Of a stretch of 64,000 nucleotides of DNA, positions 1-64,000 are shown piece by piece (position 1 is the stretch's first letter; every line of letters begins with the position of its first letter). The stretch lies in the NCBI RefSeq assembly GCF_900156915.1, contig NZ_LT732535.1, positions 3,054,838-3,118,837 on the forward strand, written 5' to 3'. The translations under genes were made by a program, and so were the position numbers. The stretch comes from Sediminibacillus massiliensis (GTDB lineage: Bacteria; Bacillota; Bacilli; Bacillales; Amphibacillaceae). A model generated the notes under the pieces. It saw nothing but the letters and a program-made list of their open reading frames with translations. It was not told the origin of the DNA and searched no databases.

Positions 1-13
1 TTGGAAAAAGAAA

Positions 14-35
14 AGGCTGGCAGTTATGCCAGCCT
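14..35 (-). terminator. Rho-independent terminator of the small hydrophilic protein gene
   Basis: A perfect 9-bp stem (AGGCTGGCA with TGCCAGCCT) with a 4-nt loop is followed on the minus strand by a T-rich run. It sits just after the stop of the minus-strand gene at 45-203. Confidence 0.8.
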
Positions 36-44
36 CGTTTTATC

Positions 45-203
45 TCATTCAAAATCATCGGGGTTTTTTTCTGATGGGTTCTGTTTGTCGCTTTCTACTT
101 GGCGTTCCGGATCATAATCTTTATTGGGATCTTTTCTTTTTTGTTCCTGTTCAGGAGAATTTCCATTGTTTCCTCCTGTTACTTTGTCCTTATTATCTGC
201 CAT
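45..203 (-). CDS. Small hydrophilic protein of unknown function, 52 aa
   Basis: This short frame starts with ATG behind a GAGGTG ribosome binding site about 8 bases upstream and ends just before a strong terminator, which supports a real gene. The product starts MADNKDKVTGGNNGNSPEQ and is almost entirely charged or polar (Asp, Glu, Lys, Asn, Gln), with no hydrophobic segment and no cysteine, so it is probably a disordered cytoplasmic or spore-core protein. I recognise no family. It lies downstream of, and on the same strand as, the CBS-domain gene and could be co-transcribed with it from the sigma-B-like promoter at 708-733; that is inference. Confidence 0.6.
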   Translation of the reverse strand: MADNKDKVTGGNNGNSPEQEQKRKDPNKDYDPERQVESDKQNPSEKNPDDFE

Positions 204-228
204 GATTCATGCACCTCGCTAAGTCGTT

Positions 229-651
229 TTATTGTTTGTCGGATTTTTTGATTTCGCTCAGAGCGCTTTCCGCTGACTGGTCGTTTCCGCTGACTGCTAA
301 GTCACCAAGGGAAACAACCCCTTTTAATTGATCGTTTTCTGTGACAAGCAGCCGCTTAATTTGATGGTCCTGCATCAATCGGGAAGCTTCTTCTACGTCC
401 ATATCCGGAAGGCCTGTAATAACTTTTTCTGTCATTACCTGCTGAGCCTCTACGCTATTGGCTTTAAAATCTTTTGCTAAGCCACGTCGAACAATATCTC
501 TATCTGTTACAACGCCTACCAGTTTGTCTTCACTGACGACTGGCAGGAAACCAACATCATGTGCATCCATTTCTCTTGCCAACGTTTCTAAGCTGTCCGA
601 GGGTTTCACTTCCGCTACATTGGTTACCATTACATCTTGTAGAGCTGTCAT
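229..651 (-). CDS. CBS-domain protein (YhcV-like), 140 aa
   Basis: The protein is two CBS domains and little else: the first about residues 8-60, ending in GVVTDRDIV, the second about 73-122, ending in GVVSLGDLA. Paired CBS domains usually bind adenine nucleotides and act as energy or ligand sensors in the cytoplasm. An upstream extension of the frame is possible, but AAGGAGGT lies 8 bases before the ATG of MTALQDVM, so that start is chosen. The size and layout match Bacillus YhcV. It is divergent from the flavodoxin-like gene at 831, and a sigma-B-like promoter (708-733) precedes it. The ligand is unknown. Confidence 0.85.
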   Translation of the reverse strand: MTALQDVMVTNVAEVKPSDSLETLAREMDAHDVGFLPVVSEDKLVGVVTDRDIVRRGLAKDFKANSVEAQQVMTEKVITGLPDMDVEEASRLMQDHQIKRLLVTENDQLKGVVSLGDLAVSGNDQSAESALSEIKKSDKQ

Positions 652-707
652 AAGATGTACCTCCTTAATGAGAAATGATTTTTTCTGTTGTGACGCTGTA
701 CTATTCC

Positions 708-733
708 ATATCCACTTTCTGCTTTTCCCAAAC
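708..733 (-). promoter_or_regulatory. Sigma-B-like promoter of the CBS-domain gene
   Basis: On the minus strand GTTTGG, 14 bases, then GGATAT resembles the sigma-B consensus GTTTAA-N12-15-GGGTAT (4/6 and 5/6). It lies about 57 bases upstream of the chosen start. Confidence 0.45.
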
Positions 734-769
734 ATAGACTCAATATAAATGTGGACAACCAGGAGTTGT

Positions 770-795
770 GCTTAACTGTCAATTGTATCGGGTAT
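770..795 (+). promoter_or_regulatory. Sigma-B-like promoter of the flavodoxin-like gene
   Basis: GCTTAA, 14 bases, then GGGTAT matches the sigma-B consensus at 5/6 and 6/6 positions and lies about 35 bases before the start of the gene at 831. Confidence 0.6.
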
Positions 796-830
796 AGGTA
801 TAGGAGATATTTTGGTAAGGAGGAATAGAG

Positions 831-1457
831 ATGAGTAGAAAGTTAAAAGCACTGATTTTAAATTGTTCATTGAAGAAATCGAATGAACCTTCTAATACCG
901 ATGCCATGCTGAACGATTTCATTAAAATTTTTGATGGGAAACAGGTGGAATCTGAAGTGATTCGTGTTGCAGATTACCAGGTTGCCTATGGTATTGCGTC
1001 CGACATGGGTGATGGTGATGAATGGCCGCAGATCTGGGAAAAGGTAAAAGAGGCAGATATCCTACTTGTCGGTACACCTGTATGGCTTGGAGAGAAAAGC
1101 AGTATATCTAAGCTTGTATTGGAACGTCTGGATGGCGGCAGCAGTGAAACGAATGAGAAAGGGCAATCCATTTTTTACAACAAGGTAGCCGGAGCTGCAG
1201 TGACTGGTAATGAAGACGGCGCGAAGAATGCTGGAGGGGATTTGATTTTCGGTTTGGCTCAGCTAGGTTATACCGTTCCGCCGAATCCACTTGCATACTG
1301 GGTAGGAGAAGCCGGCCCGGGTCCTTCTTATGTTGAAGCGGAAGGGTACAAAAGTGAATTCACGCAATCCACTATACAAATGGCCGGACACAACCTGGTC
1401 CACCTGGCCAGCATTCTGAATGAACAGCCGATTCCTGCAGAGGGAAATGCATCCTAA
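831..1457 (+). CDS. Flavodoxin-fold NAD(P)H-dependent FMN reductase family protein, 208 aa
   Basis: The fold is that of NADPH-dependent FMN reductases. An N-terminal strand with a phosphate-binding loop (KALILNCSLKKSNEPSNT) is followed by GTPVWLGEKSS, the second flavin loop, near residue 84, and a central GAAVTGNEDGAKN segment. It is expected to bind FMN and use NAD(P)H in the cytoplasm; the electron acceptor cannot be told from sequence. The start has a clear AAGGAGG site, and a strong terminator follows. A well-matched sigma-B-like promoter at 770-795 suggests stress induction. Confidence 0.8.
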   Translation: MSRKLKALILNCSLKKSNEPSNTDAMLNDFIKIFDGKQVESEVIRVADYQVAYGIASDMGDGDEWPQIWEKVKEADILLVGTPVWLGEKSSISKLVLERLDGGSSETNEKGQSIFYNKVAGAAVTGNEDGAKNAGGDLIFGLAQLGYTVPPNPLAYWVGEAGPGPSYVEAEGYKSEFTQSTIQMAGHNLVHLASILNEQPIPAEGNAS

Positions 1458-1469
1458 CATGCCTAATAC

Positions 1470-1500
1470 AAAAAAGGATGGGGTTGCCCCATCCTTTTTT
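1470..1500 (+). terminator. Rho-independent terminator
   Basis: AAGGATGGGG pairs with CCCCATCCTT around a TTG loop and ends in a T run, directly after the flavodoxin-like gene. Confidence 0.85.
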
Positions 1501-1567
1501 GTCTCTTGAGATTAACAGTGTAAAACCCCTTCCAAGCTTTACGCTATATCCCGTCAAGCGGTTGTTG

Positions 1568-2290
1568 TTAAAGTATCTTGCTAAGAAACGATTTCAATCT
1601 TGGACTTTGGGGATTTTGAAATATTTCTTCCGGCGTACCTTCTTCCATAAAAATACCTTCATCAATAAAGAAGACCCGGTCGCCAACTTCTCTTGCAAAA
1701 CCCATTTCATGTGTAACCACAACCATTGTCATACCTTCTTGTGCCAGTTCCTTCATGACTTCCAATACTTCTCCGACAAGTTCGGGGTCAAGTGCGGAGG
1801 TAGGTTCATCAAAAAGCATGACGGTGGGATTCATGGCCAAAGCCCTGGCTATAGCAACCCGCTGTTTTTGTCCTCCCGAAAGACTGCCAGGATAGACATC
1901 TGCCTTGTCTGACAATCCAACCTTTGACAGGAGCGGCAATGCTGTCTGTTCAGCTTCTTCTTTGGATAAACCTTTAACTTTTATTGGTGCTAGTGTCACG
2001 TTCTCAAGTACGGTTCGATGGGGAAAAAGATTGAAATGCTGAAATACCATTCCGGCACGTGACCTGACGTCGTTAATGTTGGTTTTTGGGTCGGTTATAT
2101 CGTCGCCATCGATGATTACATGGCCGGAAGTGATATCTTCCAGGAGATTTAAGCATCGCAAGAAGGTGCTTTTTCCTGAACCAGACGGGCCGATGACGCA
2201 TACAACTTCTTTTTCCTTAATTTCGGTGGTTATACCCTTTAATACCTCTGTGTCGCCAAAGGATTTATGTAGGTCCTCGACTTTGATCAT
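1568..2290 (-). CDS. Polar amino-acid ABC transporter, ATP-binding subunit (GlnQ type), 240 aa
   Basis: This is the ATPase of a polar amino-acid uptake system at the inner face of the membrane. Walker [10 protein letters not shown] is near residue 34, the signature [15 protein letters not shown] near 137, and Walker [15 protein letters not shown] near 157, followed by the His switch [10 protein letters not shown]. It is full length for the GlnQ/ArtM family. Its ATG overlaps the permease stop by one base (TAATG), so the two are translationally coupled. Substrate specificity is not readable from the ATPase. Confidence 0.93.
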
Positions 2291-2931
2291 TAAACATCCA
2301 ACCTCCGTTCAACCATGCGAAGAATAATCATCGATGGAATCGTAATTGCCAAATAAAAAATGCCTACCATTGCATAGGGCTCAAAGTATGTAAATGTCGC
2401 ACTTGCATATTGGCGTCCCAAATATAATACTTCTCCTACCGCTATAGCTGAGAAAAGGGAAGTATCTTTTAAACTGATGATAAATTGGTTGCCAAGTGGC
2501 GGAATCATCCGCTTGAAGGCCTGGGGCCAAATGATATAGAGCATTGTTTGGGAGGATGTCAATCCCAAAGAACGCCCTGCTTCCTTTTGTCCTTTGTTGA
2601 TGGAATGAACTGCTCCCCGAACAATTTCTGCAATATAGGCACCTGCATTGACGGCGATTGCAATAATAGATGCAGTAATTTTATCCAGGTCAATACCGAA
2701 CAGATCGGAAAGGCCGAAGTAAATAAATAATATTTGAACCAAAATCGGTGTACCCCGAATAACTTCTACATACACGGTGGCAATTCCATAAATGAGTTTG
2801 TTTTTGGAAAGGCGGGCAATCCCAGTGAAAGCTCCAATAACAAAACCAATCAGAACTCCAATGACTGTGATGAGAAGGGTTAACTGTATCCCTTCAAGTA
2901 AATAGGGTAGTACTCCTATATAATGTTCCAC
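2290..2931 (-). CDS. Polar amino-acid ABC transporter, permease subunit (HisM/GlnP type), 213 aa
   Basis: A membrane protein of the HisMQ family: several transmembrane segments, the [12 protein letters not shown] motif near residue 55 and the [12 protein letters not shown] loop near 137 that docks on the ATPase. The start is GTG, with GAGGTG 7 bases upstream. A single permease gene implies a homodimeric channel. It lies between the binding-protein gene and the ATPase gene, and a strong hairpin precedes it. Confidence 0.92.
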
Positions 2932-2969
2932 TTATTATCACCTCTAATAGTTTGATGTAGTTTCAGAAT

Positions 2970-3000
2970 AAAAGCGTGACAACCGGTTTGCCACGCTTTT
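2970..3000 (-). terminator. Intra-operon hairpin between binding protein and permease
   Basis: A stem of about 13 bp (AAAAGCGTG with CACGCTTTT, extended inside by a G-T pair and CAA/TTG) lies between the binding-protein and permease genes. On the minus strand it is followed only by TTTTATT, so it may be a partial terminator or an mRNA-stabilising stem, giving more binding protein than channel. Confidence 0.6.
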
Positions 3001-3030
3001 TTCAAGTATCCAGATAATAGGTGCTTTTAT

Positions 3031-3855
3031 TTACATGCCCTCTGGACGTTCACCAAACCATTCTTCATAAATATCTCCATAGGTTCCATTATCTTTTAAA
3101 GTGGTTAATGCTTCGTCAATCACATCTCGCAATTCTGATCCTTTCGGAAAAGCTATGCCATACTGCTCGCCTGTTAGTAGCTCTCCGACAGTTTTTAATT
3201 GACCACCAGCTTCTGTATTGGCGTAATATTGCACATTTGGTACGTCGTAAATAGCAGCGTCCGCTCTGCCCGCAATAACATTCTGATATGCTTCTGTAAT
3301 TTGCGGGAAGGATTCTACCTCTCCTTCAGTTTCTTCTTTTATGTAGGTTTCACTTGTTGTTCCTGAGCGGGTGGCAACTGTTTTGCCGGATAGATCATCT
3401 ACTGATTGGATTTCTTCATTATCCGCAGCTACCGCTAATATAAGGCCGGCGTCATAGTACGGCTGTGAGAAATCGATATTTTCTTTTCTTTCTTCTGTAA
3501 TGGTCATACCGGCTATCCCGATATCGAAACGACCAGAGCCGATTCCGGCAACTACCCCGTCGAATTCCATGTCCTGAATTTCAATATCAATGCCTGCTTC
3601 TTCGGCAAGGGCTTTGATCAAGTCGATATCAAATCCGACTAATTCTCCCGATTCCTCATCTAAGTATTCAAAAGGCACGTAGGCATTGTCTGTGGCAACA
3701 ACATAGGTATCACCGTCACTGCCTTCTTCTTGGGACTCTGTTGTGTCAGTTCCTGTGTCTTCTGCGCTGCTTGATTCATCATCCGAGCTGCCACATGCTG
3801 TGATGATTACAAGCAAAAATGCTAGTAAGAATGTTAATAATCCTTTTTTTAACAT
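3031..3855 (-). CDS. Amino-acid ABC transporter substrate-binding lipoprotein, 274 aa
   Basis: The N-terminus is a lipoprotein signal with lipobox ITAC at residues 18-21, then an acidic Ser/Asp/Glu-rich linker typical of salt-adapted surface proteins. The mature part is an SBP_bac_3 domain: YVPFEYLDEESGELVGFDIDL near residue 59, then GRFDIGIAGMTITEER, and ATRSGTTSETYI in the second lobe. It captures a polar amino acid outside the cell for the permease and ATPase encoded downstream. The promoter region carries a CodY-box-like sequence. Confidence 0.93.
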   Translation of the reverse strand: MLKKGLLTFLLAFLLVIITACGSSDDESSSAEDTGTDTTESQEEGSDGDTYVVATDNAYVPFEYLDEESGELVGFDIDLIKALAEEAGIDIEIQDMEFDGVVAGIGSGRFDIGIAGMTITEERKENIDFSQPYYDAGLILAVAADNEEIQSVDDLSGKTVATRSGTTSETYIKEETEGEVESFPQITEAYQNVIAGRADAAIYDVPNVQYYANTEAGGQLKTVGELLTGEQYGIAFPKGSELRDVIDEALTTLKDNGTYGDIYEEWFGERPEGM

Positions 3856-3902
3856 GAACTCCTACCCCCCAGATTTTTAGGTTTATCAACCTATTAAGCA
3901 AA

Positions 3903-3934
3903 ATTATAACACAATATTGAATTTTCTGAAATAT
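3903..3934 (-). promoter_or_regulatory. Promoter region of the amino-acid transporter with CodY-box-like sequence
   Basis: On the minus strand a TATAAT -10 (3903-3908) precedes the binding-protein gene. Bases 3920-3934 read AATTTTCTGAAATAT and match the CodY motif AATTTTCWGAAAATT at 13 of 15 positions, overlapping the expected -35 area. Repression by CodY in rich medium is inferred. Confidence 0.5.
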
Positions 3935-3973
3935 TTTGTCATATAACAGTACCTTATATTTATGATGTGTAAT

Positions 3974-4014
3974 AAAAAAGCTGTTCCCCAGGGAATTAAT
4001 CCCTCTGGAACAGC
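3974..4014 (-). terminator. ectC: Terminator of the ectABC operon
   Basis: GCTGTTCC(A)GAGGGA pairs with TCCCTGGGGAACAGC around TTAAT and is followed on the minus strand by TTTTTT, 19 bases past the ectC stop. Confidence 0.9.
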
Positions 4015-4032
4015 CCTTATATCAATCAGAGG

Positions 4033-4431
4033 TTACTTGCTTTCCACTTCTTCCAGAACCGGATAGACACCATTTTCATCATGTACCTCTTTGCCGGTAA
4101 TCGGTGGATTAAACACACAAATCATTCTCATATCGGTACGGGCGCGGAGTAGGTGTTCATCATGCTCATCAAGTGCATAAAGCATATCTTTTCTGATCGG
4201 CCAAACCTTATTGTCTTTTATGGTAACGACTTCCCCTTCACCTTCGATACAATAAACAGCCTCTAAATGGTTTTGATACCAAATATGAGTTTCTGTTCCG
4301 GCTTTGATTAGGGTGTCATGCACAGAGTATCCCATGTCATCTTGTTTTAAAATCAAACGTCTGCTGACCCAATTGCCGCCGTCTACATCGTGTTCTGTTC
4401 CTTTCACATCATCCAAAGCTACTACTTTCAT
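4033..4431 (-). CDS. ectC: L-ectoine synthase EctC, 132 aa
   Basis: EctC cyclises N-gamma-acetyl-diaminobutyrate to ectoine, the last step of compatible-solute synthesis in the cytoplasm. The sequence is a full-length cupin. The iron ligands known for the family fall at exactly the expected positions: Glu57 in NHLEAVY, Tyr85 in MLYALD and His93 in DEHLLRA. The start is ATG with TAGGAGG 10 bases before it. It is third in ectABC and is followed by the operon terminator. Confidence 0.97.
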
Positions 4432-4483
4432 CTCAAAAAAACCTCCTATAGTTGTTGATTTTACATTGAAGTAAAACTGGTCT

Positions 4484-5767
4484 TTAGTTTGTGACAGGTT
4501 CTTTCACTGTGCTTTTGATGCTCTCTTCTATAATTTCAAAGCCTTTTTTCAGACTTTCTTCCGAAACATTGATTGGCGGGAAAAGTTTGAATACTTCATC
4601 ATTGAAACCCGAAGTTTCCATGATCAGACCACGGTTGAACGCTTCCCCGGCAATCTTGGATGAGAGTCCTTCCTTTGCGGAAGAGATACCAGCCATTAAT
4701 CCTCTGCCTTTGACTTTACCTTCTAATTCAGGAAAATCTTTCACCATTTTCTCAAGAAAATCACGCACTAATTGAGACTTTTTCTGGATGCTTTTCTCGA
4801 AATTCTCATCTTCCCAGTATTCAAGTGCAGCAGTTGCTGTGATAAAAGCATGGTTGTTGCCGCGGAACGTCCCGTTGTGTTCACCCGGATCCCAAATATC
4901 CAAGTCAGGTCTGATTAATGTTACGGCAAAAGGAAGTCCGTAACCGCTTAGTGATTTGGAAAGGCAGACGATGTCAGGTTTAATCCCGGCTGGTTCAAAG
5001 CTGAAGAAAGTTCCTGTTCTGCCAATTCCCGCTTGCACATCGTCGATGATAAGCAGAATGCCCCAGCGCTTACAAATACTCTCCACTTTTTTCAACCACT
5101 CGAAACGGGCTGCGTTAATACCGCCTTCGCCTTGTACCGTTTCCAAAATCATGGCTGCAGGAATATCGACCCCGCTTCCTCCATCTTCAAGGAATCTCTC
5201 CAAGTATTCTAAATCAAGACTGTCTTCATCACCATTAACGAAGTTATCGTAAGGCATGGTGACAACGTTTTGCAAAGGAACACCTGCCCCTTTACGCTTG
5301 AATGAATTGCCTGTTACAGATAGAGAACCGATAGTCATTCCGTGAAAACCATTTGTAAAGCTGATTACATCTGTACGTCCGGTCACTTTACGTGCAAGCT
5401 TTAATGCACTTTCTACCGTGTTTGTTCCTGTTGGTCCAGGGAACATTGTCTTGTATTCCAAATTGCGTGGCTTCAGGATTACTTCGTTGAACTTTTTCAA
5501 GAACTCTGCTTTAGGAGCAGTAGCTTTATCTAGGGAGTGAGTAATTCCGTCATCCAAAATATATTCAACGAGCTTGTTTTTCATCTTATCGTCGTTATGG
5601 CCGTAATTCAGGGCGCCGGCACCGGAGAAGAAGTCCAAGTATTCGTTTCCGTCCTGGTCCCAAATTCTTTCCCCTTTGGCCTTGGTAAAGACCGCCGGAA
5701 AGCTGCGGCAATAGCTGCGTACTTCTGATTCCAATTTTTCAAAGATATCTAAGTTTGTTTTAGTCAA
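4484..5767 (-). CDS. ectB: Diaminobutyrate-2-oxoglutarate aminotransferase EctB, 427 aa
   Basis: EctB transfers the amino group of glutamate to aspartate-semialdehyde, making 2,4-diaminobutyrate, the first step of ectoine synthesis. It is a class III PLP aminotransferase: [16 protein letters not shown] near 111 binds the PLP phosphate, [18 protein letters not shown] near 241 carries the PLP-ring Asp, and Lys271 in LSKSLSG is the Schiff-base lysine. The start is TTG, with AAGGAGG 9 bases upstream and no nearby ATG. It is second in the operon. Confidence 0.97.
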
Positions 5768-5820
5768 AATAATTTCCTCCTTCGATTTGTTGAACCTTTA
5801 TCAATTGTTCCGGTTTGCGA

Positions 5821-6342
5821 TTATCTGGTAATGGGGCCGACTCGGAAATTCAACTCTTCCTCATGGCCTTCGGTCGGAAACAAGTCCTTGGAAAATAATT
5901 CGCTTACTTCGCACCGGGTGTTATACTCATGTGCGAGTCGCCGGAATAATGATTGAGAGGCATTGTTGGATGGGGTCACTGTCGCCTCTACGTAGCGAAC
6001 ATCCTGACAGGCTTCCCGGTTGATTAACTCATGCAACAATTTGGAGGCAATTCCTTTACCTCTTTGTTCCGGTGAGACACCGATCTGCCAGACAAAAACC
6101 GCATCCGGACGCTCGGGAGGGATAAATGCGGTCACAAAGCCTACGACCTTGCCGTCTTCTTTTGCTACCACACAGGTTTCTGAAAAAAACTCACTCATCA
6201 TAATGTATTTATATGCCGAGTTTTGGTCGAGCGTGGAATCGTTCACCAATTGCCACATCGCTGAGCCATCCTCAACAGCCGGTTTTTCGAATACCAGCTT
6301 CTCAGCTGTATCTGCAGTAGCAGTTACGCTTTGACTATTAAT
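5821..6342 (-). CDS. ectA: L-2,4-diaminobutyrate N-acetyltransferase EctA, 173 aa, apparent AUU start
   Basis: EctA acetylates diaminobutyrate with acetyl-CoA. The protein is one GNAT domain: the acetyl-CoA loop is VSPEQRGKGIASKLL, and YVEATVTPSNNASQSLFRRLA matches EctA. The frame is open to 6432, but upstream ATG and TTG codons have no ribosome binding site. A perfect AAGGAGG lies at 6351-6357, and the only in-frame codon at normal distance (8 bases) is ATT at 6340-6342. No ATG, GTG or TTG occurs in frame between it and Met inside the conserved domain. I therefore place the start at AUU, giving the usual EctA length; a start in the longer frame is the alternative. Confidence 0.9.
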   Translation of the reverse strand: MNSQSVTATADTAEKLVFEKPAVEDGSAMWQLVNDSTLDQNSAYKYIMMSEFFSETCVVAKEDGKVVGFVTAFIPPERPDAVFVWQIGVSPEQRGKGIASKLLHELINREACQDVRYVEATVTPSNNASQSLFRRLAHEYNTRCEVSELFSKDLFPTEGHEEELNFRVGPITR

Positions 6343-6379
6343 ATTGAGTTCCTCCTTCAATGAATCTTTGATTATTTTT

Positions 6380-6394
6380 GATTTTCTGAAAAGT
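6380..6394. promoter_or_regulatory. CodY-box-like sequence in the ectA leader
   Basis: GATTTTCTGAAAAGT matches the CodY motif AATTTTCWGAAAATT at 13 of 15 positions. It lies just downstream of the predicted ectA transcription start, where binding would block the operon. Regulation is inferred. Confidence 0.4.
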
Positions 6395-6403
6395 ACATTT
6401 ATT

Positions 6404-6432
6404 ATCATAGGAAACTTGGTAAATTTACACAA
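6404..6432 (-). promoter_or_regulatory. Predicted sigma-A promoter of ectABC
   Basis: On the minus strand TTGTGT, a 17-base spacer and TATGAT (5/6 to TATAAT) predict a transcript start near 6397 and a leader of about 55 bases before ectA. Confidence 0.5.
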
Positions 6433-6522
6433 ACCATTTTAAGCTTGATTAACACTGTTTAAATTCGCTTAATAAGGATGAGAAGATAACAGCTAATAAA
6501 AAGCTGATAATTGCTCCTGTAT

Positions 6523-6539
6523 TGTTAATAATTCTAACA
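6523..6539. promoter_or_regulatory. GlnR/TnrA-type box between ectA and the ydaT-like gene
   Basis: TGTTA-N7-TAACA is a perfect match to the Bacillus GlnR/TnrA consensus TGTNA-N7-TNACA inside a 7-bp inverted repeat. It is about 90 bases upstream of the ectA -35 and 100 bases upstream of the ydaT-like promoter, so the target is unclear. One chance match in a window this size would not be surprising. Confidence 0.3.
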
Positions 6540-6639
6540 ATCTTTAAGATTTTGCCATGAAAATCAGGAAGACAAGTTGTCATTAAGGTTGATTTCAAGC
6601 GATTTGTGAATGCGGACGTATTACATGGGGCAAAACAGT

Positions 6640-6666
6640 GTTTACATGGATAAGGATAGAGGGAAT
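6640..6666 (+). promoter_or_regulatory. Sigma-B-like promoter of the ydaT-like gene
   Basis: GTTTAC, 15 bases, then GGGAAT matches the sigma-B consensus at 5/6 and 5/6, about 40 bases before the start codon. B. subtilis ydaT is known to me as a sigma-B gene. Confidence 0.6.
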
Positions 6667-6707
6667 TATAAACAAAAGATGAATTTTGAAGGAAGGGGAT
6701 GAGACAA

Positions 6708-7163
6708 ATGCCTTGGACTATGAACGATTATCCATCATCGATGAAAAACTTTGAACCAGTCCTTCGTAAAAAAGCAATTGAGATAGCCAATGCAATGGTA
6801 GACGAGGGCTATGAAGAAGGGAGAGCCATTCCGATTGCCACAGAGCAGGCGAAAGAATGGTATGAGAATGCTTCCGAAAAAGAAATAAAGGAATTTGAAG
6901 AACAAGGAAACCCGGCAAAACGTTCGAACAAAAAGAAATCATACGAAAACAGGCCGGAATTGTTGGATGAAGGTGAACACGTGGTACCCCATGACAAGGG
7001 ATGGGCCGTTCAGGCCAAAGATGCCAAAAAGCCGACAAAAGTTTATGAAAACAAATCAGATGCTGTCGAACACGCAAAAGAAATTGCGGAAAACAAAGGG
7101 ACAGAAGCAGTAATTCATAAAAGAAGCGGAGATATTGAAAAAAAGCACAATTTTTCTGATTAA
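6708..7163 (+). CDS. ydaT: YdaT-like general stress protein, 151 aa
   Basis: The N-terminal half (MPWTMNDYPSSMKN, then AIEIANAMVDEGYEEGRAIPIA and AKEWYENAS) is the ChaB/YdaT-type region. The C-terminal half, GEHVVPHDKGWAVQAKDAKKP to the end, is a DUF2188 domain seen in small stress proteins. It is hydrophilic and cytoplasmic, with no known enzymatic role. Two ATGs are in frame; the second (MPWT) is used because GGAAGGGG lies 9 bases before it and homologues begin there. A sigma-B-like promoter precedes it and a terminator follows. Confidence 0.82.
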   Translation: MPWTMNDYPSSMKNFEPVLRKKAIEIANAMVDEGYEEGRAIPIATEQAKEWYENASEKEIKEFEEQGNPAKRSNKKKSYENRPELLDEGEHVVPHDKGWAVQAKDAKKPTKVYENKSDAVEHAKEIAENKGTEAVIHKRSGDIEKKHNFSD

Positions 7164-7193
7164 GGCTGTAGAAAATCTACAGCCTGCTTTTTT
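7164..7193 (+). terminator. Terminator of the ydaT-like gene
   Basis: GGCTGTAGA pairs with TCTACAGCC around AAA and is followed by TGCTTTTTT, starting at the stop codon. Confidence 0.85.
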
Positions 7194-7202
7194 GCCTGAA
7201 TG

Positions 7203-7814
7203 TTACCTTGAGACATATGGGTTATCTTTTATCCAGAAGCGCCAAGGGTATTCTCTTGCTTCACCTGAGTTGTCGATGCCAATTCTAGGACCGCTGGCAA
7301 CAGAAAAGTCATTTTTATGATAGTTATCCGAAATCCAAAGTGGTTCTTGATCTAACCGGTGGCCATAATCACTCATCCCGATGCCAAGTGCTTTGGTAAG
7401 CTTGCCGGGGCCGTTGGTCCATTGAATCTGTTTTTTTGCTTTAGGTCTTCTTTCTTCCATCATTTCCAAACCGGAGTAAGGCTCGAGGGCTCTGATTAAA
7501 ACTGCTTCCGGTGCCCCTACATCGCCGCTTACCACATTTACGAGACAGTGGGTGTGCATGACATATGTATAAGCATATCCAGATGGCCCGAACATTACCT
7601 CGGTCCGCTTTGTGCGCCGGTTCCCGAAACTGTGTGCTGCACGGTCATGTGGTCCCATATATGCTTCTGTTTCGACAATTATCCCAGAGGCAGTGCCTTC
7701 GGTTGTCTGTTTAACAAGCAGCCGGCCTAAGAGACTTCTTGCCAAGTCCAAGGTGGGTTTTTTGTAAAAATGCATATTCGCTGGGGGGATGTCTTCCTTT
7801 GTCAGTTTGTACAT
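7203..7814 (-). CDS. 3-methyladenine DNA glycosylase (AAG/Mpg family), 203 aa
   Basis: The enzyme excises alkylated purines in base-excision repair. Family landmarks are ARSLLGRLLV near residue 25, the catalytic glutamate in IVETEAYMGPHDRAAHS near 46, YVMHTHCLVNVV near 83 and NGPGKLTKALGI near 133. The length is typical. The start is ATG with AGGAGT 7 bases upstream. It stands alone, downstream of katA but separated from it by a terminator. Confidence 0.94.
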   Translation of the reverse strand: MYKLTKEDIPPANMHFYKKPTLDLARSLLGRLLVKQTTEGTASGIIVETEAYMGPHDRAAHSFGNRRTKRTEVMFGPSGYAYTYVMHTHCLVNVVSGDVGAPEAVLIRALEPYSGLEMMEERRPKAKKQIQWTNGPGKLTKALGIGMSDYGHRLDQEPLWISDNYHKNDFSVASGPRIGIDNSGEAREYPWRFWIKDNPYVSR

Positions 7815-7891
7815 ATTGACTACTCCTAATTGCTATTGAAGCGGGAATTTTATTTCTTCATATAATAGTACATTTCTTTCGTATAAAACAA

Positions 7892-7933
7892 TAAAAAGAA
7901 GCTGCCCAATATGATAAAGGGAGGGCAGCTTCT
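7892..7933 (-). terminator. katA: Terminator of katA
   Basis: An 11-bp stem (AGAAGCTGCCC with GGGCAGCTTCT) is followed on the minus strand by TTTTATT, 41 bases past the katA stop. Confidence 0.9.
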
Positions 7934-7973
7934 ATGGAAATGGAATGGATTAGATTAATTTTTAATGGAGATG

Positions 7974-9431
7974 TTAAGCTTTTACCGGCAATTCAAGGCC
8001 AAGTCCTTGAGCGACACGAGTGCCATATTCAGGGTCAGCTTTGTAGAAATGCTCGATTTGGCGTAACTTGATTTCGTCTTTTTCAACCGGCTTCATGCCT
8101 TCGACAATATTGTTGACTAAACGAGTGCGTTCTTCTTCACTCATTAAGCGATATAAGTCACCAGCTTGAGTATAGTGATCATGGTGATCATATCCGACAC
8201 TGTCAGCAAACCCGTTCACTTCGAAAGCTGCTGGTTTGTTTTCAGGAGTTTCTGCAGGACCGCCGAAACTGTTCGGCTCATAATTGAGCGAGCCTCCGCC
8301 ATTACCGTCAAAACGCATTTGACCATCGCGCTGGTAATTGTGGACAGGGGCTTTAGAACGGTTAACAGGCAGCGCCTGATGATTTGCTCCTACACGGTAG
8401 CGGTGTGCGTCAGAGTATGCAAACAAACGTCCTTGAAGCATTTTATCAGGAGAAGCTTCAATTCCCGGTACAAATGAACCAGGAGAGAAAGTTGCCTGTT
8501 CCACTTCTGCAAAGTAATTTTCAGGATTTTTGTTTAGCACCATCTTGCCGACTTCGATCAATGGATAGTCTTTATGAGACCATACTTTTGTAACATCAAA
8601 TGGATCAAAACGGTAAGTGTTGGCGTCTTCTACAGGCATAATCTGTACATATAATGTCCACTCTGGAAATTCTCCGTTGTCGATAGAATTATACAGATCT
8701 TCAATGTGGTAATCCGGATTTTCCCCGGCTATTTTTGCCGCCAACTCAGGATCAAGGTTTTTGATGCCTTGTTTTGTTTTAAAGTGATATTTCACCCATA
8801 CTGACTGGCCTTCAGCGTTCGTCCACTTGAACGTGTGGCTTCCAAAGCCATCCATGTGACGTAATGTAGCCGGAATTCCTCTATCTGAATGAAGAATTGT
8901 CACTTGGTGAAGCGACTCAGGTGATAGAGACCAGAAATCCCAGACAGCGTTAGGATCTTTCAAGTGTGTTGCTGGGTTACGTTTCTGGGTATGGATGAAG
9001 TCAGGGAATTTGATGGCATCTCTGATGAAAAAGACGGGTGTATTATTTCCGACTAAGTCATAGTTACCTTCATCTGTATAAAATTTCACTGCGAAACCTC
9101 GTGGGTCACGTACTGTATCTGCTGATCCAAGTTCACCGGCTACAGTTGAGAATCGAATGAACATAGGAGTCGTTTTTCCTACTTCGGACAAGAAATCTGC
9201 TTTTGTATATTTTGATAGGTCATTAGTAACTTCAAAGTAACCGTGGGCACCGGCACCTTTCGCATGAACGACCCTTTCTGGAACTCTTTCTCTGTTGAAA
9301 TGAGCCAATTTTTCAAGCAGGTGAACATCTTGGATTAACGTCGGACCACGTTGTCCTGCTGTCATTGAGTTTTGGTTATCTCCAACAGGAGCACCCGCGC
9401 CGGTTGTTAAGTATCTTTTTTCATTTGTCAT
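7974..9431 (-). CDS. katA: Vegetative catalase KatA, 485 aa
   Basis: A clade-3 small-subunit haem catalase that dismutates hydrogen peroxide in the cytoplasm. Catalytic His56 ([14 protein letters not shown]) and Asn129 ([11 protein letters not shown]) are present, and the proximal haem tyrosine lies in [14 protein letters not shown] near 340. The length equals B. subtilis KatA (483 aa) within two residues. The start is ATG behind AAGGAGAGG. A strong promoter with a PerR box precedes it, so peroxide induction is expected. Confidence 0.97.
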
Positions 9432-9467
9432 ATGTTTACACCTCTCCTTAACTGGAATACATGTACA

Positions 9468-9517
9468 ATTATAATATAATTCTTTTAAAAATCAATGTTT
9501 AATTATAATAATTTTAA
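9468..9517 (-). promoter_or_regulatory. katA: katA promoter with PerR box
   Basis: On the minus strand TTGATT (9490-9495), 16 bases and TATAAT (9468-9473) form a sigma-A promoter. Just upstream, 9503-9517 reads TTATAATAATTTTAA, matching the PerR box TTATAATNATTATAA at 14 of 15 positions. Confidence 0.75.
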
Positions 9518-9587
9518 ACAAAAATTTATTTTTGATGACAGAATAGTAGAATAAAAGTATAAGATAAGTCGATTTTTCGCAATAAGA

Positions 9588-9620
9588 AGGGGCTGACTCT
9601 ATTCATATGAGCCAGCCCCT
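9588..9620 (-). terminator. Hairpin after the two-gene membrane protein operon
   Basis: AGGGGCTG pairs with CAGCCCCT, with an inner CTC/GAG stem; the minus-strand side continues with a short T-rich stretch. It is probably the terminator of the 9641-10126 genes. Confidence 0.6.
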
Positions 9621-9640
9621 GATTTATGAAAAGTATTTTT

Positions 9641-9766
9641 TTAGGATGATTTATGAAACAGGAAATCCTTTACGGAATGGAAAATTTCAATTCCCTGGTA
9701 GGTGAATAAGCTGATAGCCGTTAAGGAAAATGCTGCAATGCAAACAAAACGGATAATCGTAATCAT
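9641..9766 (-). CDS. Small single-pass membrane protein, 41 aa
   Basis: This short gene has an excellent AAAGGAGG site 7 bases before its ATG. The product starts MITIIRFVCIAAFSLTAISL, one transmembrane helix, and ends in a polar tail (HSVKDFLFHKSS). It begins 24 bases after the stop of the 111-aa membrane gene upstream, so the two look like an operon encoding partner membrane proteins. I do not recognise the family. Confidence 0.6.
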   Translation of the reverse strand: MITIIRFVCIAAFSLTAISLFTYQGIEIFHSVKDFLFHKSS

Positions 9767-9790
9767 CGTTCAGCCTCCTTTCATCGATTT

Positions 9791-10126
9791 TCAACGAAGG
9801 TTTGAACGATGAATTCCTACATAGGAGGATTGATAAAAGATGGTAACCAAAAAAGGCATGATAAGAAACGTCAACAAGCAAATCACGATCAAAACGCCAG
9901 TTTGATAGATTGCTGGTTCAATGTCCAGAATTTGCAGAAGGAAGTGTTTCGGCGAATCCTTAAGAGGATCTTTGTTGGATATCAGAAGCGATTCCGTTGA
10001 ATGAAGGTTTGTTTCTTCGATGAGAGCTTTAGAAGGGCTGATACCAGGATGGTTGGCGAATGAAAAGATCGAAACGGATAGCAGAATTACAAAGCTTATC
10101 CAGGATAAATACGATTTCTTCATCAT
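9791..10126 (-). CDS. Membrane protein of unknown function with two hydrophobic ends, 111 aa
   Basis: The N-terminus (MMKKSYLSWISFVILLSV) looks like a signal peptide or anchor helix. A polar region of about 50 residues follows, then a second long hydrophobic segment near 78-98 (TGVLIVICLLTFLIM). The polar middle would therefore face outside. The frame is open further upstream, but GGAGGG lies 6 bases before this ATG pair, so the shorter start is used. It is followed by the 41-aa membrane protein gene. No family recognised. Confidence 0.6.
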   Translation of the reverse strand: MMKKSYLSWISFVILLSVSIFSFANHPGISPSKALIEETNLHSTESLLISNKDPLKDSPKHFLLQILDIEPAIYQTGVLIVICLLTFLIMPFLVTIFYQSSYVGIHRSNLR

Positions 10127-10312
10127 TCTTTTCCCTCCTTTACTCGGTGATAAGAACAAATGATAATACAGGATGCCATAAATGTAAACCAAAACCCTTC
10201 TACAAAAACCAACATAGGGAGTGGTTAATAGTTCCAACCATATCTTGGTTTGCAGGGAGGAGGGCAGGGGAACTTAAACAAGCATGAAAACAGATAAAGG
10301 AGTTAATCGGTT

Positions 10313-11296
10313 TTGACCTATATTATTCTTTTCATCATCTCTGCTGCGGTGTCGGTTTATTCTGCAATTAAATTGTCGACCTATGCTGATATTATTAGCA
10401 AGGAAACGAAAATAGGGGGGATGCTGGCTGGTACTATTCTGCTGGCAGTGGCGACCTCCCTTCCGGAATTGACGGCTACCGGGTCTGCTGCAGTTATCGG
10501 TAATGCCGACATTGCGGTGGGTAACGGGCTTGGCAGTATAATATTTAATATCTTTGTATTGTTTTTACTAGATATATATTTCCGCAGGCAGCAGTTATTC
10601 CTGAGGATTTCCGATCATCATTTTCTAACAGGTCTGCTTGGACTCATCTTGCTACTGCTTGCTGGCTTTGCTTTATATTGGAAACCTTCTTTTCAAATTT
10701 TTGGGATTGGGATCATGAGCATTTCAATTGCTGTAGCGTACTTTATCGGAATGGGGATTATTTCCATAAAACAAAATCAGAACAAACAGGAAGAGGACGA
10801 GCCTGCAAGCGGGGAGAAAAAAGAGACAGGGTCAATCAAAAGGACCCTCATCCGGTTTGGTTTGTTTTCGGTTGCTATTTTTGTCTCAGGGAGCGGGTTG
10901 TCGATATCAGGGGACTTAATGGCTGAAGCGACAGGTATTTCGGCAACTGCAGTAGGTTCTTTATTGATTGCTGCTGCTACGTCTCTGCCGGACGCTGTTG
11001 GAGTATATGTTGCTCTCCGTGTGGCAAATATTGACCTGGCAATCGGTGCTATTATGGGCAGCAACCTATTCAATATTTTTGTAATCACGATTGCCGATAT
11101 TTTTTACAGAGAAGGAAGTGTCTGGATCGACGCGGAAGGTGGAAATATATCTACTATCGTCACAGGGATGTTACTGACTCTTGGTATCATGCTCCTGATA
11201 AAAAGGGACAGAACTAGAAATGCATTCACCTATGTATTACCTTCAGTCCTGGCAATCATAGGGTATGGTGTATTTACACTCGTTCTGCTAAGTTAG
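10313..11296 (+). CDS. Sodium/calcium exchanger family membrane protein, 327 aa
   Basis: The protein has two homologous halves of about five helices, the layout of the CaCA exchangers. Each half has the alpha-repeat pair: ATSLPELTATGSA with GNGLGSIIFNIF in the first (about residues 48-80), and ATSLPDAVGVYVA with GAIMGSNLFNIF in the second (about 222-255). The acidic residues after Leu-Pro fit cation binding. It probably exchanges Ca2+ for Na+ or H+ at the cell membrane, useful in a halophile. The start is TTG, with AAAGGAG 10 bases upstream. Confidence 0.88.
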   Translation: MTYIILFIISAAVSVYSAIKLSTYADIISKETKIGGMLAGTILLAVATSLPELTATGSAAVIGNADIAVGNGLGSIIFNIFVLFLLDIYFRRQQLFLRISDHHFLTGLLGLILLLLAGFALYWKPSFQIFGIGIMSISIAVAYFIGMGIISIKQNQNKQEEDEPASGEKKETGSIKRTLIRFGLFSVAIFVSGSGLSISGDLMAEATGISATAVGSLLIAAATSLPDAVGVYVALRVANIDLAIGAIMGSNLFNIFVITIADIFYREGSVWIDAEGGNISTIVTGMLLTLGIMLLIKRDRTRNAFTYVLPSVLAIIGYGVFTLVLLS

Positions 11297-11349
11297 TCTA
11301 ATAAGAGCAGTGAACTGTTTCAACAAAACATCTGTGATTTCGTGAAATC

Positions 11350-11999
11350 CATAAACTGCGAACTAACTCTCTATAGCGTGACTTCCTCCATTCTTTTCGG
11401 TTTGAGTGGTAGTCCAGCGCTGCGGAAAAATACTCGCTTTCCGTGGAGAACGCTTCAGCTTCCTTGAAAATACAAATCGATTTTCTGCGTGCGATGTTTC
11501 GCTGTCGAAGCGTTACTTGGGCCTGCGATTACTCGGCCCACCGAAACCCATTGTCCTCGGTGCAAAGACCGCCCCTGCGGGATCTTCAGACTGTTCCTTT
11601 CCCACAGGACTTTGAAAAAACATCCATGCATTTACACCGCACGCAGAAAATCGTTCTTTATTTTCAAGGAGTCTCGCATTTTTCCGCATCTTGGCATAGA
11701 TTACTGGTTAGGTGAGAAGTGATCCTGAAAGGTGTCTAACATGGTTCTTCCTAACAAAAATGGAGAAAACTTTTACCGGCGAGAGACAGAACCTTAAGAC
11801 TCTTGCAGGAACAGCGAAAGGTCTTCGATGGGGCGAGTAATCGCAGTCCCACGCGTCCGAAGACCCCCGCAGGAAGCGTACTTTGCTGATGAGGCAGGCC
11901 GTGCCCGTGGAAAGTGAAGTGTTCTGCCGCAGCGAGTCCATGCGCTCAACGATCATCAGAACAACAAGAAATAAAATTTTCACTAGTTCGCAGTTTCTC
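11350..11999. repeat. Foldback repeat, copy 1 (about 650 bp)
   Basis: The copy is bounded by perfect 13-bp inverted tips, AAACTGCGAACTA (11353-11365) and TAGTTCGCAGTTT (11984-11996). Inside are the modules shared by all copies, such as GCGCTGCGGAAAAATACTCG, CGAAGACC and GGCGAGTAA in facing orientations. The 779-bp gap between the exchanger gene and the acetyltransferase gene holds only this element. Short open frames inside it are by-products of its GC-rich modules. Confidence 0.85.
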
Positions 12000-12075
12000 T
12001 AAACTGTATTACTTAAAAAATAATGGAAACAGCCTTTTAGTTAAAGTGAAGTGGGTGGATATGGGGAGGGGGTAA

Positions 12076-12534
12076 ATGATGATTGAAGAGTTACGGCATT
12101 GGGATAGAGAAATCGCACGATCAATTCTGAAGGTGCAGATTCCGGCTTACAAGGTCGAAGCTCGCTTGATCGGTCACGATATACCTGCTTTGCATGATAC
12201 GGTAGAGTCGATTATTTCGAGTGAAGAGACTTATATAGGATATTATTTCAACAAAGAGCTCGCCGGCGTTTTATCATATGATATTACTGAAAATGTCCTG
12301 GACATCTGTCGCCTCGTGGTAGCGCCGCCATATTTCCGGAAAGGCATAGCCAACGACTTGATTGATCATCTCTTGAATACACGGGCAAAGGGGAAAGTGG
12401 TACGTGTCACCACAGGAAAAAGGAACACACCAGCTGTTAACCTTTATAAAAAACTAGGTTTTTGTGAAAAAGATGAGGTGAAAACCTCTGAAGGATTCAT
12501 GTTGACCAAGATGGAAAAAAAACATACTTTTTAA
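12076..12534 (+). CDS. GNAT family N-acetyltransferase, 152 aa
   Basis: A single GNAT domain: CRLVVAPPYFRKGIANDLIDHL near residue 78 is the acetyl-CoA pyrophosphate loop (the R-x-x-G-x-A part is clear), and NTPAVNLYKKLGF near 117 is the C-terminal motif. It is of RimI type, but the substrate is unknown. The start is ATG (a second ATG follows directly) behind GGGGAGGGGG. It lies directly after foldback copy 1 and is closed by a terminator. Confidence 0.88.
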   Translation: MMIEELRHWDREIARSILKVQIPAYKVEARLIGHDIPALHDTVESIISSEETYIGYYFNKELAGVLSYDITENVLDICRLVVAPPYFRKGIANDLIDHLLNTRAKGKVVRVTTGKRNTPAVNLYKKLGFCEKDEVKTSEGFMLTKMEKKHTF

Positions 12535-12543
12535 ATCTGGTTT

Positions 12544-12580
12544 GGAAGACATACGAAATATATGTCTTCCTTTTCTTTTA
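12544..12580 (+). terminator. Terminator of the acetyltransferase gene
   Basis: GGAAGACATA pairs with TATGTCTTCC and is followed by TTTTCTTTT. Confidence 0.85.
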
Positions 12581-12657
12581 CCACTCAGCCGCGGATATCT
12601 TATTCCGGATTTTTGAATAAGATACACTGTAGCTTACAGTTAGAGGAGGGTGGAAAT

Positions 12658-13005
12658 GTGTTTACATGGTTTGGACTGGTGCTATTTAGTCTGGCGACTT
12701 TCAGGGTAACGAGGTTATTGGTTTTCGACCAGATAACAGAGTTCTTGAGGGCGCCATTTCATGAGTGGAAAGAAGAAGTGCAAGAAGATGGCAGCATCGA
12801 AGCGGTTATTTATCTGAAGGGAAATGGTTTGCGTAAATTCATAGGTGAATTATTGAGTTGTCATTGGTGCACAGGTATCTGGAGTTCTGTCCTGTTGTAT
12901 GTAGGCTATACTTTATGGCCGGTGGTGTTTTACCCGATTATCATCATTCTGGCTATTGCTGCAACCGCGTCTATAATAGAGGTAATAGTCACATCGTTAA
13001 GCTAA
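12658..13005 (+). CDS. DUF1360 membrane protein (YngL-like), 115 aa
   Basis: A small membrane protein of the DUF1360 family. An N-terminal helix (FTWFGLVLFSLATFRVTRLLV) is followed by a polar loop, the conserved ELLSCHWCTGIWSS segment with the C-x2-C pair near residue 73, and two more helices. Its role is unknown; relatives occur in spore-formers. The frame extends upstream, but GTG at 12658 has GAGGAGGG 7 bases before it and family members start there. Confidence 0.8.
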   Translation: MFTWFGLVLFSLATFRVTRLLVFDQITEFLRAPFHEWKEEVQEDGSIEAVIYLKGNGLRKFIGELLSCHWCTGIWSSVLLYVGYTLWPVVFYPIIIILAIAATASIIEVIVTSLS

Positions 13006-13008
13006 TAC

Positions 13009-13042
13009 AAAACCCAGGCCTTTTAACAAAGCCTGGGTTTTA
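13009..13042 (+). terminator. Terminator after the DUF1360 gene
   Basis: AAAACCCAGGC pairs with GCCTGGGTTTT around a 10-nt loop. Confidence 0.85.
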
Positions 13043-13098
13043 AGCCTTAAGCATGTATCTTGTTATGGTTGATTATTTTGTATGGTGAAACAGTGGAG

Positions 13099-13212
13099 TT
13101 AGTCGTTTAACTTTTTAATACGTTTGCCGCAGCCACAGCCGGATTTTTTTTTGCGGGCATTTTTAGAACGAGGCTTTCTTCTAACCAGTTCTGAAGATAG
13201 TTTGGTACGCAT
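13099..13212 (-). CDS. Small basic Cys/Gly protein, 37 aa
   Basis: ATG is preceded by AAGGAG at 8 bases. The 37-residue product is strongly basic and ends in a KKKSGCGCGKRIKK segment with a C-x-C pair, which could bind a metal or nucleic acid. It is convergent with the DUF1360 gene. I recognise no family; the good ribosome binding site and biased composition are the only support. Confidence 0.55.
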   Translation of the reverse strand: MRTKLSSELVRRKPRSKNARKKKSGCGCGKRIKKLND

Positions 13213-13467
13213 CTAATTCACTCCTTAGTTAATTGACAGGAAATCTATAGGAAAGTCGGTCTGTAAAAGTTGGCGGAAACGGAGAGTCAAAAGAAATATG
13301 GCTATATATTTTTATATGCTGAAAATGATAAATCGGGAAGGGCCAAAGCATATTTTATCGGTAAAATTCCAATCTCTTGGGTTATTATTCTGGAAATATA
13401 GCGTAAGTCTTTTCCGCCAACCGGTGAGAGATTATAATAGAAGAAAATAGATTAAGGTGGAAACGAT

Positions 13468-14157
13468 GTGCCGAAATATAATAGAAAGAATGGTTTTTCC
13501 TTTTGGAGAAAGCTCACTAACAGTCTGATTGGTTCATTTCTCGTATTAGGAATTGTTTTTATGCTCTTTTTTGCTGCTGGTTTAGCTTCTGAACAAAGCG
13601 GCGGTACGGGAGAGAAAACAAATTCGGCTCAACTAACTGAACAGGTTGTGGATTATAAAAATTTGGTCAATAAATATTTGGCAGATCACGGTAAAGAGCA
13701 ATATACAGGAATTGTCCTTGCTTTGATGATGCAGGAGTCCGGGGGGCGAGGAGAGGATCCTATGCAGGCATCAGAAAGTTACTGCGGAGAGCGGGAATGC
13801 ATCGACAACCCTGAACTATCAATCAAGCAAGGTGTAGCCCATTTTTCTTATGTGTTGGACAAGGCTGACGGTGACGTAAAGTTGGCCCTGCAATCATATA
13901 ATTTCGGGCCTGGTTTCATTGATTATGTAATGGAGCGGGGAGGCCGGTATTCACAAGAACTGGCAATATCCTATTCCGCTGAAATGTATGAAAAGTTGAA
14001 GTCCGACATTGACTTTCGTTGTATCCGACCGGAATCGGAAGAGAATGATGCTTGTTACGGAGATATCAAATATGTCGACGCCGTTCTTGAATACTATGAA
14101 GCGGCAGAGGAAGTGGCAGGTAAAGATAATTTACTAGTTTTACAAGATGGTCAATAG
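13468..14157 (+). CDS. Membrane-anchored lysozyme-like peptidoglycan hydrolase, 229 aa
   Basis: After a short basic N-terminus a transmembrane anchor (about residues 19-41) leads to an extracellular lysozyme-like domain. This is the CwlT/PvaA type, with YTGIVLALMMQESGGRGEDPMQASES near 80 carrying the catalytic glutamate and LALQSYNFGPGFIDYV near 137. It should cleave glycan strands of the wall. It lacks the NlpC/P60 peptidase domain of CwlT. Two cysteines in CGEREC may form a disulphide. The start is GTG, with AAGGTGG upstream. Confidence 0.85.
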   Translation: MPKYNRKNGFSFWRKLTNSLIGSFLVLGIVFMLFFAAGLASEQSGGTGEKTNSAQLTEQVVDYKNLVNKYLADHGKEQYTGIVLALMMQESGGRGEDPMQASESYCGERECIDNPELSIKQGVAHFSYVLDKADGDVKLALQSYNFGPGFIDYVMERGGRYSQELAISYSAEMYEKLKSDIDFRCIRPESEENDACYGDIKYVDAVLEYYEAAEEVAGKDNLLVLQDGQ

Positions 14158-14171
14158 ATGGTAAGGACAAG

Positions 14172-14198
14172 AACACCCCGTCTCATCGACGGGGTGTT
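14172..14198. terminator. Bidirectional terminator
   Basis: AACACCCCGTC pairs with GACGGGGTGTT around TCATC, between the convergent lysozyme-like and SDR genes. Confidence 0.8.
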
Positions 14199-14212
14199 TA
14201 ATGTTACAATCA

Positions 14213-15013
14213 TTAACGCAGTACACTGCCTCCGGAAATTTTCAGGGATTCCCCGACAATGTTGGCAGAAGCATCTGTTAATAAAAAGGCAATGGCATTA
14301 GCAACTTCTTCTGGTGTGGTAATTCGCCCGGAAGGAAGTCCTTCTTCGGTTATTTCTAACTGTTCTTCAAAGGAACGGTCCTGTTTATCTCCTTTCTTCT
14401 TGATGGCATTTCTGCCCATTTCAGTATCAACATATCCGGGACATACAGCATTTACTCTGATACCATGCTCTATTGCTTCGAGTGAGAAGGAATGAGTGAA
14501 GCCGATCAAAGCAAATTTGGAACCTGCGTAGGCAGTGTTTCCATATGTTCCTCTCAGGCCGGATAAGGAAGATACATTTACAATTGCCCCTTTCTCCTGC
14601 CCTTTCATTCTTTTATATACTTGCTGGGAGAGGAGAACTGGTACCGTGTAGTTAAGATGCATGACTTTTTCCAAATCTTCTTGTTTCAAGTCCTCTACAG
14701 GCCCGCCGCCAGCTATTCCGGCCGAATTGACGAGCAGGGAGATAGTCCCGTTTGCTTCTTCGGCTGTATTCAACAGGTTTTCTCTGTCTTCTGGTTTCCC
14801 TATATCCGCTTTGAAAGAGAAGACTTGGGCCCTTGGGTTTTCTTCTGTAATCGCTGATGACAGCTCAGTTAGTTTTTCCTCATTTCTTCCAGTTATCGTA
14901 ATGGCTGCCCCCATTCGAGCCAATATGAGGGCCGTGGCATAGCCGATTCCCCCGGTGGCACCTGTGATCAGCGCATGCTTTCCTTTAAGTGCTTCTTGTG
15001 AATAAATACTCAT
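14213..15013 (-). CDS. Short-chain dehydrogenase/reductase (FabG-like), 266 aa
   Basis: A classical SDR: the NAD(P) loop TGATGGIGYATA near residue 18, NSAGIAG near 96, the catalytic serine in VNVSSLSG near 147, then YAGSK with Tyr and Lys near 161-165, and CPGYVDTEM. Arg in TGRNEEK suggests NADPH. The substrate is unknown; the 266-aa length fits 3-oxoacyl reductase-like enzymes. AAAGGATGG precedes the ATG. A sigma-B-like promoter lies upstream. Confidence 0.9.
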   Translation of the reverse strand: MSIYSQEALKGKHALITGATGGIGYATALILARMGAAITITGRNEEKLTELSSAITEENPRAQVFSFKADIGKPEDRENLLNTAEEANGTISLLVNSAGIAGGGPVEDLKQEDLEKVMHLNYTVPVLLSQQVYKRMKGQEKGAIVNVSSLSGLRGTYGNTAYAGSKFALIGFTHSFSLEAIEHGIRVNAVCPGYVDTEMGRNAIKKKGDKQDRSFEEQLEITEEGLPSGRITTPEEVANAIAFLLTDASANIVGESLKISGGSVLR

Positions 15014-15053
15014 CTACACCATCCTTTCTACCGATTGCTTCTATAATGAGTAA

Positions 15054-15079
15054 ATACCCAATACAGAAAAAGACTAATC
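15054..15079 (-). promoter_or_regulatory. Sigma-B-like promoter of the SDR gene
   Basis: On the minus strand GATTAG, 14 bases and GGGTAT give 4/6 and 6/6 matches to the sigma-B consensus, 41 bases before the start codon. Confidence 0.45.
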
Positions 15080-15157
15080 GCTCTTTAAGAGTTCATGTTT
15101 ATATAACAGCCAAGGGAGGAATCAGGTAATAAATGACAGAAAGGAAGTGACAACAGA

Positions 15158-16291
15158 ATGAAAGCAGTAACGTTTCAAGGAAAAGATAATATCCAAGTTA
15201 AAAAAGTGGATGATCCCACTATTCAAGAAAATACCGATATGATTGTAAGAATCACCGCGTCAGGTATATGTGGTTCCGATCTTCACTTGATGAAAGGTGG
15301 TATCCCATTAGGAGAAGATTATGTAATCGGCCATGAACCAATGGGAATAGTCGAAGAAGTAGGCTCTCAAGTGAAAAACCTTAAAAAAGGCGACCGAGTG
15401 GTCATCCCTTTCAATATAGGCTGCGGAGAATGCTTCTATTGTAAGAACCAAATGGAAAGCCAATGCGATAATTCCAACCCACACAGTGATGCAGGGGCTT
15501 TGTTCGGTTACTCTGAAATGTTTGGAGACTATCCGGGAGGGCAAGCAGAGTTCCTTCGGGTTCCTTATGCTGATTTCACTTCTTTTAAAGTTCCGGATAA
15601 TAGTGAATTGGATGATGAAAGTGTCCTGTTTTTATCTGATGTCATTCCAACTTCCTATTGGAGTGTGGAAAACAGTGGTGTGAAACAAGGAGATACAGTA
15701 GTAGTTCTCGGCTGTGGTCCTATTGGTTTGATGACACAGAAGTTCGCCTGGTTGAAAGGGGCAGACCGGGTTATTGGAGTGGATCAAGTACCCCATAGGC
15801 TGGAACACGCCAGAAAAACAAACAATGTCGAAGTATATGACTTTAGCAACAATAGTGAGCTCGGTGCTCTTCTTAATGAAAAAACCCAAGGTGGCGCAGA
15901 CGTGGTAATCGATTGTGTGGGTATGGATGGTACCGTTCCAGAAGGGGAAACTTTTGGTTCAGAGCATGATAACCAAGTCGGAACGATACGGCCGATCATC
16001 ACTGCTTCTGAAGCAGTCCGGAAATTCGGAACGGTCCAACTGACAGGTGTTTACGGTACGGATGCTAACTCTTTTCCGTTAGGGGACTTCTTCTCTCGAA
16101 ATGTATCCTTGAAAATGGGACAGGCGCCTGTCATTCACTTAATGCCTGAATTGTATAATATGGTGGAAAACGGTTATGTCGATCCCACGGATATTATTAC
16201 CCATCGAATGGATTTATCCGACGCTTCTGAAGCCTATCGGATTTTTGACGAAAAAGCCGATGGAAATATCAAAGTAGTGTTAAAACCATAA
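15158..16291 (+). CDS. Zinc-dependent alcohol dehydrogenase (formaldehyde dehydrogenase-like MDR), 377 aa
   Basis: A medium-chain dehydrogenase. The catalytic zinc site is built from SGICGSDLHL (residues 35-44) and GHEPMGIVEEVG (from 58), and the structural zinc cysteines are in CGECFYCKNQMESQC near 90. The nucleotide-binding fold has LGCGPIGLMTQ near 184. The insertion GTVPEGETFGSEHDNQVG is typical of the glutathione-independent formaldehyde dehydrogenase group, but the substrate is inferred only. ATG lies behind GGAAGTG. Confidence 0.9.
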   Translation: MKAVTFQGKDNIQVKKVDDPTIQENTDMIVRITASGICGSDLHLMKGGIPLGEDYVIGHEPMGIVEEVGSQVKNLKKGDRVVIPFNIGCGECFYCKNQMESQCDNSNPHSDAGALFGYSEMFGDYPGGQAEFLRVPYADFTSFKVPDNSELDDESVLFLSDVIPTSYWSVENSGVKQGDTVVVLGCGPIGLMTQKFAWLKGADRVIGVDQVPHRLEHARKTNNVEVYDFSNNSELGALLNEKTQGGADVVIDCVGMDGTVPEGETFGSEHDNQVGTIRPIITASEAVRKFGTVQLTGVYGTDANSFPLGDFFSRNVSLKMGQAPVIHLMPELYNMVENGYVDPTDIITHRMDLSDASEAYRIFDEKADGNIKVVLKP

Positions 16292-16309
16292 AGCTTTTCC
16301 ATATAATCA

Positions 16310-16358
16310 AAAGCACCATCTTCCTTGTTCCAGATAAAGGAAGATGGTGCTTTCTTTA
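16310..16358 (+). terminator. Terminator of the zinc dehydrogenase gene
   Basis: A perfect 17-bp stem starting AAAGCACCATC is followed by TTTCTTT. Confidence 0.92.
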
Positions 16359-16445
16359 TTCAAAGCCTTAAAGGTTTATAGCGGAAGAAAATTCATGATA
16401 GTATATAATTATTGTAGAATCTAGACAAGTTTTCTATCGAGCAAA

Positions 16446-16763
16446 AACTATAAACTGCGAACTAGCTAACTTTCTTTCGTGTGAATTCGTCCCAGTCCCA
16501 AAAGGGCTTCGATGAGACGAGTAACCGCAGTCCCAAGGGAGCAAGGATGCTTATTCAAGTAGCACCCTGATGGAGGCCGTGCTTGCGGAAAGCGATGTTT
16601 TCTACCGGAGCAGTTATAGCTTTCGACTTATTCAGGCTGCGGTTACTCGTCCCGCCGAAGACCTTTTATTTTTCCGCAGCGTGGACTACCACTCCATTCG
16701 AAAAGGATGGAAAGAAGCCATACTGAGAGTTGTGTCGCAATTTGCCTCAACTGAGCAGTTTAA
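16446..16763. repeat. Foldback repeat, copy 2 (about 320 bp, rearranged)
   Basis: The left tip AAACTGCGAACTA (16452-16464) is intact; the right tip has decayed (TGTCGCAATTT). The right arm from TTTTTCCGCAGCG onwards is the inverted left-arm module of other copies, and the left half carries the CGAGTAACCGCAGTCCCA block inverted relative to copy 4. The copy is therefore a rearranged assembly of the same modules. It fills most of the 540-bp gap upstream of the B12/STAS operon. Confidence 0.8.
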
Positions 16764-16830
16764 TTTAAACGAATGAGAATAGAGTCACTTTACACAAGAT
16801 ACAACTTTTATTGGCGAAGGGTGTTATTAT

Positions 16831-17136
16831 ATGTACGTTGTCCATTCGATATTTGAAGTTCCGCCGGAAAAGGCCGATGAAGTAATTGCTATTTATAAAA
16901 ACAGGTCTGGTCTGGTCGATAAAGCGCCGGGATTCATCAATTTTTCTCTTTTGCAAAACGACCGCCAGCCTGGTGAATTGACGGTGCAGATTTTATGGGA
17001 AAAGAAACAGGATTATCTGGACTGGGTAACAGGGGAAGATTACAAAAGAATACACGAGCTCGAAAAGAAATATCCGGATAAAGAACTGGCTAATATTGTA
17101 CCAAAAGTCCATAAATATCAGGTGGTGGCTGAATGA
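16831..17136 (+). CDS. Antibiotic-biosynthesis-monooxygenase fold protein (HmoA/IsdG-like), 101 aa
   Basis: A ferredoxin-like ABM-domain protein: MYVVHSIFEVPPEKADEV at the start, then GFINFSLLQND and VQILWEKKQDYLDWVTG. Members of this fold include haem-degrading monooxygenases (HmoA/HmoB) and small oxygenases, usually dimeric. I cannot prove haem binding, as no obvious axial His in the usual place is visible. It is the first gene of a four-gene overlapping operon (stop/start ATGA with the next), so it probably serves the B12/STAS signalling module. Confidence 0.75.
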   Translation: MYVVHSIFEVPPEKADEVIAIYKNRSGLVDKAPGFINFSLLQNDRQPGELTVQILWEKKQDYLDWVTGEDYKRIHELEKKYPDKELANIVPKVHKYQVVAE

Positions 17137-17531
17137 CTTTGCAGAAAAGCCCCATTGAAAGCATTCTTGATGAAGTGGTCGCGGGCATTTACAAAAAATA
17201 CCCTCAATTACTACAAAGGTTTGGAGAACAGGGCAGACAAAAATGCAGGGAAGATAATCAGCATCATATCCATCACTTGGAAACCGCTTATCAGGTCGAA
17301 GATCCGGCAATCTTTGTCGATTATGCTATCTGGCTGAATGACATTTTATGCGTAAGAGGGATGAAGCCTGACCATCTTATCGACAACTTTGAAAGAATTG
17401 CCATTGCCGTGGAAGGAAAATTGGATCCTGAACAGGAAAAATCTTATAAAAAGGCACTTGAGTCGGCCATCACAGCGCTTCAAAAAAGAGAAGAAAGCAA
17501 GTGGGAGGAGGACTGTGATAATGGACTATAG
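17133..17531 (+). CDS. Helical His-rich protein of the B12/STAS operon, 132 aa
   Basis: No named domain recognised. The sequence is predicted to be all-helical and contains QHHIHHLE near residue 42, four histidines in five positions, next to FGEQGRQKCRED. The clustered histidines could ligate a cofactor such as haem; that is speculation. Its ATG overlaps the stop of the ABM gene (ATGA), and it overlaps the following B12 gene by 11 bases, which implies translational coupling and a role in the same complex. Confidence 0.7.
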   Translation: MTLQKSPIESILDEVVAGIYKKYPQLLQRFGEQGRQKCREDNQHHIHHLETAYQVEDPAIFVDYAIWLNDILCVRGMKPDHLIDNFERIAIAVEGKLDPEQEKSYKKALESAITALQKREESKWEEDCDNGL

Positions 17532-18171
17532 GTGGAAAGAATTTGCACAGCTCCTGCTAGCCGGCGAAGATGAAGGTGCGTTCAGGTTAATAAGCGAGGA
17601 TGGCAGAGATAGCCTTGCCATCTACATGGAAATCGTTACAAATGCTATGCAGTATGTAGGGTACTTGTGGCAAAATAACGAAATTTCTGTCGCTGATGAA
17701 CATCTTGCTACAAGTGTTTGTGATTTTGTTCTCTCACGTTACAGTTTTTCTTTTAGAAACCAACAAAAAAAGAAAATAGGGAAAATCATGTTTCTGTGTT
17801 TAGAGAAGGAACAACACATGCTCGGAACAAAGATGGCTGCAGCACTGTGTGAAGAGAAAAACTGGGACGTACGTTTGCTCGGTGCAAACCTTCCGTTGGA
17901 ATATGCCATATCTAGCGCAGAATCATGGGAGCCGGACGTAATCGGGTTGTCTGTAGCGCTTCATTACAGGCTGCCTGTTCTCAAACGGTATGTTAAAGAA
18001 CTGGAAGCTCTGGAGTTTTCCCCGAAAGTCATTATTGGAGGAAGACTTGCATCCACATATGATTTATATAATTACTGTAGTAAGGAAACAGAATTGTTTA
18101 AGGACCTTTATGCAATGGATGCATGGCTTGATGAATATCGACAGGAGGTAAAAGTAAATGGAGCAAGTTGA
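17521..18171 (+). CDS. Stand-alone B12-binding protein with CarH-type photoreceptor signature, 216 aa
   Basis: Residues 1-80 form a helical B12 cap domain, and 88-216 a Rossmann-type B12-binding domain. Cobalamin motif residues are present: E97-x-H99-x2-G102, Ser144 in GLSVAL and Gly173-Gly174 in IIGGRL. In the cap, Trp50 is followed after nine residues by Glu60-His61, exactly the W-x9-EH signature of CarH-type adenosyl-B12 light sensors. Unlike CarH it has no MerR DNA-binding domain, so output must go through a partner, most simply the STAS protein whose gene overlaps its end by 14 bases. ATG lies behind GGGAGGAGG. Confidence 0.85.
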   Translation: MDYRWKEFAQLLLAGEDEGAFRLISEDGRDSLAIYMEIVTNAMQYVGYLWQNNEISVADEHLATSVCDFVLSRYSFSFRNQQKKKIGKIMFLCLEKEQHMLGTKMAAALCEEKNWDVRLLGANLPLEYAISSAESWEPDVIGLSVALHYRLPVLKRYVKELEALEFSPKVIIGGRLASTYDLYNYCSKETELFKDLYAMDAWLDEYRQEVKVNGAS

Positions 18172-18919
18172 ACACTTACCTCTGCCATATTTCAAGATAG
18201 ACGAAAACTACCGAATCACCGCTATGTCGGAGGAATCCAAACTTAAATTTTTGCATGGAGATGGCCTTATGAGCCTTGTGGATGAGGGGAGCCAGGAAAA
18301 GGCAGCGAGAAATATCACACCCGAAATCCCAGTGAACAGTATCGAACTTGTTTTAAAAACAAAAAATGACCCAGCTGTAGCCTTTCAATTGGATATCAAA
18401 TGGTTCGAAAAAGAAGGTCACATTATTTGTCAGGAACCAAACACCAATGTCGGCAACGTTTCTCGGCAACTGCAAGGGTTGAGGGATCGTTTAGCGGAAA
18501 CGGACTTTGCTTTATTGGAAAAAAAGGAAGAGCTGGAGCAGGCTATTGATCGAGCGGATAAACTGTCGGGTCCTTTCATCCCACTTAGTAAAGAAGTCGC
18601 AGTAGTTCCTTTATTCGGCGACTTGTCTTCCAAAAAGCTTCACTCGATTTCAGGCGGAATTGTAGATTCTTTGTATCATTCAGAATTCCATTATATTTTA
18701 TTTGACTTTACAGTAGTAGGTGAAATCAGCAGATCCGGCATGGCCGCGCTGGAAGAATTGATTAAAACCATCGGAGTGATGGGGCAGGACAGCATTATAT
18801 GCGGAGTCAAACCTTTACATGCTCAAATGATCAATGATTTTAAGTGGCTTTTCAAGTCAAAGAAAATAAATAAATTAAGTGATGCAGTCCGAATGTATGT
18901 TGGTAAATCCACTAGTTAA
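18158..18919 (+). CDS. PAS-like/coiled-coil/STAS protein (RsbR-type), 253 aa
   Basis: The first 100 residues look like a degenerate PAS domain (LPLPYFKIDENYRITAMSEE at the start is typical). A coiled coil follows near 108-135 (LRDRLAETDFALLEKKEELEQ), then a C-terminal STAS domain from about 140 (IPLSKEVAVVPLFGDLSSKK, ILFDFTVVGEISRSGMAALEEL). The IPLSKxVAVVPLxG opening is what RsbR-family stressosome proteins show, and Ser in ISRSGM aligns roughly with the phosphorylated Thr/Ser of RsbR/RsbS. ACAGGAGG precedes the ATG. It is the likely output of the B12 module. Confidence 0.85.
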   Translation: MEQVEHLPLPYFKIDENYRITAMSEESKLKFLHGDGLMSLVDEGSQEKAARNITPEIPVNSIELVLKTKNDPAVAFQLDIKWFEKEGHIICQEPNTNVGNVSRQLQGLRDRLAETDFALLEKKEELEQAIDRADKLSGPFIPLSKEVAVVPLFGDLSSKKLHSISGGIVDSLYHSEFHYILFDFTVVGEISRSGMAALEELIKTIGVMGQDSIICGVKPLHAQMINDFKWLFKSKKINKLSDAVRMYVGKSTS

Positions 18920-18953
18920 AAACATCCGATCTCCAAAGAGAGACCGGATGTTT
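18918..18953. terminator. Terminator of the B12/STAS operon
   Basis: AAAACATCCG pairs with CGGATGTTTT, with an inner TCTC/GAGA stem, then a T run; it also borders the convergent gene at 18956. Confidence 0.85.
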
Positions 18954-18955
18954 TT

Positions 18956-19378
18956 TTATAAATCAAGAATTTGTGGCTCTTTTTCACTTGTATTCATTAA
19001 ACGGATTGTTTCTGGGGTGATTTTTAAAACAACATAGTTTGGATCTTCTGGACCGTCAAACCATGGATCCAGTTTGTCATTCCAAATCTTTCCCTTGATC
19101 TCCGCAGATTCTTCGATAGACGCTTTTCCCTCGATTTCCAGGTAAGAGTCGTCCAGGCCTTCTCCTTTATAACCAATAAGGATATGGACATTGTTATTTT
19201 GGTCGATGTCCTCTATCTTATGGGTGTCTTTATCTGTAGCTGAGTACAGAGTTAAGTTGTCATTGAAAAAGGTCATATAGCGGGAGAAAGGCTTGTCATT
19301 TTTTACAGTTGATAATGTCCCGATCAAATTACTGTCCAAAATATCTTCTGCTGTTTTTCTGATAGTGCTTTGTTCCAT
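18956..19378 (-). CDS. Pyridoxamine 5'-phosphate oxidase-fold general stress protein (YdaG-like), 140 aa
   Basis: A split-barrel flavin-binding protein of the general stress protein 26 family: LIGTLSTVKNDKPFSRYMTFF near residue 18, LYSATDKDTHKIEDI near 44 and the C-terminal APxx-like TPETIRLMNT. These proteins bind FMN or F420-like cofactors; the reaction is unknown. AGAGGTGAG precedes the ATG. A weak sigma-B-like promoter is present, in line with B. subtilis YdaG. Confidence 0.85.
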   Translation of the reverse strand: MEQSTIRKTAEDILDSNLIGTLSTVKNDKPFSRYMTFFNDNLTLYSATDKDTHKIEDIDQNNNVHILIGYKGEGLDDSYLEIEGKASIEESAEIKGKIWNDKLDPWFDGPEDPNYVVLKITPETIRLMNTSEKEPQILDL

Positions 19379-19421
19379 AAACTCACCTCTTTTTTCTTTC
19401 TTAATTGTATTTTACCTAAAT

Positions 19422-19446
19422 CCCCCTTTTAAAAACGGGTTTTCTG
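19422..19446 (-). promoter_or_regulatory. Weak sigma-B-like promoter of the ydaG-like gene
   Basis: On the minus strand GTTTTT, 13 bases and AGGTAA resemble the sigma-B consensus only partly (4/6 and 4/6). Confidence 0.25.
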
Positions 19447-19587
19447 TTTTTTGGGGAAGAAATAGAATATTTTATTGTGTTAAATAAGATCGATGATATA
19501 CTTGAAGTGCAGTCTGAAAACTGATGAATAGTTGGGAAATTTCTGATTCTTTGTTTTACGTGAAACATTATCAATGGAGTGATATAG

Positions 19588-19737
19588 ATGATGGTGACTG
19601 TTTCGATTATAAGTGTGATCATTGTGGCGCTTGTTATAGGTTTATCGCTTCTGACCACTTCAAAGGGTTATGCTTACAAACACACGATCGACCCTTTGCC
19701 ACAAGAAACGGAAGAGAAAAGCAATAACAATGATTGA
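19588..19737 (+). CDS. YtzI-like small membrane protein, 49 aa
   Basis: The N-terminal 23 residues are one membrane helix (SIISVIIVALVIGLSLLTT), followed by SKGYAYKHTIDPLPQE and a polar tail. The TTSKGYAYKHTIDP motif is the hallmark of the Bacillus YtzI family, whose function is unknown. Two adjacent ATGs are possible; GGAG lies 8 bases before the first. A terminator hairpin follows. Confidence 0.72.
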   Translation: MMVTVSIISVIIVALVIGLSLLTTSKGYAYKHTIDPLPQETEEKSNNND

Positions 19738-19741
19738 ATGT

Positions 19742-19782
19742 AAGCTGTTGTATCGGATAGTGTCCGGTATGGCAGCTTTTTT
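19742..19782 (+). terminator. Terminator of the ytzI-like gene
   Basis: AAGCTG pairs with CAGCTT, with an inner TCGGA/TCCGG stem, and ends in TTTTTT. Confidence 0.75.
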
Positions 19783-19847
19783 GCTGATGTTTAAAAGGGA
19801 TAAGGATGGGCAAGGAATAACTATCATACAATAGGAGCTGATAGTAT

Positions 19848-20582
19848 ATGAGGACGGAAACCAAATGGAAGCCGTGGGTAGCTACTCAAAAGTGGAATGA
19901 TTTGTTATTTATCCATTGGCCGGTACCATATGAATCGATACGAACTCAGGTACCTGACGAGTTCGAAGTGGAAACTTATGATGGCCAGGCATGGCTCAGT
20001 ATCGTTCCGTTTTACGGAACGTCTAATCGTTTTCGCGGCATGCCCGGACCCATTCCGTTTAGTTCTTTTTTGGAATTGAATGTCCGTACCTATGTAAATT
20101 ACAAAGGGGATTCGGGAGTTTACTTTTTTTCACTTGATGCGAGCAGTGACATTGCTGTAGCGGGGGCGAGAAAGTTATTTTCGCTTCCTTATTTCAAGGC
20201 GAAAATGAGAAAAGAGCGTAACAAGCATGGAATTTTGTTTACAAGCAGGAGAACGGAAAAAGGTGCCCACCCTGCCTCTTTTTCCGCCCATTATAAACCA
20301 ATTTCTCAAAAGTCAACTGCGAGAGAAGGGTCACTGACTCACTGGCTTGTAGAAAGGTATTGTCTTTGGACAATAAAGGGGGATAAAGTCTTGAAAGGGC
20401 CAATCAAGCACGAGCCTTGGGATGTGCAGGAGGCAATCCTTGATTTGGATATGGATGGGATGGCTGATTTTGTACCGGATTCTTTTTTGGAGGCGGAGCC
20501 GATTGTTCAATTTTGCCAGGAGAAAAAAGTCCGTTTTTTCCCGTTTGAGGAAGTAGGTAGAACGGAGAAGACTAGTATTTAA
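19848..20582 (+). CDS. DUF2071 family protein (YqjF-like), 244 aa
   Basis: The whole protein is a DUF2071 (acetoacetate-decarboxylase-like beta-barrel) domain: LLFIHWPVPYESIRTQVPDEFE near residue 19, then QAWLSIVPF, LNVRTYVNYKGDSGVYFFSLDA near 77 and GSLTHWLVERYCLW near 161. Its length matches YqjF. The reaction is unknown. AGGAGC lies 9 bases before the ATG. It is monocistronic, closed by a bidirectional terminator. Confidence 0.88.
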   Translation: MRTETKWKPWVATQKWNDLLFIHWPVPYESIRTQVPDEFEVETYDGQAWLSIVPFYGTSNRFRGMPGPIPFSSFLELNVRTYVNYKGDSGVYFFSLDASSDIAVAGARKLFSLPYFKAKMRKERNKHGILFTSRRTEKGAHPASFSAHYKPISQKSTAREGSLTHWLVERYCLWTIKGDKVLKGPIKHEPWDVQEAILDLDMDGMADFVPDSFLEAEPIVQFCQEKKVRFFPFEEVGRTEKTSI

Positions 20583-20596
20583 TCAAACGTTTGTTT

Positions 20597-20629
20597 AAAA
20601 CCCCCAGGGTACTAATCCCTGGGGGTTTA
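20597..20629. terminator. Bidirectional terminator
   Basis: AAACCCCCAGGG pairs with TCCCTGGGGGTTT between the convergent DUF2071 and iron-ADH genes. Confidence 0.88.
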
Positions 20630-20636
20630 CTTGTTC

Positions 20637-21803
20637 TTAAAGGCTTGCACGTAGGATCTGCAAGGAATCCTCTTTGTTCAATTTTTTGAAGTTGCCAAAT
20701 TCCGGATTGGCGACGACTGTTTTCTCGGCCATCAATTCGATGCTGTCTTCTGTAATGTCATAATCACGGAGCTGTGACGGCGCATCGATACTGTTCCAGA
20801 ATTCCCGGAGTTTTTCAATCCCTTCAAGACCGGCTTCTCTATCTGATTTTCCTTCTGGGTCCACATTGAACACACGAACAGCCAGCTGTTTGAAACGTGC
20901 CGGGTTTTCATCCAGACAGTGTTTCATCCAATTAGGGAAAATGATTGCCAGGCCACCGCCGTGCGGGATGTCATGAACTGCCGATACAGCATGTTCTAAA
21001 TTGTGTGTAGCCCAATCGCCGCGGTATCCCATGTTGACTACACCGTTAAGAGCCATTGTTCCATTGTAAAGAATGGTGGCACGATGTTCATAACTTTCCA
21101 GGTCATCGAGCAGCTTCGGAGCTGTTTCCATTACGGTAATCAGGATGGACTCTACCATCCGGTCCTGAAGCAACGTGTTGGTCTCATGGTGGAAATAGTG
21201 TTCCAAAGCATGGGACATCATATCAACGATTCCGTAAATGGTTTGATTTCTCGGTACAGAGAACGTATTAACTGGATCCAATATGGAAAATTTCGGAAAG
21301 GTATGTGGACTTCCCCATCCATATTTTTCGTTTGTTTCCCAGTTAGTGATGACAGAGCCGGCATTCATTTCTGAACCAGTTGCTGCAAGTGTCAGTACGG
21401 TACCGAATGGCAAAGCATCATCTGCAGGTGCCTGTTTCGTAACGATGTCCCAAACATCCCCATCATATTTAGCGCCAGCTGCGATTGCCTTTGTACAGTC
21501 GATCGTACTCCCGCCGCCGACTGCTAAAAGAAACTCAATACCTTCCGTTTTGCAGATGTCCACCCCTTTTCTGGCAGTGGAAACACGAGGATTGGGCTCT
21601 ACCCCGGAAAGTTCGAAAACTTCTGCACCAATTTCAGCCAACGTATTTTTAACTTGGTCATATAGTCCGTTACGTTTGATACTTCCGCCCCCATATACCA
21701 TAAGGACTTTCTTGCCGTACTGGGGTACTTCCGTCTTTAATTGATCTAATTGTCCTTTACCGAAAATCAATTTCGTTGGATTGTAATATGTAAAGTTTTG
21801 CAT
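20637..21803 (-). CDS. Iron-containing alcohol dehydrogenase (butanol dehydrogenase-like), 388 aa
   Basis: A group III alcohol dehydrogenase. The N-terminal NAD(P) domain has [14 protein letters not shown] and [14 protein letters not shown]; the metal site comes from [14 protein letters not shown] near residue 194 and [19 protein letters not shown] near 262, supplying the histidines for Fe2+. It resembles YugJ/YugK. Upstream codons are open, but AAAGGAGG lies 9 bases before the ATG of [10 protein letters not shown], so that start is used. Confidence 0.93.
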
Positions 21804-21873
21804 GTTAACATCCTCCTTTACTGATATAATGCCGAACTGTGAAAAGGTTGTAAAGGAATATACTTCAGAACGG

Positions 21874-21905
21874 GACAGCAGCATATTCCGGAGAATGCTG
21901 CTGTC
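21874..21905 (-). terminator. Hairpin between the SDR and iron-ADH genes
   Basis: GACAGCAGCAT pairs with ATGCTGCTGTC just after the SDR stop. There is no T run, so it may be an mRNA-stabilising stem or an inefficient terminator between the two same-strand genes. Confidence 0.5.
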
Positions 21906-21910
21906 GGTGT

Positions 21911-22792
21911 TCAGGAGCTCACCATCGTTCCACCATTGACATGGATTATCTGTCCAGATACATAAGAGGAATCAGATGAAGCAAGATAGACATAAGCAGG
22001 AGCGAGTTCGTAAGGTTGGCCGGCCCGTTTAAAAGGAACGTCTTTCCCAAACGATGCTACTAAATCTGGAGGAAAACTAGCTGGAATTAAAGGTGTCCAA
22101 ATCGGCCCGGGAGCAACACCGTTCACCCTGATTTCCTTTTGGGCCAGGTTTTGGGACAATGCCCGGGTAAATGCCACGATTGCCCCTTTTGTTGCAGAGT
22201 AGTCAATCAATCTTTTGTTTCCTTCATAGGAGACAACCGATGTAGTATTGATTATGGCATTACCCTTTTCTAGATAGGGAAGAGTTGCTTTTGTTAAGTA
22301 GAAAAAGGCGTATATATTTGTTTTGAACGTGTCATCCCATTGTTGATCGCTGATATCCAGTAAACTCTCCTGAGGGAACTGTACACCATGGTTGTTGACT
22401 AAAATGTCTATTTTGCCAAAGCACTGGATCGTTTCAGCTGCGACCTCCCGGCAGTTGGAAGGTTCGCGTAAATCCTTCACCAACAGCAAACACCGTCTCC
22501 CTAAGGATTCAACCCGTCGTTTGGTCCGATATGCATCGCCATTTTCGTACTCATAGTAATAAACAATCACAATATCGGCCCCTTCTTTAGCAAAAGCAAT
22601 TGCGGTGGCTGCACCTATTCCGCTGTCCCCACCGGTAATGATGGCGACTTTGTTTTTCAGTTTTCCGGATCCTTTATATTCAGGGTCTTCAATAATCGGT
22701 CTTGGAACCATCAGTGATTCGATTCCGGGCTGTTGCGGCTGATGCTGGGGTGGGAATTGACTATATTTCTTGTATGAACGTGATTCATCCAT
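21911..22792 (-). CDS. Short-chain dehydrogenase (YdaD/YhxC-like general stress SDR), 293 aa
   Basis: An SDR with an extra N-terminal arm of about 45 residues rich in Pro/Gln ([17 protein letters not shown]), typical of the YdaD/YhxD group. NAD(P) loop [12 protein letters not shown] near 53, VNNHG near 132, catalytic Ser in TTSVVSYEG, then YSATK. The terminal [10 protein letters not shown] is also usual. The substrate is unknown; relatives respond to ethanol or general stress. AAAGGAGG precedes the ATG. Foldback copy 3 lies directly upstream. Confidence 0.9.
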
Positions 22793-22874
22793 CGATAATA
22801 AACCTCCTTTATGAAACCTATACTTTCTAAGTTTATGGCTGTTTCTTCAAAACTTGTTGCTTTTACACAAAAAC

Positions 22875-23358
22875 CATAAACTGCGACATAACTTCAGTGT
22901 GGCTTCCTTCCATCCTCTTCGTATTAAATGGTAGGCCAGCGCTACGGAAAAATACTCCCTTTCCGGGGGCAGCACCTCAGCCTCCTCGTGAGCAAAACGC
23001 ACTCACTGCGGGGTCTTCGGAAGCTGCTCTTCCCCCAGGAGTGTCGCATTTTTCCTCCGCTCAAGATAGACTTTCTGATCAAGTGAGAAGTGGTCCTTCA
23101 ATATATCTAACATGGGTTATTTCCTCTTCCTATTAAAGAATGCCATTAAAAGCTGCGGTAAAATGCGAGACTCCAACGGGAAAGGAACAGTCTGAAGACC
23201 CCGCAGTCGGCGCTTTTTGCCAGCGAGGAGGCTGAAGCGTTCCCCGTGGAAAGCGAGTATTTTACCGCAGCGTTGGGTTAGCACTCAACTAAAATCAGAA
23301 GGAGTGAAAACTTCACAAAATAGAATTGTCACTATGTCGCAGTTTCCCTCAATTGTGA
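22875..23358. repeat. Foldback repeat, copy 3 (about 480 bp, most symmetrical)
   Basis: The tips AAACTGCGACATA (22878-22890) and TATGTCGCAGTTT (23333-23345) are a perfect 13-bp inverted repeat. The left arm (CGCTACGGAAAAATACTC onward, then GGGGTCTTCGGA) is mirrored by the right arm (AGTCTGAAGACCCC, GGCTGAAGCGTTCCCC, GCGAGTATTTTACCGCAGCG), so one strand could fold into a hairpin of more than 200 bp with mismatches. It fills the gap between the SDR gene and the tetR-type promoter. Confidence 0.88.
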
Positions 23359-23438
23359 AAATGAGTTCGAGGAAGAGGGGGGTTAGTGTCGTTTTTGGTT
23401 TGCTTGGGGATGGTGATTGATTTGTTCAGTTTTTTAAA

Positions 23439-23467
23439 TTGACACGTGCTGTTCACGGTAATATAAT
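23439..23467 (+). promoter_or_regulatory. Consensus sigma-A promoter of the TetR/MFS operon
   Basis: TTGACA, a 17-base spacer and TATAAT match sigma-A perfectly. The spacer holds CGTG-N5-CACG, and CGGT-N9-ACCG lies at about 23495-23511; either could be the operator of the TetR protein. Confidence 0.8.
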
Positions 23468-23535
23468 GCACAATAGTCTCTTATAAAACTAACCGGTTCT
23501 GTATTGACCGATAAGTCATAAAAGGTGATGATTCG

Positions 23536-24420
23536 ATGAATGATAAAAAAATAAAAATTATGGAATCCGCCATAAAGCACTTCTCGAGAAAAGGGTATTT
23601 TTCCACATCGATGCAGGAGATTGCCGAAGACTGCCGCATTTCTAAAGGCTCTCTGTATAAATATTTTGATTCCAAGGAAGACCTGCTGATTCAATTGTTT
23701 GAGTACAATCATGGGAAAATGTTTGAAAGGGCAAGAAACATCCATTTAGACAACTCCTTGTCACCAAGTGAAGTGTTTATCAGAACCATTGTGATCGAAC
23801 TGGAGGGAATGCTCGAAAATCGGGATTTTTTCAACGTGTTGTATAAGTCCCTCCCTAAAAAGGACGATGGTCAAATTTTAAGTCTGATGAAGCGCACGAG
23901 GATGGCCATGATCAAATGGCACAAAAATTTGCTCCTGAAGGCATATGCGGAACAAGCAGAGCCATTTATTTGGGATTTGACCATTGCCTTTCAAGGAATG
24001 GTCAAAGAGTTTATCCAGATGACTGTCCAAGAGCGGAAACCAGTCCAGTTGGAAAGAGTGGCAGAGTTTATCGTCCATGCCTTAGATGCAATGGTAGAAA
24101 AAAGGCTGGAAGAAAGTCCTGTCTTCACCCCGCATTTAATGAAAGAATATGAGGAATTTGATTTTGAAAATCAAACAATCGACAAAGCCTTTACAATTGA
24201 TTCGTTAATATCTGAGTTAAAAGAAAAAATTGAGCAGCTTAATGTCCCGGAGGAGGAAAAACAGGAATTGGCAGAGGCGGTTGATTATCTTGCACATGAG
24301 AAAGAAGAGACGCAACCCCGGCCGTTTTTAATGAAATCACTGCTTCTCTTCCTCGAAAGACAAGAGGCATTACAAAGCATTGTCCACAAAATCGATAGAT
24401 CGTTAAAAGTTAAGGAATAG
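23536..24420 (+). CDS. TetR/AcrR family transcriptional regulator, 294 aa
   Basis: The N-terminal 50 residues are the TetR helix-turn-helix (AIKHFSRKGYFSTSMQEIAEDCRISKGSLYKYFDSKEDLL). The rest is a long ligand-binding part. At 294 aa it is about 100 residues longer than most TetR proteins; the excess is a charged C-terminal helix region (SLISELKEKIEQLNVPEEEKQ), as in YhgD-like regulators. It is followed after 10 bases by an efflux pump gene, so it is probably the pump's repressor. Confidence 0.9.
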   Translation: MNDKKIKIMESAIKHFSRKGYFSTSMQEIAEDCRISKGSLYKYFDSKEDLLIQLFEYNHGKMFERARNIHLDNSLSPSEVFIRTIVIELEGMLENRDFFNVLYKSLPKKDDGQILSLMKRTRMAMIKWHKNLLLKAYAEQAEPFIWDLTIAFQGMVKEFIQMTVQERKPVQLERVAEFIVHALDAMVEKRLEESPVFTPHLMKEYEEFDFENQTIDKAFTIDSLISELKEKIEQLNVPEEEKQELAEAVDYLAHEKEETQPRPFLMKSLLLFLERQEALQSIVHKIDRSLKVKE

Positions 24421-24430
24421 GAGTGATTAC

Positions 24431-25861
24431 ATGGGAGAAGAAAACCCGGTTGTCGAAAATAGATTTCCAATTGTCGCCGTACTGATTGCAGGTGCGTTTG
24501 TCGCTATATTGAACCAAACTTTGATGGCTACTGCCATTCCTCATATTATGAGTGATTTTCAAATCTCCGAAAATACTGCTCAATGGTTAACAACCATTTT
24601 CATGCTGGTCAATGGGATCATGATTCCGATAACAGCCTTTTTAATTGAAACTTTCACCACAAGGAAATTGTTCCTTTCAGCCATGACCTTGTTTGCTGTC
24701 GGAACGTTGATATGCGGCATTGCTCCTTCCTTTTTTCTCTTAATGGTAGGGAGAGTCATACAAGCGGCTGGTGCAGGAATTATGCTGCCATTGATGATGA
24801 CCGTATTTTTGACGATATTTCCGATTGAAAAACGGGGGGCTGCAATGGGAAACGTAGGACTTGTTATCTCATTTGCTCCGGCTATCGGGCCGACTTTATC
24901 CGGATGGATTGTAGAGACGTATCCTTGGAGGCTCATGTTTTTTATCATTTTGCCAATAGTTATTATCGATATCATCTTTGCATATTTTGCCCTTAAAAAT
25001 GTGACAAGCAGAACGTTCCCGAAAGTGGATATCCTTTCCATACTCCTTTCTTCTTTAGGGTTCGGTGGACTATTGTATGGTTTCAGCAGTGCCGGGAACA
25101 GCGGGTGGGACAGTACCCAGGTGGTTGTCTCCCTGGCTGTAGGGGCAGTTTCGCTCACACTGTTCATCTTACGTCAGTTCAAACTGGAACAACCCATTTT
25201 GGAGTTCAGAGTGTTTAAGTACAAGACATTCACCATTACGACTGCTATAGGAATGATCGTTTTCATGGGGTTAATCGGGTCTGAAACGATTCTACCCATC
25301 TATATGCAGAATATGATGAACTACTCGGCTTTAGAGTCCGGGATTATGATTATGCCCGGGGCCCTGCTGATGGGTTTCATGTCTCCAATAACAGGAAGAA
25401 TTTTCGATAAGGTGGGGGCCCGTTGGCTGGCGATAATCGGATTGACAATTATGACTGTGACAACGTTTCTATTCACCAATTTATCGACTGAAACATCGCT
25501 GGTCTACTTAACCGTCGTGTTTGGCATCAGGATGTTCGGTATGTCGATGGTTATGATGCCTGTCACCACTGCTGGATTGAACCAGCTTCCATTAAAATTG
25601 ATTCCCCATGGCACGGCAATGAACAATACGATGCGACAAGTTGCAGCATCTATTGGAACAGCTATCCTGGTTACTGTCATGACAAGTGCAGCTCTTGATG
25701 CGGGTGAAAGTGCCACAGCTTCTGAATTGATTCACGGTGTGAATGTAGCGTTTTGGGTGGCAACTGTTTTATCCGTAGTTGGCCTGTTGTTATCCTTGTT
25801 CATCAAAGGAACGACACCTGCCCAGGAAAGAGCCGCACAAGCCGAAAACAGGGAAGCATGA
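24431..25861 (+). CDS. MFS multidrug exporter, DHA2/EmrB-QacA family, 476 aa
   Basis: A drug:H+ antiporter with 14 predicted transmembrane helices. The DHA2 motif LNQTLMATAIPHIMSDF is near residue 26, and motif C is in VISFAPAIGPTLSGWIVE near 145 (G-x8-G-x3-GP-x2-G). It resembles LmrB/EmrB. Substrates are unknown. The gene is 10 bases after the TetR gene and shares its promoter. A very stable hairpin follows, whose 3' arm contains the ribosome binding site of the next gene. Confidence 0.92.
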   Translation: MGEENPVVENRFPIVAVLIAGAFVAILNQTLMATAIPHIMSDFQISENTAQWLTTIFMLVNGIMIPITAFLIETFTTRKLFLSAMTLFAVGTLICGIAPSFFLLMVGRVIQAAGAGIMLPLMMTVFLTIFPIEKRGAAMGNVGLVISFAPAIGPTLSGWIVETYPWRLMFFIILPIVIIDIIFAYFALKNVTSRTFPKVDILSILLSSLGFGGLLYGFSSAGNSGWDSTQVVVSLAVGAVSLTLFILRQFKLEQPILEFRVFKYKTFTITTAIGMIVFMGLIGSETILPIYMQNMMNYSALESGIMIMPGALLMGFMSPITGRIFDKVGARWLAIIGLTIMTVTTFLFTNLSTETSLVYLTVVFGIRMFGMSMVMMPVTTAGLNQLPLKLIPHGTAMNNTMRQVAASIGTAILVTVMTSAALDAGESATASELIHGVNVAFWVATVLSVVGLLLSLFIKGTTPAQERAAQAENREA

Positions 25862-25906
25862 CTTAAAGGAAGAACTGGATAAACAGTCAAGGGTTATTTG
25901 CTGAAT

Positions 25907-25956
25907 AAATCCCTCCGTTCTCTGCAACAATAAGGCAGATGAACGGAGGGATTTTT
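25907..25956 (+). terminator. Terminator hairpin that also contains the permease ribosome binding site
   Basis: AAATCCCTCCGTTC (25907-25920) pairs perfectly with GAACGGAGGGATTT (25941-25954), with an inner TCTGC/GCAGA stem and a final T run. The ATG of the next gene is at 25959, and its only Shine-Dalgarno sequence, CGGAGGG, is in the 3' arm of the stem. Confidence 0.85.
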
Positions 25957-25958
25957 CT

Positions 25959-27293
25959 ATGGGCAAAACTAAACAGAAAAAAATTAAATGGTGGCAGCTT
26001 TCTCTGATCGGTATTGGCTGTATTATCGGAACGGGTTATTTTCTAGGTTCAAGCATTGCGATTAAGCAAGGCGGACCTTCTGTATTGCTTGCATTTATCT
26101 TGGCTGCTGCCGGTACATATATCGTATTTGATTCATTGGCACGGTTGACTGCCGAGCATCCTGTTGAAGGCTCTTTCCGGACATATGCCAAAAAAGCCTT
26201 CGGTCATTGGGCCGGTTTCAGCAATGGCTGGGTGTACTGGTCTTCTGAAATGTTGATTATGGGCAGCCAGTTGACTGCCTTGGGAATCTTTTCACAGTTC
26301 TGGTTTCCTAATGTGCCACTATGGGTTCTGGCATGTATTTATGGAGGACTTGGGTTAATCGTCATTTTAACGGGTGTCAGCGGGTTTGAGAAGTTTGAAA
26401 ACATCTTCGCAGTGGTGAAAGTCGCAGCAATTGTGATGTTTATCATTATTGCAGTCCTGGCAGTGACCGGAGTGTTGAATGGCCACAAAGAAGCTGCTTC
26501 TTTTTCTTTAGGTTACAGCGGATTTTTCCCAAATGGCTTGATTGGTTTTTGGACAGCATTAATCTTTGCTTTTTACGCATTTGGAGGAATAGAAGTGATG
26601 GGGATTATGGCAAATGAATTAAAAGAACCTAAGGAGGCACCCAAAGCAGGTAAAGTGATGCTCTTTTCCCTTGCCTTTGTTTACATCCTTTCGCTCGGCC
26701 TTGCTCTGTACTTAGTGCCTTGGGATCGTTTTTCTACCGATGAAAGCCCCTTTATACTGGCATTGGATAAATACCATATTTCATTTGTCCCCCACGTTTT
26801 CAATGGCGCTTTGATTATCGCCGGCTTTTCCACAATGGTAGCGTCTTTATTCGCGATTACGACGATACTTGTCAGCTTGTCCAAAGATGGAGATGCTCCC
26901 GCATTTTTTTCAAAGGTCAGCAAACGAAACATGCCATACCGGGCTCTCGGCATGACCACCTGCGGGCTTATCCTTTCGATTGTCGTTTCCTTGTTGCTGC
27001 CGGAGAAAATTTATGAGTATTTTACGACTGCAGCTGGGTTGATGCTTTTGTACACATGGCTGTTTATCCTTTTATCCTTCAGAAAGCTGATGGAGCCGTC
27101 GGGTGTACAAGCGGTTATTCGTTATATTGGTATATTTCTCATCTTATTGGCGGTAACCGGTACTTTGTTTCACAATACGAGCAGACCTGGCTTTTTTGTC
27201 AGCGTAGGTTTCCTTGCTGTCATCGGCCTGGTTACATTGGCAATGAGAAAGAAATGGAAAAAGCCTGATAATGAGGGCTCTCTCTTCCGCTGA
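25959..27293 (+). CDS. APC-family amino-acid permease, 444 aa
   Basis: Twelve predicted membrane helices of the APC superfamily. Helix 1 has the substrate-binding break GIGCIIGTGYFLG (residues 17-29), and helix 6 has FAFYAFGGIEVMGIMANELKEP near 205. It resembles YbgF/AapA-type amino-acid:proton symporters; the substrate is unknown. GGAGGG lies 8 bases before ATG but is buried in the terminator hairpin of the upstream operon, so expression probably needs that stem to be disrupted or a promoter inside the upstream gene. Confidence 0.9.
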   Translation: MGKTKQKKIKWWQLSLIGIGCIIGTGYFLGSSIAIKQGGPSVLLAFILAAAGTYIVFDSLARLTAEHPVEGSFRTYAKKAFGHWAGFSNGWVYWSSEMLIMGSQLTALGIFSQFWFPNVPLWVLACIYGGLGLIVILTGVSGFEKFENIFAVVKVAAIVMFIIIAVLAVTGVLNGHKEAASFSLGYSGFFPNGLIGFWTALIFAFYAFGGIEVMGIMANELKEPKEAPKAGKVMLFSLAFVYILSLGLALYLVPWDRFSTDESPFILALDKYHISFVPHVFNGALIIAGFSTMVASLFAITTILVSLSKDGDAPAFFSKVSKRNMPYRALGMTTCGLILSIVVSLLLPEKIYEYFTTAAGLMLLYTWLFILLSFRKLMEPSGVQAVIRYIGIFLILLAVTGTLFHNTSRPGFFVSVGFLAVIGLVTLAMRKKWKKPDNEGSLFR

Positions 27294-27421
27294 CATGGAT
27301 TTATAAAGAACAGAGGGTGGTTGTCCGGTTCATCTCCTTGATTTTCAACATATAAAGAAGCAAGCCTCTTATTAGAGTGCTTGAAATCTTAATATGGTGG
27401 GAACCAGGAGGGGGTTGGATT

Positions 27422-27586
27422 ATGTTCGAGAACTTTAATTACATCCAACTAATCAGCAATTTAGGTTTTCCGATAGCTATTACAATTTACTTGCTGCATC
27501 GCTTCGAAAAACGCATCAAAGAGCTAGAACGAGCAGTAACCGAATTGGTGAAAATCATCGAAAATCAACACCATCATCACGACTAA
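27422..27586 (+). CDS. YvrJ family small membrane protein, 54 aa
   Basis: One membrane helix (LISNLGFPIAITIYLLHRFE, residues 9-28) is followed by a charged helix (KRIKELERAVTELVKIIE) and a His-rich end. The NLGFPIAITIYLL-RFEKRI pattern is that of the YvrJ family, of unknown function (some members lie near holin genes). GGAGGGGG lies 7 bases before ATG. Confidence 0.78.
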   Translation: MFENFNYIQLISNLGFPIAITIYLLHRFEKRIKELERAVTELVKIIENQHHHHD

Positions 27587-27755
27587 TTCATCTTATTTAG
27601 AACGCATGACCTGCTAGTATAGATGCCAACGTTGTATTGGCGACTGGGTCGCATCATATTCGGTTAGGTATTGCCTTATCTCTTTGTGGAGTTTGAGGGG
27701 ATGCAGAATTGCCTCAAACTATTCGAAGACCCATCTGGGCCTGACAGCCATCAGG
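27587..27755 (+). other. Structured intergenic stretch, possible small RNA or 3' UTR
   Basis: Several short stems lie in a row: GCGAC/GTCGC (27640-27652), a 9-bp stem AGTTTGAGG/CCTCAAACT (27690-27720) and CCTGA/TCAGG (27740-27755), ending in a strong terminator. There is no convincing open frame or known RNA family. Confidence 0.3.
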
Positions 27756-27787
27756 AAAAAGGGGAAGCAGCTGCTTCCCCTTTTTTT
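27756..27787. terminator. Bidirectional terminator
   Basis: AAAAAGGGGAAGCAG and its exact complement form a 15-bp palindrome with T runs on both strands, between yvrJ-like and LysE-type genes. Confidence 0.9.
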
Positions 27788-27851
27788 GAAGAGGAGACGT
27801 GCAAGATAATTATGATGGTTTATTTACAATTCAGGATGGAACGTTGAACGG

Positions 27852-28484
27852 TTAAAAATGGAACAATGCCTGTAACGCCTGGTAACCGAAGTAAATTCCG
27901 AAACCCACCAAAGAAAGACCTGATAAAAAAGATATCCATACCAATGTCTTCTTTGTTAATAAATTCCGGAAACTGCTAGCGATCAGCGCCATCGTAATAT
28001 CCCAGATGACAAGGCCGGTAATGACGGCACAACTGTATAAAATAAGGTGGAAGGTATCATACTGTGATGCTGTTTTTGCAAGTATTGACCCATAGATGCC
28101 GAGCCAGAACAGAATGGTCAATGGGTTGGACAGGGCGAGGAAGAATCCGGTGAAAAAGGTTTTTGTCAGGGATACCTGTTCATCACGGGATTGTTCTGTA
28201 GTTATATGCTTGGCCCCTGCCATGCTTTCCACGCCAGTGTACAAAAGGACAAAACAACCAAATGACCAAAGGAATGTTTTCATAAAGGATGTTTCCAGAA
28301 AATGGACTATGCCTAGATAGACGGTGATCATATACAAAATATCAGCAGTTACAGAACCAAGTCCGATCAGCCATGCATGGAGGAAGCCATTCTTTATACC
28401 CTTGTCCAGCTGAGCTGCATTGATTGGTCCTATTGGGGCTGCTAAAGAAAGTCCTAAAAAAACATAACTGAAAAATATCGCCAA
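27852..28484 (-). CDS. LysE family amino-acid exporter, 210 aa
   Basis: A LysE/RhtB-type translocator with six predicted membrane helices. LSLAAPIGPINAAQLDKGIKNG near residue 12 is the family signature, and FFLALSNPLTILFWLGIYG near 117 the second. It probably exports an amino acid. The frame runs upstream to a GTG, but AGGAGG lies 10 bases before TTG at 28484, which gives the normal N-terminus MAIFFSYVFLGL; that start is used. Confidence 0.88.
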   Translation of the reverse strand: MAIFFSYVFLGLSLAAPIGPINAAQLDKGIKNGFLHAWLIGLGSVTADILYMITVYLGIVHFLETSFMKTFLWSFGCFVLLYTGVESMAGAKHITTEQSRDEQVSLTKTFFTGFFLALSNPLTILFWLGIYGSILAKTASQYDTFHLILYSCAVITGLVIWDITMALIASSFRNLLTKKTLVWISFLSGLSLVGFGIYFGYQALQALFHF

Positions 28485-28685
28485 TTTATCCACTCCTCCT
28501 AGATATCTATGCAACCGACCGCAAAAGTTCCTGCCTGTTTGTGCCTGTAGGCTCTCCATAAACAGGCTTGTACATCATATGCGATGGGAAAGTGCGTTAG
28601 TACCATAATGGAGTATGGGGGAGTGACTGGTTTTATTCAACGGCGGAGTCTTTGTATCTGACAGGAACTGTATGAATAAAGGAAA

Positions 28686-28721
28686 TTAAAAAAGCTCCCC
28701 AACGATTAGGTTGGAGAGCTT
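28686..28721 (-). terminator. Terminator of the YtzC/YrzB-like pair
   Basis: AAGCTCTCCAAC pairs with GTTGGGGAGCTT (one mismatch) and ends in a T run on the minus strand. Confidence 0.85.
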
Positions 28722-28730
28722 CCTGTTAAT

Positions 28731-29003
28731 TCAGTGCAGGCGCAATGATTGTTGGGTTTCTTGCAGCAGTCTTAATAAATCGGAAGCTGCCTGCAATTTC
28801 CGCCTGTCATCCTCTGAGCAGCTATCTAATTCCCTGATGGCATTGGAAAGTTGTTGTTCTGCATAATTCAAGTGATTTTGAGACTCCGTGTAGCCGGCTG
28901 GGTTCGACTGGGCAAGTTCCACCCAATTGCGGGCTCTGTCCACAGCCTCCATTGCCTCTTGAATTTGGTGTTGTGTCAATGGTCTTGCCTCCTGCTCACT
29001 CAA
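28731..29003 (-). CDS. Small helical protein (DUF2524/YtzC-like), 90 aa
   Basis: An all-helical, soluble, Gln/Glu-rich protein. The pattern of short helices with SQNHLNYAEQQLSNAIREL in the middle and LRLLQETQQSL at the end resembles the YtzC (DUF2524) family; this is a moderate-confidence call. Its ATG overlaps the stop of the DUF1292 gene upstream (ATGA), so the two are coupled. Confidence 0.65.
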   Translation of the reverse strand: MSEQEARPLTQHQIQEAMEAVDRARNWVELAQSNPAGYTESQNHLNYAEQQLSNAIRELDSCSEDDRRKLQAASDLLRLLQETQQSLRLH

Positions 29004-29281
29004 TGTGTTTCGTCGATATCCTCAGCCAGTGCTTCTTCATAGGCATTCATTAATTTGTCCATTTCCTCTTCCGATACATCCAGCAGGAATTCTTCATCAT
29101 CTTCGTGTAGAATCCTTTTCATTTTCATATTTTCGCCAGAAGAATACAATACATATTCTTTGTTGTCCATCTCGATGACGGCATCTACATCATATAATTC
29201 CTCGTTACCGGCTTCATCTTCTATGATCAGGTTTTCGTAATCTTTCTCAGAATTGTTAGTTTCTGGTTGGTTTGGCTGCAT
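29000..29281 (-). CDS. DUF1292 family protein (YrzB-like), 93 aa
   Basis: An acidic protein with the DUF1292 core: IIEDEAGNEELYDVDAVIEMDNKEYVLY near residue 19, then DDEEFLLDVSEEEMDKLMNAYEEAL. The function is unknown. The frame extends to a GTG at 29290, but AGGTG lies 6 bases before the ATG of MQPNQ, so that is preferred. It heads a two-gene unit. Confidence 0.8.
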   Translation of the reverse strand: MQPNQPETNNSEKDYENLIIEDEAGNEELYDVDAVIEMDNKEYVLYSSGENMKMKRILHEDDEEFLLDVSEEEMDKLMNAYEEALAEDIDETH

Positions 29282-29401
29282 GGGTTTCACCTCTCATACG
29301 TTTTTCTTAGCTTTTGTAAAGAACGTGTTTATTATGCAGGACAGATACGTCGGCCTCAGGATATTTACAGGATATTTACAGGAAAAGTTTGGAGAAAAAG
29401 T

Positions 29402-29428
29402 GTTTAAAATAAATGAGAATAAGGAAAA
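29402..29428 (+). promoter_or_regulatory. Possible sigma-B-like promoter of ohr
   Basis: GTTTAA, 15 bases, then GGAAAA has a perfect -35 but a poor -10 (3/6). B. subtilis ohrB is sigma-B dependent, which makes it worth recording. Confidence 0.25.
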
Positions 29429-29465
29429 TATACAAGTAGAATTCAAATTCGAAGGAGTGGTCTGA

Positions 29466-29885
29466 ATGAGTGATGTACTTTTTACTTCCCAAGCGACAGC
29501 AAAAGGCGGCAGGAATGGAAGCGTGAAATCTGATGATGGTGTTATCGATTTAAACCTGGTCAACCCGGCGGAGGACTCTTCAAGCAAGGGTTCAAATCCG
29601 GAACAGCTTTTTGCAGCAGGTTACTCTGCATGTTTCGATGGCGCTTTGAACTTAGTGGCTGGCAAACAGAAAAAGGATATTGATTCTACAATTACAGCTG
29701 ATGTTGACTTTATGAAAGACCCGGAAGACAACGGCTTCAAAATCGGCGTGACATTAAATGCCGAAATTAAAGGTGTTAGCCAGCAAGAGGCAGAGGAGCT
29801 GGTGGAAAAAGCGCACGAAGTATGTCCGTATTCCAAGGCGACCCGCGGAAATATTGAAGTTAAGCTGAATGCTAAAGCTGTTTAA
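29466..29885 (+). CDS. ohr: Organic hydroperoxide resistance protein Ohr, 139 aa
   Basis: A thiol peroxidase of the Ohr/OsmC fold that reduces organic hydroperoxides. Both redox cysteines are in their conserved contexts: YSACFDGAL near residue 56 and EVCPYSKATRGN near 120. The N-terminal VLFTSQATAKGGRNGSVKSDDG is typical of Ohr rather than OsmC. GAAGGAG precedes the ATG. No OhrR-type gene is adjacent. Confidence 0.94.
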   Translation: MSDVLFTSQATAKGGRNGSVKSDDGVIDLNLVNPAEDSSSKGSNPEQLFAAGYSACFDGALNLVAGKQKKDIDSTITADVDFMKDPEDNGFKIGVTLNAEIKGVSQQEAEELVEKAHEVCPYSKATRGNIEVKLNAKAV

Positions 29886-29898
29886 CAGGAAAAAAATG

Positions 29899-29936
29899 AA
29901 AAACCTTTCCGGACTAGGCCGGGAAGGTTTTTTTAC
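29899..29936. terminator. Bidirectional terminator
   Basis: AAAAACCTTTCCGG pairs with CCGGGAAGGTTTTT (one mismatch) between ohr and the channel gene. Confidence 0.88.
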
Positions 29937-29938
29937 GT

Positions 29939-30727
29939 TTATTTTTCCATTTTTTTAAGCATTTCTTTCAGTTCTGCTAATTCCTTTTGGACTTTGTCGA
30001 GCCTGACATCTGTCGGGTTAGGATGATCTGCTTTATTGGCTTCTTCCACATTATTGACAATCACCCCTACAAATAAGTTGAATATGACAAAGGTGCCAAT
30101 CAAGATAAAAGTGACAAAATACCACCAGGAGGATGGATCTTCGGCGAGGATAGGACGCATGACTCCACTTGCCCATGATTCCAAGGTGACCACCTGGAAA
30201 AGGCTCAGCAAAGACTGATGCAATGTTCCGAAATATTCTGGAGCAATCGATGAATATAACATCGTGCCGATTACACCATATATGTAAAAGAAAATCGATA
30301 AAAGCAATAAAATGGTACCCATTGAAGGTATAGTCATCAAGAGTGCGTTGACCATTCTTCTCAAAGAAGGAATGACCGATACGGCTCTCAGCACCCTTAG
30401 AATACGAAGAATTCTCAATACTGTTACATAGTGGGCCCCTACTAACAAATGCCCTCCCGCCACAATGACAAAATCAAACACATTCCATGGTTCTTTGAAG
30501 AAGGTCTTTAGTGATCTGCTGCCAATCAGCCTGATAACGATTTCTATAGTGAACAGCCAGAGAAGAATCCGGTCTGCTGCATATAACCAGCTTGAATAAT
30601 TGGCCATAACGGAAGAATAGGTTTCCAAGCCTATTAAAATAGCATTGATTAATATTAAGAAAATGACTGTGTTTGTGAACAGCTTATGATGGGATAGATT
30701 GTAAAAAGTTTCTTTTATAGTTTTCAT
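29939..30727 (-). CDS. Bacterial voltage-gated sodium channel (NaChBac/BacNav), 262 aa
   Basis: One six-helix voltage-gated channel subunit that should form a tetramer in the membrane. S4 is TVLRILRILRVLRAVSVIPSL, with arginines every third residue. The pore carries TLESWAS, the same selectivity filter as NaChBac of Bacillus halodurans, preceded by FQVV. S6 is FILIGTFVIFNLFVGVIV, then a charged C-terminal coiled coil (LDKVQKELAELKEMLKKM). AAGGAGG lies 13 bases before the ATG, a slightly long gap, and the frame is open 37 codons further up. Confidence 0.95.
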   Translation of the reverse strand: MKTIKETFYNLSHHKLFTNTVIFLILINAILIGLETYSSVMANYSSWLYAADRILLWLFTIEIVIRLIGSRSLKTFFKEPWNVFDFVIVAGGHLLVGAHYVTVLRILRILRVLRAVSVIPSLRRMVNALLMTIPSMGTILLLLSIFFYIYGVIGTMLYSSIAPEYFGTLHQSLLSLFQVVTLESWASGVMRPILAEDPSSWWYFVTFILIGTFVIFNLFVGVIVNNVEEANKADHPNPTDVRLDKVQKELAELKEMLKKMEK

Positions 30728-30840
30728 TATGTAAGTGTAGCCTCCTTCTTTTAATATTTTACTAATACAATAATTGACTGTCACCTTTTGAGTATAGTTA
30801 ACTTGAAAGAGATGTGAAAAAATTTGGGGAGGCTGCAAGG

Positions 30841-31473
30841 ATGCATACTAATAAGCGAATTGTATTCATAGGGGACAGCATAACGGATTCCGGCAGAAGA
30901 GAAGATCAAGAAGGAATAGGGAATGGATATGTCCGATTGATCCGGGATTACTTTTTGACGGAGGAAGACGCTGAACATTTGGAAGTGGTCAATAAGGGAG
31001 TAAGCGGTGACAAAGTCACGGAGCTGGCTGTCCGATGGGAAGAAGATGTTATCAGTCAATCTCCGGATTATGTATCCGTATCAATCGGCATCAACGACGT
31101 GTGGCGGCAGCTGGATCACCCGGAAATGGAACCGGTATTGCCGGAACGCTTTGAACAAATTTACGTTGCATTATTAGAACAATTAAAAAAAGAAACGAAA
31201 GCTTTGCCGATTCTCATGGAACCTACCATTATTGAAGAAAATACGGACTCAGCAGGTAATCAGAAATTAAAGCCGTATGTGGAAATCGTACAAAGGCTCG
31301 CTGAGAAGTATGATGGAATCCTTGTGCCAACACATGCAGCATTTATATCCTTTTTGGAACACCAGAAGACATCAGCGTTGACGACAGATGGTGTCCATAT
31401 GAATTCGGTCGGAGACATGCTGATGGCAAAAACATGGTTGCAGGCATGCAGAGAAAGTATGCTGGAGCATTAA
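30841..31473 (+). CDS. SGNH/GDSL-type esterase, 210 aa
   Basis: An SGNH hydrolase: block I FIGDSITDSGR near residue 10 with the nucleophile serine, block II Gly in NKGVSGDKV, block III GIND near 84 and block V DGVHMN near 185 with the Asp-x-x-His pair. All four catalytic blocks are present. There is no signal peptide, so it is cytoplasmic. GGGGAGG lies 8 bases before the ATG. It heads a run of same-strand genes up to proC. Confidence 0.9.
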   Translation: MHTNKRIVFIGDSITDSGRREDQEGIGNGYVRLIRDYFLTEEDAEHLEVVNKGVSGDKVTELAVRWEEDVISQSPDYVSVSIGINDVWRQLDHPEMEPVLPERFEQIYVALLEQLKKETKALPILMEPTIIEENTDSAGNQKLKPYVEIVQRLAEKYDGILVPTHAAFISFLEHQKTSALTTDGVHMNSVGDMLMAKTWLQACRESMLEH

Positions 31474-31485
31474 AGGAGGAACAAC

Positions 31486-31959
31486 ATGTTTAAAATCAGG
31501 GAGGGTAAAATGGAGGATTTTAAGCAGATCCTGCCGATTTACCGAGAACAGCACCAACTGCGAGTTGACGAACAACCGGATTATTACAAAGAAACAGACA
31601 CACCGATCACAGAGGAATATTTAACTCATGTACTGGAAGATGACCATACAAGGATGTATGTAGTTGAAAATGCCGGCAGTTTGGTTGCCTTCACAGTCTT
31701 CCATTATTTTTCTAATCAAGAGACTGTTTCCACTAAGGAGTATGTCACCGTCATGGTGGATGAGTTCTATGTAACAAAAGAAAACTTGCGAAAGGGCATC
31801 GACCAACATTTGTTTGAAAAGATAAAACGGTTTGCTGCCGGAAAAGGTGCAAAGGAAATCAAGATGGAAATACCGGTTTCCCGGGAGGAGACCATTGAAT
31901 ATTACGAAGAAAGACTTCGCTTGAAACCAAAAACGAAAACACTGTCATATCGTGTATAG
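31486..31959 (+). CDS. GNAT family acetyltransferase, 157 aa
   Basis: A GNAT-fold protein: IREGKMEDFKQILPIYREQHQLR at the N-terminus, central VTVMVDEFYVTKENLRKGIDQHLFEKI and C-terminal YYEERLRLKPKTKTL. The acetyl-CoA loop (ENLRKGIDQ) is degenerate, so activity is uncertain. The substrate is unknown. AAAGGAGG precedes the ATG. It starts 12 bases after the esterase gene. Confidence 0.8.
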   Translation: MFKIREGKMEDFKQILPIYREQHQLRVDEQPDYYKETDTPITEEYLTHVLEDDHTRMYVVENAGSLVAFTVFHYFSNQETVSTKEYVTVMVDEFYVTKENLRKGIDQHLFEKIKRFAAGKGAKEIKMEIPVSREETIEYYEERLRLKPKTKTLSYRV

Positions 31960-31976
31960 CAAAGGGGAAGTAAGGG

Positions 31977-32768
31977 ATGACTGGTAAAAAGAAAGTGCTC
32001 TTCATCGGAGCAGGACGCATGGCCCAGGCGATCATTGGTGGGCTTGTAAAGAAAGAAGAATTTTTCATATGGGCTGCCAATAACGGTAATCAAGAGAGAC
32101 TGGAGTATGTCAGGGATACATATCAAATCGACATTACCCGTGATTGGGTCTATCAGATCGACAACATAGATATCGTTGTGCTGGCCATGCCGCCGGAATC
32201 TCATGACCAGATTTTGAAAGAGTTGTATCGATACGTTAATGGACAGCTTATCGTAACTGTCGCTGCCGGTATTGCGCCTTCCTATCTAGAAGACCGCCTT
32301 CCCGTTGGAACACCGACTGCCTGGATAATGCCGAATACTGCAGGGAAAATTGGCCAGTCCATGACCCTCTATGCTCCTGGCCGGTACGCAAAAGAACAAC
32401 ATCTTCACGTCATCGAGTCCCTGCTTGCGGGCATTGGGTTGTTCGAAAAAGTAACGGAAGAGCAAATACATCAATTGACCGCAATCACCGGAAGTGCGCC
32501 AGCTTTCATTTATAAGGTGGCTGAATCTTTAACAGAGATGGCAGCCGAAACAGGGATTTCGACTGCCCAGGCAAGAAAACTAGTCTCCCAGATGATATTC
32601 GGTTCAGCGGCAATGTTGAGAACAGGAGAAGATCCTGCCCAACTCACCGGAGAAGTTGCTACGCCAGGCGGATCTACTGCTGTTGGGCTTGAAGTGCTTA
32701 AGGATTATCACTTGGATGAAATGTTAAAGGAAGCAATCGAGGCTTGCCGTCAGAAGAGCCGGGACTAG
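31977..32768 (+). CDS. proC: Pyrroline-5-carboxylate reductase, 263 aa
   Basis: The enzyme reduces pyrroline-5-carboxylate to proline with NAD(P)H. The nucleotide loop VLFIGAGRMAQAIIGGL is near residue 7, AMPPESHDQILK near 69, TAITGSAPAFIYKVAESL near 167 and the substrate-binding GEVATPGGSTAVGL near 224. The length is typical. Bacilli often carry several proC-type genes, one of them for osmotic proline production; which role this copy has cannot be told. It is third in the esterase-GNAT-proC run, and no terminator was seen. Confidence 0.93.
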   Translation: MTGKKKVLFIGAGRMAQAIIGGLVKKEEFFIWAANNGNQERLEYVRDTYQIDITRDWVYQIDNIDIVVLAMPPESHDQILKELYRYVNGQLIVTVAAGIAPSYLEDRLPVGTPTAWIMPNTAGKIGQSMTLYAPGRYAKEQHLHVIESLLAGIGLFEKVTEEQIHQLTAITGSAPAFIYKVAESLTEMAAETGISTAQARKLVSQMIFGSAAMLRTGEDPAQLTGEVATPGGSTAVGLEVLKDYHLDEMLKEAIEACRQKSRD

Positions 32769-32870
32769 TCGAAGTTACTCGTTTAAAACTTTTCTCCTGA
32801 ATGACTTTCCTATAAGATGATAGAAAAGCCTTTCAGAGGCATCCTTTAATTTAGAGAAAGAGGGAAATGT

Positions 32871-33299
32871 TTGAGAACAATCCGGAATTTAATCATTATT
32901 CTGTCTATACTCGGTACTCTTGGTTATATTGTTGTTCACTTTGGTGCAGATTTCGTAGCGAATTTGACAATGGACAAAGTAAGAGAAGGCATGGACTTAA
33001 ATTCAGAAGAACTGAATGGAACAAAGACGTTGGAAAAAAATCCAGAGCTGCAGGCTTTTCTTGCTGATGTACCAGAAATAGATCAAAGCAGCCTGCCGTT
33101 CGATACCAAAGAAGAAGCGGTGAAAAAATTAGCTCCGAAATTCAGCATCGGTGAATTGCAAGAGCTGCGGGAATATGCAGGGACATCCATGACAGAAGAT
33201 CAACAAGAAGAACTGTTGAACAAGCTGAAGGAGAAGCTGACCAAACAAGAGATAGATGCAGTGAAAGTGATCCTCTATAAAGAACTCTATCAACAATAA
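32871..33299 (+). CDS. Membrane-anchored protein of unknown function, 142 aa
   Basis: The N-terminus is a single anchor or signal helix (IIILSILGTLGYIVVHFGADF), followed by a soluble helical domain of about 115 residues rich in Lys/Glu (KFSIGELQELREYAGTSMTED, LLNKLKEKLTKQEIDAVKVIL). It would sit outside the membrane. The start is TTG, with GAGG 7 bases upstream; an overlapping ATG frame of 66 codons is judged a shadow. It lies 12 bases ahead of the EAL gene and may be co-expressed. I do not recognise the family. Confidence 0.7.
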   Translation: MRTIRNLIIILSILGTLGYIVVHFGADFVANLTMDKVREGMDLNSEELNGTKTLEKNPELQAFLADVPEIDQSSLPFDTKEEAVKKLAPKFSIGELQELREYAGTSMTEDQQEELLNKLKEKLTKQEIDAVKVILYKELYQQ

Positions 33300-33311
33300 G
33301 GAAGTGTGGGA

Positions 33312-34346
33312 ATGAGCACTAGAAAAAAATGTGTGGAATGCGGATTGCCGTTTTCCATTCATGACAGAGGATATTTATACTTATACACAAAATCTTCAGC
33401 CGAGGATGCTATTGAATTTGCAGAAATTCCTTTTGAAGAGCTGGACTGGCACTTGGTCAGGGCCGGCTATTACAGCAAGGATCATTTAAAAGACTTGGTC
33501 CAGACCGTTCAACATAGGACAGAAACCGAGTGGCTTGCCTATACTGGAACAGAGGAACAGATAAAACAGCCAATGATACCGCTCGGCAAACTTGCACAGC
33601 GGCTGGAGAATGAACAAGTAGTGAATTTTATTGCAACGGGGCAGTTTGTCAATCATTTTCAGCCGATTGTTTCTTTATCTGATTACCATGTTTATGGATA
33701 TGAATCTTTGCTTCGCAGTGGCGAAAGGGAAATCAATGTTTCACCCGTGCAGTTATTCGAAGTGGCGCAGAACACGGGGTTGAATTCTTTATTGGATCAG
33801 AAAGCCAGGGAAACCGCCATTAGGTCGAGAGTGAATAATATTCCACATGGAGTGAAAAGTTTTATTAATTTCCTGCCATCTACTATCTATAATCCGGCAT
33901 TTTGTTTGAGGCACACTTTTTCAGTGGTAGAAAAGTATGATGTAGCACCGGACAATCTTGTTTTCGAAGTGGTGGAAACAGAGAAAATCAACAATATCCC
34001 TTTACTCAAGGATATACTTGATACGTATAAAGAATCCGGAGTGAAAGTTGCTCTGGATGATTTGGGGTCCGGATTTGCAACAGTGGAAATGCTGAAAACC
34101 TTGTCACCGGATTATGTGAAAATAGACCGTTCTTACGTTTCCTATTGCGATCAATCCAGAGAAAAACAACAGTTCCTTGAAGAAGTAATGAGAATCGCCC
34201 GTGGCATGGGAATCAGAGTGCTTGCGGAAGGTATTGAAAGAAAAGAGGAATTGGAATACTGCCAATCTATCCAAGTGGATTTGGCACAGGGTTACTACAT
34301 AGGTAAGCCGGAGGCAGAACCTTTAAGAGAAATCCAGTTCAATTGA
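33312..34346 (+). CDS. EAL-domain cyclic-di-GMP phosphodiesterase, 344 aa
   Basis: The first 90 residues form a small domain with C-x2-C (CVECGLPF) of unknown type. From about 98 on there is a complete EAL domain: YGYESLLRS (Glu), FINFLPS (Asn), FEVVETE (Glu), ALDDLGSGFA (Asp-Asp), VKIDRSYV (Lys), AEGIE (Glu) and QGYYIGKP (Gln). Every catalytic position I can check is kept, so it is probably an active phosphodiesterase, soluble and without a GGDEF partner. ATG at 33312 has AAGGAAG 7 bases upstream; an in-frame GTG six bases earlier is less likely. Confidence 0.9.
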   Translation: MSTRKKCVECGLPFSIHDRGYLYLYTKSSAEDAIEFAEIPFEELDWHLVRAGYYSKDHLKDLVQTVQHRTETEWLAYTGTEEQIKQPMIPLGKLAQRLENEQVVNFIATGQFVNHFQPIVSLSDYHVYGYESLLRSGEREINVSPVQLFEVAQNTGLNSLLDQKARETAIRSRVNNIPHGVKSFINFLPSTIYNPAFCLRHTFSVVEKYDVAPDNLVFEVVETEKINNIPLLKDILDTYKESGVKVALDDLGSGFATVEMLKTLSPDYVKIDRSYVSYCDQSREKQQFLEEVMRIARGMGIRVLAEGIERKEELEYCQSIQVDLAQGYYIGKPEAEPLREIQFN

Positions 34347-34385
34347 AAAATCCGGAAGACCCCGATATGAGGTCTTCCGGATTTT
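34347..34385. terminator. Bidirectional terminator
   Basis: AAAATCCGGAAGACC pairs with GGTCTTCCGGATTTT between the convergent EAL and MFS genes. Confidence 0.9.
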
Positions 34386-34387
34386 CT

Positions 34388-35593
34388 TTATGATGACTGG
34401 TCCGATACAACATGTTGATCTCTTCCTGCCCCTAATCCGAAACCGGCCATTACAAGGGAAACGATTAGAATTGTAAAGAGCGGTGCAGACCAATTTTGTG
34501 TGGCATCGTAAAGGTAACCGATCACGATGGGTCCGGTAGCAGCGAGCAGGTAGCCGAAGGATTGAGCCATACCCGACAATTCGGCGGCCTGCCTGTGGTT
34601 GGCAGAACGCATGCTGAGGAAAGCGAGGGCAAGGCTTATACTCGCTCCCAAGGCAAATCCGATCAAGGTGATAGAAAAGACCAAAAACGGCAAGGAATTT
34701 CCCAGTAATAAGCCACCGTAACCTGTAAGTGCAAAGCAACCTATAGCCAATATGATCCCTTGCTGATTCTTGAAGCGACCTGCAATAATAGGCGCCAGAA
34801 AGGTTGCCGGCAGACTTATGAACTGCATGTAGGAAAGCAGCCAACCCGCAGTTCCAATCGCGAGCCCAAAGTCATGCAATATTTCCGGAAGCCATGAAAT
34901 CGTTACATAAAATAAAAAGGATTGGGTCCCCATGAATAATGTGACCTGCCATGCAAGCGGTGATTTGATCAAATCATTGCTGGAAGGTTTGAAAAAATGC
35001 TGTACGGTCTCAGGCTGTGTCCGGGAAGAGGGCAACAAATAGAGCCAGATCAGAATCCCGATTCCAACTAAGCCGGCCCAACTGAACAAGGACAATTGCC
35101 ACCCTAAGTCCAAGTTGTTTGCCAACGGAACACTGAGCCCTGAAGCCAGGGCTGCGAATGTCGACATACAAGTAGAGTACACACTTGTCATCAAACCTAC
35201 TTTATCAGGGAACTTCTCTTTGATGAGGCCTGGAAGCAAGACGTTGCAAATAGCAATACCCATCCCGATCATCGTCGTACCCATGTATAAAGTGAAGGTA
35301 AAGGCGATCGAACGGACGCTGATGCCGATGAGCAGAAAGACAAGCCCGAAGAGAAGTGCCCGTTCATTTCCCACTTTTCTGCTGATCGCAGGGGCAATCG
35401 GTGATATGAAAGCAAAGGCCAGCAACGGCAGGCTTGTGATCAATCCAGCGCTCCAATTTGAAAGTCCGATGGCATCACGGATCGTTCCGATTAACGGACC
35501 GACAGAAGTAATTGCGGGCCTCAAATTGAATGCGACAAAGATAATACCGATTATAAGTAATTTGTGATGATGTCTAACGAGAAAACTGGACAT
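34388..35593 (-). CDS. MFS transporter of the CynX/NimT family, 401 aa
   Basis: Twelve predicted membrane helices. The N-terminal FVAFNLRPAITSVGPLIGTIRD is the signature of the CynX/NimT (cyanate or nitroimidazole) family, and the second half has QAAELSGMAQSFGYLLAATGP. B. subtilis YycB is similar. The substrate is unknown. CAGGAG lies 9 bases before the ATG of MSSFLVRHH; an in-frame upstream start is possible but lacks a site. Confidence 0.9.
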   Translation of the reverse strand: MSSFLVRHHHKLLIIGIIFVAFNLRPAITSVGPLIGTIRDAIGLSNWSAGLITSLPLLAFAFISPIAPAISRKVGNERALLFGLVFLLIGISVRSIAFTFTLYMGTTMIGMGIAICNVLLPGLIKEKFPDKVGLMTSVYSTCMSTFAALASGLSVPLANNLDLGWQLSLFSWAGLVGIGILIWLYLLPSSRTQPETVQHFFKPSSNDLIKSPLAWQVTLFMGTQSFLFYVTISWLPEILHDFGLAIGTAGWLLSYMQFISLPATFLAPIIAGRFKNQQGIILAIGCFALTGYGGLLLGNSLPFLVFSITLIGFALGASISLALAFLSMRSANHRQAAELSGMAQSFGYLLAATGPIVIGYLYDATQNWSAPLFTILIVSLVMAGFGLGAGRDQHVVSDQSS

Positions 35594-35878
35594 GTCGATA
35601 TACTCCTGAATTAATTTGTTTGCGTTTCTATGTGGTAAAGTATAGCCCAACTATAGTAAGCTAGCAATGGAGAGGTAAGTGTTGATCAAACGTTTGTTTA
35701 ACTTGCTCAGCCAATTTTACAGCAGATAAAACGGCAATTTTTTATTTCTAATTCCTAATAAATGGTTATAATAGAAGGTAAGAAGATAAGTGCAATCACA
35801 ATGAGCAGCGTTCTATTTCCTCTTGGGGTTCAATAAAATAACAAGAAACAAGATTTATTTTAAAAAGGTTGTGTATGT

Positions 35879-36427
35879 GTGAAAAGCAATATAAAATCTG
35901 AAATTTTTTCGTGGTTAAAAACGATATCCATTGCCATTATTGTCGTATTAGTGTGCCGTAGTTTCCTTATTACACCATCGATTGTAGAAGGAGAATCCAT
36001 GATGCCCACTCTACATGATGGGGATCGTATCATTTTAAGCAAAATCGGAAAAATAGAACGGTTTGACGAGATAGCTTTCCAGGCGCCGGATTCTAGTGAT
36101 GCCTATGTGAAAAGAGTAATCGGGCTGCCAGGGGATACGATTGAAATGAGGGCAGATACTTTGCTGGTTAATGGTCAACCTATCCCGGAACCTTATCTAA
36201 AGGAATTTAAGGGAGAACTTGCAGAGGGTCAATACCTCACCAACAATTTCACCTTGAAAGAGATTACAGGGGAAACCGAAGTTCCGGAAGGCAAGTTGTT
36301 TGTGCTCGGAGACAATCGGTTAATTAGTAAGGATAGCAGATATTTCGGCTTCATTTCTCAAGAAAGTGTCATCGGCGATGTAAAATTGAGGATTTGGCCG
36401 ATCGAGTCGATAGGTTTTCCGGAATAG
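35879..36427 (+). CDS. Type I signal peptidase (SipS-like), 182 aa
   Basis: It cleaves signal peptides of secreted proteins at the outer face of the membrane. One N-terminal helix (ISIAIIVVLVCRSFLI) is followed by the catalytic serine in EGESMMPTL (about residue 40) and the lysine in YVKRVIGLPGD (about 78), then LFVLGDNRLISKDSRYFGFI. It is of the prokaryotic P type, full length for SipS/SipT. The start is GTG behind AAAGGTTG. A terminator follows. Confidence 0.94.
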   Translation: MKSNIKSEIFSWLKTISIAIIVVLVCRSFLITPSIVEGESMMPTLHDGDRIILSKIGKIERFDEIAFQAPDSSDAYVKRVIGLPGDTIEMRADTLLVNGQPIPEPYLKEFKGELAEGQYLTNNFTLKEITGETEVPEGKLFVLGDNRLISKDSRYFGFISQESVIGDVKLRIWPIESIGFPE

Positions 36428-36436
36428 AAATATAGG

Positions 36437-36479
36437 AGCTGCTACATGGTTTCATAAAACCATTAGCAGTTTTTTTTGT
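36437..36479 (+). terminator. Terminator of the signal peptidase gene
   Basis: CTGCTA-ATGGTTT pairs with AAACCAT-AGCAG and is followed by a run of eight T. Confidence 0.85.
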
Positions 36480-36509
36480 TTTTGCAACTTGAGATTGGAG
36501 CGGAGCAAA

Positions 36510-36863
36510 ATGCGATTATGGCATGAATCACTTATAACAAGACTGCCAGACAGCAATTGCTCGGGCAGCACAGGGAATGCTGTGCTCTTAGGGGAAACGG
36601 CTGGGGGAAGCCGCATTCCACTGTGAACTATGTTTTTAACTACCCGCCTTATAAGCTGTTTCAGTATCATTTACTGATTATGGACGAAATGAAAAAGCGC
36701 GGCTACAATGTTGATCCAATGTGGTATGAACCGACCTATCGGGGTAAGGCTGTAGCAGCCATATGGTTTGGCTGAAATGGGGAAGCAGGCATCGGAACAG
36801 GAAGAAGGACGATTGTACAAAGAACAAGACGACAAGTATAAACAAGAATACATGGATAACTAA
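36510..36863 (+). pseudogene. Frameshifted pyrimidine-dimer DNA glycosylase (TIGR02328 family)
   Basis: The start ATG has GGAG upstream, and the product begins MRLWHESLITRLP. A one-base loss near 36547 shifts the reading frame: the family sequence continues as RQQLLGQHRECCALRGNGWGK in the next frame, then VNYVFNYPPYKLFQYH and RGYNVDPMWYEPTYRGKAV. A second, compensating shift near 36750 restores the first frame, which runs PYGLAEMGKQASEQEEGRLY to a TAA at 36861-36863. The middle has stops in the starting frame. The intact protein would be about 118 aa and repair UV dimers. It directly precedes splAB. Sequencing error is the alternative. Confidence 0.75.
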
Positions 36864-36982
36864 AGGAAAAAGGGATATATCTCGACGCTCAGTAACGCCG
36901 GTTAAGGGACTAAGGCTTTTTATGATAAATATCAGGGAATGAGAGACACTAAGGACAAACTAATAAAAAGCAGGGTGAAGAA

Positions 36983-37240
36983 ATGGAATATAATCAGGGA
37001 TACCTTCCAGGAGAAATTGTTTATGTAATTATCAGAAACCCCCATGTCCAAGGCGTGGCGAATGTGCAAGAAGCCGCTGTTGTCTCGAGTCCCGATCAGC
37101 CGGGAGATCTATCTTTATTTTTGTATGAAACATACTACCCATTGACAGAAGAGGTTGCCGTATACCGATCCGAAGAAGAGGCTGAACAGGCTTACCAGGC
37201 TGCATTCGGGACAGATGAGATTGAGGGTCTTCATGGTTAA
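36983..37240 (+). CDS. splA: SplA, regulator of spore photoproduct lyase, 85 aa
   Basis: A small acidic SplA-domain protein: GYLPGEIVYVIIRNPHVQGVAN at the start and SLFLYETYYPLTEEVAVYRSEEEAEQAY in the second half match the Bacillus SplA layout. In B. subtilis splA lies upstream of splB and limits its expression in the forespore. Its end overlaps splB by 8 bases. No convincing sigma-G promoter was found upstream. GGGTGAAGAA lies before the ATG. Confidence 0.88.
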   Translation: MEYNQGYLPGEIVYVIIRNPHVQGVANVQEAAVVSSPDQPGDLSLFLYETYYPLTEEVAVYRSEEEAEQAYQAAFGTDEIEGLHG

Positions 37241-38261
37241 ACCGTTTGTACCGCAACTCGTTTATATAGAGCCGAGAGCCTTGGATTATCCACTTGCCCG
37301 TAAATTAAGGGACAAATTCGAGGATATGGGAATTGAAATAAGAGAAACCACTTCACATAACCAGGTCAGAAATCTGCCGGGGGATAATGATTTTCAAAAG
37401 TATAGAAATGCGAAATCAACCCTTGTTGTCGGTATCCGAAAAACACTGAAGTTCGATACCTCTAAACCTTCTGCCGAGTATGCCATTCCTTTTGCGACAG
37501 GCTGTATGGGCCACTGTCATTACTGTTATCTGCAAACCACGATGGGGAGCAAGCCATATATCCGTACTTATGTGAACACTGACGAGATATTCGAACAAGC
37601 GGAAAAATACATGAAAGAAAGAGCGCCTGAAATCACCCGTTTTGAGGCCTCTTGTACCTCTGATATCGTAGGGATCGATCATCTGACACATACACTCAAA
37701 TCAGCAATTGAATATTTCGGAAAAACCGATCACGGCAGACTTCGGTTTGTTACAAAGTTTGCCCATGTCGATCATCTGTTGGATGCCGACCATAAAGGCA
37801 GGACGAGATTCCGCTTCAGCATTAATGATGATTATGTCATTAAGTATTTTGAGCCTGGCACGTCAAGGCTTCCGGAGCGGATCGAAGCTGCCGTGAAAGT
37901 GGCAGAAGCAGGGTATCCTCTAGGTTTTATTATTGCACCGATTTATCTGCATGAAGGATGGAAGAAAGGGTATGGGGAAATGCTGGAAAGGTTGGCAGAA
38001 GCACTGCCGCAGAAAGCAAAGCAGGATCTTACCTTTGAACTGATCCAGCACCGGTTCACACAACCGGCTAAGCGGGTGATTCAAAAAAATTATCCGATGT
38101 CCAAGCTGGAACTGGATGAATCCAAGCGTAAGTGGAAATGGGGCCGGTACGGCATAGGGAAATATGTGTACACGGATCCCGAACAGGAAGAAATGAAGGA
38201 TACGTTGAAAGGGCATATCGGCAAACTTTTCCCAGACTCGAAGATAGAATACTTCACATGA
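37233..38261 (+). CDS. splB: Spore photoproduct lyase SplB, 342 aa
   Basis: A radical-SAM enzyme that reverses the thymine dimer formed in spore DNA by UV. The [4Fe-4S] motif is CMGHCHYC (C-x3-C-x2-C) near residue 90, and the catalytic cysteine lies in FEASCTSDIVGIDHL near 140. The length, 342 aa, equals the B. subtilis protein. ATG at 37233 with GAGGG upstream overlaps splA; the longer upstream frame is part of splA. It shows that the organism is a spore-former. Confidence 0.96.
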   Translation: MVKPFVPQLVYIEPRALDYPLARKLRDKFEDMGIEIRETTSHNQVRNLPGDNDFQKYRNAKSTLVVGIRKTLKFDTSKPSAEYAIPFATGCMGHCHYCYLQTTMGSKPYIRTYVNTDEIFEQAEKYMKERAPEITRFEASCTSDIVGIDHLTHTLKSAIEYFGKTDHGRLRFVTKFAHVDHLLDADHKGRTRFRFSINDDYVIKYFEPGTSRLPERIEAAVKVAEAGYPLGFIIAPIYLHEGWKKGYGEMLERLAEALPQKAKQDLTFELIQHRFTQPAKRVIQKNYPMSKLELDESKRKWKWGRYGIGKYVYTDPEQEEMKDTLKGHIGKLFPDSKIEYFT

Positions 38262-38317
38262 CGAAGATTTGACAGATCTTTGTATTCATGTTTTAGTAAA
38301 AGTAACTAAATAAAGGA

Positions 38318-38408
38318 AGTCCACTAGGGGCGCCAGATGGCTGAGATAAGGAGTAATCCTTGGTCCCTTTGAACCTGAAATGGTTAATACCAGCGTAGGA
38401 AAGTGGAG
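38318..38408 (+). promoter_or_regulatory. TPP riboswitch (THI box)
   Basis: The conserved parts are all present: ACTAGGGGCGCC, GGCTGAGAT, CCCTTTGAACCTGA and ACCAGCGTAGGAAAGT. P1 is CCACT (38321-38325) with AGTGG (38402-38406). It precedes the thiamine operon. Confidence 0.96.
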
Positions 38409-38448
38409 ACGGGATAAGTTTCATTTTTGGTTATTTATGTATGTCGAC

Positions 38449-38486
38449 AAACCGCTCCAGTTTTATCATGGAGCGGTTTTTTTGTA
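38449..38486 (+). terminator. Expression-platform terminator of the TPP riboswitch
   Basis: AAACCGCTCCA pairs with TGGAGCGGTTT and is followed by a T run, 43 bases after the aptamer and 71 bases before tenA. Confidence 0.85.
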
Positions 38487-38525
38487 TGTAAAAACCGGGC
38501 CAGTTTGAGCTGATTCCTGCATGTA

Positions 38526-38552
38526 AGTGGACTTCCTCCAATTGAGGAGGAA
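38526..38552 (+). promoter_or_regulatory. Shine-Dalgarno-sequestering hairpin before tenA
   Basis: TTCCTCC (38533-38539) pairs perfectly with GGAGGAA (38546-38552), which contains the tenA ribosome binding site. The preceding AGTGGACTTCCT (38526-38537) is fully complementary to AGGAAGTCCACT at 38314-38325 in the aptamer's 5' strand, so a competing long-range pairing could expose the site. Confidence 0.6.
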
Positions 38553-38556
38553 TTAG

Positions 38557-39261
38557 ATGACATTCACAGACGATTTAAGAAAAAGGGCAGACAACATTTA
38601 TGAAGGGATTTTTCACCACCCCTTTATTAAAGGAATCGCGGAAGGAAATATTCCGAAAGAAGCTTTGATCCACTATGTGAAAGCAGATTATGAATATTTG
38701 AGTGCTTTCAATCGAGTTTATGGTATTGCCATTTCCAAATGTGCAGAGCGGGAGGATATGAGTTTTTTTCAAGAGCAGATTGGATTCGTCCTGAATAGTG
38801 AAATTCATCCCCATGAAAATTTCTGTGAGGTAGCAGGAGTCGATTACGATGATTTACAGGGAAATCCGCTCCCTCCGACAGCTGATCACTATGTCAGCCA
38901 TATGATGAAAACAGCCATGGGAGGAAGCATTGGGGAATTGCTTGCGGCCCTGCTTCCATGTCCATGGACATATTTGGAAATCGGTCAGTATATCATGGAA
39001 AATCACCATCCGCAGGCTTCCCACCCTTTTCATGAATGGATCACCTTTTATGCGCAAGGCGAGATAAGAGGTGTCACAGCAGAAATCAGGCGTAAACTCG
39101 ACAGATGGGCTGAGACGGCAAGTAGCACAGATAAAGAAAAGGCAGCAACTGCTTTCATTAAGAGCTGCCAGCTTGAGTACAAATTCTGGGACATGGCTTA
39201 TGAAGAGGAAGAATGGCCTTTTGCCTTTGAATTAAGTCAAATCGGGGAGGGGATCAAATGA
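38557..39261 (+). CDS. tenA: Aminopyrimidine aminohydrolase / thiaminase II TenA, 234 aa
   Basis: TenA salvages thiamine breakdown products to hydroxymethylpyrimidine. The helical TENA/THI-4 domain covers the whole protein: HHPFIKGIAEGNIPKEALIHYVKADYEYL near residue 20, SEIHPHENFC near 90, ALLPCPWTYLEIG near 133 with the catalytic Cys, and CQLEYKFWDMAYEEEEW near the end. GGAGG lies 6 bases before ATG. It is first in the thiamine operon. Confidence 0.95.
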   Translation: MTFTDDLRKRADNIYEGIFHHPFIKGIAEGNIPKEALIHYVKADYEYLSAFNRVYGIAISKCAEREDMSFFQEQIGFVLNSEIHPHENFCEVAGVDYDDLQGNPLPPTADHYVSHMMKTAMGGSIGELLAALLPCPWTYLEIGQYIMENHHPQASHPFHEWITFYAQGEIRGVTAEIRRKLDRWAETASSTDKEKAATAFIKSCQLEYKFWDMAYEEEEWPFAFELSQIGEGIK

Positions 39262-40097
39262 CGGCGATAGCAAGTGCTTTGACTATAGCCGGCACGGATC
39301 CCACCGGCGGTGCAGGAATCCAGGCCGATTTGAAAAGTTTTCAGGAGAGAGAAGTGTACGGGATGAGTGTCGTGACATCAGTAGTCGCCCAAAATACCCT
39401 TGGAGTGGAAGATGTTTATCATTTGCCAATCTCTTTTCTGGAAAAACAACTTCATGCCGTATTGAATGATATTGAGCCCCAGGCTGTCAAGACAGGTATG
39501 ATTGCAAAGAAAGAAATGATGGAACTGATTGCATCGGAAATCAGCAGGCATTCAGTCCCCTATGTAATCGACCCAGTGATGGTGGCTAAAAGCGGTCACT
39601 CGCTAATGGAAGACGAATCAAAAAAAGTGATCAGGGACCAGCTTGTCCCTTTGGCAGCCGTTGTTACTCCGAATGTGCCAGAAGCAGAGATATTGGTAGG
39701 TTTCGAGATTCATAATAAACAAGATTCTGAAAGGGCGGCCAAACGAATAGTTAGTGAACTGGGAGCCACAGCTGCCGTAGTGAAAGGCGGTCACTTGGAA
39801 GGCGAAGCTTTGGACGTTTTATATGATGGCAGCGATTATTATTACTTTGCGTCATCGCGGACAGAAACCAAGCATACACACGGGACGGGCTGCACTTTTT
39901 CCGCCGTTATAACAGCAGAATTGGCCAAAGGCAGGAGTATTGCCGATGCCGTTGCGACTGCCAAAGCATTTATCACAGATGCTATCAGCTATTCTCTCGA
40001 AATAGGTAAAGGGAATGGCCCGACTAACCATTGGGGCTACCGGATCAAAGGGGTTCCTGCTCATTTAGGAGGGATGAATCGTGAACGGAATTACTAA
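39258..40097 (+). CDS. thiD: Hydroxymethylpyrimidine (phosphate) kinase ThiD, 279 aa
   Basis: ThiD phosphorylates HMP and HMP-P. Ribokinase-like fold: substrate loop IAGTDPTGGAGIQADLKSFQE near 10, AVKTGMI near 77, VIDPVMVAKSG near 103 and the anion hole THGTGCTFSA near 215 with the catalytic Cys. Its ATG overlaps the tenA stop (ATGA), with GGGGAGGGG upstream. Confidence 0.95.
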   Translation: MTAIASALTIAGTDPTGGAGIQADLKSFQEREVYGMSVVTSVVAQNTLGVEDVYHLPISFLEKQLHAVLNDIEPQAVKTGMIAKKEMMELIASEISRHSVPYVIDPVMVAKSGHSLMEDESKKVIRDQLVPLAAVVTPNVPEAEILVGFEIHNKQDSERAAKRIVSELGATAAVVKGGHLEGEALDVLYDGSDYYYFASSRTETKHTHGTGCTFSAVITAELAKGRSIADAVATAKAFITDAISYSLEIGKGNGPTNHWGYRIKGVPAHLGGMNRERNY

Positions 40098-40896
40098 TTT
40101 ATTGATCAAATTAAGGGAAGAAAAGCCATTGATCCATAATATCACTAACAATGTAGTGATTAATTTTACTGCCAACGGATTGCTGGCTTTGGGAGCCTCA
40201 CCGGTGATGGCCAATGCCGGGGAGGAGGCGGCCGATATGGCTGGAGTAGCCGATGCTCTAATTCTCAATATCGGCACACTTACGAGTCCACAAGTAGAAG
40301 CCATGATTCTTGCAGGGAAAGCGGCCAATCAAAAAGGTATTCCTGTAGTGTTTGATCCAGTAGGAGTGGGGGCGACACCTTACCGTAACCAATCGGCCAA
40401 ACGGATTCTGGATGAGGTCGAAGTATCGATCATCAGAGGTAATGCCGGGGAGATAGCGTTCCTTGCCGGAGTTGATACACAAATGAAAGGAGTGGATTCT
40501 GCTTTTGCGGGCAATAATCGGGCCATTGCCATTAAGGCCGCTGACAATCTCGGGATTCCCGTTATTGTCACTGGAGCAGAAGATATCATCACGGATGGGG
40601 TAAAAGGATTTACTGTGAGTAATGGAAATCCACTTCTAACCAAAGTTACCGGTGCAGGCTGTTTGTTAAGCTCTGTTGTCGGTGCTTTCTTGGCTGTTGG
40701 GGAAGACAGTCTGGAAGCTGCGGCTGCGGCAGTGAGTGCGTACGGGGTTGCTGCAGAAATAGCTGTAGCCGATGGTAACGGTCCGGGTACCTTCCAACCT
40801 GCATTCCTGGATAGTCTTTATTTGATCACGGAAAAGATATTAGAGAAAAAAGCAACCATCAATGAATGGATAGAAAGCGAGATTGTGCATGAATAA
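40081..40896 (+). CDS. thiM: Hydroxyethylthiazole kinase ThiM, 271 aa
   Basis: ThiM phosphorylates the thiazole alcohol for salvage. Landmarks: PLIHNITNNVVINFTANGLLALGASPVMA near residue 15, VVFDPVGVGATPYR near 89, IIRGNAGEIAFLAG near 115 and TKVTGAGCLLSSVVGAFLA near 188 with the catalytic Cys. The start is GTG, with GGAGGG upstream, overlapping thiD by 17 bases. Confidence 0.95.
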   Translation: MNGITNLLIKLREEKPLIHNITNNVVINFTANGLLALGASPVMANAGEEAADMAGVADALILNIGTLTSPQVEAMILAGKAANQKGIPVVFDPVGVGATPYRNQSAKRILDEVEVSIIRGNAGEIAFLAGVDTQMKGVDSAFAGNNRAIAIKAADNLGIPVIVTGAEDIITDGVKGFTVSNGNPLLTKVTGAGCLLSSVVGAFLAVGEDSLEAAAAAVSAYGVAAEIAVADGNGPGTFQPAFLDSLYLITEKILEKKATINEWIESEIVHE

Positions 40897-41524
40897 AAAT
40901 ATGCTGCGTAATTACTTCATCATGGGTACAAACAATTGTACCGGTGATCCGCTGATTGTACTGGAAAAGGCATTGCGAGGCGGCATTACCGCTTTTCAGT
41001 TTCGGGAAAAAGGACCCGGGGCCAAAATGGGGGAGGAAAAAAAGTCTCTTGCTGCTGATATGAAACAACTATGTAATCGATATGGGGTGCCGTTCTTTGT
41101 CAATGATGATGTCTCTTTGGCCTTGGAAGTAAAGGCTGATGGGGTCCATATAGGACAGGAGGATGAACCGATCACCTCTGTAAAGAAATATTGCCAGGAA
41201 GATTTTATCATCGGAGTTTCTGCTACCAATGTTAAGGAGGCAAGACAGGCCGTTGCTGATGGTGCGGATTATATAGGAGCAGGCCCCGTATTTGCTACGA
41301 AAACAAAGACAGATGCCAAAACCCCGATTGGGTTGGAAGGGATAAAGGAAATAAGCCGGCTCGCTGGCGGTACCCCTGTAGTAGCGATTGGAGGCATCAA
41401 TGCTTCCAATGCCAAAGCCATCATGGATTCAGGTGCAGCCGGGATTTCAATTATTTCCGCGATCAGCCAGGCAGATGAACCAGAAAGTGCCGCCCGGGAA
41501 TTAAGCAGTCTGACAGAGTTTTAA
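40889..41524 (+). CDS. thiE: Thiamine-phosphate synthase ThiE, 211 aa
   Basis: ThiE joins HMP pyrophosphate and thiazole phosphate. TIM-barrel landmarks: ITAFQFREKGPG near residue 33, PFFVNDDVSLALEVKADGVHIGQED near 71, GVSATN, DYIGAGPVFATKTKTDA near 132 and PVVAIGGINASN near 170. ATG at 40889 overlaps the thiM stop by 8 bases; its ribosome binding site is weak, so coupling to thiM is likely. A TTG six bases upstream is also in frame. The operon ends at a terminator. Confidence 0.94.
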   Translation: MNKNMLRNYFIMGTNNCTGDPLIVLEKALRGGITAFQFREKGPGAKMGEEKKSLAADMKQLCNRYGVPFFVNDDVSLALEVKADGVHIGQEDEPITSVKKYCQEDFIIGVSATNVKEARQAVADGADYIGAGPVFATKTKTDAKTPIGLEGIKEISRLAGGTPVVAIGGINASNAKAIMDSGAAGISIISAISQADEPESAARELSSLTEF

Positions 41525-41540
41525 AAAGAATATAGTGAAA

Positions 41541-41575
41541 AAAACTAGAGAGATGCGGCCTCTCTAGTTTTTTAT
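41541..41575 (+). terminator. Terminator of the thiamine operon
   Basis: AAAAAACTAGAGAG pairs with CTCTCTAGTTTTTT, ending in a T run. Confidence 0.92.
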
Positions 41576-41681
41576 GTTTCTATCAAGTTGGCGGTAAGTT
41601 GTTTGGTTAGTGTAAGAGTGGGGAAGTACATATGCTAGAAAGGATTTGACCGATCGTATCAAATTTGACAGAGGTGAGTTT

Positions 41682-43231
41682 GTGAAGAAGGTATCTATTG
41701 TTTTTTGGAATGCAATCGTGATTTGTCTCGGAATTGTTCTATGGGGAGCAGTTGCCCCGGGAAATTTAGAAAAGGTATCGGCAAGTGTTACCGCTTTTAT
41801 TTCTGAAGTGTTTGGCTGGTATTATTTGTTGATTGTTATGTTAATGCTCGCTTTTTGTGTCTATTTAATATTTTCACGGTTCGGGAAAATCAAGTTAGGC
41901 AAGGAGCACGATACACACCGGATTTCAGCCTTCCGACTTGGTTTGCCATGTTATTCAGTGCAGGGATGGGGATGGGAATGGTTTTCTGGACAACAGCAGA
42001 GCCAGTCTCCCATGCTTTTAAAAGCACGCCTGGTGCAGAGCCTGGGTCAGACCAAGCGATCCGTGACTCCTTGCAGTATTCTTTTTTCCATTGGGGTGTA
42101 CATGCTTGGGCAGTGTACGGAATTGTAGCACTCGTTCTTGCCTACTTCAAGTTCCATAGAGGTGCGCCAGGTTTAGTGAGTGCCACTCTGGTTCCGCTTT
42201 TCGGGGAAAACAGCATGAGAGGCGTTCCCGGTAAATTAATTGATACACTAGCAGTTATCGCTACAGTAGTGGGGGTGGCGGCCACATTGGGATTTGGTTC
42301 TGCTCAGATTAACGGTGGAATTTCCTATTTGTTCGGTGTACCTGCCACTTTCACTATCCAACTTCTCATCTTGATTATAGCCACATTGTTGTTTGTTTTT
42401 TCGGCATGGACTGGAGTCGGCCGAGGAATCAAATATTTAAGCAATATCAACATGGGGTTGGCATTTATATTGCTGTTGGCTTTGTTCATCGTTGGGCCTA
42501 CCCTTTATATCCTCAATATGTTTACGACGACCCTGGGCGGGTATATCGCCAATTTCTTTGATATGAGCTTCCGCTTGGCGCCTTTGAATGAGCAAAATCG
42601 GACATGGATTGATAATTGGACGATATTTTATTGGGCATGGTGGATTTCGTGGGCTCCTTTTGTCGGCATTTTCATTGCCAGAATTTCAAAGGGCAGAACA
42701 ATTAAGGAGTTCATGCTCGGGGTCCTCGTTGTTCCGTCATTGGTATGCTTCATCTTCTTTGCGGTTTTCGGTGTATCCGCATTGAATCTTGAACAAAACG
42801 GTATTGCAGAAATCTCCAGCTTGTCATTGGAAACAGCAACATTCGGTGTTTTGCAGAATTATCCTTGGGGCGCCGTCCTGTCCATACTTACCATCTTTGT
42901 CATTGCGATCTTTTTCATCACATCGGCGGATTCGGCCACTTTTGTCTTAGGTATGTTGAGTACATCCGGTTCTCTAAATCCCTCTAATACCATCAAAATT
43001 GTTTGGGGTCTGACCCAGTCAGCCATGGCTGCTATTGTCGTGTATTTCGGAGGGACACAGGGGCTTCAGAATGTATTGATCATTGCGGCCCTGCCGTTTT
43101 CAGTTGTTATATTGTTGATGGGTTTATCATTTTATAAGGCTGCCAGGAAAGAAGTTAAGTCTACTAAAACAATAGAGAAGAAAAGAGGGAGAAGAGACCG
43201 AAGAGACCGCGAAAGTACAGCTATCCATTAA
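41682..43231 (+). pseudogene. BCCT family glycine-betaine transporter, interrupted by a 2-bp frameshift
   Basis: Residues of the BCCT (OpuD/BetP) family run in two frames. Frame one: GTG at 41682 (AGAGGTG upstream), MKKVSIVFWNAIVICLGIVLW to FGKIKLGKEHD. It is lost in the ACACAC run at 41913-41918; removing one AC joins it exactly to TPDFSLPTWFAMLFSAGMG in the next frame. The rest is intact to the stop at 43231, with GMGMGMVFW, a glycine-rich Na+/betaine motif, and YWAWWISWAPFVGIFIARIS. It would import betaine. Either an inactivated allele, a slippage switch or a sequence error; the pieces are not separate genes. Confidence 0.8.
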
Positions 43232-43272
43232 ATACAAGAAAATCTTTCTGTTTTTTTTCGGTCATGATACCG

Positions 43273-43281
43273 TGCTATAAT
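43273..43281 (+). promoter_or_regulatory. Extended -10 promoter of the DJ-1/PfpI gene
   Basis: TGCTATAAT is a perfect extended -10 element 36 bases before the start codon; no good -35 is present. Confidence 0.5.
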
Positions 43282-43316
43282 ACTAACAGTAGCGTTCAGT
43301 TAAGGAGGTTGTTCAA

Positions 43317-43841
43317 TTGAGACTTGAAGATAAAAAGGTTATCGCTTTAGTATCAGACGATTTTGAAGACCTTGAGCTTTGGTATCCGATCCTTCGTTTG
43401 CAGGAGGAAGGAGCAACAGTTCATTTGGTGGGAGAAAAAGCGGGTGAAAAATATATTGGAAAATATGGCGTTCCGGCAGTTTCCGATTACGCTTTTACAG
43501 ACGTGAAAGCGGAGGATTATGACGCAATCCTTGTTCCTGGGGGATGGGCTCCAGATAAATTAAGAAGGTATCCGGAAGTGCTGGAGATGCTTCGTCATAT
43601 GGATCATTTTGAGAAGCCGATCGGACAGATTTGCCATGCTGGATGGGTGTTGATTTCAGCCGATATTGTACGTGGGCGTAATGTTACCAGCACACCAGGG
43701 ATCAAGGATGACATGACAAACGCAGGAGCCAATTGGAAGGACGTTCCAGTCATTGTCGACGGCCATATCGTCTCAAGCCGCCGACCACCTGACCTCCCGC
43801 CGTATATGAAAGAATTTGCTGACTTGCTGGCAGAATCCTAA
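43317..43841 (+). CDS. DJ-1/PfpI family protein (YfkM/general stress protein 18-like), 174 aa
   Basis: A PfpI-type glutamine-amidotransferase-like fold: SDDFEDLELWYPILRLQEEGATVHLV near residue 14, ILVPGGWAPDKLRR near 71 and the nucleophile elbow GQICHAGWVL with Cys near 105, then His. Members act as deglycases or chaperones, and several are stress-induced. The start is TTG, with a perfect AAGGAGG 8 bases upstream. A terminator follows. Confidence 0.9.
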   Translation: MRLEDKKVIALVSDDFEDLELWYPILRLQEEGATVHLVGEKAGEKYIGKYGVPAVSDYAFTDVKAEDYDAILVPGGWAPDKLRRYPEVLEMLRHMDHFEKPIGQICHAGWVLISADIVRGRNVTSTPGIKDDMTNAGANWKDVPVIVDGHIVSSRRPPDLPPYMKEFADLLAES

Positions 43842-43844
43842 TCA

Positions 43845-43888
43845 AAAAAACAGCGGCCCGGATTACATTCCGTCCCGCTGTTTTTTTA
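43845..43888 (+). terminator. Terminator of the DJ-1/PfpI gene
   Basis: AAAAAAACAGCGG pairs with CCGCTGTTTTTTT, with an inner CCGG/CCG stem. Confidence 0.88.
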
Positions 43889-43973
43889 GTGATAAATCAT
43901 AAACTACGGATACAAACATTCATGATTACATAGTAAGTGAAATGGGCACACAGAGAAGGAAAGGAGTGTTGTG

Positions 43974-44459
43974 ATGATGGATATTGTGTTATGGATATTA
44001 ATAATTGTTTGTTTTGCATTAAGCTTTGCCGGGATTATATTTCCGTTAATCCCCTCTCCGCTCGTGTTATGGATCGGCTTCTTGCTGTACTTCTTTTTCC
44101 TTAACGTCGATGAATTATCATGGGTTTTTTGGCTGGGGATGATCTTTTTGACCGTCATATTGATTGTTTCCGATATTATCGCCAACAGTTATTTTGTGAA
44201 AAAATACGGAGGTTCCAAATGGGGAGAGAGAGTAGCTGCAGTAGCAGTGATCGTGGGTTCTTTCATCGTGCCGCCGTTCGGTATAATCATTGTGCCGTTT
44301 ATAGCAGTGTTTGCAACAGAGATGATTCAGCAAAGGACTATGCAGGAATCCATAAGAGCTTCCATTGGTTCCTTGATTGGATTTCTCGGGGGAGCCTTTG
44401 CCAAAGTTGTCCTTCAGTTAATCATGATAATATGGTTTTTTCTTGATGTTTACTTGTAG
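43974..44459 (+). CDS. DUF456 membrane protein, 161 aa
   Basis: Four to five membrane helices with FAGIIFPLIPSPLVLWIGF near residue 17 and the DUF456 core DIIANSYFVKKYGGSKWGERVAA near 64, then FIVPPFGIIIVPFIAVFATEM. The function is unknown. AAGGAG lies 7 bases before the first of two adjacent ATGs. Confidence 0.82.
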   Translation: MMDIVLWILIIVCFALSFAGIIFPLIPSPLVLWIGFLLYFFFLNVDELSWVFWLGMIFLTVILIVSDIIANSYFVKKYGGSKWGERVAAVAVIVGSFIVPPFGIIIVPFIAVFATEMIQQRTMQESIRASIGSLIGFLGGAFAKVVLQLIMIIWFFLDVYL

Positions 44460-44502
44460 GAACGGGAGGTCTTACCCTCCCCTCCCAACTCCGGATTCGT
44501 TT

Positions 44503-44799
44503 TTATCTTAGATAGGAACGTTGGAGTTTGTAGTCCAATACGTAATTTCCGAATGGGATAAAAGCTACTAATACGGAGCTGAAAACCCATTTAAATGCCC
44601 AACGGATTTTAAATGTCAGAAATGCAATCATCAATATGTACAGAACGAAAAAGAATCCATGCAGGGAGCCGACAACGGTCACAACTTCAGGCAAATCAGC
44701 CATATACTTCAATGGCATGGCAATAAAAAGCAGAACGATCAGAGACGTACCTTCAATGATGCCCAGCAGTCTGAACAAGCGTAAAGAATTTGGTTGCAT
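44503..44799 (-). CDS. DUF3817 membrane protein, 98 aa
   Basis: Three membrane helices with LGIIEGTSLIVLLFIAMPLKY near residue 12 and VVTVVGSLHGFFFVLYILMI near 38, the DUF3817 signature (B. subtilis YdzA-like). The function is unknown. Two in-frame ATGs exist; GGAGG lies 7 bases before the second, which is used. Confidence 0.85.
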   Translation of the reverse strand: MQPNSLRLFRLLGIIEGTSLIVLLFIAMPLKYMADLPEVVTVVGSLHGFFFVLYILMIAFLTFKIRWAFKWVFSSVLVAFIPFGNYVLDYKLQRSYLR

Positions 44800-44929
44800 A
44801 TTCATTCCTCCATTCAGTTGTCTTTCTATTCAATAGTATAATGCATAACAAGATGCTACACTATACTTCGGAGAGAAGTTCCTCACTTAATCAAGCAATA
44901 AATCAACTGTGAAAAGGGAGCGTAATATA

Positions 44930-45742
44930 ATGGTTTTACCAAGAGTCCTGACAATTGCGGGTTCAGCTGCACAAGGTAGTGCGGGCATTCAAGCCGATTT
45001 GAAAACATTCCAGGAAAGGGATGTTTACGGAATGGCAGTAGTGACCGCGATAGTGGCAAAAAACCCTGTCACAGAAAGCAGCATTTTCACCAGCGATTTA
45101 GAAGCAGTGGAAGCTCAATTTCATGCCGCAAATGAAAGTGTAGGTTTTGATGCTGTCAAAACAGGAATGCTGTTTACAAAGGAAATCATCGAAAAGACAG
45201 CAGAGTTGTTATCAAACCACACGCCCCCGCAACTGGTAGTAGACCCAGTCATGATCGGAAAAATGGGGTCCCAATTATTAAGGGATGATGCGATCGAAGC
45301 AATGAAGGAACGCATTTTTCCGCTGGCATCGTTGATTACCCCCAATCTTCATGAAGCAGAGAAAATTCTGGACATGGGAAACATAAACACGCTGCAAGCG
45401 ATGAAAGAGGCTGCTAAAGAGCTTCATGAATTCGGACCTGATTATGTTCTTGTAAAAGGGGGAGCCCTTAAAGACTCAGCAGTCGATGTATTGTACGATG
45501 GGAAAGACTTCATGGAGCTCCCACAGGAACGGATTGACACTATTCATACCAGTGGAGCGGGATGCAGCTATTCCGCCGCAATTGCCGCCGAACTAGCCAA
45601 AGGACAGACAATGGAACAAGCAGTCACCCTGGCGAAAGCATATGTGACCTACGCCATAAAACATGCCTTGTCATTTGGAAGAGGAATAGGCTCAACCTAT
45701 CATGCAGCATACCGGAAATACGCCGACAAGCATGACCAATGA
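44930..45742 (+). CDS. pdxK: Pyridoxal/pyridoxine kinase of the ThiD-like type (PdxK), 270 aa
   Basis: A ribokinase-like protein of the B. subtilis PdxK type, a second ThiD homologue in the window: FQERDVYGMAVVTAIVAKNP, AVKTGMLF, VVDPVMIGKMGS near 97 and the anion hole HTSGAGCSYSA near 206. The substrate loop reads AGSAAQGSAGIQAD, where the family usually has SDSSGGAG, so the canonical Asp and one Gly are replaced. It probably phosphorylates pyridoxal or HMP. AAGGGAG lies 9 bases before ATG. It stands alone, followed by foldback copy 4. Confidence 0.85.
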   Translation: MVLPRVLTIAGSAAQGSAGIQADLKTFQERDVYGMAVVTAIVAKNPVTESSIFTSDLEAVEAQFHAANESVGFDAVKTGMLFTKEIIEKTAELLSNHTPPQLVVDPVMIGKMGSQLLRDDAIEAMKERIFPLASLITPNLHEAEKILDMGNINTLQAMKEAAKELHEFGPDYVLVKGGALKDSAVDVLYDGKDFMELPQERIDTIHTSGAGCSYSAAIAAELAKGQTMEQAVTLAKAYVTYAIKHALSFGRGIGSTYHAAYRKYADKHDQ

Positions 45743-45789
45743 CATTTGGCAGCAAATCTTTTCTATAAGACTACCTATCCGTAAAAAAC

Positions 45790-46379
45790 ATACACTGCGA
45801 CATACTCCAGTGTAGCTTCCTCCCATCCTTTTCGGAATGAGTGCTGAGCCGGCGCTGCGGAAAAATACTCGCTTTCCGTGGGGAACGCTTCAGCCAGGGT
45901 ACTACTTGGGTGGGCTCCTTTGCTCCCTTGGGACTGCGGTTACTCGTCCCACCGAAAACCTTTGCGTCGAGGAAGCTTACTACGAAGCGATACTAGAAGA
46001 CGCAGACGCATCACTGCGGGGTCTTCAGACTGTTCCTTTCCCACTGGACTTTGAAAAGACCTCCGTGAACTTACACCGCACGCAGAAAATCGAACTTAAT
46101 TTTCAAGGAGTCTCGCATTTTTCCTCCGCTTTGGATAGAACTTCTGAACAAGTGGGAAGTGGTCCTAAATTTGTTTAACATGGGATACTCCCTAACCAAA
46201 ATTCAGAAAAAATCTAACAGCGGAGGCAGAACACGCAGACTCCTCGAAAATACAAATCGATTTTCTTCGTGCGAGGTATTGCTGACGAAGCCTTCCTTAT
46301 CCTGTGGGAACAGCGAAAGGTCTTCGATGGGGCGAGTAACCGCAGTCCCACGAGTCCGAAGACCCCGCAAGAAGCGCTT
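45790..46379. repeat. Foldback repeat, copy 4, left part
   Basis: The left tip is ACACTGCGACATA (45792-45804, one mismatch to the common tip). A 78-bp block (45852-45929) is identical to copy 5 at 60546-60623, and 46127-46222 matches copy 5 at 95 of 96 positions. The CGAGTAACCGCAGTCCCA block is present in both orientations. The element continues after the IS insertion at 47824. Confidence 0.85.
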
Positions 46380-46412
46380 TGAAGTGACCCCGAAAAGTTG
46401 GACAGATTTTGG

Positions 46413-47225
46413 TTAAGCGGCTTGTTGGTATAGAGTTCGATATTCGATCGGACTCTTGCCTTTTAATTTGGTCTTTATCCGTTTTTGATTATAGTAATCC
46501 ATGTATTCTTCCAGTTCCTTTTTAAATTGCTCGATGCTTTCGAATTCATTTAAGTAAAGAAATTCAGATTTCATAATGCCAAAGAAATTCTCGATAACGG
46601 CGTTGTCATAACAGTTTCCTTTTCGTGACATACTCTGTGTGATGCCTCGCTCCTTTAAAGCATCGCGGTACTGTTTCATTTGGTAATGCCAGCCTTGATC
46701 CGAGTGGATCAATAGTTCATCCCTATCCTTCAAGCGTTCAAAAGATTTTTCTAACATCTCTGAGACTAGGGAGTAAGTTGGACGTGAACCAATGGTGTAG
46801 GTGATAATTTCGCCATTGAATAAATCCAGAACGGGAGATAGGTAAAGTTTCTCTCCTAGTAATTTAAATTCTGTAATATCGGTAACCCATTTCTCATTTG
46901 GTTTGTCTGCTTGGAAGTTCCGTTCCAGGATATTTGGAGCGGTTTTGCCAACTTTGCCTTTGTATGATCGGTACTTCTTCATGCGGACGATGCTTTTCAA
47001 ACCTAACTCTTTCATTAATCGCTGCACTTTTTTGTGGTTCACCTTATGTCCTTTATTTTCTAACTCATCTTGAATACGGCGATAGCCATAACGCCCTTTA
47101 TGTTCATGATAAATGGACTGAATCAACGTTTTTAATTCGGCATCTTTGTCAGGGCAGTCAAATGTGCTCACCCAGTAATAATACGTACTGCGAGGGATAT
47201 CTGCCAGCTTTAAAAGTTCTTTCAC
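46413..47225 (-). CDS. IS3-family transposase OrfB (DDE integrase), 270 aa
   Basis: The catalytic half of the transposase: an HTH_21 region (YHEHKGRYGYRRIQDEL near residue 39) followed by the rve integrase core, with DITEF (first Asp, near 116), HSDQGWHYQ (second Asp, near 175) and the Glu in NAVIENFFGIMKSE (near 211). All three catalytic acids are present and the frame is intact, so the element may be active. It is normally made as an OrfAB fusion by -1 frameshifting at 47309-47315. Confidence 0.93.
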   Translation of the reverse strand: MKELLKLADIPRSTYYYWVSTFDCPDKDAELKTLIQSIYHEHKGRYGYRRIQDELENKGHKVNHKKVQRLMKELGLKSIVRMKKYRSYKGKVGKTAPNILERNFQADKPNEKWVTDITEFKLLGEKLYLSPVLDLFNGEIITYTIGSRPTYSLVSEMLEKSFERLKDRDELLIHSDQGWHYQMKQYRDALKERGITQSMSRKGNCYDNAVIENFFGIMKSEFLYLNEFESIEQFKKELEEYMDYYNQKRIKTKLKGKSPIEYRTLYQQAA

Positions 47226-47251
47226 CGAGAATTCGCCCCTTAGTTCATAGA

Positions 47252-47770
47252 CTACTTTCGCTTTGTCTTGTTTGGTGATTTTTCCTTGTTTTGAACTAAG
47301 GCTCTCAACTTTTTTAAATAGGCATTCTCCATACGCAAATATTCCAGTTCTTTCTGCATTTCCTCTACAGAGTGCTTATCTGATTGGTCATTCTTGGAAT
47401 TTTTCTTTTGGGAAGTCATACGGGAATTCCCCTTTCCGGTTGGTTTAAGGGCATCGAATCCGCCAGTCTCCCACTTTTTCTTCCACCTCCGGACCATGGA
47501 AGAGTCCGGAATATGGAAGAGCGCCGATGCCTCTCGAATTGAATAATTTTTCTCTTCGATAAACTGAATTACTTTCAGTTTAAAGGCAGGCGTGTAGTTT
47601 GTATAGGGAAATAGAAAAGCAGTATCTCCATGGTATTCGTATAATTTGACCCAATAACGTAAGGAAGAGTTATCAATCCCCAATTCTTTCGCTAGGTCCC
47701 GGTAGCTAATCCTTTCGTTTAGATAACGCTGCACAGCAAAATGTTTTTCCAACACGGAAAACTTTCTCAT
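47252..47770 (-). CDS. IS3-family transposase OrfA (helix-turn-helix), 172 aa
   Basis: The DNA-binding half: two helix-turn-helix units, ISYRDLAKELGIDNSSLRYWVK near residue 21 and YSIREASALFHIPDSSMVRRWKKKWE near 76, then a leucine-zipper-like end (KELEYLRMENAYLKKL). At 47309-47315 the minus strand has A-AAA-AAG in the phase required for -1 slippage, which leads straight into the OrfB frame. Confidence 0.92.
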   Translation of the reverse strand: MRKFSVLEKHFAVQRYLNERISYRDLAKELGIDNSSLRYWVKLYEYHGDTAFLFPYTNYTPAFKLKVIQFIEEKNYSIREASALFHIPDSSMVRRWKKKWETGGFDALKPTGKGNSRMTSQKKNSKNDQSDKHSVEEMQKELEYLRMENAYLKKLRALVQNKEKSPNKTKRK

Positions 47771-47823
47771 TTAGGTACCTCCTATTGTCAGATGATGTGT
47801 CCAACAATAGGGGTGCAGTGCAC

Positions 47824-47965
47824 CTTTTTGCTGATGAGGAGGCTGAGGCCGTGCCCGCGGAAAGCGAAGTGTTCTGCCGTAGCGAGTACATAAGATTAAC
47901 TAAAATCAGAACAAGAATAAGCTTCAAAGAATAGAATTGTCACTAGTTCGTAGTTTGTCTCAACT
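47824..47965. repeat. Foldback repeat, copy 4, right part
   Basis: The rest of copy 4 after the IS. It ends in the tip TAGTTCGTAGTTT (47944-47956) and carries the right-arm module GCGAAGTGTTCTGCCG, shared with copies 1 and 5. Confidence 0.85.
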
Positions 47966-48168
47966 GTAAACCGAAGGACACTGTATTTAAATGGGTTTTG
48001 TTAAAGAAATGATTTGGCGATGAAACTTTTACATATTTATCACGTAAAGTAAGAATGGGAGTTCACCGAAAGCAGGTAGCGGATGAAAGTTACAGGGAAA
48101 AGAAGAAAGAGGCCTGTTTTTTTGAGCCTTTGACGAGAAAGAATTGTTTAGGAAGGGAGATGGAATGA

Positions 48169-48588
48169 ATGAAAAGAACCGTAGAAATTGTGTTGACAGT
48201 GATAGGATCACTCATGTTTTTATTGTTCACAGCTATGGGAGCAGTGCTGATCGGGCTGAAGGACAATGCAGAATTAAAACAGTTGATGGAAGATGCAGCA
48301 GCACAGGAGCCAGAATTATCAGTCGGTGATCTCGATACAATGATTGAGATGATGACAAGTGGAGGATGGTTTCTAGTTATTAGCTCCATCATAGCAATCA
48401 TCATCGGAATTATATGTGCTTTTCTGATGAAAGGTAACAAGAAACCGAAACTGGCAGGAATTATCCTGATTGTGGTTGGGATAGCCATGGGAATCATCAT
48501 TTTGTTAATCGGATTTATAGGCGGGATTTTCTACCTGATTGCCGGAATAATGTGTCTCGTCCGAAAACCGAAACCGGAAACGGTCTAG
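48169..48588 (+). CDS. DUF4064 membrane protein, 139 aa
   Basis: Three to four membrane helices; a polar extracellular loop between helices 1 and 2 (LKDNAELKQLMEDAAAQEPE) and the C-terminal GGIFYLIAGIMCLVRKPK are typical of DUF4064 proteins. The function is unknown. GGGAG precedes the ATG. A bidirectional terminator follows. Confidence 0.82.
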   Translation: MKRTVEIVLTVIGSLMFLLFTAMGAVLIGLKDNAELKQLMEDAAAQEPELSVGDLDTMIEMMTSGGWFLVISSIIAIIIGIICAFLMKGNKKPKLAGIILIVVGIAMGIIILLIGFIGGIFYLIAGIMCLVRKPKPETV

Positions 48589-48611
48589 CAACTAGCTTGA
48601 AAATATAACTG

Positions 48612-48647
48612 AAAAAAAAGCGTGGAGCCTGCCTCCACGCTTTTTTT
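48612..48647. terminator. Bidirectional terminator
   Basis: AAAAAGCGTGGAG pairs with CTCCACGCTTTTT between the convergent DUF4064 and nitrilase genes. Confidence 0.9.
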
Positions 48648-48650
48648 AGT

Positions 48651-49436
48651 CTAGTATCGATATAAATCCGGACGTCGATCGGTAAAAACAGGGATAGCCG
48701 ATCTAGTCTTATCGACATCCGCCAAGTCAATTTCTCCATATAGGATTGTTTCGCTGTTATCAGCTTCTTCGATCATTTCCCCCCAAGGCCCTACAATAAG
48801 GGATCTGCCTCCAAACTTGTTGGCAGGATCTTCTCCTGTCCTGTTGCAGCCTATAACGAAACACTGATTTTCGATGGCCCTGCTAACTAAAAGAGCTCTC
48901 CAATGGTCGATTCTCGGTTCCGGCCACTCAGCTACAACGAACAGCATTTTCGTGTTGGCGAGCATGTGGGTGCGTATCCATTCTGGAAATCTAATGTCAT
49001 AACAGATAACCCCGGCACTCGGGATTCCTTCAAGTGAAAAGAGGCCATCATCGCTTCCTTCTATTAAATACTTTTCTTCTTTCATAAGTCGAAATAAGTG
49101 TACCTTGTTGTAATCCTTTACCAACATGCCCTGTCTATTGATGACGAATAGAGTGTTGGTAACACCTTCAGGACCCTTCTTGGCAATAGAGCCGCCCACA
49201 ATATTAATTTGGTATTGTTTGGCCAGCTTACTGATCAAATCGATAGATTCGTTTGCTTGATCAGCAATCTCGTCTATTCTAGATAGGTCATATCCGGTCG
49301 TCCACAGTTCTGGAAGGACGATAATATCTACCTTTTTCCTTGCTGCCTCCCGAACTTTTTCAATAACTTTTTCCTTATTCCTGGCCGGTTGTCCGAAGGT
49401 GATGTCCATTTGAATTAAGGCGATCCGAATCTTCAA
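48651..49436 (-). CDS. Carbon-nitrogen hydrolase (omega-amidase, MtnU/YkrU-like), 261 aa
   Basis: A nitrilase-superfamily amidase with the full triad: Glu in LPELWTTGY (near residue 43), Lys in YNKVHLFRLMKEEKY (near 110) and Cys in AGVICYDIRFPEW (near 145). The insertion after the lysine and the overall length fit the omega-amidase branch, which hydrolyses 2-oxoglutaramate or 2-oxosuccinamate; the assignment to methionine salvage is inference, as no other mtn genes are here. Confidence 0.9.
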   Translation of the reverse strand: MKIRIALIQMDITFGQPARNKEKVIEKVREAARKKVDIIVLPELWTTGYDLSRIDEIADQANESIDLISKLAKQYQINIVGGSIAKKGPEGVTNTLFVINRQGMLVKDYNKVHLFRLMKEEKYLIEGSDDGLFSLEGIPSAGVICYDIRFPEWIRTHMLANTKMLFVVAEWPEPRIDHWRALLVSRAIENQCFVIGCNRTGEDPANKFGGRSLIVGPWGEMIEEADNSETILYGEIDLADVDKTRSAIPVFTDRRPDLYRY

Positions 49437-49615
49437 TGAAATCTCTCCCTTATGAATGAAAATGTGTTTATAAGTATGAAGGATAAATGTATAAAATACA
49501 ATCGTTGGCCCGGGAACAGGATTTGCTCAAAATGGGCGGTAGGCGGCAATCACACCTGCAGAAGTCCATCATACGTTATTGTAGTAAAAAAATTTAAAAA
49601 ATTAATCATTTCCGC

Positions 49616-49650
49616 TTGAATTAATATACCTATTAGTGCATAATAATTCA
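49616..49650 (+). promoter_or_regulatory. argG promoter overlapped by two ARG boxes
   Basis: TTGAAT, 17 bases and CATAAT form the promoter. ARG box 1 (49617-49630, TGAATTAATATACC, 13 of 14) overlaps the -35, and box 2 (49637-49650, TGCATAATAATTCA, a perfect TGNATWWWWATNCA) overlaps the -10. Repression by ArgR with arginine is expected. Confidence 0.7.
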
Positions 49651-49709
49651 TACGAAATCAAAAACAATTAATCTACTAAACATATAAAAAAGTTGAAGGG
49701 GAGATTGAC

Positions 49710-50969
49710 ATGAAAAAAGAAAAAATCGTCTTAGCATACTCTGGAGGGCTTGATACTTCTGTTGCGGTCAAATGGCTTCAAGATAAATATAATTATGATG
49801 TCATCGCAGTTGCCCTTGATGTTGGTGAAGGAAAAGACCTTGAATTTGTAAAGAATAAAGCGCTGGATGTCGGAGCGATAAAATCTTATGTTATTGATGC
49901 GAAATCACTCTTTGCAAATGAATATGTACTGCCCGCATTGAAATCGAATTTATTGTATGAAGGAAAATACCCGTTGATTTCCGCTTTGTCCCGTCCGTTA
50001 ATCTCCAAGATTCTTGTCGACATTGCTGACAAAGAAGGGGCGGTAGCGGTTGCTCATGGTTGTACTGGGAAAGGGAATGACCAAGTGAGATTTGATGTAG
50101 CTTTCACTGCATTGAATCCTGACTTGAAAATCGTGGCTCCTGTTCGTGAGTGGGCGATGTCAAGGGACGAAGAAATCGCCTATGCCCAGGAGAATGGCAT
50201 TCCGGTTCCTGTCGATGTCGACAACCCTTATAGTGTGGACCAGAACCTGTGGGGCCGCAGTAACGAATGCGGGATTTTGGAAGATCCATGGGTTGAAGCT
50301 CCAAAAGAAGCATATGATTTAACTACAGATCCCGTGGATGCACCTGACAAACCTGAAATCATCCAAATAACATTCGAACAAGGAAAGCCGGTGTCTTTGG
50401 ATGGGGAATCTCTTCCGTTGGATCAGTTAATCTTGAAATTGAACGAAGTGGCTGGAAAGCATGGAGTGGGACGGATCGACCATGTGGAGAACCGGCTGGT
50501 CGGTATTAAATCACGGGAGATTTATGAAGCCCCGGCTGCTTTGACACTGATCGCAGCACATCAGGAGTTGGAGGCATTGACATTACCGAGGGAAGTAGCG
50601 CAGTTCAAGCCGACTATTGAGCAAAAGCTTGCCCAAACGGTATATGACGGTTTATGGTATTCTCCATTGACTGAAGCTCTTAAAGCATTTATCGAACAAA
50701 CACAGGAATATGTGTCCGGCACAGTGAAAGTCAAGTTATATAAAGGGCATGCACAAGTGGTTGGACGGGAATCTGCCCAGTCTCTTTACGACTTCGATTT
50801 GGCCACGTATAAGCCGGATGATGCTTTTGATCATGAAGCAGCGCAAGGGTTTATCAAGTTATGGGGACTACCGACACAAGTGCACGCTTCTGTAAACCAG
50901 ACCCATGCCCAAAAAGACAAGTCAATCGAAAAAGCAGCTGTCGATGTAAAGGAAGCTGTTAAGCAATGA
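49710..50969 (+). CDS. argG: Argininosuccinate synthase ArgG, 419 aa
   Basis: ArgG condenses citrulline and aspartate using ATP. The PP-loop is [17 protein letters not shown] at residues 7-23, [14 protein letters not shown] near 115 binds the substrates, and [12 protein letters not shown] near 180 is typical. The length is about 15 residues above B. subtilis ArgG because of a charged C-terminal tail ([17 protein letters not shown]). It is the first gene of argGH-carAB-argF; AAGGGGAG precedes the ATG. Confidence 0.96.
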
Positions 50970-52387
50970 AACTATGGGGCGGACGTTTCACGAAACCAAC
51001 AAATGAGTTAGTAGATGAATATACCGCATCAATAAATTTTGATAAAACATTGGCACAACATGATATCCAGGGAAGTCTCGCCCATGTCGACATGCTGAAA
51101 GTTTGTGGGATCATTTCCGAAAGTGACGCTAATACAATTGCGGATGGCCTCAAGGTAGTAGCCGGAAAAATTGCTAAAGGAGAAGCCGAACTAACCGAGG
51201 AAAATGAGGACATTCATATGAATGTAGAGAAACTATTGATAGAAGAAGTCGGCCCTGTCGGCGGGAAACTTCATACTGGCAGAAGCCGAAACGATCAGGT
51301 TGCATTGGATATGCGTTTATATTTAAGAGAAGCTCTGGTGCAACTAAGCCAACAGCTGGTGAGCGTCCAAAAATCCCTCTACCAGCAGGCAGAGGCGAAT
51401 CTGGAGACAGTTCTCCCTGGCTACACACATTTACAGCGGGCACAACCTGTTTTGTTTGCACATCACATGATGGCATATGTATTCATGTTCCAACGAGATA
51501 TCGAAAGACTTTCCGACAGTTGGAAACGGGTGAACCTGTCCCCGCTCGGGGCGGGTGCGCTCGCTGGCACGACTTTTCCGATTGACCGAGAGTATGTAGC
51601 GGATAAACTTAACTTTGCCGGAGTCTGCGAGAACAGCCTTGATGCTGTGAGCGATCGCGATTTTGTAGTGGAATTTTTGGCGAATGCTTCGTTGGTATCC
51701 ACCCATTTATCGCGACTATGTGAAGAGCTTGTACAGTGGTCCAGCGCGGAATTTAATTTTGTGGAGCTCGACGATGCGTTTTGTACAGGAAGCAGTATGA
51801 TGCCACAAAAGAAAAATCCTGACGTCGCTGAACTTGTAAGGGGTAAAACCGGTAGAGTTTATGGCCATTTGATCGGAATGCTGACAACATTGAAGGGCCT
51901 TCCGCTTGCATATAACAAAGACATGCAGGAAGACAAAGAGGGAATGTTCGATACGGTAGAAACTTTGAAAGGTGCATTGGGATTGTTCGCGCCAATGATT
52001 GAATCCATGCATGTTAAGAAAGAAAACATGTACCAAGCAGTCATCCAAGATTTTTCGAATGCTACCGACTTGGCTGATTACTTGGTAGGTAAGGATATGC
52101 CTTTCCGGGAATCACATGCAGTTGTCGGGCAGGTAGTATTATATTGTATCAACAATGGTAAATATTTACTGGACTTATCAATGGATGAATTTCACCAGTT
52201 CTCCGAGTTGGTCGGTGAAGATATATATGACGCACTTTCTCCTGAAGCAGTGGTGAATGCCCGGGATGTAACAGGAGGAACTGCTAAAAATAGAGTCGAG
52301 CAACAAATGGATAATGCTACTAAACTAATAAAGATCAGTGAAAAGTGGATTCATGACCATCAAACATTGATTGAAGTGGATTTTTAA
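50966..52387 (+). CDS. argH: Argininosuccinate lyase ArgH, 473 aa
   Basis: ArgH splits argininosuccinate into arginine and fumarate. Fumarase-superfamily landmarks: [14 protein letters not shown] at the start, [19 protein letters not shown] near 106, [15 protein letters not shown] near 151 with the catalytic His, and the signature [12 protein letters not shown] near 275 with the catalytic Ser. Its ATG overlaps the argG stop (ATGA). Confidence 0.96.
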
Positions 52388-52517
52388 TCGAATTACTCTT
52401 TATATTTTAAACATCGAGGGCGCTGACTGACCCGGCGCTCTCCTATTTTTAAAAGCGATGAATATTTATAACTTTTTATACATTAATATTAATGCTTGGC
52501 CCAGAGGAGTGAAGACA

Positions 52518-53621
52518 TTGGATGAAAAAACAGGCTACCTCGTCTTGAGCACGGGGGATGTATTGGAAGGGAAATGGCTTGGCGAGGTCAAAGCCACAGA
52601 AGGAGAATTGGTATTTAATACGGCGATGACTGGATACCAGGAAGTGATGACAGATCCGTCATATGCCGGACAGATTGTTACGATGACCTATCCTCTGATC
52701 GGAAACTATGGTTTTAATGAAAAAGATAAGGAAAGCTTCAAGCCCTCTTTATCCGGTTTGATTATCTCGCACCCTTGTCATACACCGGAACACTATCAAT
52801 CTAGTTTTACTTTGACTGATATGGTAGACAAATATAACATTCCTACTCTATACGGAATAGATACAAGGGCACTGACGCGAATAATCCGCGAACATGGAGA
52901 AGTTTACGGGAAACTTTCCTCTCGCAAGGATGATGTCCCGGAAAATGCAATGGTAGATCCGGACATTGTCCATAAGGTTTCGGTAAGTAAAATCACACCT
53001 ATCACATCAAAAGTTAATTTTGCCTATCAGAGCATAAACAAACCTCATGTGGTTGTTTTTGACTATGGCTATAAACATTCCATCACCCATACGCTGGTAG
53101 AATTGGGGTGTGACGTAACCGTTGTTCCTTATAATACAAAACCAGATAAAATCCACAGCCTCGCACCGGACGGAATTGTCTTATCAAACGGTCCTGGAGA
53201 TCCTCAGTACTTGGACTATCTTGCACAAGACATCAGAGAGTTGACAGAAACGTATCCTACCCTTGGAATTTGTCTCGGCCATCAGCTTGTGGCTCTTGCA
53301 TATGGAGCTAAAACAAAACGTCTTCCATATGGCCACCGGGGCAGCAATCATCCGGTAAAAGAATTGAAGTCTGGCAAAGTATGGGTCACTTCTCAAAACC
53401 ATGGATATGTGGTGGATACTGATTCTGTTGAGACAAAAGACTGGGAAGTTTCCCATATCAATGTAAATGACCGATCTGTCGAAGGCCTTGTTCATCGCAG
53501 CTTGCCTGTAATGACTGTCCAATTTCATCCGGAGGCTCATCCGGGTCCTATCGATACCTTCAGTGTGTTCCAGGAATTCGTCGATAAGATACCAGACAAG
53601 GGAGAGAAACAACATGCCTAA
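52518..53621 (+). CDS. carA: Arginine-type carbamoyl-phosphate synthase small subunit CarA, 367 aa
   Basis: The glutaminase subunit that feeds ammonia to CarB. An N-terminal CPSase domain (FNTAMTGYQEVMTDPSYAGQIV near 32) is followed by a class I amidotransferase domain with the nucleophile in LGICLGHQLVALA near 247 and HPEAHPGP near 333. TTG at 52518 with AGGAG 8 bases upstream is chosen over an upstream ATG that has no site. Being within the arginine cluster, it is the arginine-pathway enzyme. Confidence 0.94.
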   Translation: MDEKTGYLVLSTGDVLEGKWLGEVKATEGELVFNTAMTGYQEVMTDPSYAGQIVTMTYPLIGNYGFNEKDKESFKPSLSGLIISHPCHTPEHYQSSFTLTDMVDKYNIPTLYGIDTRALTRIIREHGEVYGKLSSRKDDVPENAMVDPDIVHKVSVSKITPITSKVNFAYQSINKPHVVVFDYGYKHSITHTLVELGCDVTVVPYNTKPDKIHSLAPDGIVLSNGPGDPQYLDYLAQDIRELTETYPTLGICLGHQLVALAYGAKTKRLPYGHRGSNHPVKELKSGKVWVTSQNHGYVVDTDSVETKDWEVSHINVNDRSVEGLVHRSLPVMTVQFHPEAHPGPIDTFSVFQEFVDKIPDKGEKQHA

Positions 53622-56600
53622 ATTATCCCACATCAAAAAAGTCCTAGTCATCGGATCTGGACCCATCGTAATCGGTCAGGCAGCTGAGTTCGACTATGCT
53701 GGAACCCAGGCATGCCTCGCTTTGAAGGAAGAAGGAGTGGAGGTTGTTTTAGTCAACAACAATCCGGCTACCATCATGACCGATCAGAACATTGCAGACA
53801 AAGTGTACATGGAACCTTTGACCTTGGAAACGCTGACGGAAATTATCGAATTGGAGAAGCCGGATGGCCTCCTTCCAACTCTCGGAGGACAGACTGGTCT
53901 GAATCTTGCTGTTTCCTTGTCCGAAGCAGGAGTCTTGGACAAACATAATGTTGAATTGCTTGGCACGCCTTTAGAAACCATTCAAAAGGGGGAAGACCGG
54001 GAGATTTTCAAATCGATGATGCGCTCCATAGATGAACCGGTTCCCGAAAGTGTGTCGACGAATTCGGTGGATGAAGCAGTCCGGTTCGCTGCATCAGTAG
54101 GTTATCCGATCATAATCAGACCAGCCTATACACTTGGCGGTGCAGGCGGCGGTATCGCCAATAATGAGAAAGAGCTCATCCAAATTGTGAAAAACGGCCT
54201 TCACGCCAGCCCGATCAGTCAGGTGCTGATTGAGCAAAGTGTAAAGGGCTGGAAGGAACTGGAGTATGAAGTGATGCGGGATGCCAACGATACTTGCATC
54301 ATCGTCTGTAACATGGAAAATATCGATCCGGTAGGAGTCCATACAGGTGATAGCATTGTAGTTGCTCCTTCACAAACGTTGAACGACAGACAGTATCAAA
54401 TGCTGCGCAGTACTTCGTGTAAAGTGATTCGTGAACTTGGAGTTATCGGTGGCTGTAATATTCAGTTAGCCTTAAACCCGGAAAGCGATGAATATGTCAT
54501 CATTGAAGTTAATCCAAGAGTAAGCCGTTCCAGTGCATTGGCTTCAAAAGCTACAGGCTATCCGATTGCCCGGATAGCGGCCAAACTAGCCATGGGCTAC
54601 CATTTAGATGAGGTGATCAACCCGATAACAGGCGACACTTACGCAAGCTTTGAACCTGCCATCGATTACCTCGCTTTAAAGATTCCGCGTTGGCCATTTG
54701 ACAAATTTACATTTGCCGACAGGTCTCTCGGGACCCAGATGAAAGCAACTGGTGAAGTAATGTCCCTTGCAAGAAACTTTCCATCAGCTTTGAATAAAGC
54801 GGTCCGGTCGCTTGAAATAGGCTTGGAATACCTTCATATGCCTGGTCTTGCTGAGTGGACCGATGCGGAATTGGAAGAGGGATTAATAACCGCGACAGAT
54901 GAAAGACTGTTCATCTTGGCAGAAGCCATGCGCCGTAATTATTCAGTCGAACAGCTACATGGTTTGACAGAAATCAATAAATTTTTCTTGCATGAAATGA
55001 AGCGGATGATTGAATTGGAGCAAGAACTTGAACAGGAGGGCTGGGATGATGTGAGTCCTGCCAATTTAAATAAGGCGAAATTATTAGGATTTTCTGATCG
55101 GCTTCTCGCTTCTTTGTTTAAAGTGACTGCAAAGGAAGTCAGAGAAAAACTTGCCGGATGGTCCCTTATCCCTTCATTTAAAATGGTTGATACTTGTGCG
55201 GCGGAATTCTCTGCGGACACTCCCTATTTCTACAGTACCTGGAATGAAATAGACGAAGTGGATCCTTTAGAGGACGGACGAAAGATGGTTGTCCTGGGCT
55301 CAGGTCCTATCCGTATCGGCCAAGGTGTAGAATTTGATTACTGCTCTGTACATGCAGCAATGTCATTAAAGGAGCAGAATATAAAAGCAATTGTAATAAA
55401 CAATAATCCGGAGACGGTAAGTACGGATTTCAACACAGCAGACCACCTGTATTTCGAGCCGTTAACCGAAGAGGATGTCCTTCATGTCATAGAGAAAGAG
55501 CAGGCAGATGGCGCCCTGGTACAATTCGGGGGCCAGACAGCAATAAACCTGGCGGAGGGATTGAAGGAAAATGGCGTAGAAATATGCGGCACTTCCTTAG
55601 CTTCGATTGAAGCAGTCGAGGACAGAGAGCAATTTTACCAGCTGCTCAAAAAGCTTAAGATTCCACACATCCCTGGTGAGACAGTCATGGATGGCAAGGA
55701 TGCTGTTCAGGTTGCCGATACAATCGGCTATCCTGTATTGGTCAGACCTTCCTACGTGATCGGCGGGAGAGGGATGGTCATTTTACACAACGAGTCACAG
55801 TTGGTAAATTATCTTGAAAACTTGAAAAAGGATGCACCAGGTTCGCGCATATTCCCATTATTGATTGACCGGTTCATTAGCGGATATGAAGTGGAAGTAG
55901 ATGCTGTTTGTGACGGGAAAGACGTGCTTATACCGGGCATTTTCGAACATGTGGAAAAAGCCGGTGTCCATTCGGGAGATAGTATTGCTGTCTTTCCTGC
56001 GCCGAGTCTTACCAATCATCAAAAGCAAGTAATAGAGACTTATACACGCCAGATATCTCAGGAACTGAATGTCAAAGGAATCATGAATATCCAGTTCGTC
56101 TTAAGTGAAGACAAACAAGAAATCTATGTGCTGGAAGTAAATCCGCGTGCCTCCAGAACAGTGCCGATTGCCAGTAAAGTAACCGGCGTCCCATTGATCG
56201 ACCTGGCTACGAAAGTTCAGATGGGGGAGGCTTTGGCAAGTATGGATTGGCAGACAGGATTGCATGACGATGTTTCTTACTATGCTGTGAAAATGCCTGT
56301 CTTCTCGACAAACAAACTGCCTGGGGTGGATCCATTTTTAGGGCCTGAAATGAAGTCGACCGGCGAAGCAATTGGATTGGGATCAACCGTCGAAGCAGCT
56401 ATGGCAAAAGCTTTTGGCTGGAAAGAAAAAAGCCTGCTGGACGTTTCACCATCGGCAAACAGCGTTTATCTGAATTGGAACGAAGATTCCGTTCTGCCGA
56501 ATGAACTCGTACAGCTGTTTTCAGAGATTGCCATCAAAATTGCTGCCGATAAGGAAACGGCTTCTTTACTGAAGAGAAACGGTATTCCTGTGACAGAGAT

Positions 56601-56862
56601 AATGAGTATGGAAGAAGCGGAGGAAGCATGCCTGGATAATCGATTCCAGCTTGTCTGCGATACCGGGCAAAGTGGTGTAAGAGACGAACATGTCCAGTTA
56701 AGAGAAGCGGCCTTGAAAACCGACATTCCTTGTCTTTCTTCGCTCGAGACTTTTCAAGCCTATCTGAAAGCATCCATACAGGTGAAAGAAAAGCCCCGTG
56801 CAATAAATGACTACCTGAAAGAAAATGAAGGGTTGAATAAAGAGAAGGAGCGTGTGTTTTGA
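53614..56862 (+). CDS. carB: Arginine-type carbamoyl-phosphate synthase large subunit CarB, 1082 aa
   Basis: The synthase subunit, built of two homologous ATP-grasp halves: KKVLVIGSGPIVIGQAAEFDYAG at the start and MVVLGSGPIRIGQGVEFDYCS near 558. PAYTLGGAGGG (first) and PSYVIGGRGM (second) are the ATP loops. The last 130 residues form the MGS-like regulatory domain, shorter and more diverged than in pyrimidine enzymes, with an extra tail. Its ATG overlaps the carA stop by 8 bases. Confidence 0.95.
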   Translation: MPKLSHIKKVLVIGSGPIVIGQAAEFDYAGTQACLALKEEGVEVVLVNNNPATIMTDQNIADKVYMEPLTLETLTEIIELEKPDGLLPTLGGQTGLNLAVSLSEAGVLDKHNVELLGTPLETIQKGEDREIFKSMMRSIDEPVPESVSTNSVDEAVRFAASVGYPIIIRPAYTLGGAGGGIANNEKELIQIVKNGLHASPISQVLIEQSVKGWKELEYEVMRDANDTCIIVCNMENIDPVGVHTGDSIVVAPSQTLNDRQYQMLRSTSCKVIRELGVIGGCNIQLALNPESDEYVIIEVNPRVSRSSALASKATGYPIARIAAKLAMGYHLDEVINPITGDTYASFEPAIDYLALKIPRWPFDKFTFADRSLGTQMKATGEVMSLARNFPSALNKAVRSLEIGLEYLHMPGLAEWTDAELEEGLITATDERLFILAEAMRRNYSVEQLHGLTEINKFFLHEMKRMIELEQELEQEGWDDVSPANLNKAKLLGFSDRLLASLFKVTAKEVREKLAGWSLIPSFKMVDTCAAEFSADTPYFYSTWNEIDEVDPLEDGRKMVVLGSGPIRIGQGVEFDYCSVHAAMSLKEQNIKAIVINNNPETVSTDFNTADHLYFEPLTEEDVLHVIEKEQADGALVQFGGQTAINLAEGLKENGVEICGTSLASIEAVEDREQFYQLLKKLKIPHIPGETVMDGKDAVQVADTIGYPVLVRPSYVIGGRGMVILHNESQLVNYLENLKKDAPGSRIFPLLIDRFISGYEVEVDAVCDGKDVLIPGIFEHVEKAGVHSGDSIAVFPAPSLTNHQKQVIETYTRQISQELNVKGIMNIQFVLSEDKQEIYVLEVNPRASRTVPIASKVTGVPLIDLATKVQMGEALASMDWQTGLHDDVSYYAVKMPVFSTNKLPGVDPFLGPEMKSTGEAIGLGSTVEAAMAKAFGWKEKSLLDVSPSANSVYLNWNEDSVLPNELVQLFSEIAIKIAADKETASLLKRNGIPVTEIMSMEEAEEACLDNRFQLVCDTGQSGVRDEHVQLREAALKTDIPCLSSLETFQAYLKASIQVKEKPRAINDYLKENEGLNKEKERVF

Positions 56863-57824
56863 TGGAATTAAATACAAAAGAGATTGATTACCAGCAGCAG
56901 CTCCGGGGACGGGATTTTCTTACACTGGCAGATTACAGCAAAGATGAATTGATTTATTTGCTGGAACTTGCGGACTATCTGAAAAAACAACAAAAAGCCG
57001 GAAAGCTGGAACAGCCGTTAAAAGGCAAAACGCTCGGAATGATTTTTGAAAAATCTTCTACCAGAACACGTGTCTCTTTTGAAGTGGGAATCTATCAACT
57101 CGGTGGCACTGGACTTTTTCTAAGTACCAATGATATTCAAATAGGCAGAGGGGAACCTGTTGCTGACACAGCCCAAGTCCTCTCCGGTTATTTGGACGGC
57201 ATCATGATTCGCACGTATTCACAGTCGGTGGTGGAAGAACTGGCTGCCAAAGCAAGTATTCCGGTCATCAACGGTTTGACAGACACGTACCATCCATGCC
57301 AGGTTTTAGCTGATCTCCAAACGATCAGAGAGACAAAGGGCAGTCTGCGTGGAGTGAAACTAGCTTATATAGGCGATGGAAACAATATGGCGCATTCTTT
57401 GATGCTTGGCGGGGCAACCATGGGAATGGAAATCCATATTGCTGCTCCAGAAGGGTATCAACCAGATGCCGGCATTACAGAGACAGCCAAGTCGATTGCC
57501 AAATATCACGGCGGCAAAGTGAACATAACAGAAGAACCCGAAGTCGCTGTTCAACAAGCCGATGTTATTTATACAGATGTATGGGCAAGTATGGGACAGG
57601 AGAATGAACAGAAGATAAGGGAAAGAGCTTTCGCCGGATTTCAGGTGAACAAAGGCCTGTATTCCCTTGCGCGGAAAGACGCAGTTTTCATGCATTGTCT
57701 TCCTGCACATAGAGGCGAAGAAGTGACGGCCGAGATAATTGACGGAAAACAATCAGTCATCTATCAACAATCTGAAAACAGACTCCATGCGCAAAAGGCA
57801 TTAATGGCAGCATTAATGGGTTGA
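56862..57824 (+). CDS. argF: Ornithine carbamoyltransferase ArgF, 320 aa
   Basis: ArgF makes citrulline from ornithine and carbamoyl phosphate. FEKSSTRTRVSFEVG near residue 62 binds carbamoyl phosphate, HPCQVLADLQT near 143 is the second signature, and FMHCLPAHRGEEVT near 279 carries the catalytic Cys. It overlaps the carB stop; TTG three bases upstream is equally possible given the AAGGAG spacing. It is last in the arginine operon, followed by a terminator. Confidence 0.96.
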   Translation: MELNTKEIDYQQQLRGRDFLTLADYSKDELIYLLELADYLKKQQKAGKLEQPLKGKTLGMIFEKSSTRTRVSFEVGIYQLGGTGLFLSTNDIQIGRGEPVADTAQVLSGYLDGIMIRTYSQSVVEELAAKASIPVINGLTDTYHPCQVLADLQTIRETKGSLRGVKLAYIGDGNNMAHSLMLGGATMGMEIHIAAPEGYQPDAGITETAKSIAKYHGGKVNITEEPEVAVQQADVIYTDVWASMGQENEQKIRERAFAGFQVNKGLYSLARKDAVFMHCLPAHRGEEVTAEIIDGKQSVIYQQSENRLHAQKALMAALMG

Positions 57825-57829
57825 GAAAA

Positions 57830-57872
57830 AAAGAAGCAAAGACCTGGCTATAAGGGGTCTTTGCTTCTTTTC
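57830..57872 (+). terminator. Terminator of the arginine operon
   Basis: A 15-bp stem, AAAGAAGCAAAGACC with GGTCTTTGCTTCTTT, then T residues. Confidence 0.9.
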
Positions 57873-57887
57873 TGCTATTTGTGTTTT

Positions 57888-58703
57888 TTATACCTTTTCT
57901 GTTGGATCTGGGAATGCATAAAGATTTAAGGCTTGTTCCAAGGTTCCGCTGGTAACGGCTTTTTGTTCAAAAGAAACCCCGTTTTGAATCAAGTTCCTGG
58001 CGACCTCCGAGCGGATGCCGGTAATGACTGGTTTACATCCCATCATGGAAATGCCATCCAGCACATTCAGAAACTCCTGCATTACTTCAGTTTCTATTTC
58101 GACGATTCCTGAAAGGTCGATGATTAATGTCTGGATGCGAAGCTTTCCGATTTCCAGTAGTATTTTCTCTTCTATTATTTCTGAACGATATGCGTCGATG
58201 GAACCAATTAATGGAAGAATGCAGATGCTTGAAGAAATTGGAATGATAGGGACAGACAACTTTTCTACCATTTGTCGCTGGGATTCAATAAGGTCGTCTT
58301 TATACCTGGAATAACTAATGAAAAAGTTGTTAAGGAATTCATCAATTTGCTCATTTATTTTGCTTTCCAAGTCATAAAAAGCGATCCTGTCCACCGGTCT
58401 TTCACTCAACTTGTCATATTCATAGAGGAAGTGCCAAAGCGTCCTCCGGATGGCCTGGACCCATTCTAGCTTAAATGCAAGCGTAAGGGAAAACTTTGCC
58501 CATGCGATCCCTTCCTGTTGAGCGAAAGCCACCAACTCCTCTTTTTCTTCATCTACTACGTGAAGAACCAGTTTTTGGGCATTTTTTAATAGGTTTATAT
58601 TTCCGATGACACGAATTTCTTCGATTTTATCTCGGACATTAACAGCTTCACTCAACAGTTTTTCTTCAAATAAAGCACGGTTTTCCTTGAGAAAATCACC
58701 CAT
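57888..58703 (-). CDS. RsbR-family stressosome protein, 271 aa
   Basis: The N-terminal 150 residues form the variable helical (globin-like) sensor part, and the C-terminal 115 a STAS domain: IPISSSICILPLIGSIDAYRSE near 157 and LIIDLSGIVEIETEVMQEFLNVLDGI near 197. Thr in EIETEV aligns with the phosphorylated Thr171 of B. subtilis RsbRA; the residue corresponding to Thr205 appears to be Asn (ARNLIQNG). The length fits RsbR paralogues (270-290 aa). ATG at 58703 has GAAGGG 6 bases upstream; a GTG 13 codons earlier is also possible. It probably joins stressosome complexes. Confidence 0.85.
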   Translation of the reverse strand: MGDFLKENRALFEEKLLSEAVNVRDKIEEIRVIGNINLLKNAQKLVLHVVDEEKEELVAFAQQEGIAWAKFSLTLAFKLEWVQAIRRTLWHFLYEYDKLSERPVDRIAFYDLESKINEQIDEFLNNFFISYSRYKDDLIESQRQMVEKLSVPIIPISSSICILPLIGSIDAYRSEIIEEKILLEIGKLRIQTLIIDLSGIVEIETEVMQEFLNVLDGISMMGCKPVITGIRSEVARNLIQNGVSFEQKAVTSGTLEQALNLYAFPDPTEKV

Positions 58704-59153
58704 GCCTATCCCTTCAGAATAATAAATAGCCAATCCAACCACTTCCTTTTGAAAGATTAAAAGTAAGTATAAAGTATTTATCTATTAATATATCAAAATC
58801 TAAATTTTCTGTATAATATTCATTACTTTACTGCCGTGTTTGACTGTTCTTTAATTGGGAAAAATACCTAATGGTCTCAAATCGGTATAACGGATGACAG
58901 GCACACCAGTATTCCAGCACACATATTATTATTATAAAAAGTGTATAGCCATTTCCATCCTTATTTGTCGGCAAAATGAAGTTGTGGTTTCTTCTTCATT
59001 CCTGATATAATCTAACTTATCCCGATGGAGCTCTCCCTACTAAAAGAAGTGGGGAAAGAGCAAACCACCGGCTGATTGAATGTTTCACTTGATGTATGAA
59101 TCGGAATATGGCTGATAAACTTACAATTGCAATCAATTAAAAGGAATGATTTC
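58704..59153. other. Intergenic region upstream of murB with possible leader hairpin
   Basis: TTGTGG, 18 bases and TATAAT (TATAAT at 59006-59011) is a possible murB promoter. About 20-50 bases downstream GCTCT-CCC pairs imperfectly with GGGG-AAAGAGC. No open frame of note and no known riboswitch was recognised. Confidence 0.35.
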
Positions 59154-60104
59154 ATGGTAAATTACCATCACATTTATAATCAAATACGAATGATTACAGC
59201 AGAAGAAAACGTCATGGTAGACGAACTGCTTAAACACCATACTTATACAAGACTGGGCGGTAAAGCCGATATTCTTGTAACTCCGGAAACTTTTGAAGAG
59301 GTCCAGGAACTGGTAAAGCTTGCTAAAAGGGAAGGTGTCCCGTTTACTTTGCTTGGGAACGGTTCGAATATGATCGTCAAAGATGGCGGAATCCGCGGTA
59401 TCGTTATGAATCAGAAAAAGTTTCAAGACATATATACGCAAGGCAACACAGTTATTGCCCAAAGCGGCGCAGCGATTATTGAAGTTTCCCGAAAAGCGTT
59501 GGAAGAAGAATTGGCTGGACTGGAGTTTGCCTGTGGCATCCCGGGCACTGTCGGTGGTGCTTTGTTTATGAACGCTGGTGCATATGGCGGAGAAATCAAG
59601 GATGTTCTTTCAGAGGCGGTTGTCGTAGATCGAGATGGAGAACTGCTTACCTTGTCTGCTTCTGATTTGGACCTCGATTATCGCACAAGCAACATTCCGG
59701 ACAAAGGATACATTGTATTGGAAGCAAGGTTCGACTTAAAACCCGGGAAATATGAGGACATCAAAGCGGTCATGGATGATTTGACTTATAAACGGGAATC
59801 TAAGCAGCCATTGGAATATCCTTCTTGCGGCAGCGTATTTAAACGTCCGCCTGGCTATTTTGCAGGTAAATTGATCCAGGACAGCGACTTGCAGGGCAAA
59901 GGGGTCGGCGGCGCCGAAGTTTCCACAAAGCACGCCGGTTTCATCGTTAATAAAAACAATGCAACGGCAACAGAGTATATTTCCGTTATCGAATTGGTTC
60001 AACGGACAGTGAAAGAAAAGTTCGGAGTCAACCTGGAACGGGAAGTGAAGATCATCGGAGAAGATGCCGATGTGGAAACGGAAAAAACGGTAAAACAAAA
60101 TTAG
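59154..60104 (+). CDS. murB: UDP-N-acetylenolpyruvoylglucosamine reductase MurB, 316 aa
   Basis: MurB makes UDP-N-acetylmuramate with FAD and NADPH. Type IIa family landmarks: HTYTRLGGKADILVTPE near residue 28, LLGNGSNMIVKDGGIRG near 65 and GIPGTVGGALFMNAGAYGGEI near 127 for FAD, and SCGSVFKRPPGYFAGKLI near 225 with the catalytic Ser. AAAGGA lies 8 bases before the chosen ATG. It is monocistronic, with a strong terminator. Confidence 0.95.
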   Translation: MVNYHHIYNQIRMITAEENVMVDELLKHHTYTRLGGKADILVTPETFEEVQELVKLAKREGVPFTLLGNGSNMIVKDGGIRGIVMNQKKFQDIYTQGNTVIAQSGAAIIEVSRKALEEELAGLEFACGIPGTVGGALFMNAGAYGGEIKDVLSEAVVVDRDGELLTLSASDLDLDYRTSNIPDKGYIVLEARFDLKPGKYEDIKAVMDDLTYKRESKQPLEYPSCGSVFKRPPGYFAGKLIQDSDLQGKGVGGAEVSTKHAGFIVNKNNATATEYISVIELVQRTVKEKFGVNLEREVKIIGEDADVETEKTVKQN

Positions 60105-60118
60105 GTCAAAGTTATATC

Positions 60119-60156
60119 TGCCACTCCCCAGTCGAAATGGGGAGTGGCAGATTTTT
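60119..60156 (+). terminator. Terminator of murB
   Basis: A 12-bp stem, CTGCCACTCCCC with GGGGAGTGGCAG, then ATTTTTC. Confidence 0.92.
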
Positions 60157-60230
60157 CGACTGGCAGAGTCAATTGAATGCATTTTTACAAAAAAGATGAT
60201 ATGATAACCGTAATCGAATAAGGTATTCCT

Positions 60231-60365
60231 TTGGGGCAGGGTGTAATTCCCGACCGGCGGTGATGGGAGAACGATGAATCCCTCAGTCCGTGACCCGCTG
60301 CATCTGGCAGCGGTGGATTTGGTGAAATTCCAAAGCCGACAGTTATAGTCTGGATGGGAAAAGGG
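60231..60365 (+). promoter_or_regulatory. FMN riboswitch (RFN element)
   Basis: The conserved parts are in order: GGGGCAGGGTGTAATTCCCG, ACCGGCGGT, TCAGTCCGTGACCCG, GATTTGGTGAAATTCCAAA and GCCGACAGTTATAGTCTGG. It controls the riboflavin operon that starts about 600 bases downstream. Confidence 0.97.
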
Positions 60366-60416
60366 ATAGATGAACGTATTCAATACGTTTATTTAACTAT
60401 GAGATAATAACCAACA

Positions 60417-60446
60417 GCCCCGGTAGCATTTACCGGGGTTTTTTAT
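60417..60446 (+). terminator. Expression-platform terminator of the FMN riboswitch
   Basis: CCCCGGTA pairs with TACCGGGG and is followed by TTTTTT, about 55 bases after the aptamer. Confidence 0.9.
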
Positions 60447-60481
60447 TTTTCCATTAGACATTGAACCAAGTGTGCCAAAAC

Positions 60482-60825
60482 CATAAACTGCGACATAACC
60501 TGTTCTGGCTTCCTTCCATTCTTTTCGGATTGATAGGGTAGTCCAGCGCTGCGGAAAAATACTCGCTTTCCGTGGGGAACGCTTCAGCCAGGGTACTACT
60601 TGGGTGGGCTCCTTTGCTCCCTTCGCTTTGGATAGAACTTCTGAACAAGTGGGAAGTGGTCCTAAATTTGTTTAACATGGGATATTCCCTAACCAAAATT
60701 CAGAAAAAATCTAACAGCGAAGTGTTCTGCCGCAGCGAGTACATAAGCTTAACTAAAATCAGAACAAGAATAAGCTTCAAAGAATAGAATCGCCACTATG
60801 TCGCAGTTCTCCTCTACTGTGGAGC
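60482..60825. repeat. Foldback repeat, copy 5 (about 345 bp, internally deleted)
   Basis: The tips AAACTGCGACATA (60485-60497) and TATGTCGCAGTTC (60797-60809) match at 12 of 13 positions. Relative to copy 4 it lacks the segment equal to 45930-46126 and everything from 46223 to the right arm, with a GCG microhomology at the second junction. It lies between the FMN riboswitch terminator and ribD, so it is part of the riboflavin mRNA leader. Confidence 0.85.
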
Positions 60826-60961
60826 GCAAAGGCCATTTTGTTCTGACGGCGAGTAACCGGGGTGCCAATGATGTGTGCGAAAAAGGGACTTATTATAAAA
60901 CAACTGTTCTGGAAAGAACGCAAAGAATGTGAAAAAGCAATGTGCGAAAGGAGGGTGGAAC

Positions 60962-62056
60962 ATGTCCAAACAAAAATATATGGAAATTGCCCTGCAGGCA
61001 GCTGAAGCAACCATTGGGCAAACAAGTCCGAATCCTTCTGTCGGAGCCGTTGTAGTAAAAGATGGCCGGATTATCGGCATGGGAAGCCATTTAAAAGCAG
61101 GGACGGAACACGCGGAAGTCCATGCTTTGAACCAAGCAGGAAAACAGGCAGAAGGTGCGGAAATGTACGTGACGCTCGAGCCATGCTCCCATCACGGCAA
61201 AACACCGCCCTGTGCTGATTTAATAATCGATTATAAATTGCGAAAGGTATATGTTGCCTGCCTTGACCCCAATCCGGAAGTAGCCGGGCGCGGAGTCGAG
61301 AAGCTTCGGTCAGCTGGAATCGAAGTAGAAACAGGTGTGATGGAAGCAAGGGCAAAGAAGCTGAATCGCAAGTTCTTTCGATTCATACAGAGCAACAGGC
61401 CGTACGTGACATTGAAAGCTGCAATGACCCTTGATGGAAAAACCGCTGCAGGAAGCGGAGACAGCAAATGGATCACTTCCGAGGAGTCCCGGCATGATGT
61501 CCATATTCAACGCGACCTGCATGATGCGATCCTGGTCGGTATAAATACGGTTTTGAAAGATGACCCCATGTTGACGGCCCGACTGCCCCAAGGCGGGAAA
61601 CATCCTATTCGAGTTGTACTGGATACTCAATTGAAAATCCCGGAAGACAGCAAATTGCTGCAATCAGACGAAGCGGAAACATGGCTCATTTGCGGTTCGA
61701 ATGCCGACAAGAGTCAGGAGAAGTTCCGGAGGAAGCATGTAACTGTCTGGCAGCTGGACACGTCGGTGATTGATTTGGAAGATGTATTGTCGCTGCTTGG
61801 CCGCCAGCAGATTCAGTCGCTTTATGTAGAAGGTGGAATGGGAATCCATGGTTCTTTCATAGAGCGGAGGCTGTTCGATGAATGCCATTGGTATATTGCT
61901 CCAAAGCTGTTGGGAGGTCTGAACAGTTATTCAGCTGTAGGAGGAAGGACCCCTGAGTTTATGGGAGATGCAGCGGATTTAATCATCGAAAGCATGGAAC
62001 AGCTCGGTCCTGATATAAAGGTCACAGCCTATCCGGATAATAAGGAGGAAGTGTAA
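60962..62056 (+). CDS. ribD: Bifunctional pyrimidine deaminase/reductase RibD, 364 aa
   Basis: RibD performs the deamination and reduction steps of riboflavin synthesis. The N-terminal deaminase has TEHAEVHAL near residue 50 and PCSHHGKTPPC near 74 for zinc. The C-terminal reductase starts near 145 (RPYVTLKAAMTLDGKTAAGSG) and has YVEGGMGIHGSFI near 290. ATG lies behind AAAGGAGGG; the frame upstream of it has no site. The leader between riboswitch and this start contains foldback copy 5. Confidence 0.95.
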   Translation: MSKQKYMEIALQAAEATIGQTSPNPSVGAVVVKDGRIIGMGSHLKAGTEHAEVHALNQAGKQAEGAEMYVTLEPCSHHGKTPPCADLIIDYKLRKVYVACLDPNPEVAGRGVEKLRSAGIEVETGVMEARAKKLNRKFFRFIQSNRPYVTLKAAMTLDGKTAAGSGDSKWITSEESRHDVHIQRDLHDAILVGINTVLKDDPMLTARLPQGGKHPIRVVLDTQLKIPEDSKLLQSDEAETWLICGSNADKSQEKFRRKHVTVWQLDTSVIDLEDVLSLLGRQQIQSLYVEGGMGIHGSFIERRLFDECHWYIAPKLLGGLNSYSAVGGRTPEFMGDAADLIIESMEQLGPDIKVTAYPDNKEEV

Positions 62057-62719
62057 TTGTTTACGGGTATAGTGGAAGAAAAAGGGAAAATAACTACCAT
62101 CAAGCGAAACAGAGAGTCGTTGACCTTGACCATCGAAGGCTCTGTCGTTGTTTCGGATGCTTCGATCGGTGACAGTATTTCGGTTAATGGAGTCTGCCTT
62201 ACCGTAACAGCATTCGGCCAAGGCTGGTTTTCTGTAGACGTCATTCCGGAAACATATCGGACTTCCTCACTGGCCGAGGTGACTGCAGGCACGCTCGTAA
62301 ATCTGGAACGGGCAATGCGGGCGGCTGACCGCTTTGGCGGCCATTTTGTTTCCGGACATGTTGACACACTTGGAAAAATTGCAAGGACATGGCAGGATGC
62401 TAATGCTCTTTATATATATATTGAAATACCAAAAGAAGGCCTTCCCTATGTCACAGAGAAAGGTTCTATCTCGGTAGATGGGACTTCACTGACAGTATTC
62501 GGTGTAAGCGAGGATGGTTTTACGATTTCCTTGATTCCGGAAACGCAAAGAGCGACGATTCTCTCTGCCAAAAAAGAAGGGGATTCAGTCAACATCGAAT
62601 ACGATATGCTGGCGAAGTATATGGATCGTTTGTTATCTGCAAAATATAACCAACAGGATAGCAGGCCGGGTTCCAAGATTACTACAGACACTTTAAGACA
62701 AAATGGTTTTTTAGATTAG
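62057..62719 (+). CDS. ribE: Riboflavin synthase alpha subunit RibE, 220 aa
   Basis: It dismutates lumazine to riboflavin. Two lumazine-binding repeats: [12 protein letters not shown] with [15 protein letters not shown] (first), and [13 protein letters not shown] with [15 protein letters not shown] (second). The start is TTG, with a perfect AAGGAGG 8 bases upstream, directly after the ribD stop. It is second in the operon. Confidence 0.95.
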
Positions 62720-62730
62720 GAGGACAGCCG

Positions 62731-63930
62731 ATGTTCCAGACAATTGCAAAAGCTGTAGAAGAGCTAAAGGCAGGTAAAATGGTCATTGTGGTGGACGATG
62801 AAAACAGGGAAAATGAAGGTGACTTTGTCATTCTTGCAGAACATGCTACACCGGAAGCTATAAACTTCATGGCGAAGGAAGGGCGTGGGTTGATTTGCAC
62901 CCCGATGGACGAAGAGACTGCCAAGAGATTCGAGTTGAATTCCATGGTTGCAAACAATACAGATTCCCACCGTACGGCTTTCACTGTAAGTGTAGATTAC
63001 AAAACAACCGATACAGGTATCAGTGCATATGAACGGGCTCTTACCATACAGAAATTTCTAGATGATGAAACAGAAGCGGTAGATTTCAAAAGGCCCGGCC
63101 ATGTATTTCCGCTGGTTGCCAAAGAAGCAGGAGTATTGGAACGGCCCGGCCATACCGAGGCAGCCGTCGATCTAGCCCGTTTGGCCGGATCACAGCCGGT
63201 AGGGGTCATTTGCGAAATAATGAAAGAAGACGGCACGATGGCAAGGCTTCCGGAATTGGAGGAAATTGCAGAGAAGAATGGTTTGTCATTGATTACTATT
63301 CAAGATTTAGTGGCCTACCGGAAAGTGGAAGACAAGCTTATCAATAAAGAAATTGAGATCAACCTGCCGACAGAGTATGGAGATTTCAAACTAACTGCTT
63401 ATACAGAGAAGTTTACTGGAAAAGAGCATTTGGCACTTCATACAGGAGAAATCACTCCGGGTGAACCGGTTCTGGTAAGAATCCACTCCGAGTGCTTAAC
63501 AGGGGATGTATTCGGTTCCCATCGCTGCGACTGCGGTCCCCAGCTCGAAACTGCTTTGAAACAGATTCAGAAGGCGGGGAAAGGGGTCTTGATTTATATG
63601 AGACAAGAAGGCCGGGGCATTGGACTGCTGAACAAGCTCAAGGCGTATAAACTCCAGGAACAAGGCTTTGACACTGTGGAGGCCAACCATCAACTTGGGT
63701 TCCCGGCTGATTTAAGAGACTATGCCGTCAGTGCTCAGATGCTCAAAGATCTCGGTGTCCAAAAGCTGCACTTATTAACGAACAACCCGAGAAAAATATC
63801 CGGATTGAACGATTATGGCTTGGAAGTTATGGCCAGAGAACCAATCCAAATGGAAGCAAATAAAAATAATGAAAAATATTTGCGTACGAAGCAGTCTAAA
63901 TTAAATCACTTATTCAATTATAATAATTAA
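62731..63930 (+). CDS. ribA: Bifunctional DHBP synthase/GTP cyclohydrolase II RibAB, 399 aa
   Basis: The N-terminal half (to about 205) is 3,4-dihydroxy-2-butanone 4-phosphate synthase with [14 protein letters not shown] near residue 19 and [16 protein letters not shown] near 136. The C-terminal half is GTP cyclohydrolase II with [20 protein letters not shown] near 250 (zinc cysteines) and [13 protein letters not shown] near 290. Together they supply both riboflavin precursors. AGGAGG precedes the ATG, 11 bases after ribE. Confidence 0.96.
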
Positions 63931-63969
63931 TGGAAACCCCTGTGACAGGGGATCTAGGAGGTAAAAACA

Positions 63970-64000
63970 GTGGGTAATATTTATGAAGGCAACTTAGTTG
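63970..64000 (+). CDS. ribH: Lumazine synthase RibH, N-terminal fragment cut by the window end
   Basis: GTG with AGGAGG 8 bases upstream opens a frame reading MGNIYEGNLV, the usual start of Bacillus lumazine synthase, in the usual place after ribAB. Only 10 codons lie in the window. Confidence 0.85.
   Translation, partial: MGNIYEGNLV

Follow-up and report, generated by a model that had tools for sequence, protein, structure and literature searches.

The photocobilins, which include SasPcob of Saccharothrix syringae and AbDPcob, combine a CarH-like adenosylcobalamin (AdoCbl) domain with a bilin-binding globin (PMC10979010). In these proteins AdoCbl and biliverdin lie edge to edge and light alters the oligomeric state, and in a standalone photocobilin the light-driven switching of an enzyme through protein contact has been measured (PMC10979010). 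STAS/SpoIIE partners have been predicted for the actinobacterial (Saccharothrix) photocobilin SasPcob (PMC10979010). Related arrangements are reported for the photoglobins (Schneider et al. 2022, cited in PMC10979010 and PMC10151467) and for the BBAG-2 group (PMC10151467), where a bilin-type globin lies beside or is fused to a B12-binding protein and is associated with a haem oxygenase; the locus described here likewise has a bilin-type globin beside a B12-binding protein.

The window, a stretch of 64,000 nucleotides from the bacillus Sediminibacillus massiliensis, contains a four-gene operon at 16831–18919 on the plus strand. The genes encode, in order, an ABM-fold protein of 101 aa (16831–17136), a globin of 132 aa (17133–17531), a predicted AdoCbl-binding protein of 216 aa (17521–18171) and a PAS-STAS protein of 253 aa (18158–18919). 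They overlap successively by 4 bases (ATGA), 11 bases and 14 bases, and all of the open reading frames and overlaps that an earlier note on this DNA had given were confirmed in the sequence. A short inverted repeat and a T run read from the sequence after the last gene (18921–18958) form a probable terminator. We place at about two in three the probability that this operon is a split photocobilin, using AdoCbl and a bilin, that feeds the stressosome; the reading draws on sequence comparison and structure models, and it follows from the identification of the 132-aa protein as a bilin-binding globin.

The operon has both domains of the photocobilins and the contact residues of SasPcob, and it differs from SasPcob in layout. 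SasPcob is one polypeptide in which the B12 domain precedes the globin, whereas in the operon the globin gene precedes the B12 gene with the 11-base overlap. Because the polypeptides are separate, the operon sensor would work like a photocobilin rather than being a strict member of that class. The operon also has its own ABM and PAS-STAS genes, unlike SasPcob.

The globin gave nothing significant in Pfam, NCBIfam or PHROGs. A profile built from 14 homologues and searched against all PDB sequences found SasPcob first (8J2X/8J2W, E 8e-6), followed by phycocyanin alpha (6e-4) and AbPcob. The AlphaFold2 model, made with 61 sequences, is all-helical (pLDDT 93.2); VIA-align placed it closest to SasPcob (8J2X, Z 13.7, rmsd 1.9 Å over 111 residues), followed by allophycocyanins and the biliverdin-binding smURFP, and Foldseek ranked phycobiliproteins first with weak E-values. 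Helical folds can reach a high Z by chance, but for this globin profile, fold and residues agree. Residues were mapped to SasPcob with a numbering offset of +5, which correctly places its W61, E71-H72 and H137. In the C38-R39-E40-D41 segment (17244–17255, plus strand), D41 corresponds to the biliverdin contact Asp270, and W67 (17331–17333, plus strand) corresponds to Trp296, which contacts the bilin D ring and the corrin; both are invariant in 68/68 globins. C38 aligns with the pigment-attaching cysteine of the phycobiliprotein CXRD motif (CXQD in photoglobins), keeping the Cys and the Asp with Glu as the third residue. Cys is found at this position in 62 of the 68 globins, whereas the bilin site of SasPcob is without Cys. 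With profile, fold and pocket residues concurring, the 132-aa protein is a predicted bilin-binding globin (photoglobin). The earlier note had seen in this histidine-rich helical protein a possible haem or redox input, which these comparisons do not support: the histidines are not a haem motif, with only H44 and H45 invariant, and the idea that the HHIHH protein is a haem globin or a hemerythrin was rejected, its fold and profile indicating bilin globins of the photocobilin and phycobiliprotein kind.

The B12 protein has a CarH-like helical cap and a Rossmann domain, with Pfam matches to B12-binding (E 3e-16) and B12-binding_2 (E 1.9e-10) and a partial NCBIfam match to CarH; its profile found SasPcob first among PDB sequences (8J2W, E 6e-22), with CarH further down. 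The adenosyl-capping motif W50-x9-E60-H61 (17668–17703, plus strand), E97-Q-H99-M-L-G102, S144 and G173-G174 are all at the positions claimed for them. W50, E60, H61, H99, G102 and S144 are unchanged in 81/81 homologues, and a check of the orthologues for loss of W-x9-EH found none. The homologues therefore conform to the photocobilin pattern of W-x9/10-EH and E/D-x-H in the B12 domain. H99 (17815–17817, plus strand) is the predicted lower axial cobalt ligand in a His-on arrangement and corresponds to SasPcob His108 (PMC10979010). A Pfam scan found no MerR-type DNA-binding domain, and together with the profile it supports the earlier description of a CarH-type AdoCbl module lacking one. The likeness to CarH covers the AdoCbl cap motif, the E-x-H motif and the lack of a methyltransferase role, whereas CarH has a MerR DNA-binding domain and the operon protein is proposed to give its output by protein contact. 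No CarH was found elsewhere in the genome, whose two other B12 proteins are one of MetH size and one belonging to a methylmalonyl-CoA mutase locus.

NCBIfam also matches the protein, weakly and in part, to MtgC and MtaC, which raises the alternative of a corrinoid methyl-transfer protein with unrelated neighbours. This is scarcely credible and was rejected, as photocobilin and CarH score best, the adenosyl-capping W and EH are invariant and the operon holds no methyltransferase gene. It is improbable, if less so, that the operon is a metabolic sensor, its B12 protein informing the stressosome of AdoCbl supply, or of oxygen and redox state through the cobalt, and its ABM protein and globin informing it of haem or haem breakdown. 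AdoCbl-dependent switches could in principle read the B12 level, the methylmalonyl-CoA mutase locus is an AdoCbl user, and ABM proteins are often haem-degrading; against this, W-x9-EH is the hallmark of CarH-like domains that respond to light, and the globin belongs to the bilin rather than the haem type. The predicted B12 protein and bilin globin very probably form a two-pigment light sensor.

The first gene offers a candidate source for the second pigment. Its product belongs to the haem-oxygenase-like IsdG/HmuQ superfamily (Pfam ABM, E 1.3e-14; NCBIfam HmuQ below the cut-off), and alignment to 1IUJ gives S6-W65-H75 in place of the N-W-H catalytic triad described for IsdG-family haem oxygenases (PMC5557675). 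Among its homologues S6 and H75 are each kept in 68/68 and W65 in 59/68. The protein therefore resembles IsdG, HmoB and HmuQ in the ABM fold, the conserved His and the mostly conserved Trp, and it differs from them in an invariant Ser for the catalytic Asn and in its association with a bilin-type globin. Characterised IsdG enzymes yield staphylobilin or mycobilin, not biliverdin (PMC5557675), and the Ser at the catalytic Asn position makes the product of the operon protein uncertain. BBAG-2 clusters carry pre-PcyA where the operon has the ABM-fold protein, and in related Myxococcales clusters haem oxygenases lie nearby or elsewhere (PMC10151467), whereas a search of the Sediminibacillus genome found no canonical haem oxygenase. 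The ABM protein is likely a pigment-making enzyme, a putative assignment made from its sequence.

The arrangement recurs widely. In a survey of 80 named loci of bacilli plus the window (81 loci), all four genes were present at 62; four loci had the ABM, globin and B12 genes with no fourth gene recognised, 11 had B12 and PAS-STAS only, two had B12 with a short PAS protein, and two (L110 and L143) had the order B12, PAS-GHKL kinase, ABM, globin. The linkage of B12 and STAS genes, on which the earlier note had staked its reading, thus recurs, and the tight coupling of the genes is likewise supported. The 4-base overlap of ABM and globin genes is possible at 67/68 of the homologous loci compared and the 14-base overlap of B12 and PAS genes at 46/77. 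Recurring gene order and overlaps, along with the B12-protein motif residues kept in 81/81, put the observation beyond chance. A dispersed inverted-repeat element with GACGAGTAACCGCAG arms has three copies in the window (16500–16667, 11523–11846 and 45934–46345), with six arms against 0.05 expected; one copy lies just upstream of the operon, and an exact 15-base search did not find the element in the loci compared from other genomes. The window also contains FMN (60223–60369) and TPP (38316–38418) riboswitches identified with Rfam. In three genomes the operon was seen in decayed form or with internal deletions (L043 in G118, L027/L046 in G124 and L029/L047 in G015), so some lineages can do without it.

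The ABM and globin genes behave as one functional unit, to judge from their joint presence and absence and their pairing even elsewhere in the genome. They are present together at 68 loci and absent together from the other 13 (81/81 concordant). Nine of the 13 genomes without the local pair have an adjoining pair elsewhere and four have neither gene genome-wide, so that no globin without an ABM gene was found in the 81 loci or in the genomes lacking the local pair. Alkalihalophilus pseudofirmus OF4 has its B12 and PAS-STAS genes at one place and the ABM–globin pair at another. Seven of the elsewhere-regions were inspected: four hold only a two-gene ABM–globin cassette, at one (L203) the pair lies near a gene for a larger protein that matches B12 weakly, and two (L206 and L207) are second, kinase-type operons. 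The free-standing cassettes (L201:3178-3848, L202:3343-4013, L204:3571-4262 and L205:3167-3828) keep the 4-base overlap and have no adjoining B12 gene of the family. A test of co-loss on independent pairs gave three supported pairs, too few for significance.

This pairing bears on the possibility of a pure B12 photoreceptor, in which the globin would serve as a structural adaptor that carries no pigment in vivo, with an unrelated role for the ABM protein. In its favour, AbDPcob binds biliverdin weakly yet works with AdoCbl (PMC10979010), and such a receptor would suit both the Ser in place of the ABM catalytic Asn and the genomes that have B12 and PAS-STAS genes but lack a globin altogether. 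We nonetheless consider it distinctly unlikely, as the biliverdin-contact Asp that AbDPcob is missing is invariant here, as is the Trp, and in these loci and genomes no globin turned up without the ABM gene.

Fused relatives support the split photocobilin from another direction. A phylum-wide search found, in genomes from another family of the class that look Paenibacillus-like by size and gene content, single proteins of 360–363 aa with the globin followed by the B12 domain, and this fusion directly precedes a hybrid histidine kinase. In more distant clostridial-type fusions the next gene encodes a GGDEF protein. Fusions with their following genes, for hybrid kinases (HisKA, HATPase, receiver, Hpt) or GGDEF proteins, are seen at L192:4203-7007, L193-L195, L197 and L199. 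The globin Asp and Trp and the W-x9-EH motif are conserved in the fusions. A fused sensor followed by an output gene suggests that the globin and B12 protein of the window are two halves of one sensor and that the gene after the sensor is its output.

The fourth protein is predicted to fold as a PAS domain (about residues 7–95), a linker helix and a STAS domain (about 139–250). Pfam recognises STAS (E 2.7e-6) and NCBIfam gives the YtvA family at 1e-15, below its cut-off. The PAS-like N terminus proposed earlier is thus borne out by structure prediction, although it has no Pfam match. Foldseek placed the model closest to full-length YtvA (2MWG, E 8.7e-12) and VIA-align to the Listeria stressosome (7B0U). 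The protein therefore has the sensor domain, helical linker and STAS domain of the YtvA/RsbR family, and the RsbR-type output first suggested for it is supported, with YtvA as a further likeness. YtvA has a LOV domain, whereas the PAS domain here is of a non-LOV kind, the flavin-binding motif NCRFLQ being absent from the sequence, and light would be sensed by the separate proteins. The genome encodes a complete rsbRA-S-T-U-V-W-sigB-X operon about 100 kb away and at least ten STAS proteins of the general RsbR-like kind, including one of 284 aa in the window (about 57888–58742, minus strand). A sigma-B promoter upstream of the operon was not enriched, the best scores being hardly above Markov shuffles overall.

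It is unlikely that the sensor reading is right and the output lies elsewhere, with the PAS-STAS protein acting on another GHKL kinase or an anti-sigma factor. The same PAS domain is also joined to GHKL kinase domains: in one lineage GHKL stands in place of STAS, with T, N or E at the usual phospho-acceptor His (L042:7550-8662, L174:2313-3419, L175:2220-3326, L176:2090-3196, L110 and L143), and such H-box-altered kinases may phosphorylate a partner rather than themselves. The phosphorylatable site of RsbRA, T171, is also not conserved, being Arg192 in the fourth protein and S/T in 6/51 homologues. The RsbR-type linker and STAS domain, however, are common to the RsbR-like proteins of its own genome, YtvA and stressosome proteins are its nearest matches of solved structure, and YtvA has likewise been reported to play a positive stressosome role only (PMC3944199).

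Co-occurrence with RsbT is consistent with a stressosome target. The genomes of all 42 STAS-type loci sampled match RsbT strongly, with E below 1e-48. Across 397 genomes of the order, with kinship uncorrected, a strong match was found in 157/163 genomes with the globin versus 150/234 without it. Three of the six exceptions among globin genomes (G219, G330 and G355) have a kinase-type operon; RsbT is nevertheless present in other genomes of kinase type (G013, G118 and G563), and one STAS-type genome (G366) has a weak match of 2.9e-23. As RsbT is common in the order, this co-occurrence is weak evidence. We infer, with good support, a light input to the stressosome.

In the proposed mechanism, the ABM protein would supply a bilin by opening haem, and the globin would hold it through D41 and W67, possibly with a link to C38. 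The B12 protein would bind AdoCbl with H99 on the cobalt and with W50 and the E60-H61 pair enclosing the adenosyl group, and it would dock onto the globin in the manner of SasPcob. The Co–C bond of AdoCbl would be broken by green light, and bilin absorption would extend the response to red/orange. The sensor would thereby alter its shape or oligomeric state, and contact between the proteins would carry this signal to the PAS domain of the PAS-STAS protein. The STAS domain of that protein, within an RsbR/RsbS stressosome, would promote RsbT release and sigma-B activation in a YtvA-like way; with GHKL in place of STAS, the same sensor would serve a different output. A fuller version, in which split photocobilins give the stressosomes of many bacilli a two-colour light input with a non-biliverdin bilin made by the S-W-H ABM enzyme and held, perhaps covalently at C38, in a stand-alone globin, is tentative and rather unlikely to hold in full. 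We know of no photoreceptor whose pigment is made by an ABM-fold S-W-H enzyme.

The components and the sensor type are already known. The earlier claim that no system of this composition had been described therefore needs narrowing: sensors with AdoCbl and a bilin are established (PMC10979010; BBAGs, PMC10151467), but the split operon with ABM and PAS-STAS genes was not found in the literature searched. Searches on the stressosome with cobalamin or biliverdin, and on B12-binding with STAS or RsbR, returned nothing on the operon, although earlier notice in the photoglobin work is possible. Within that literature the new elements are the division of the sensor between two genes of an operon in bacilli, an ABM partner that is always there and has an altered active site, the choice between PAS-STAS and PAS-GHKL outputs and a bilin site that usually has a Cys.

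YtvA provides a blue light input. If the split-photocobilin reading is true, many bacilli of soil and sea have a green/red light input to their sigma-B-type stress control as well, and a cultivable Gram-positive photocobilin model with a natural output becomes available. With the two pigments in two genes, each can be removed separately, and the pairing of ABM protein and globin allows the synthesis of photoreceptor pigment by ABM-fold enzymes to be probed cheaply and sharply.
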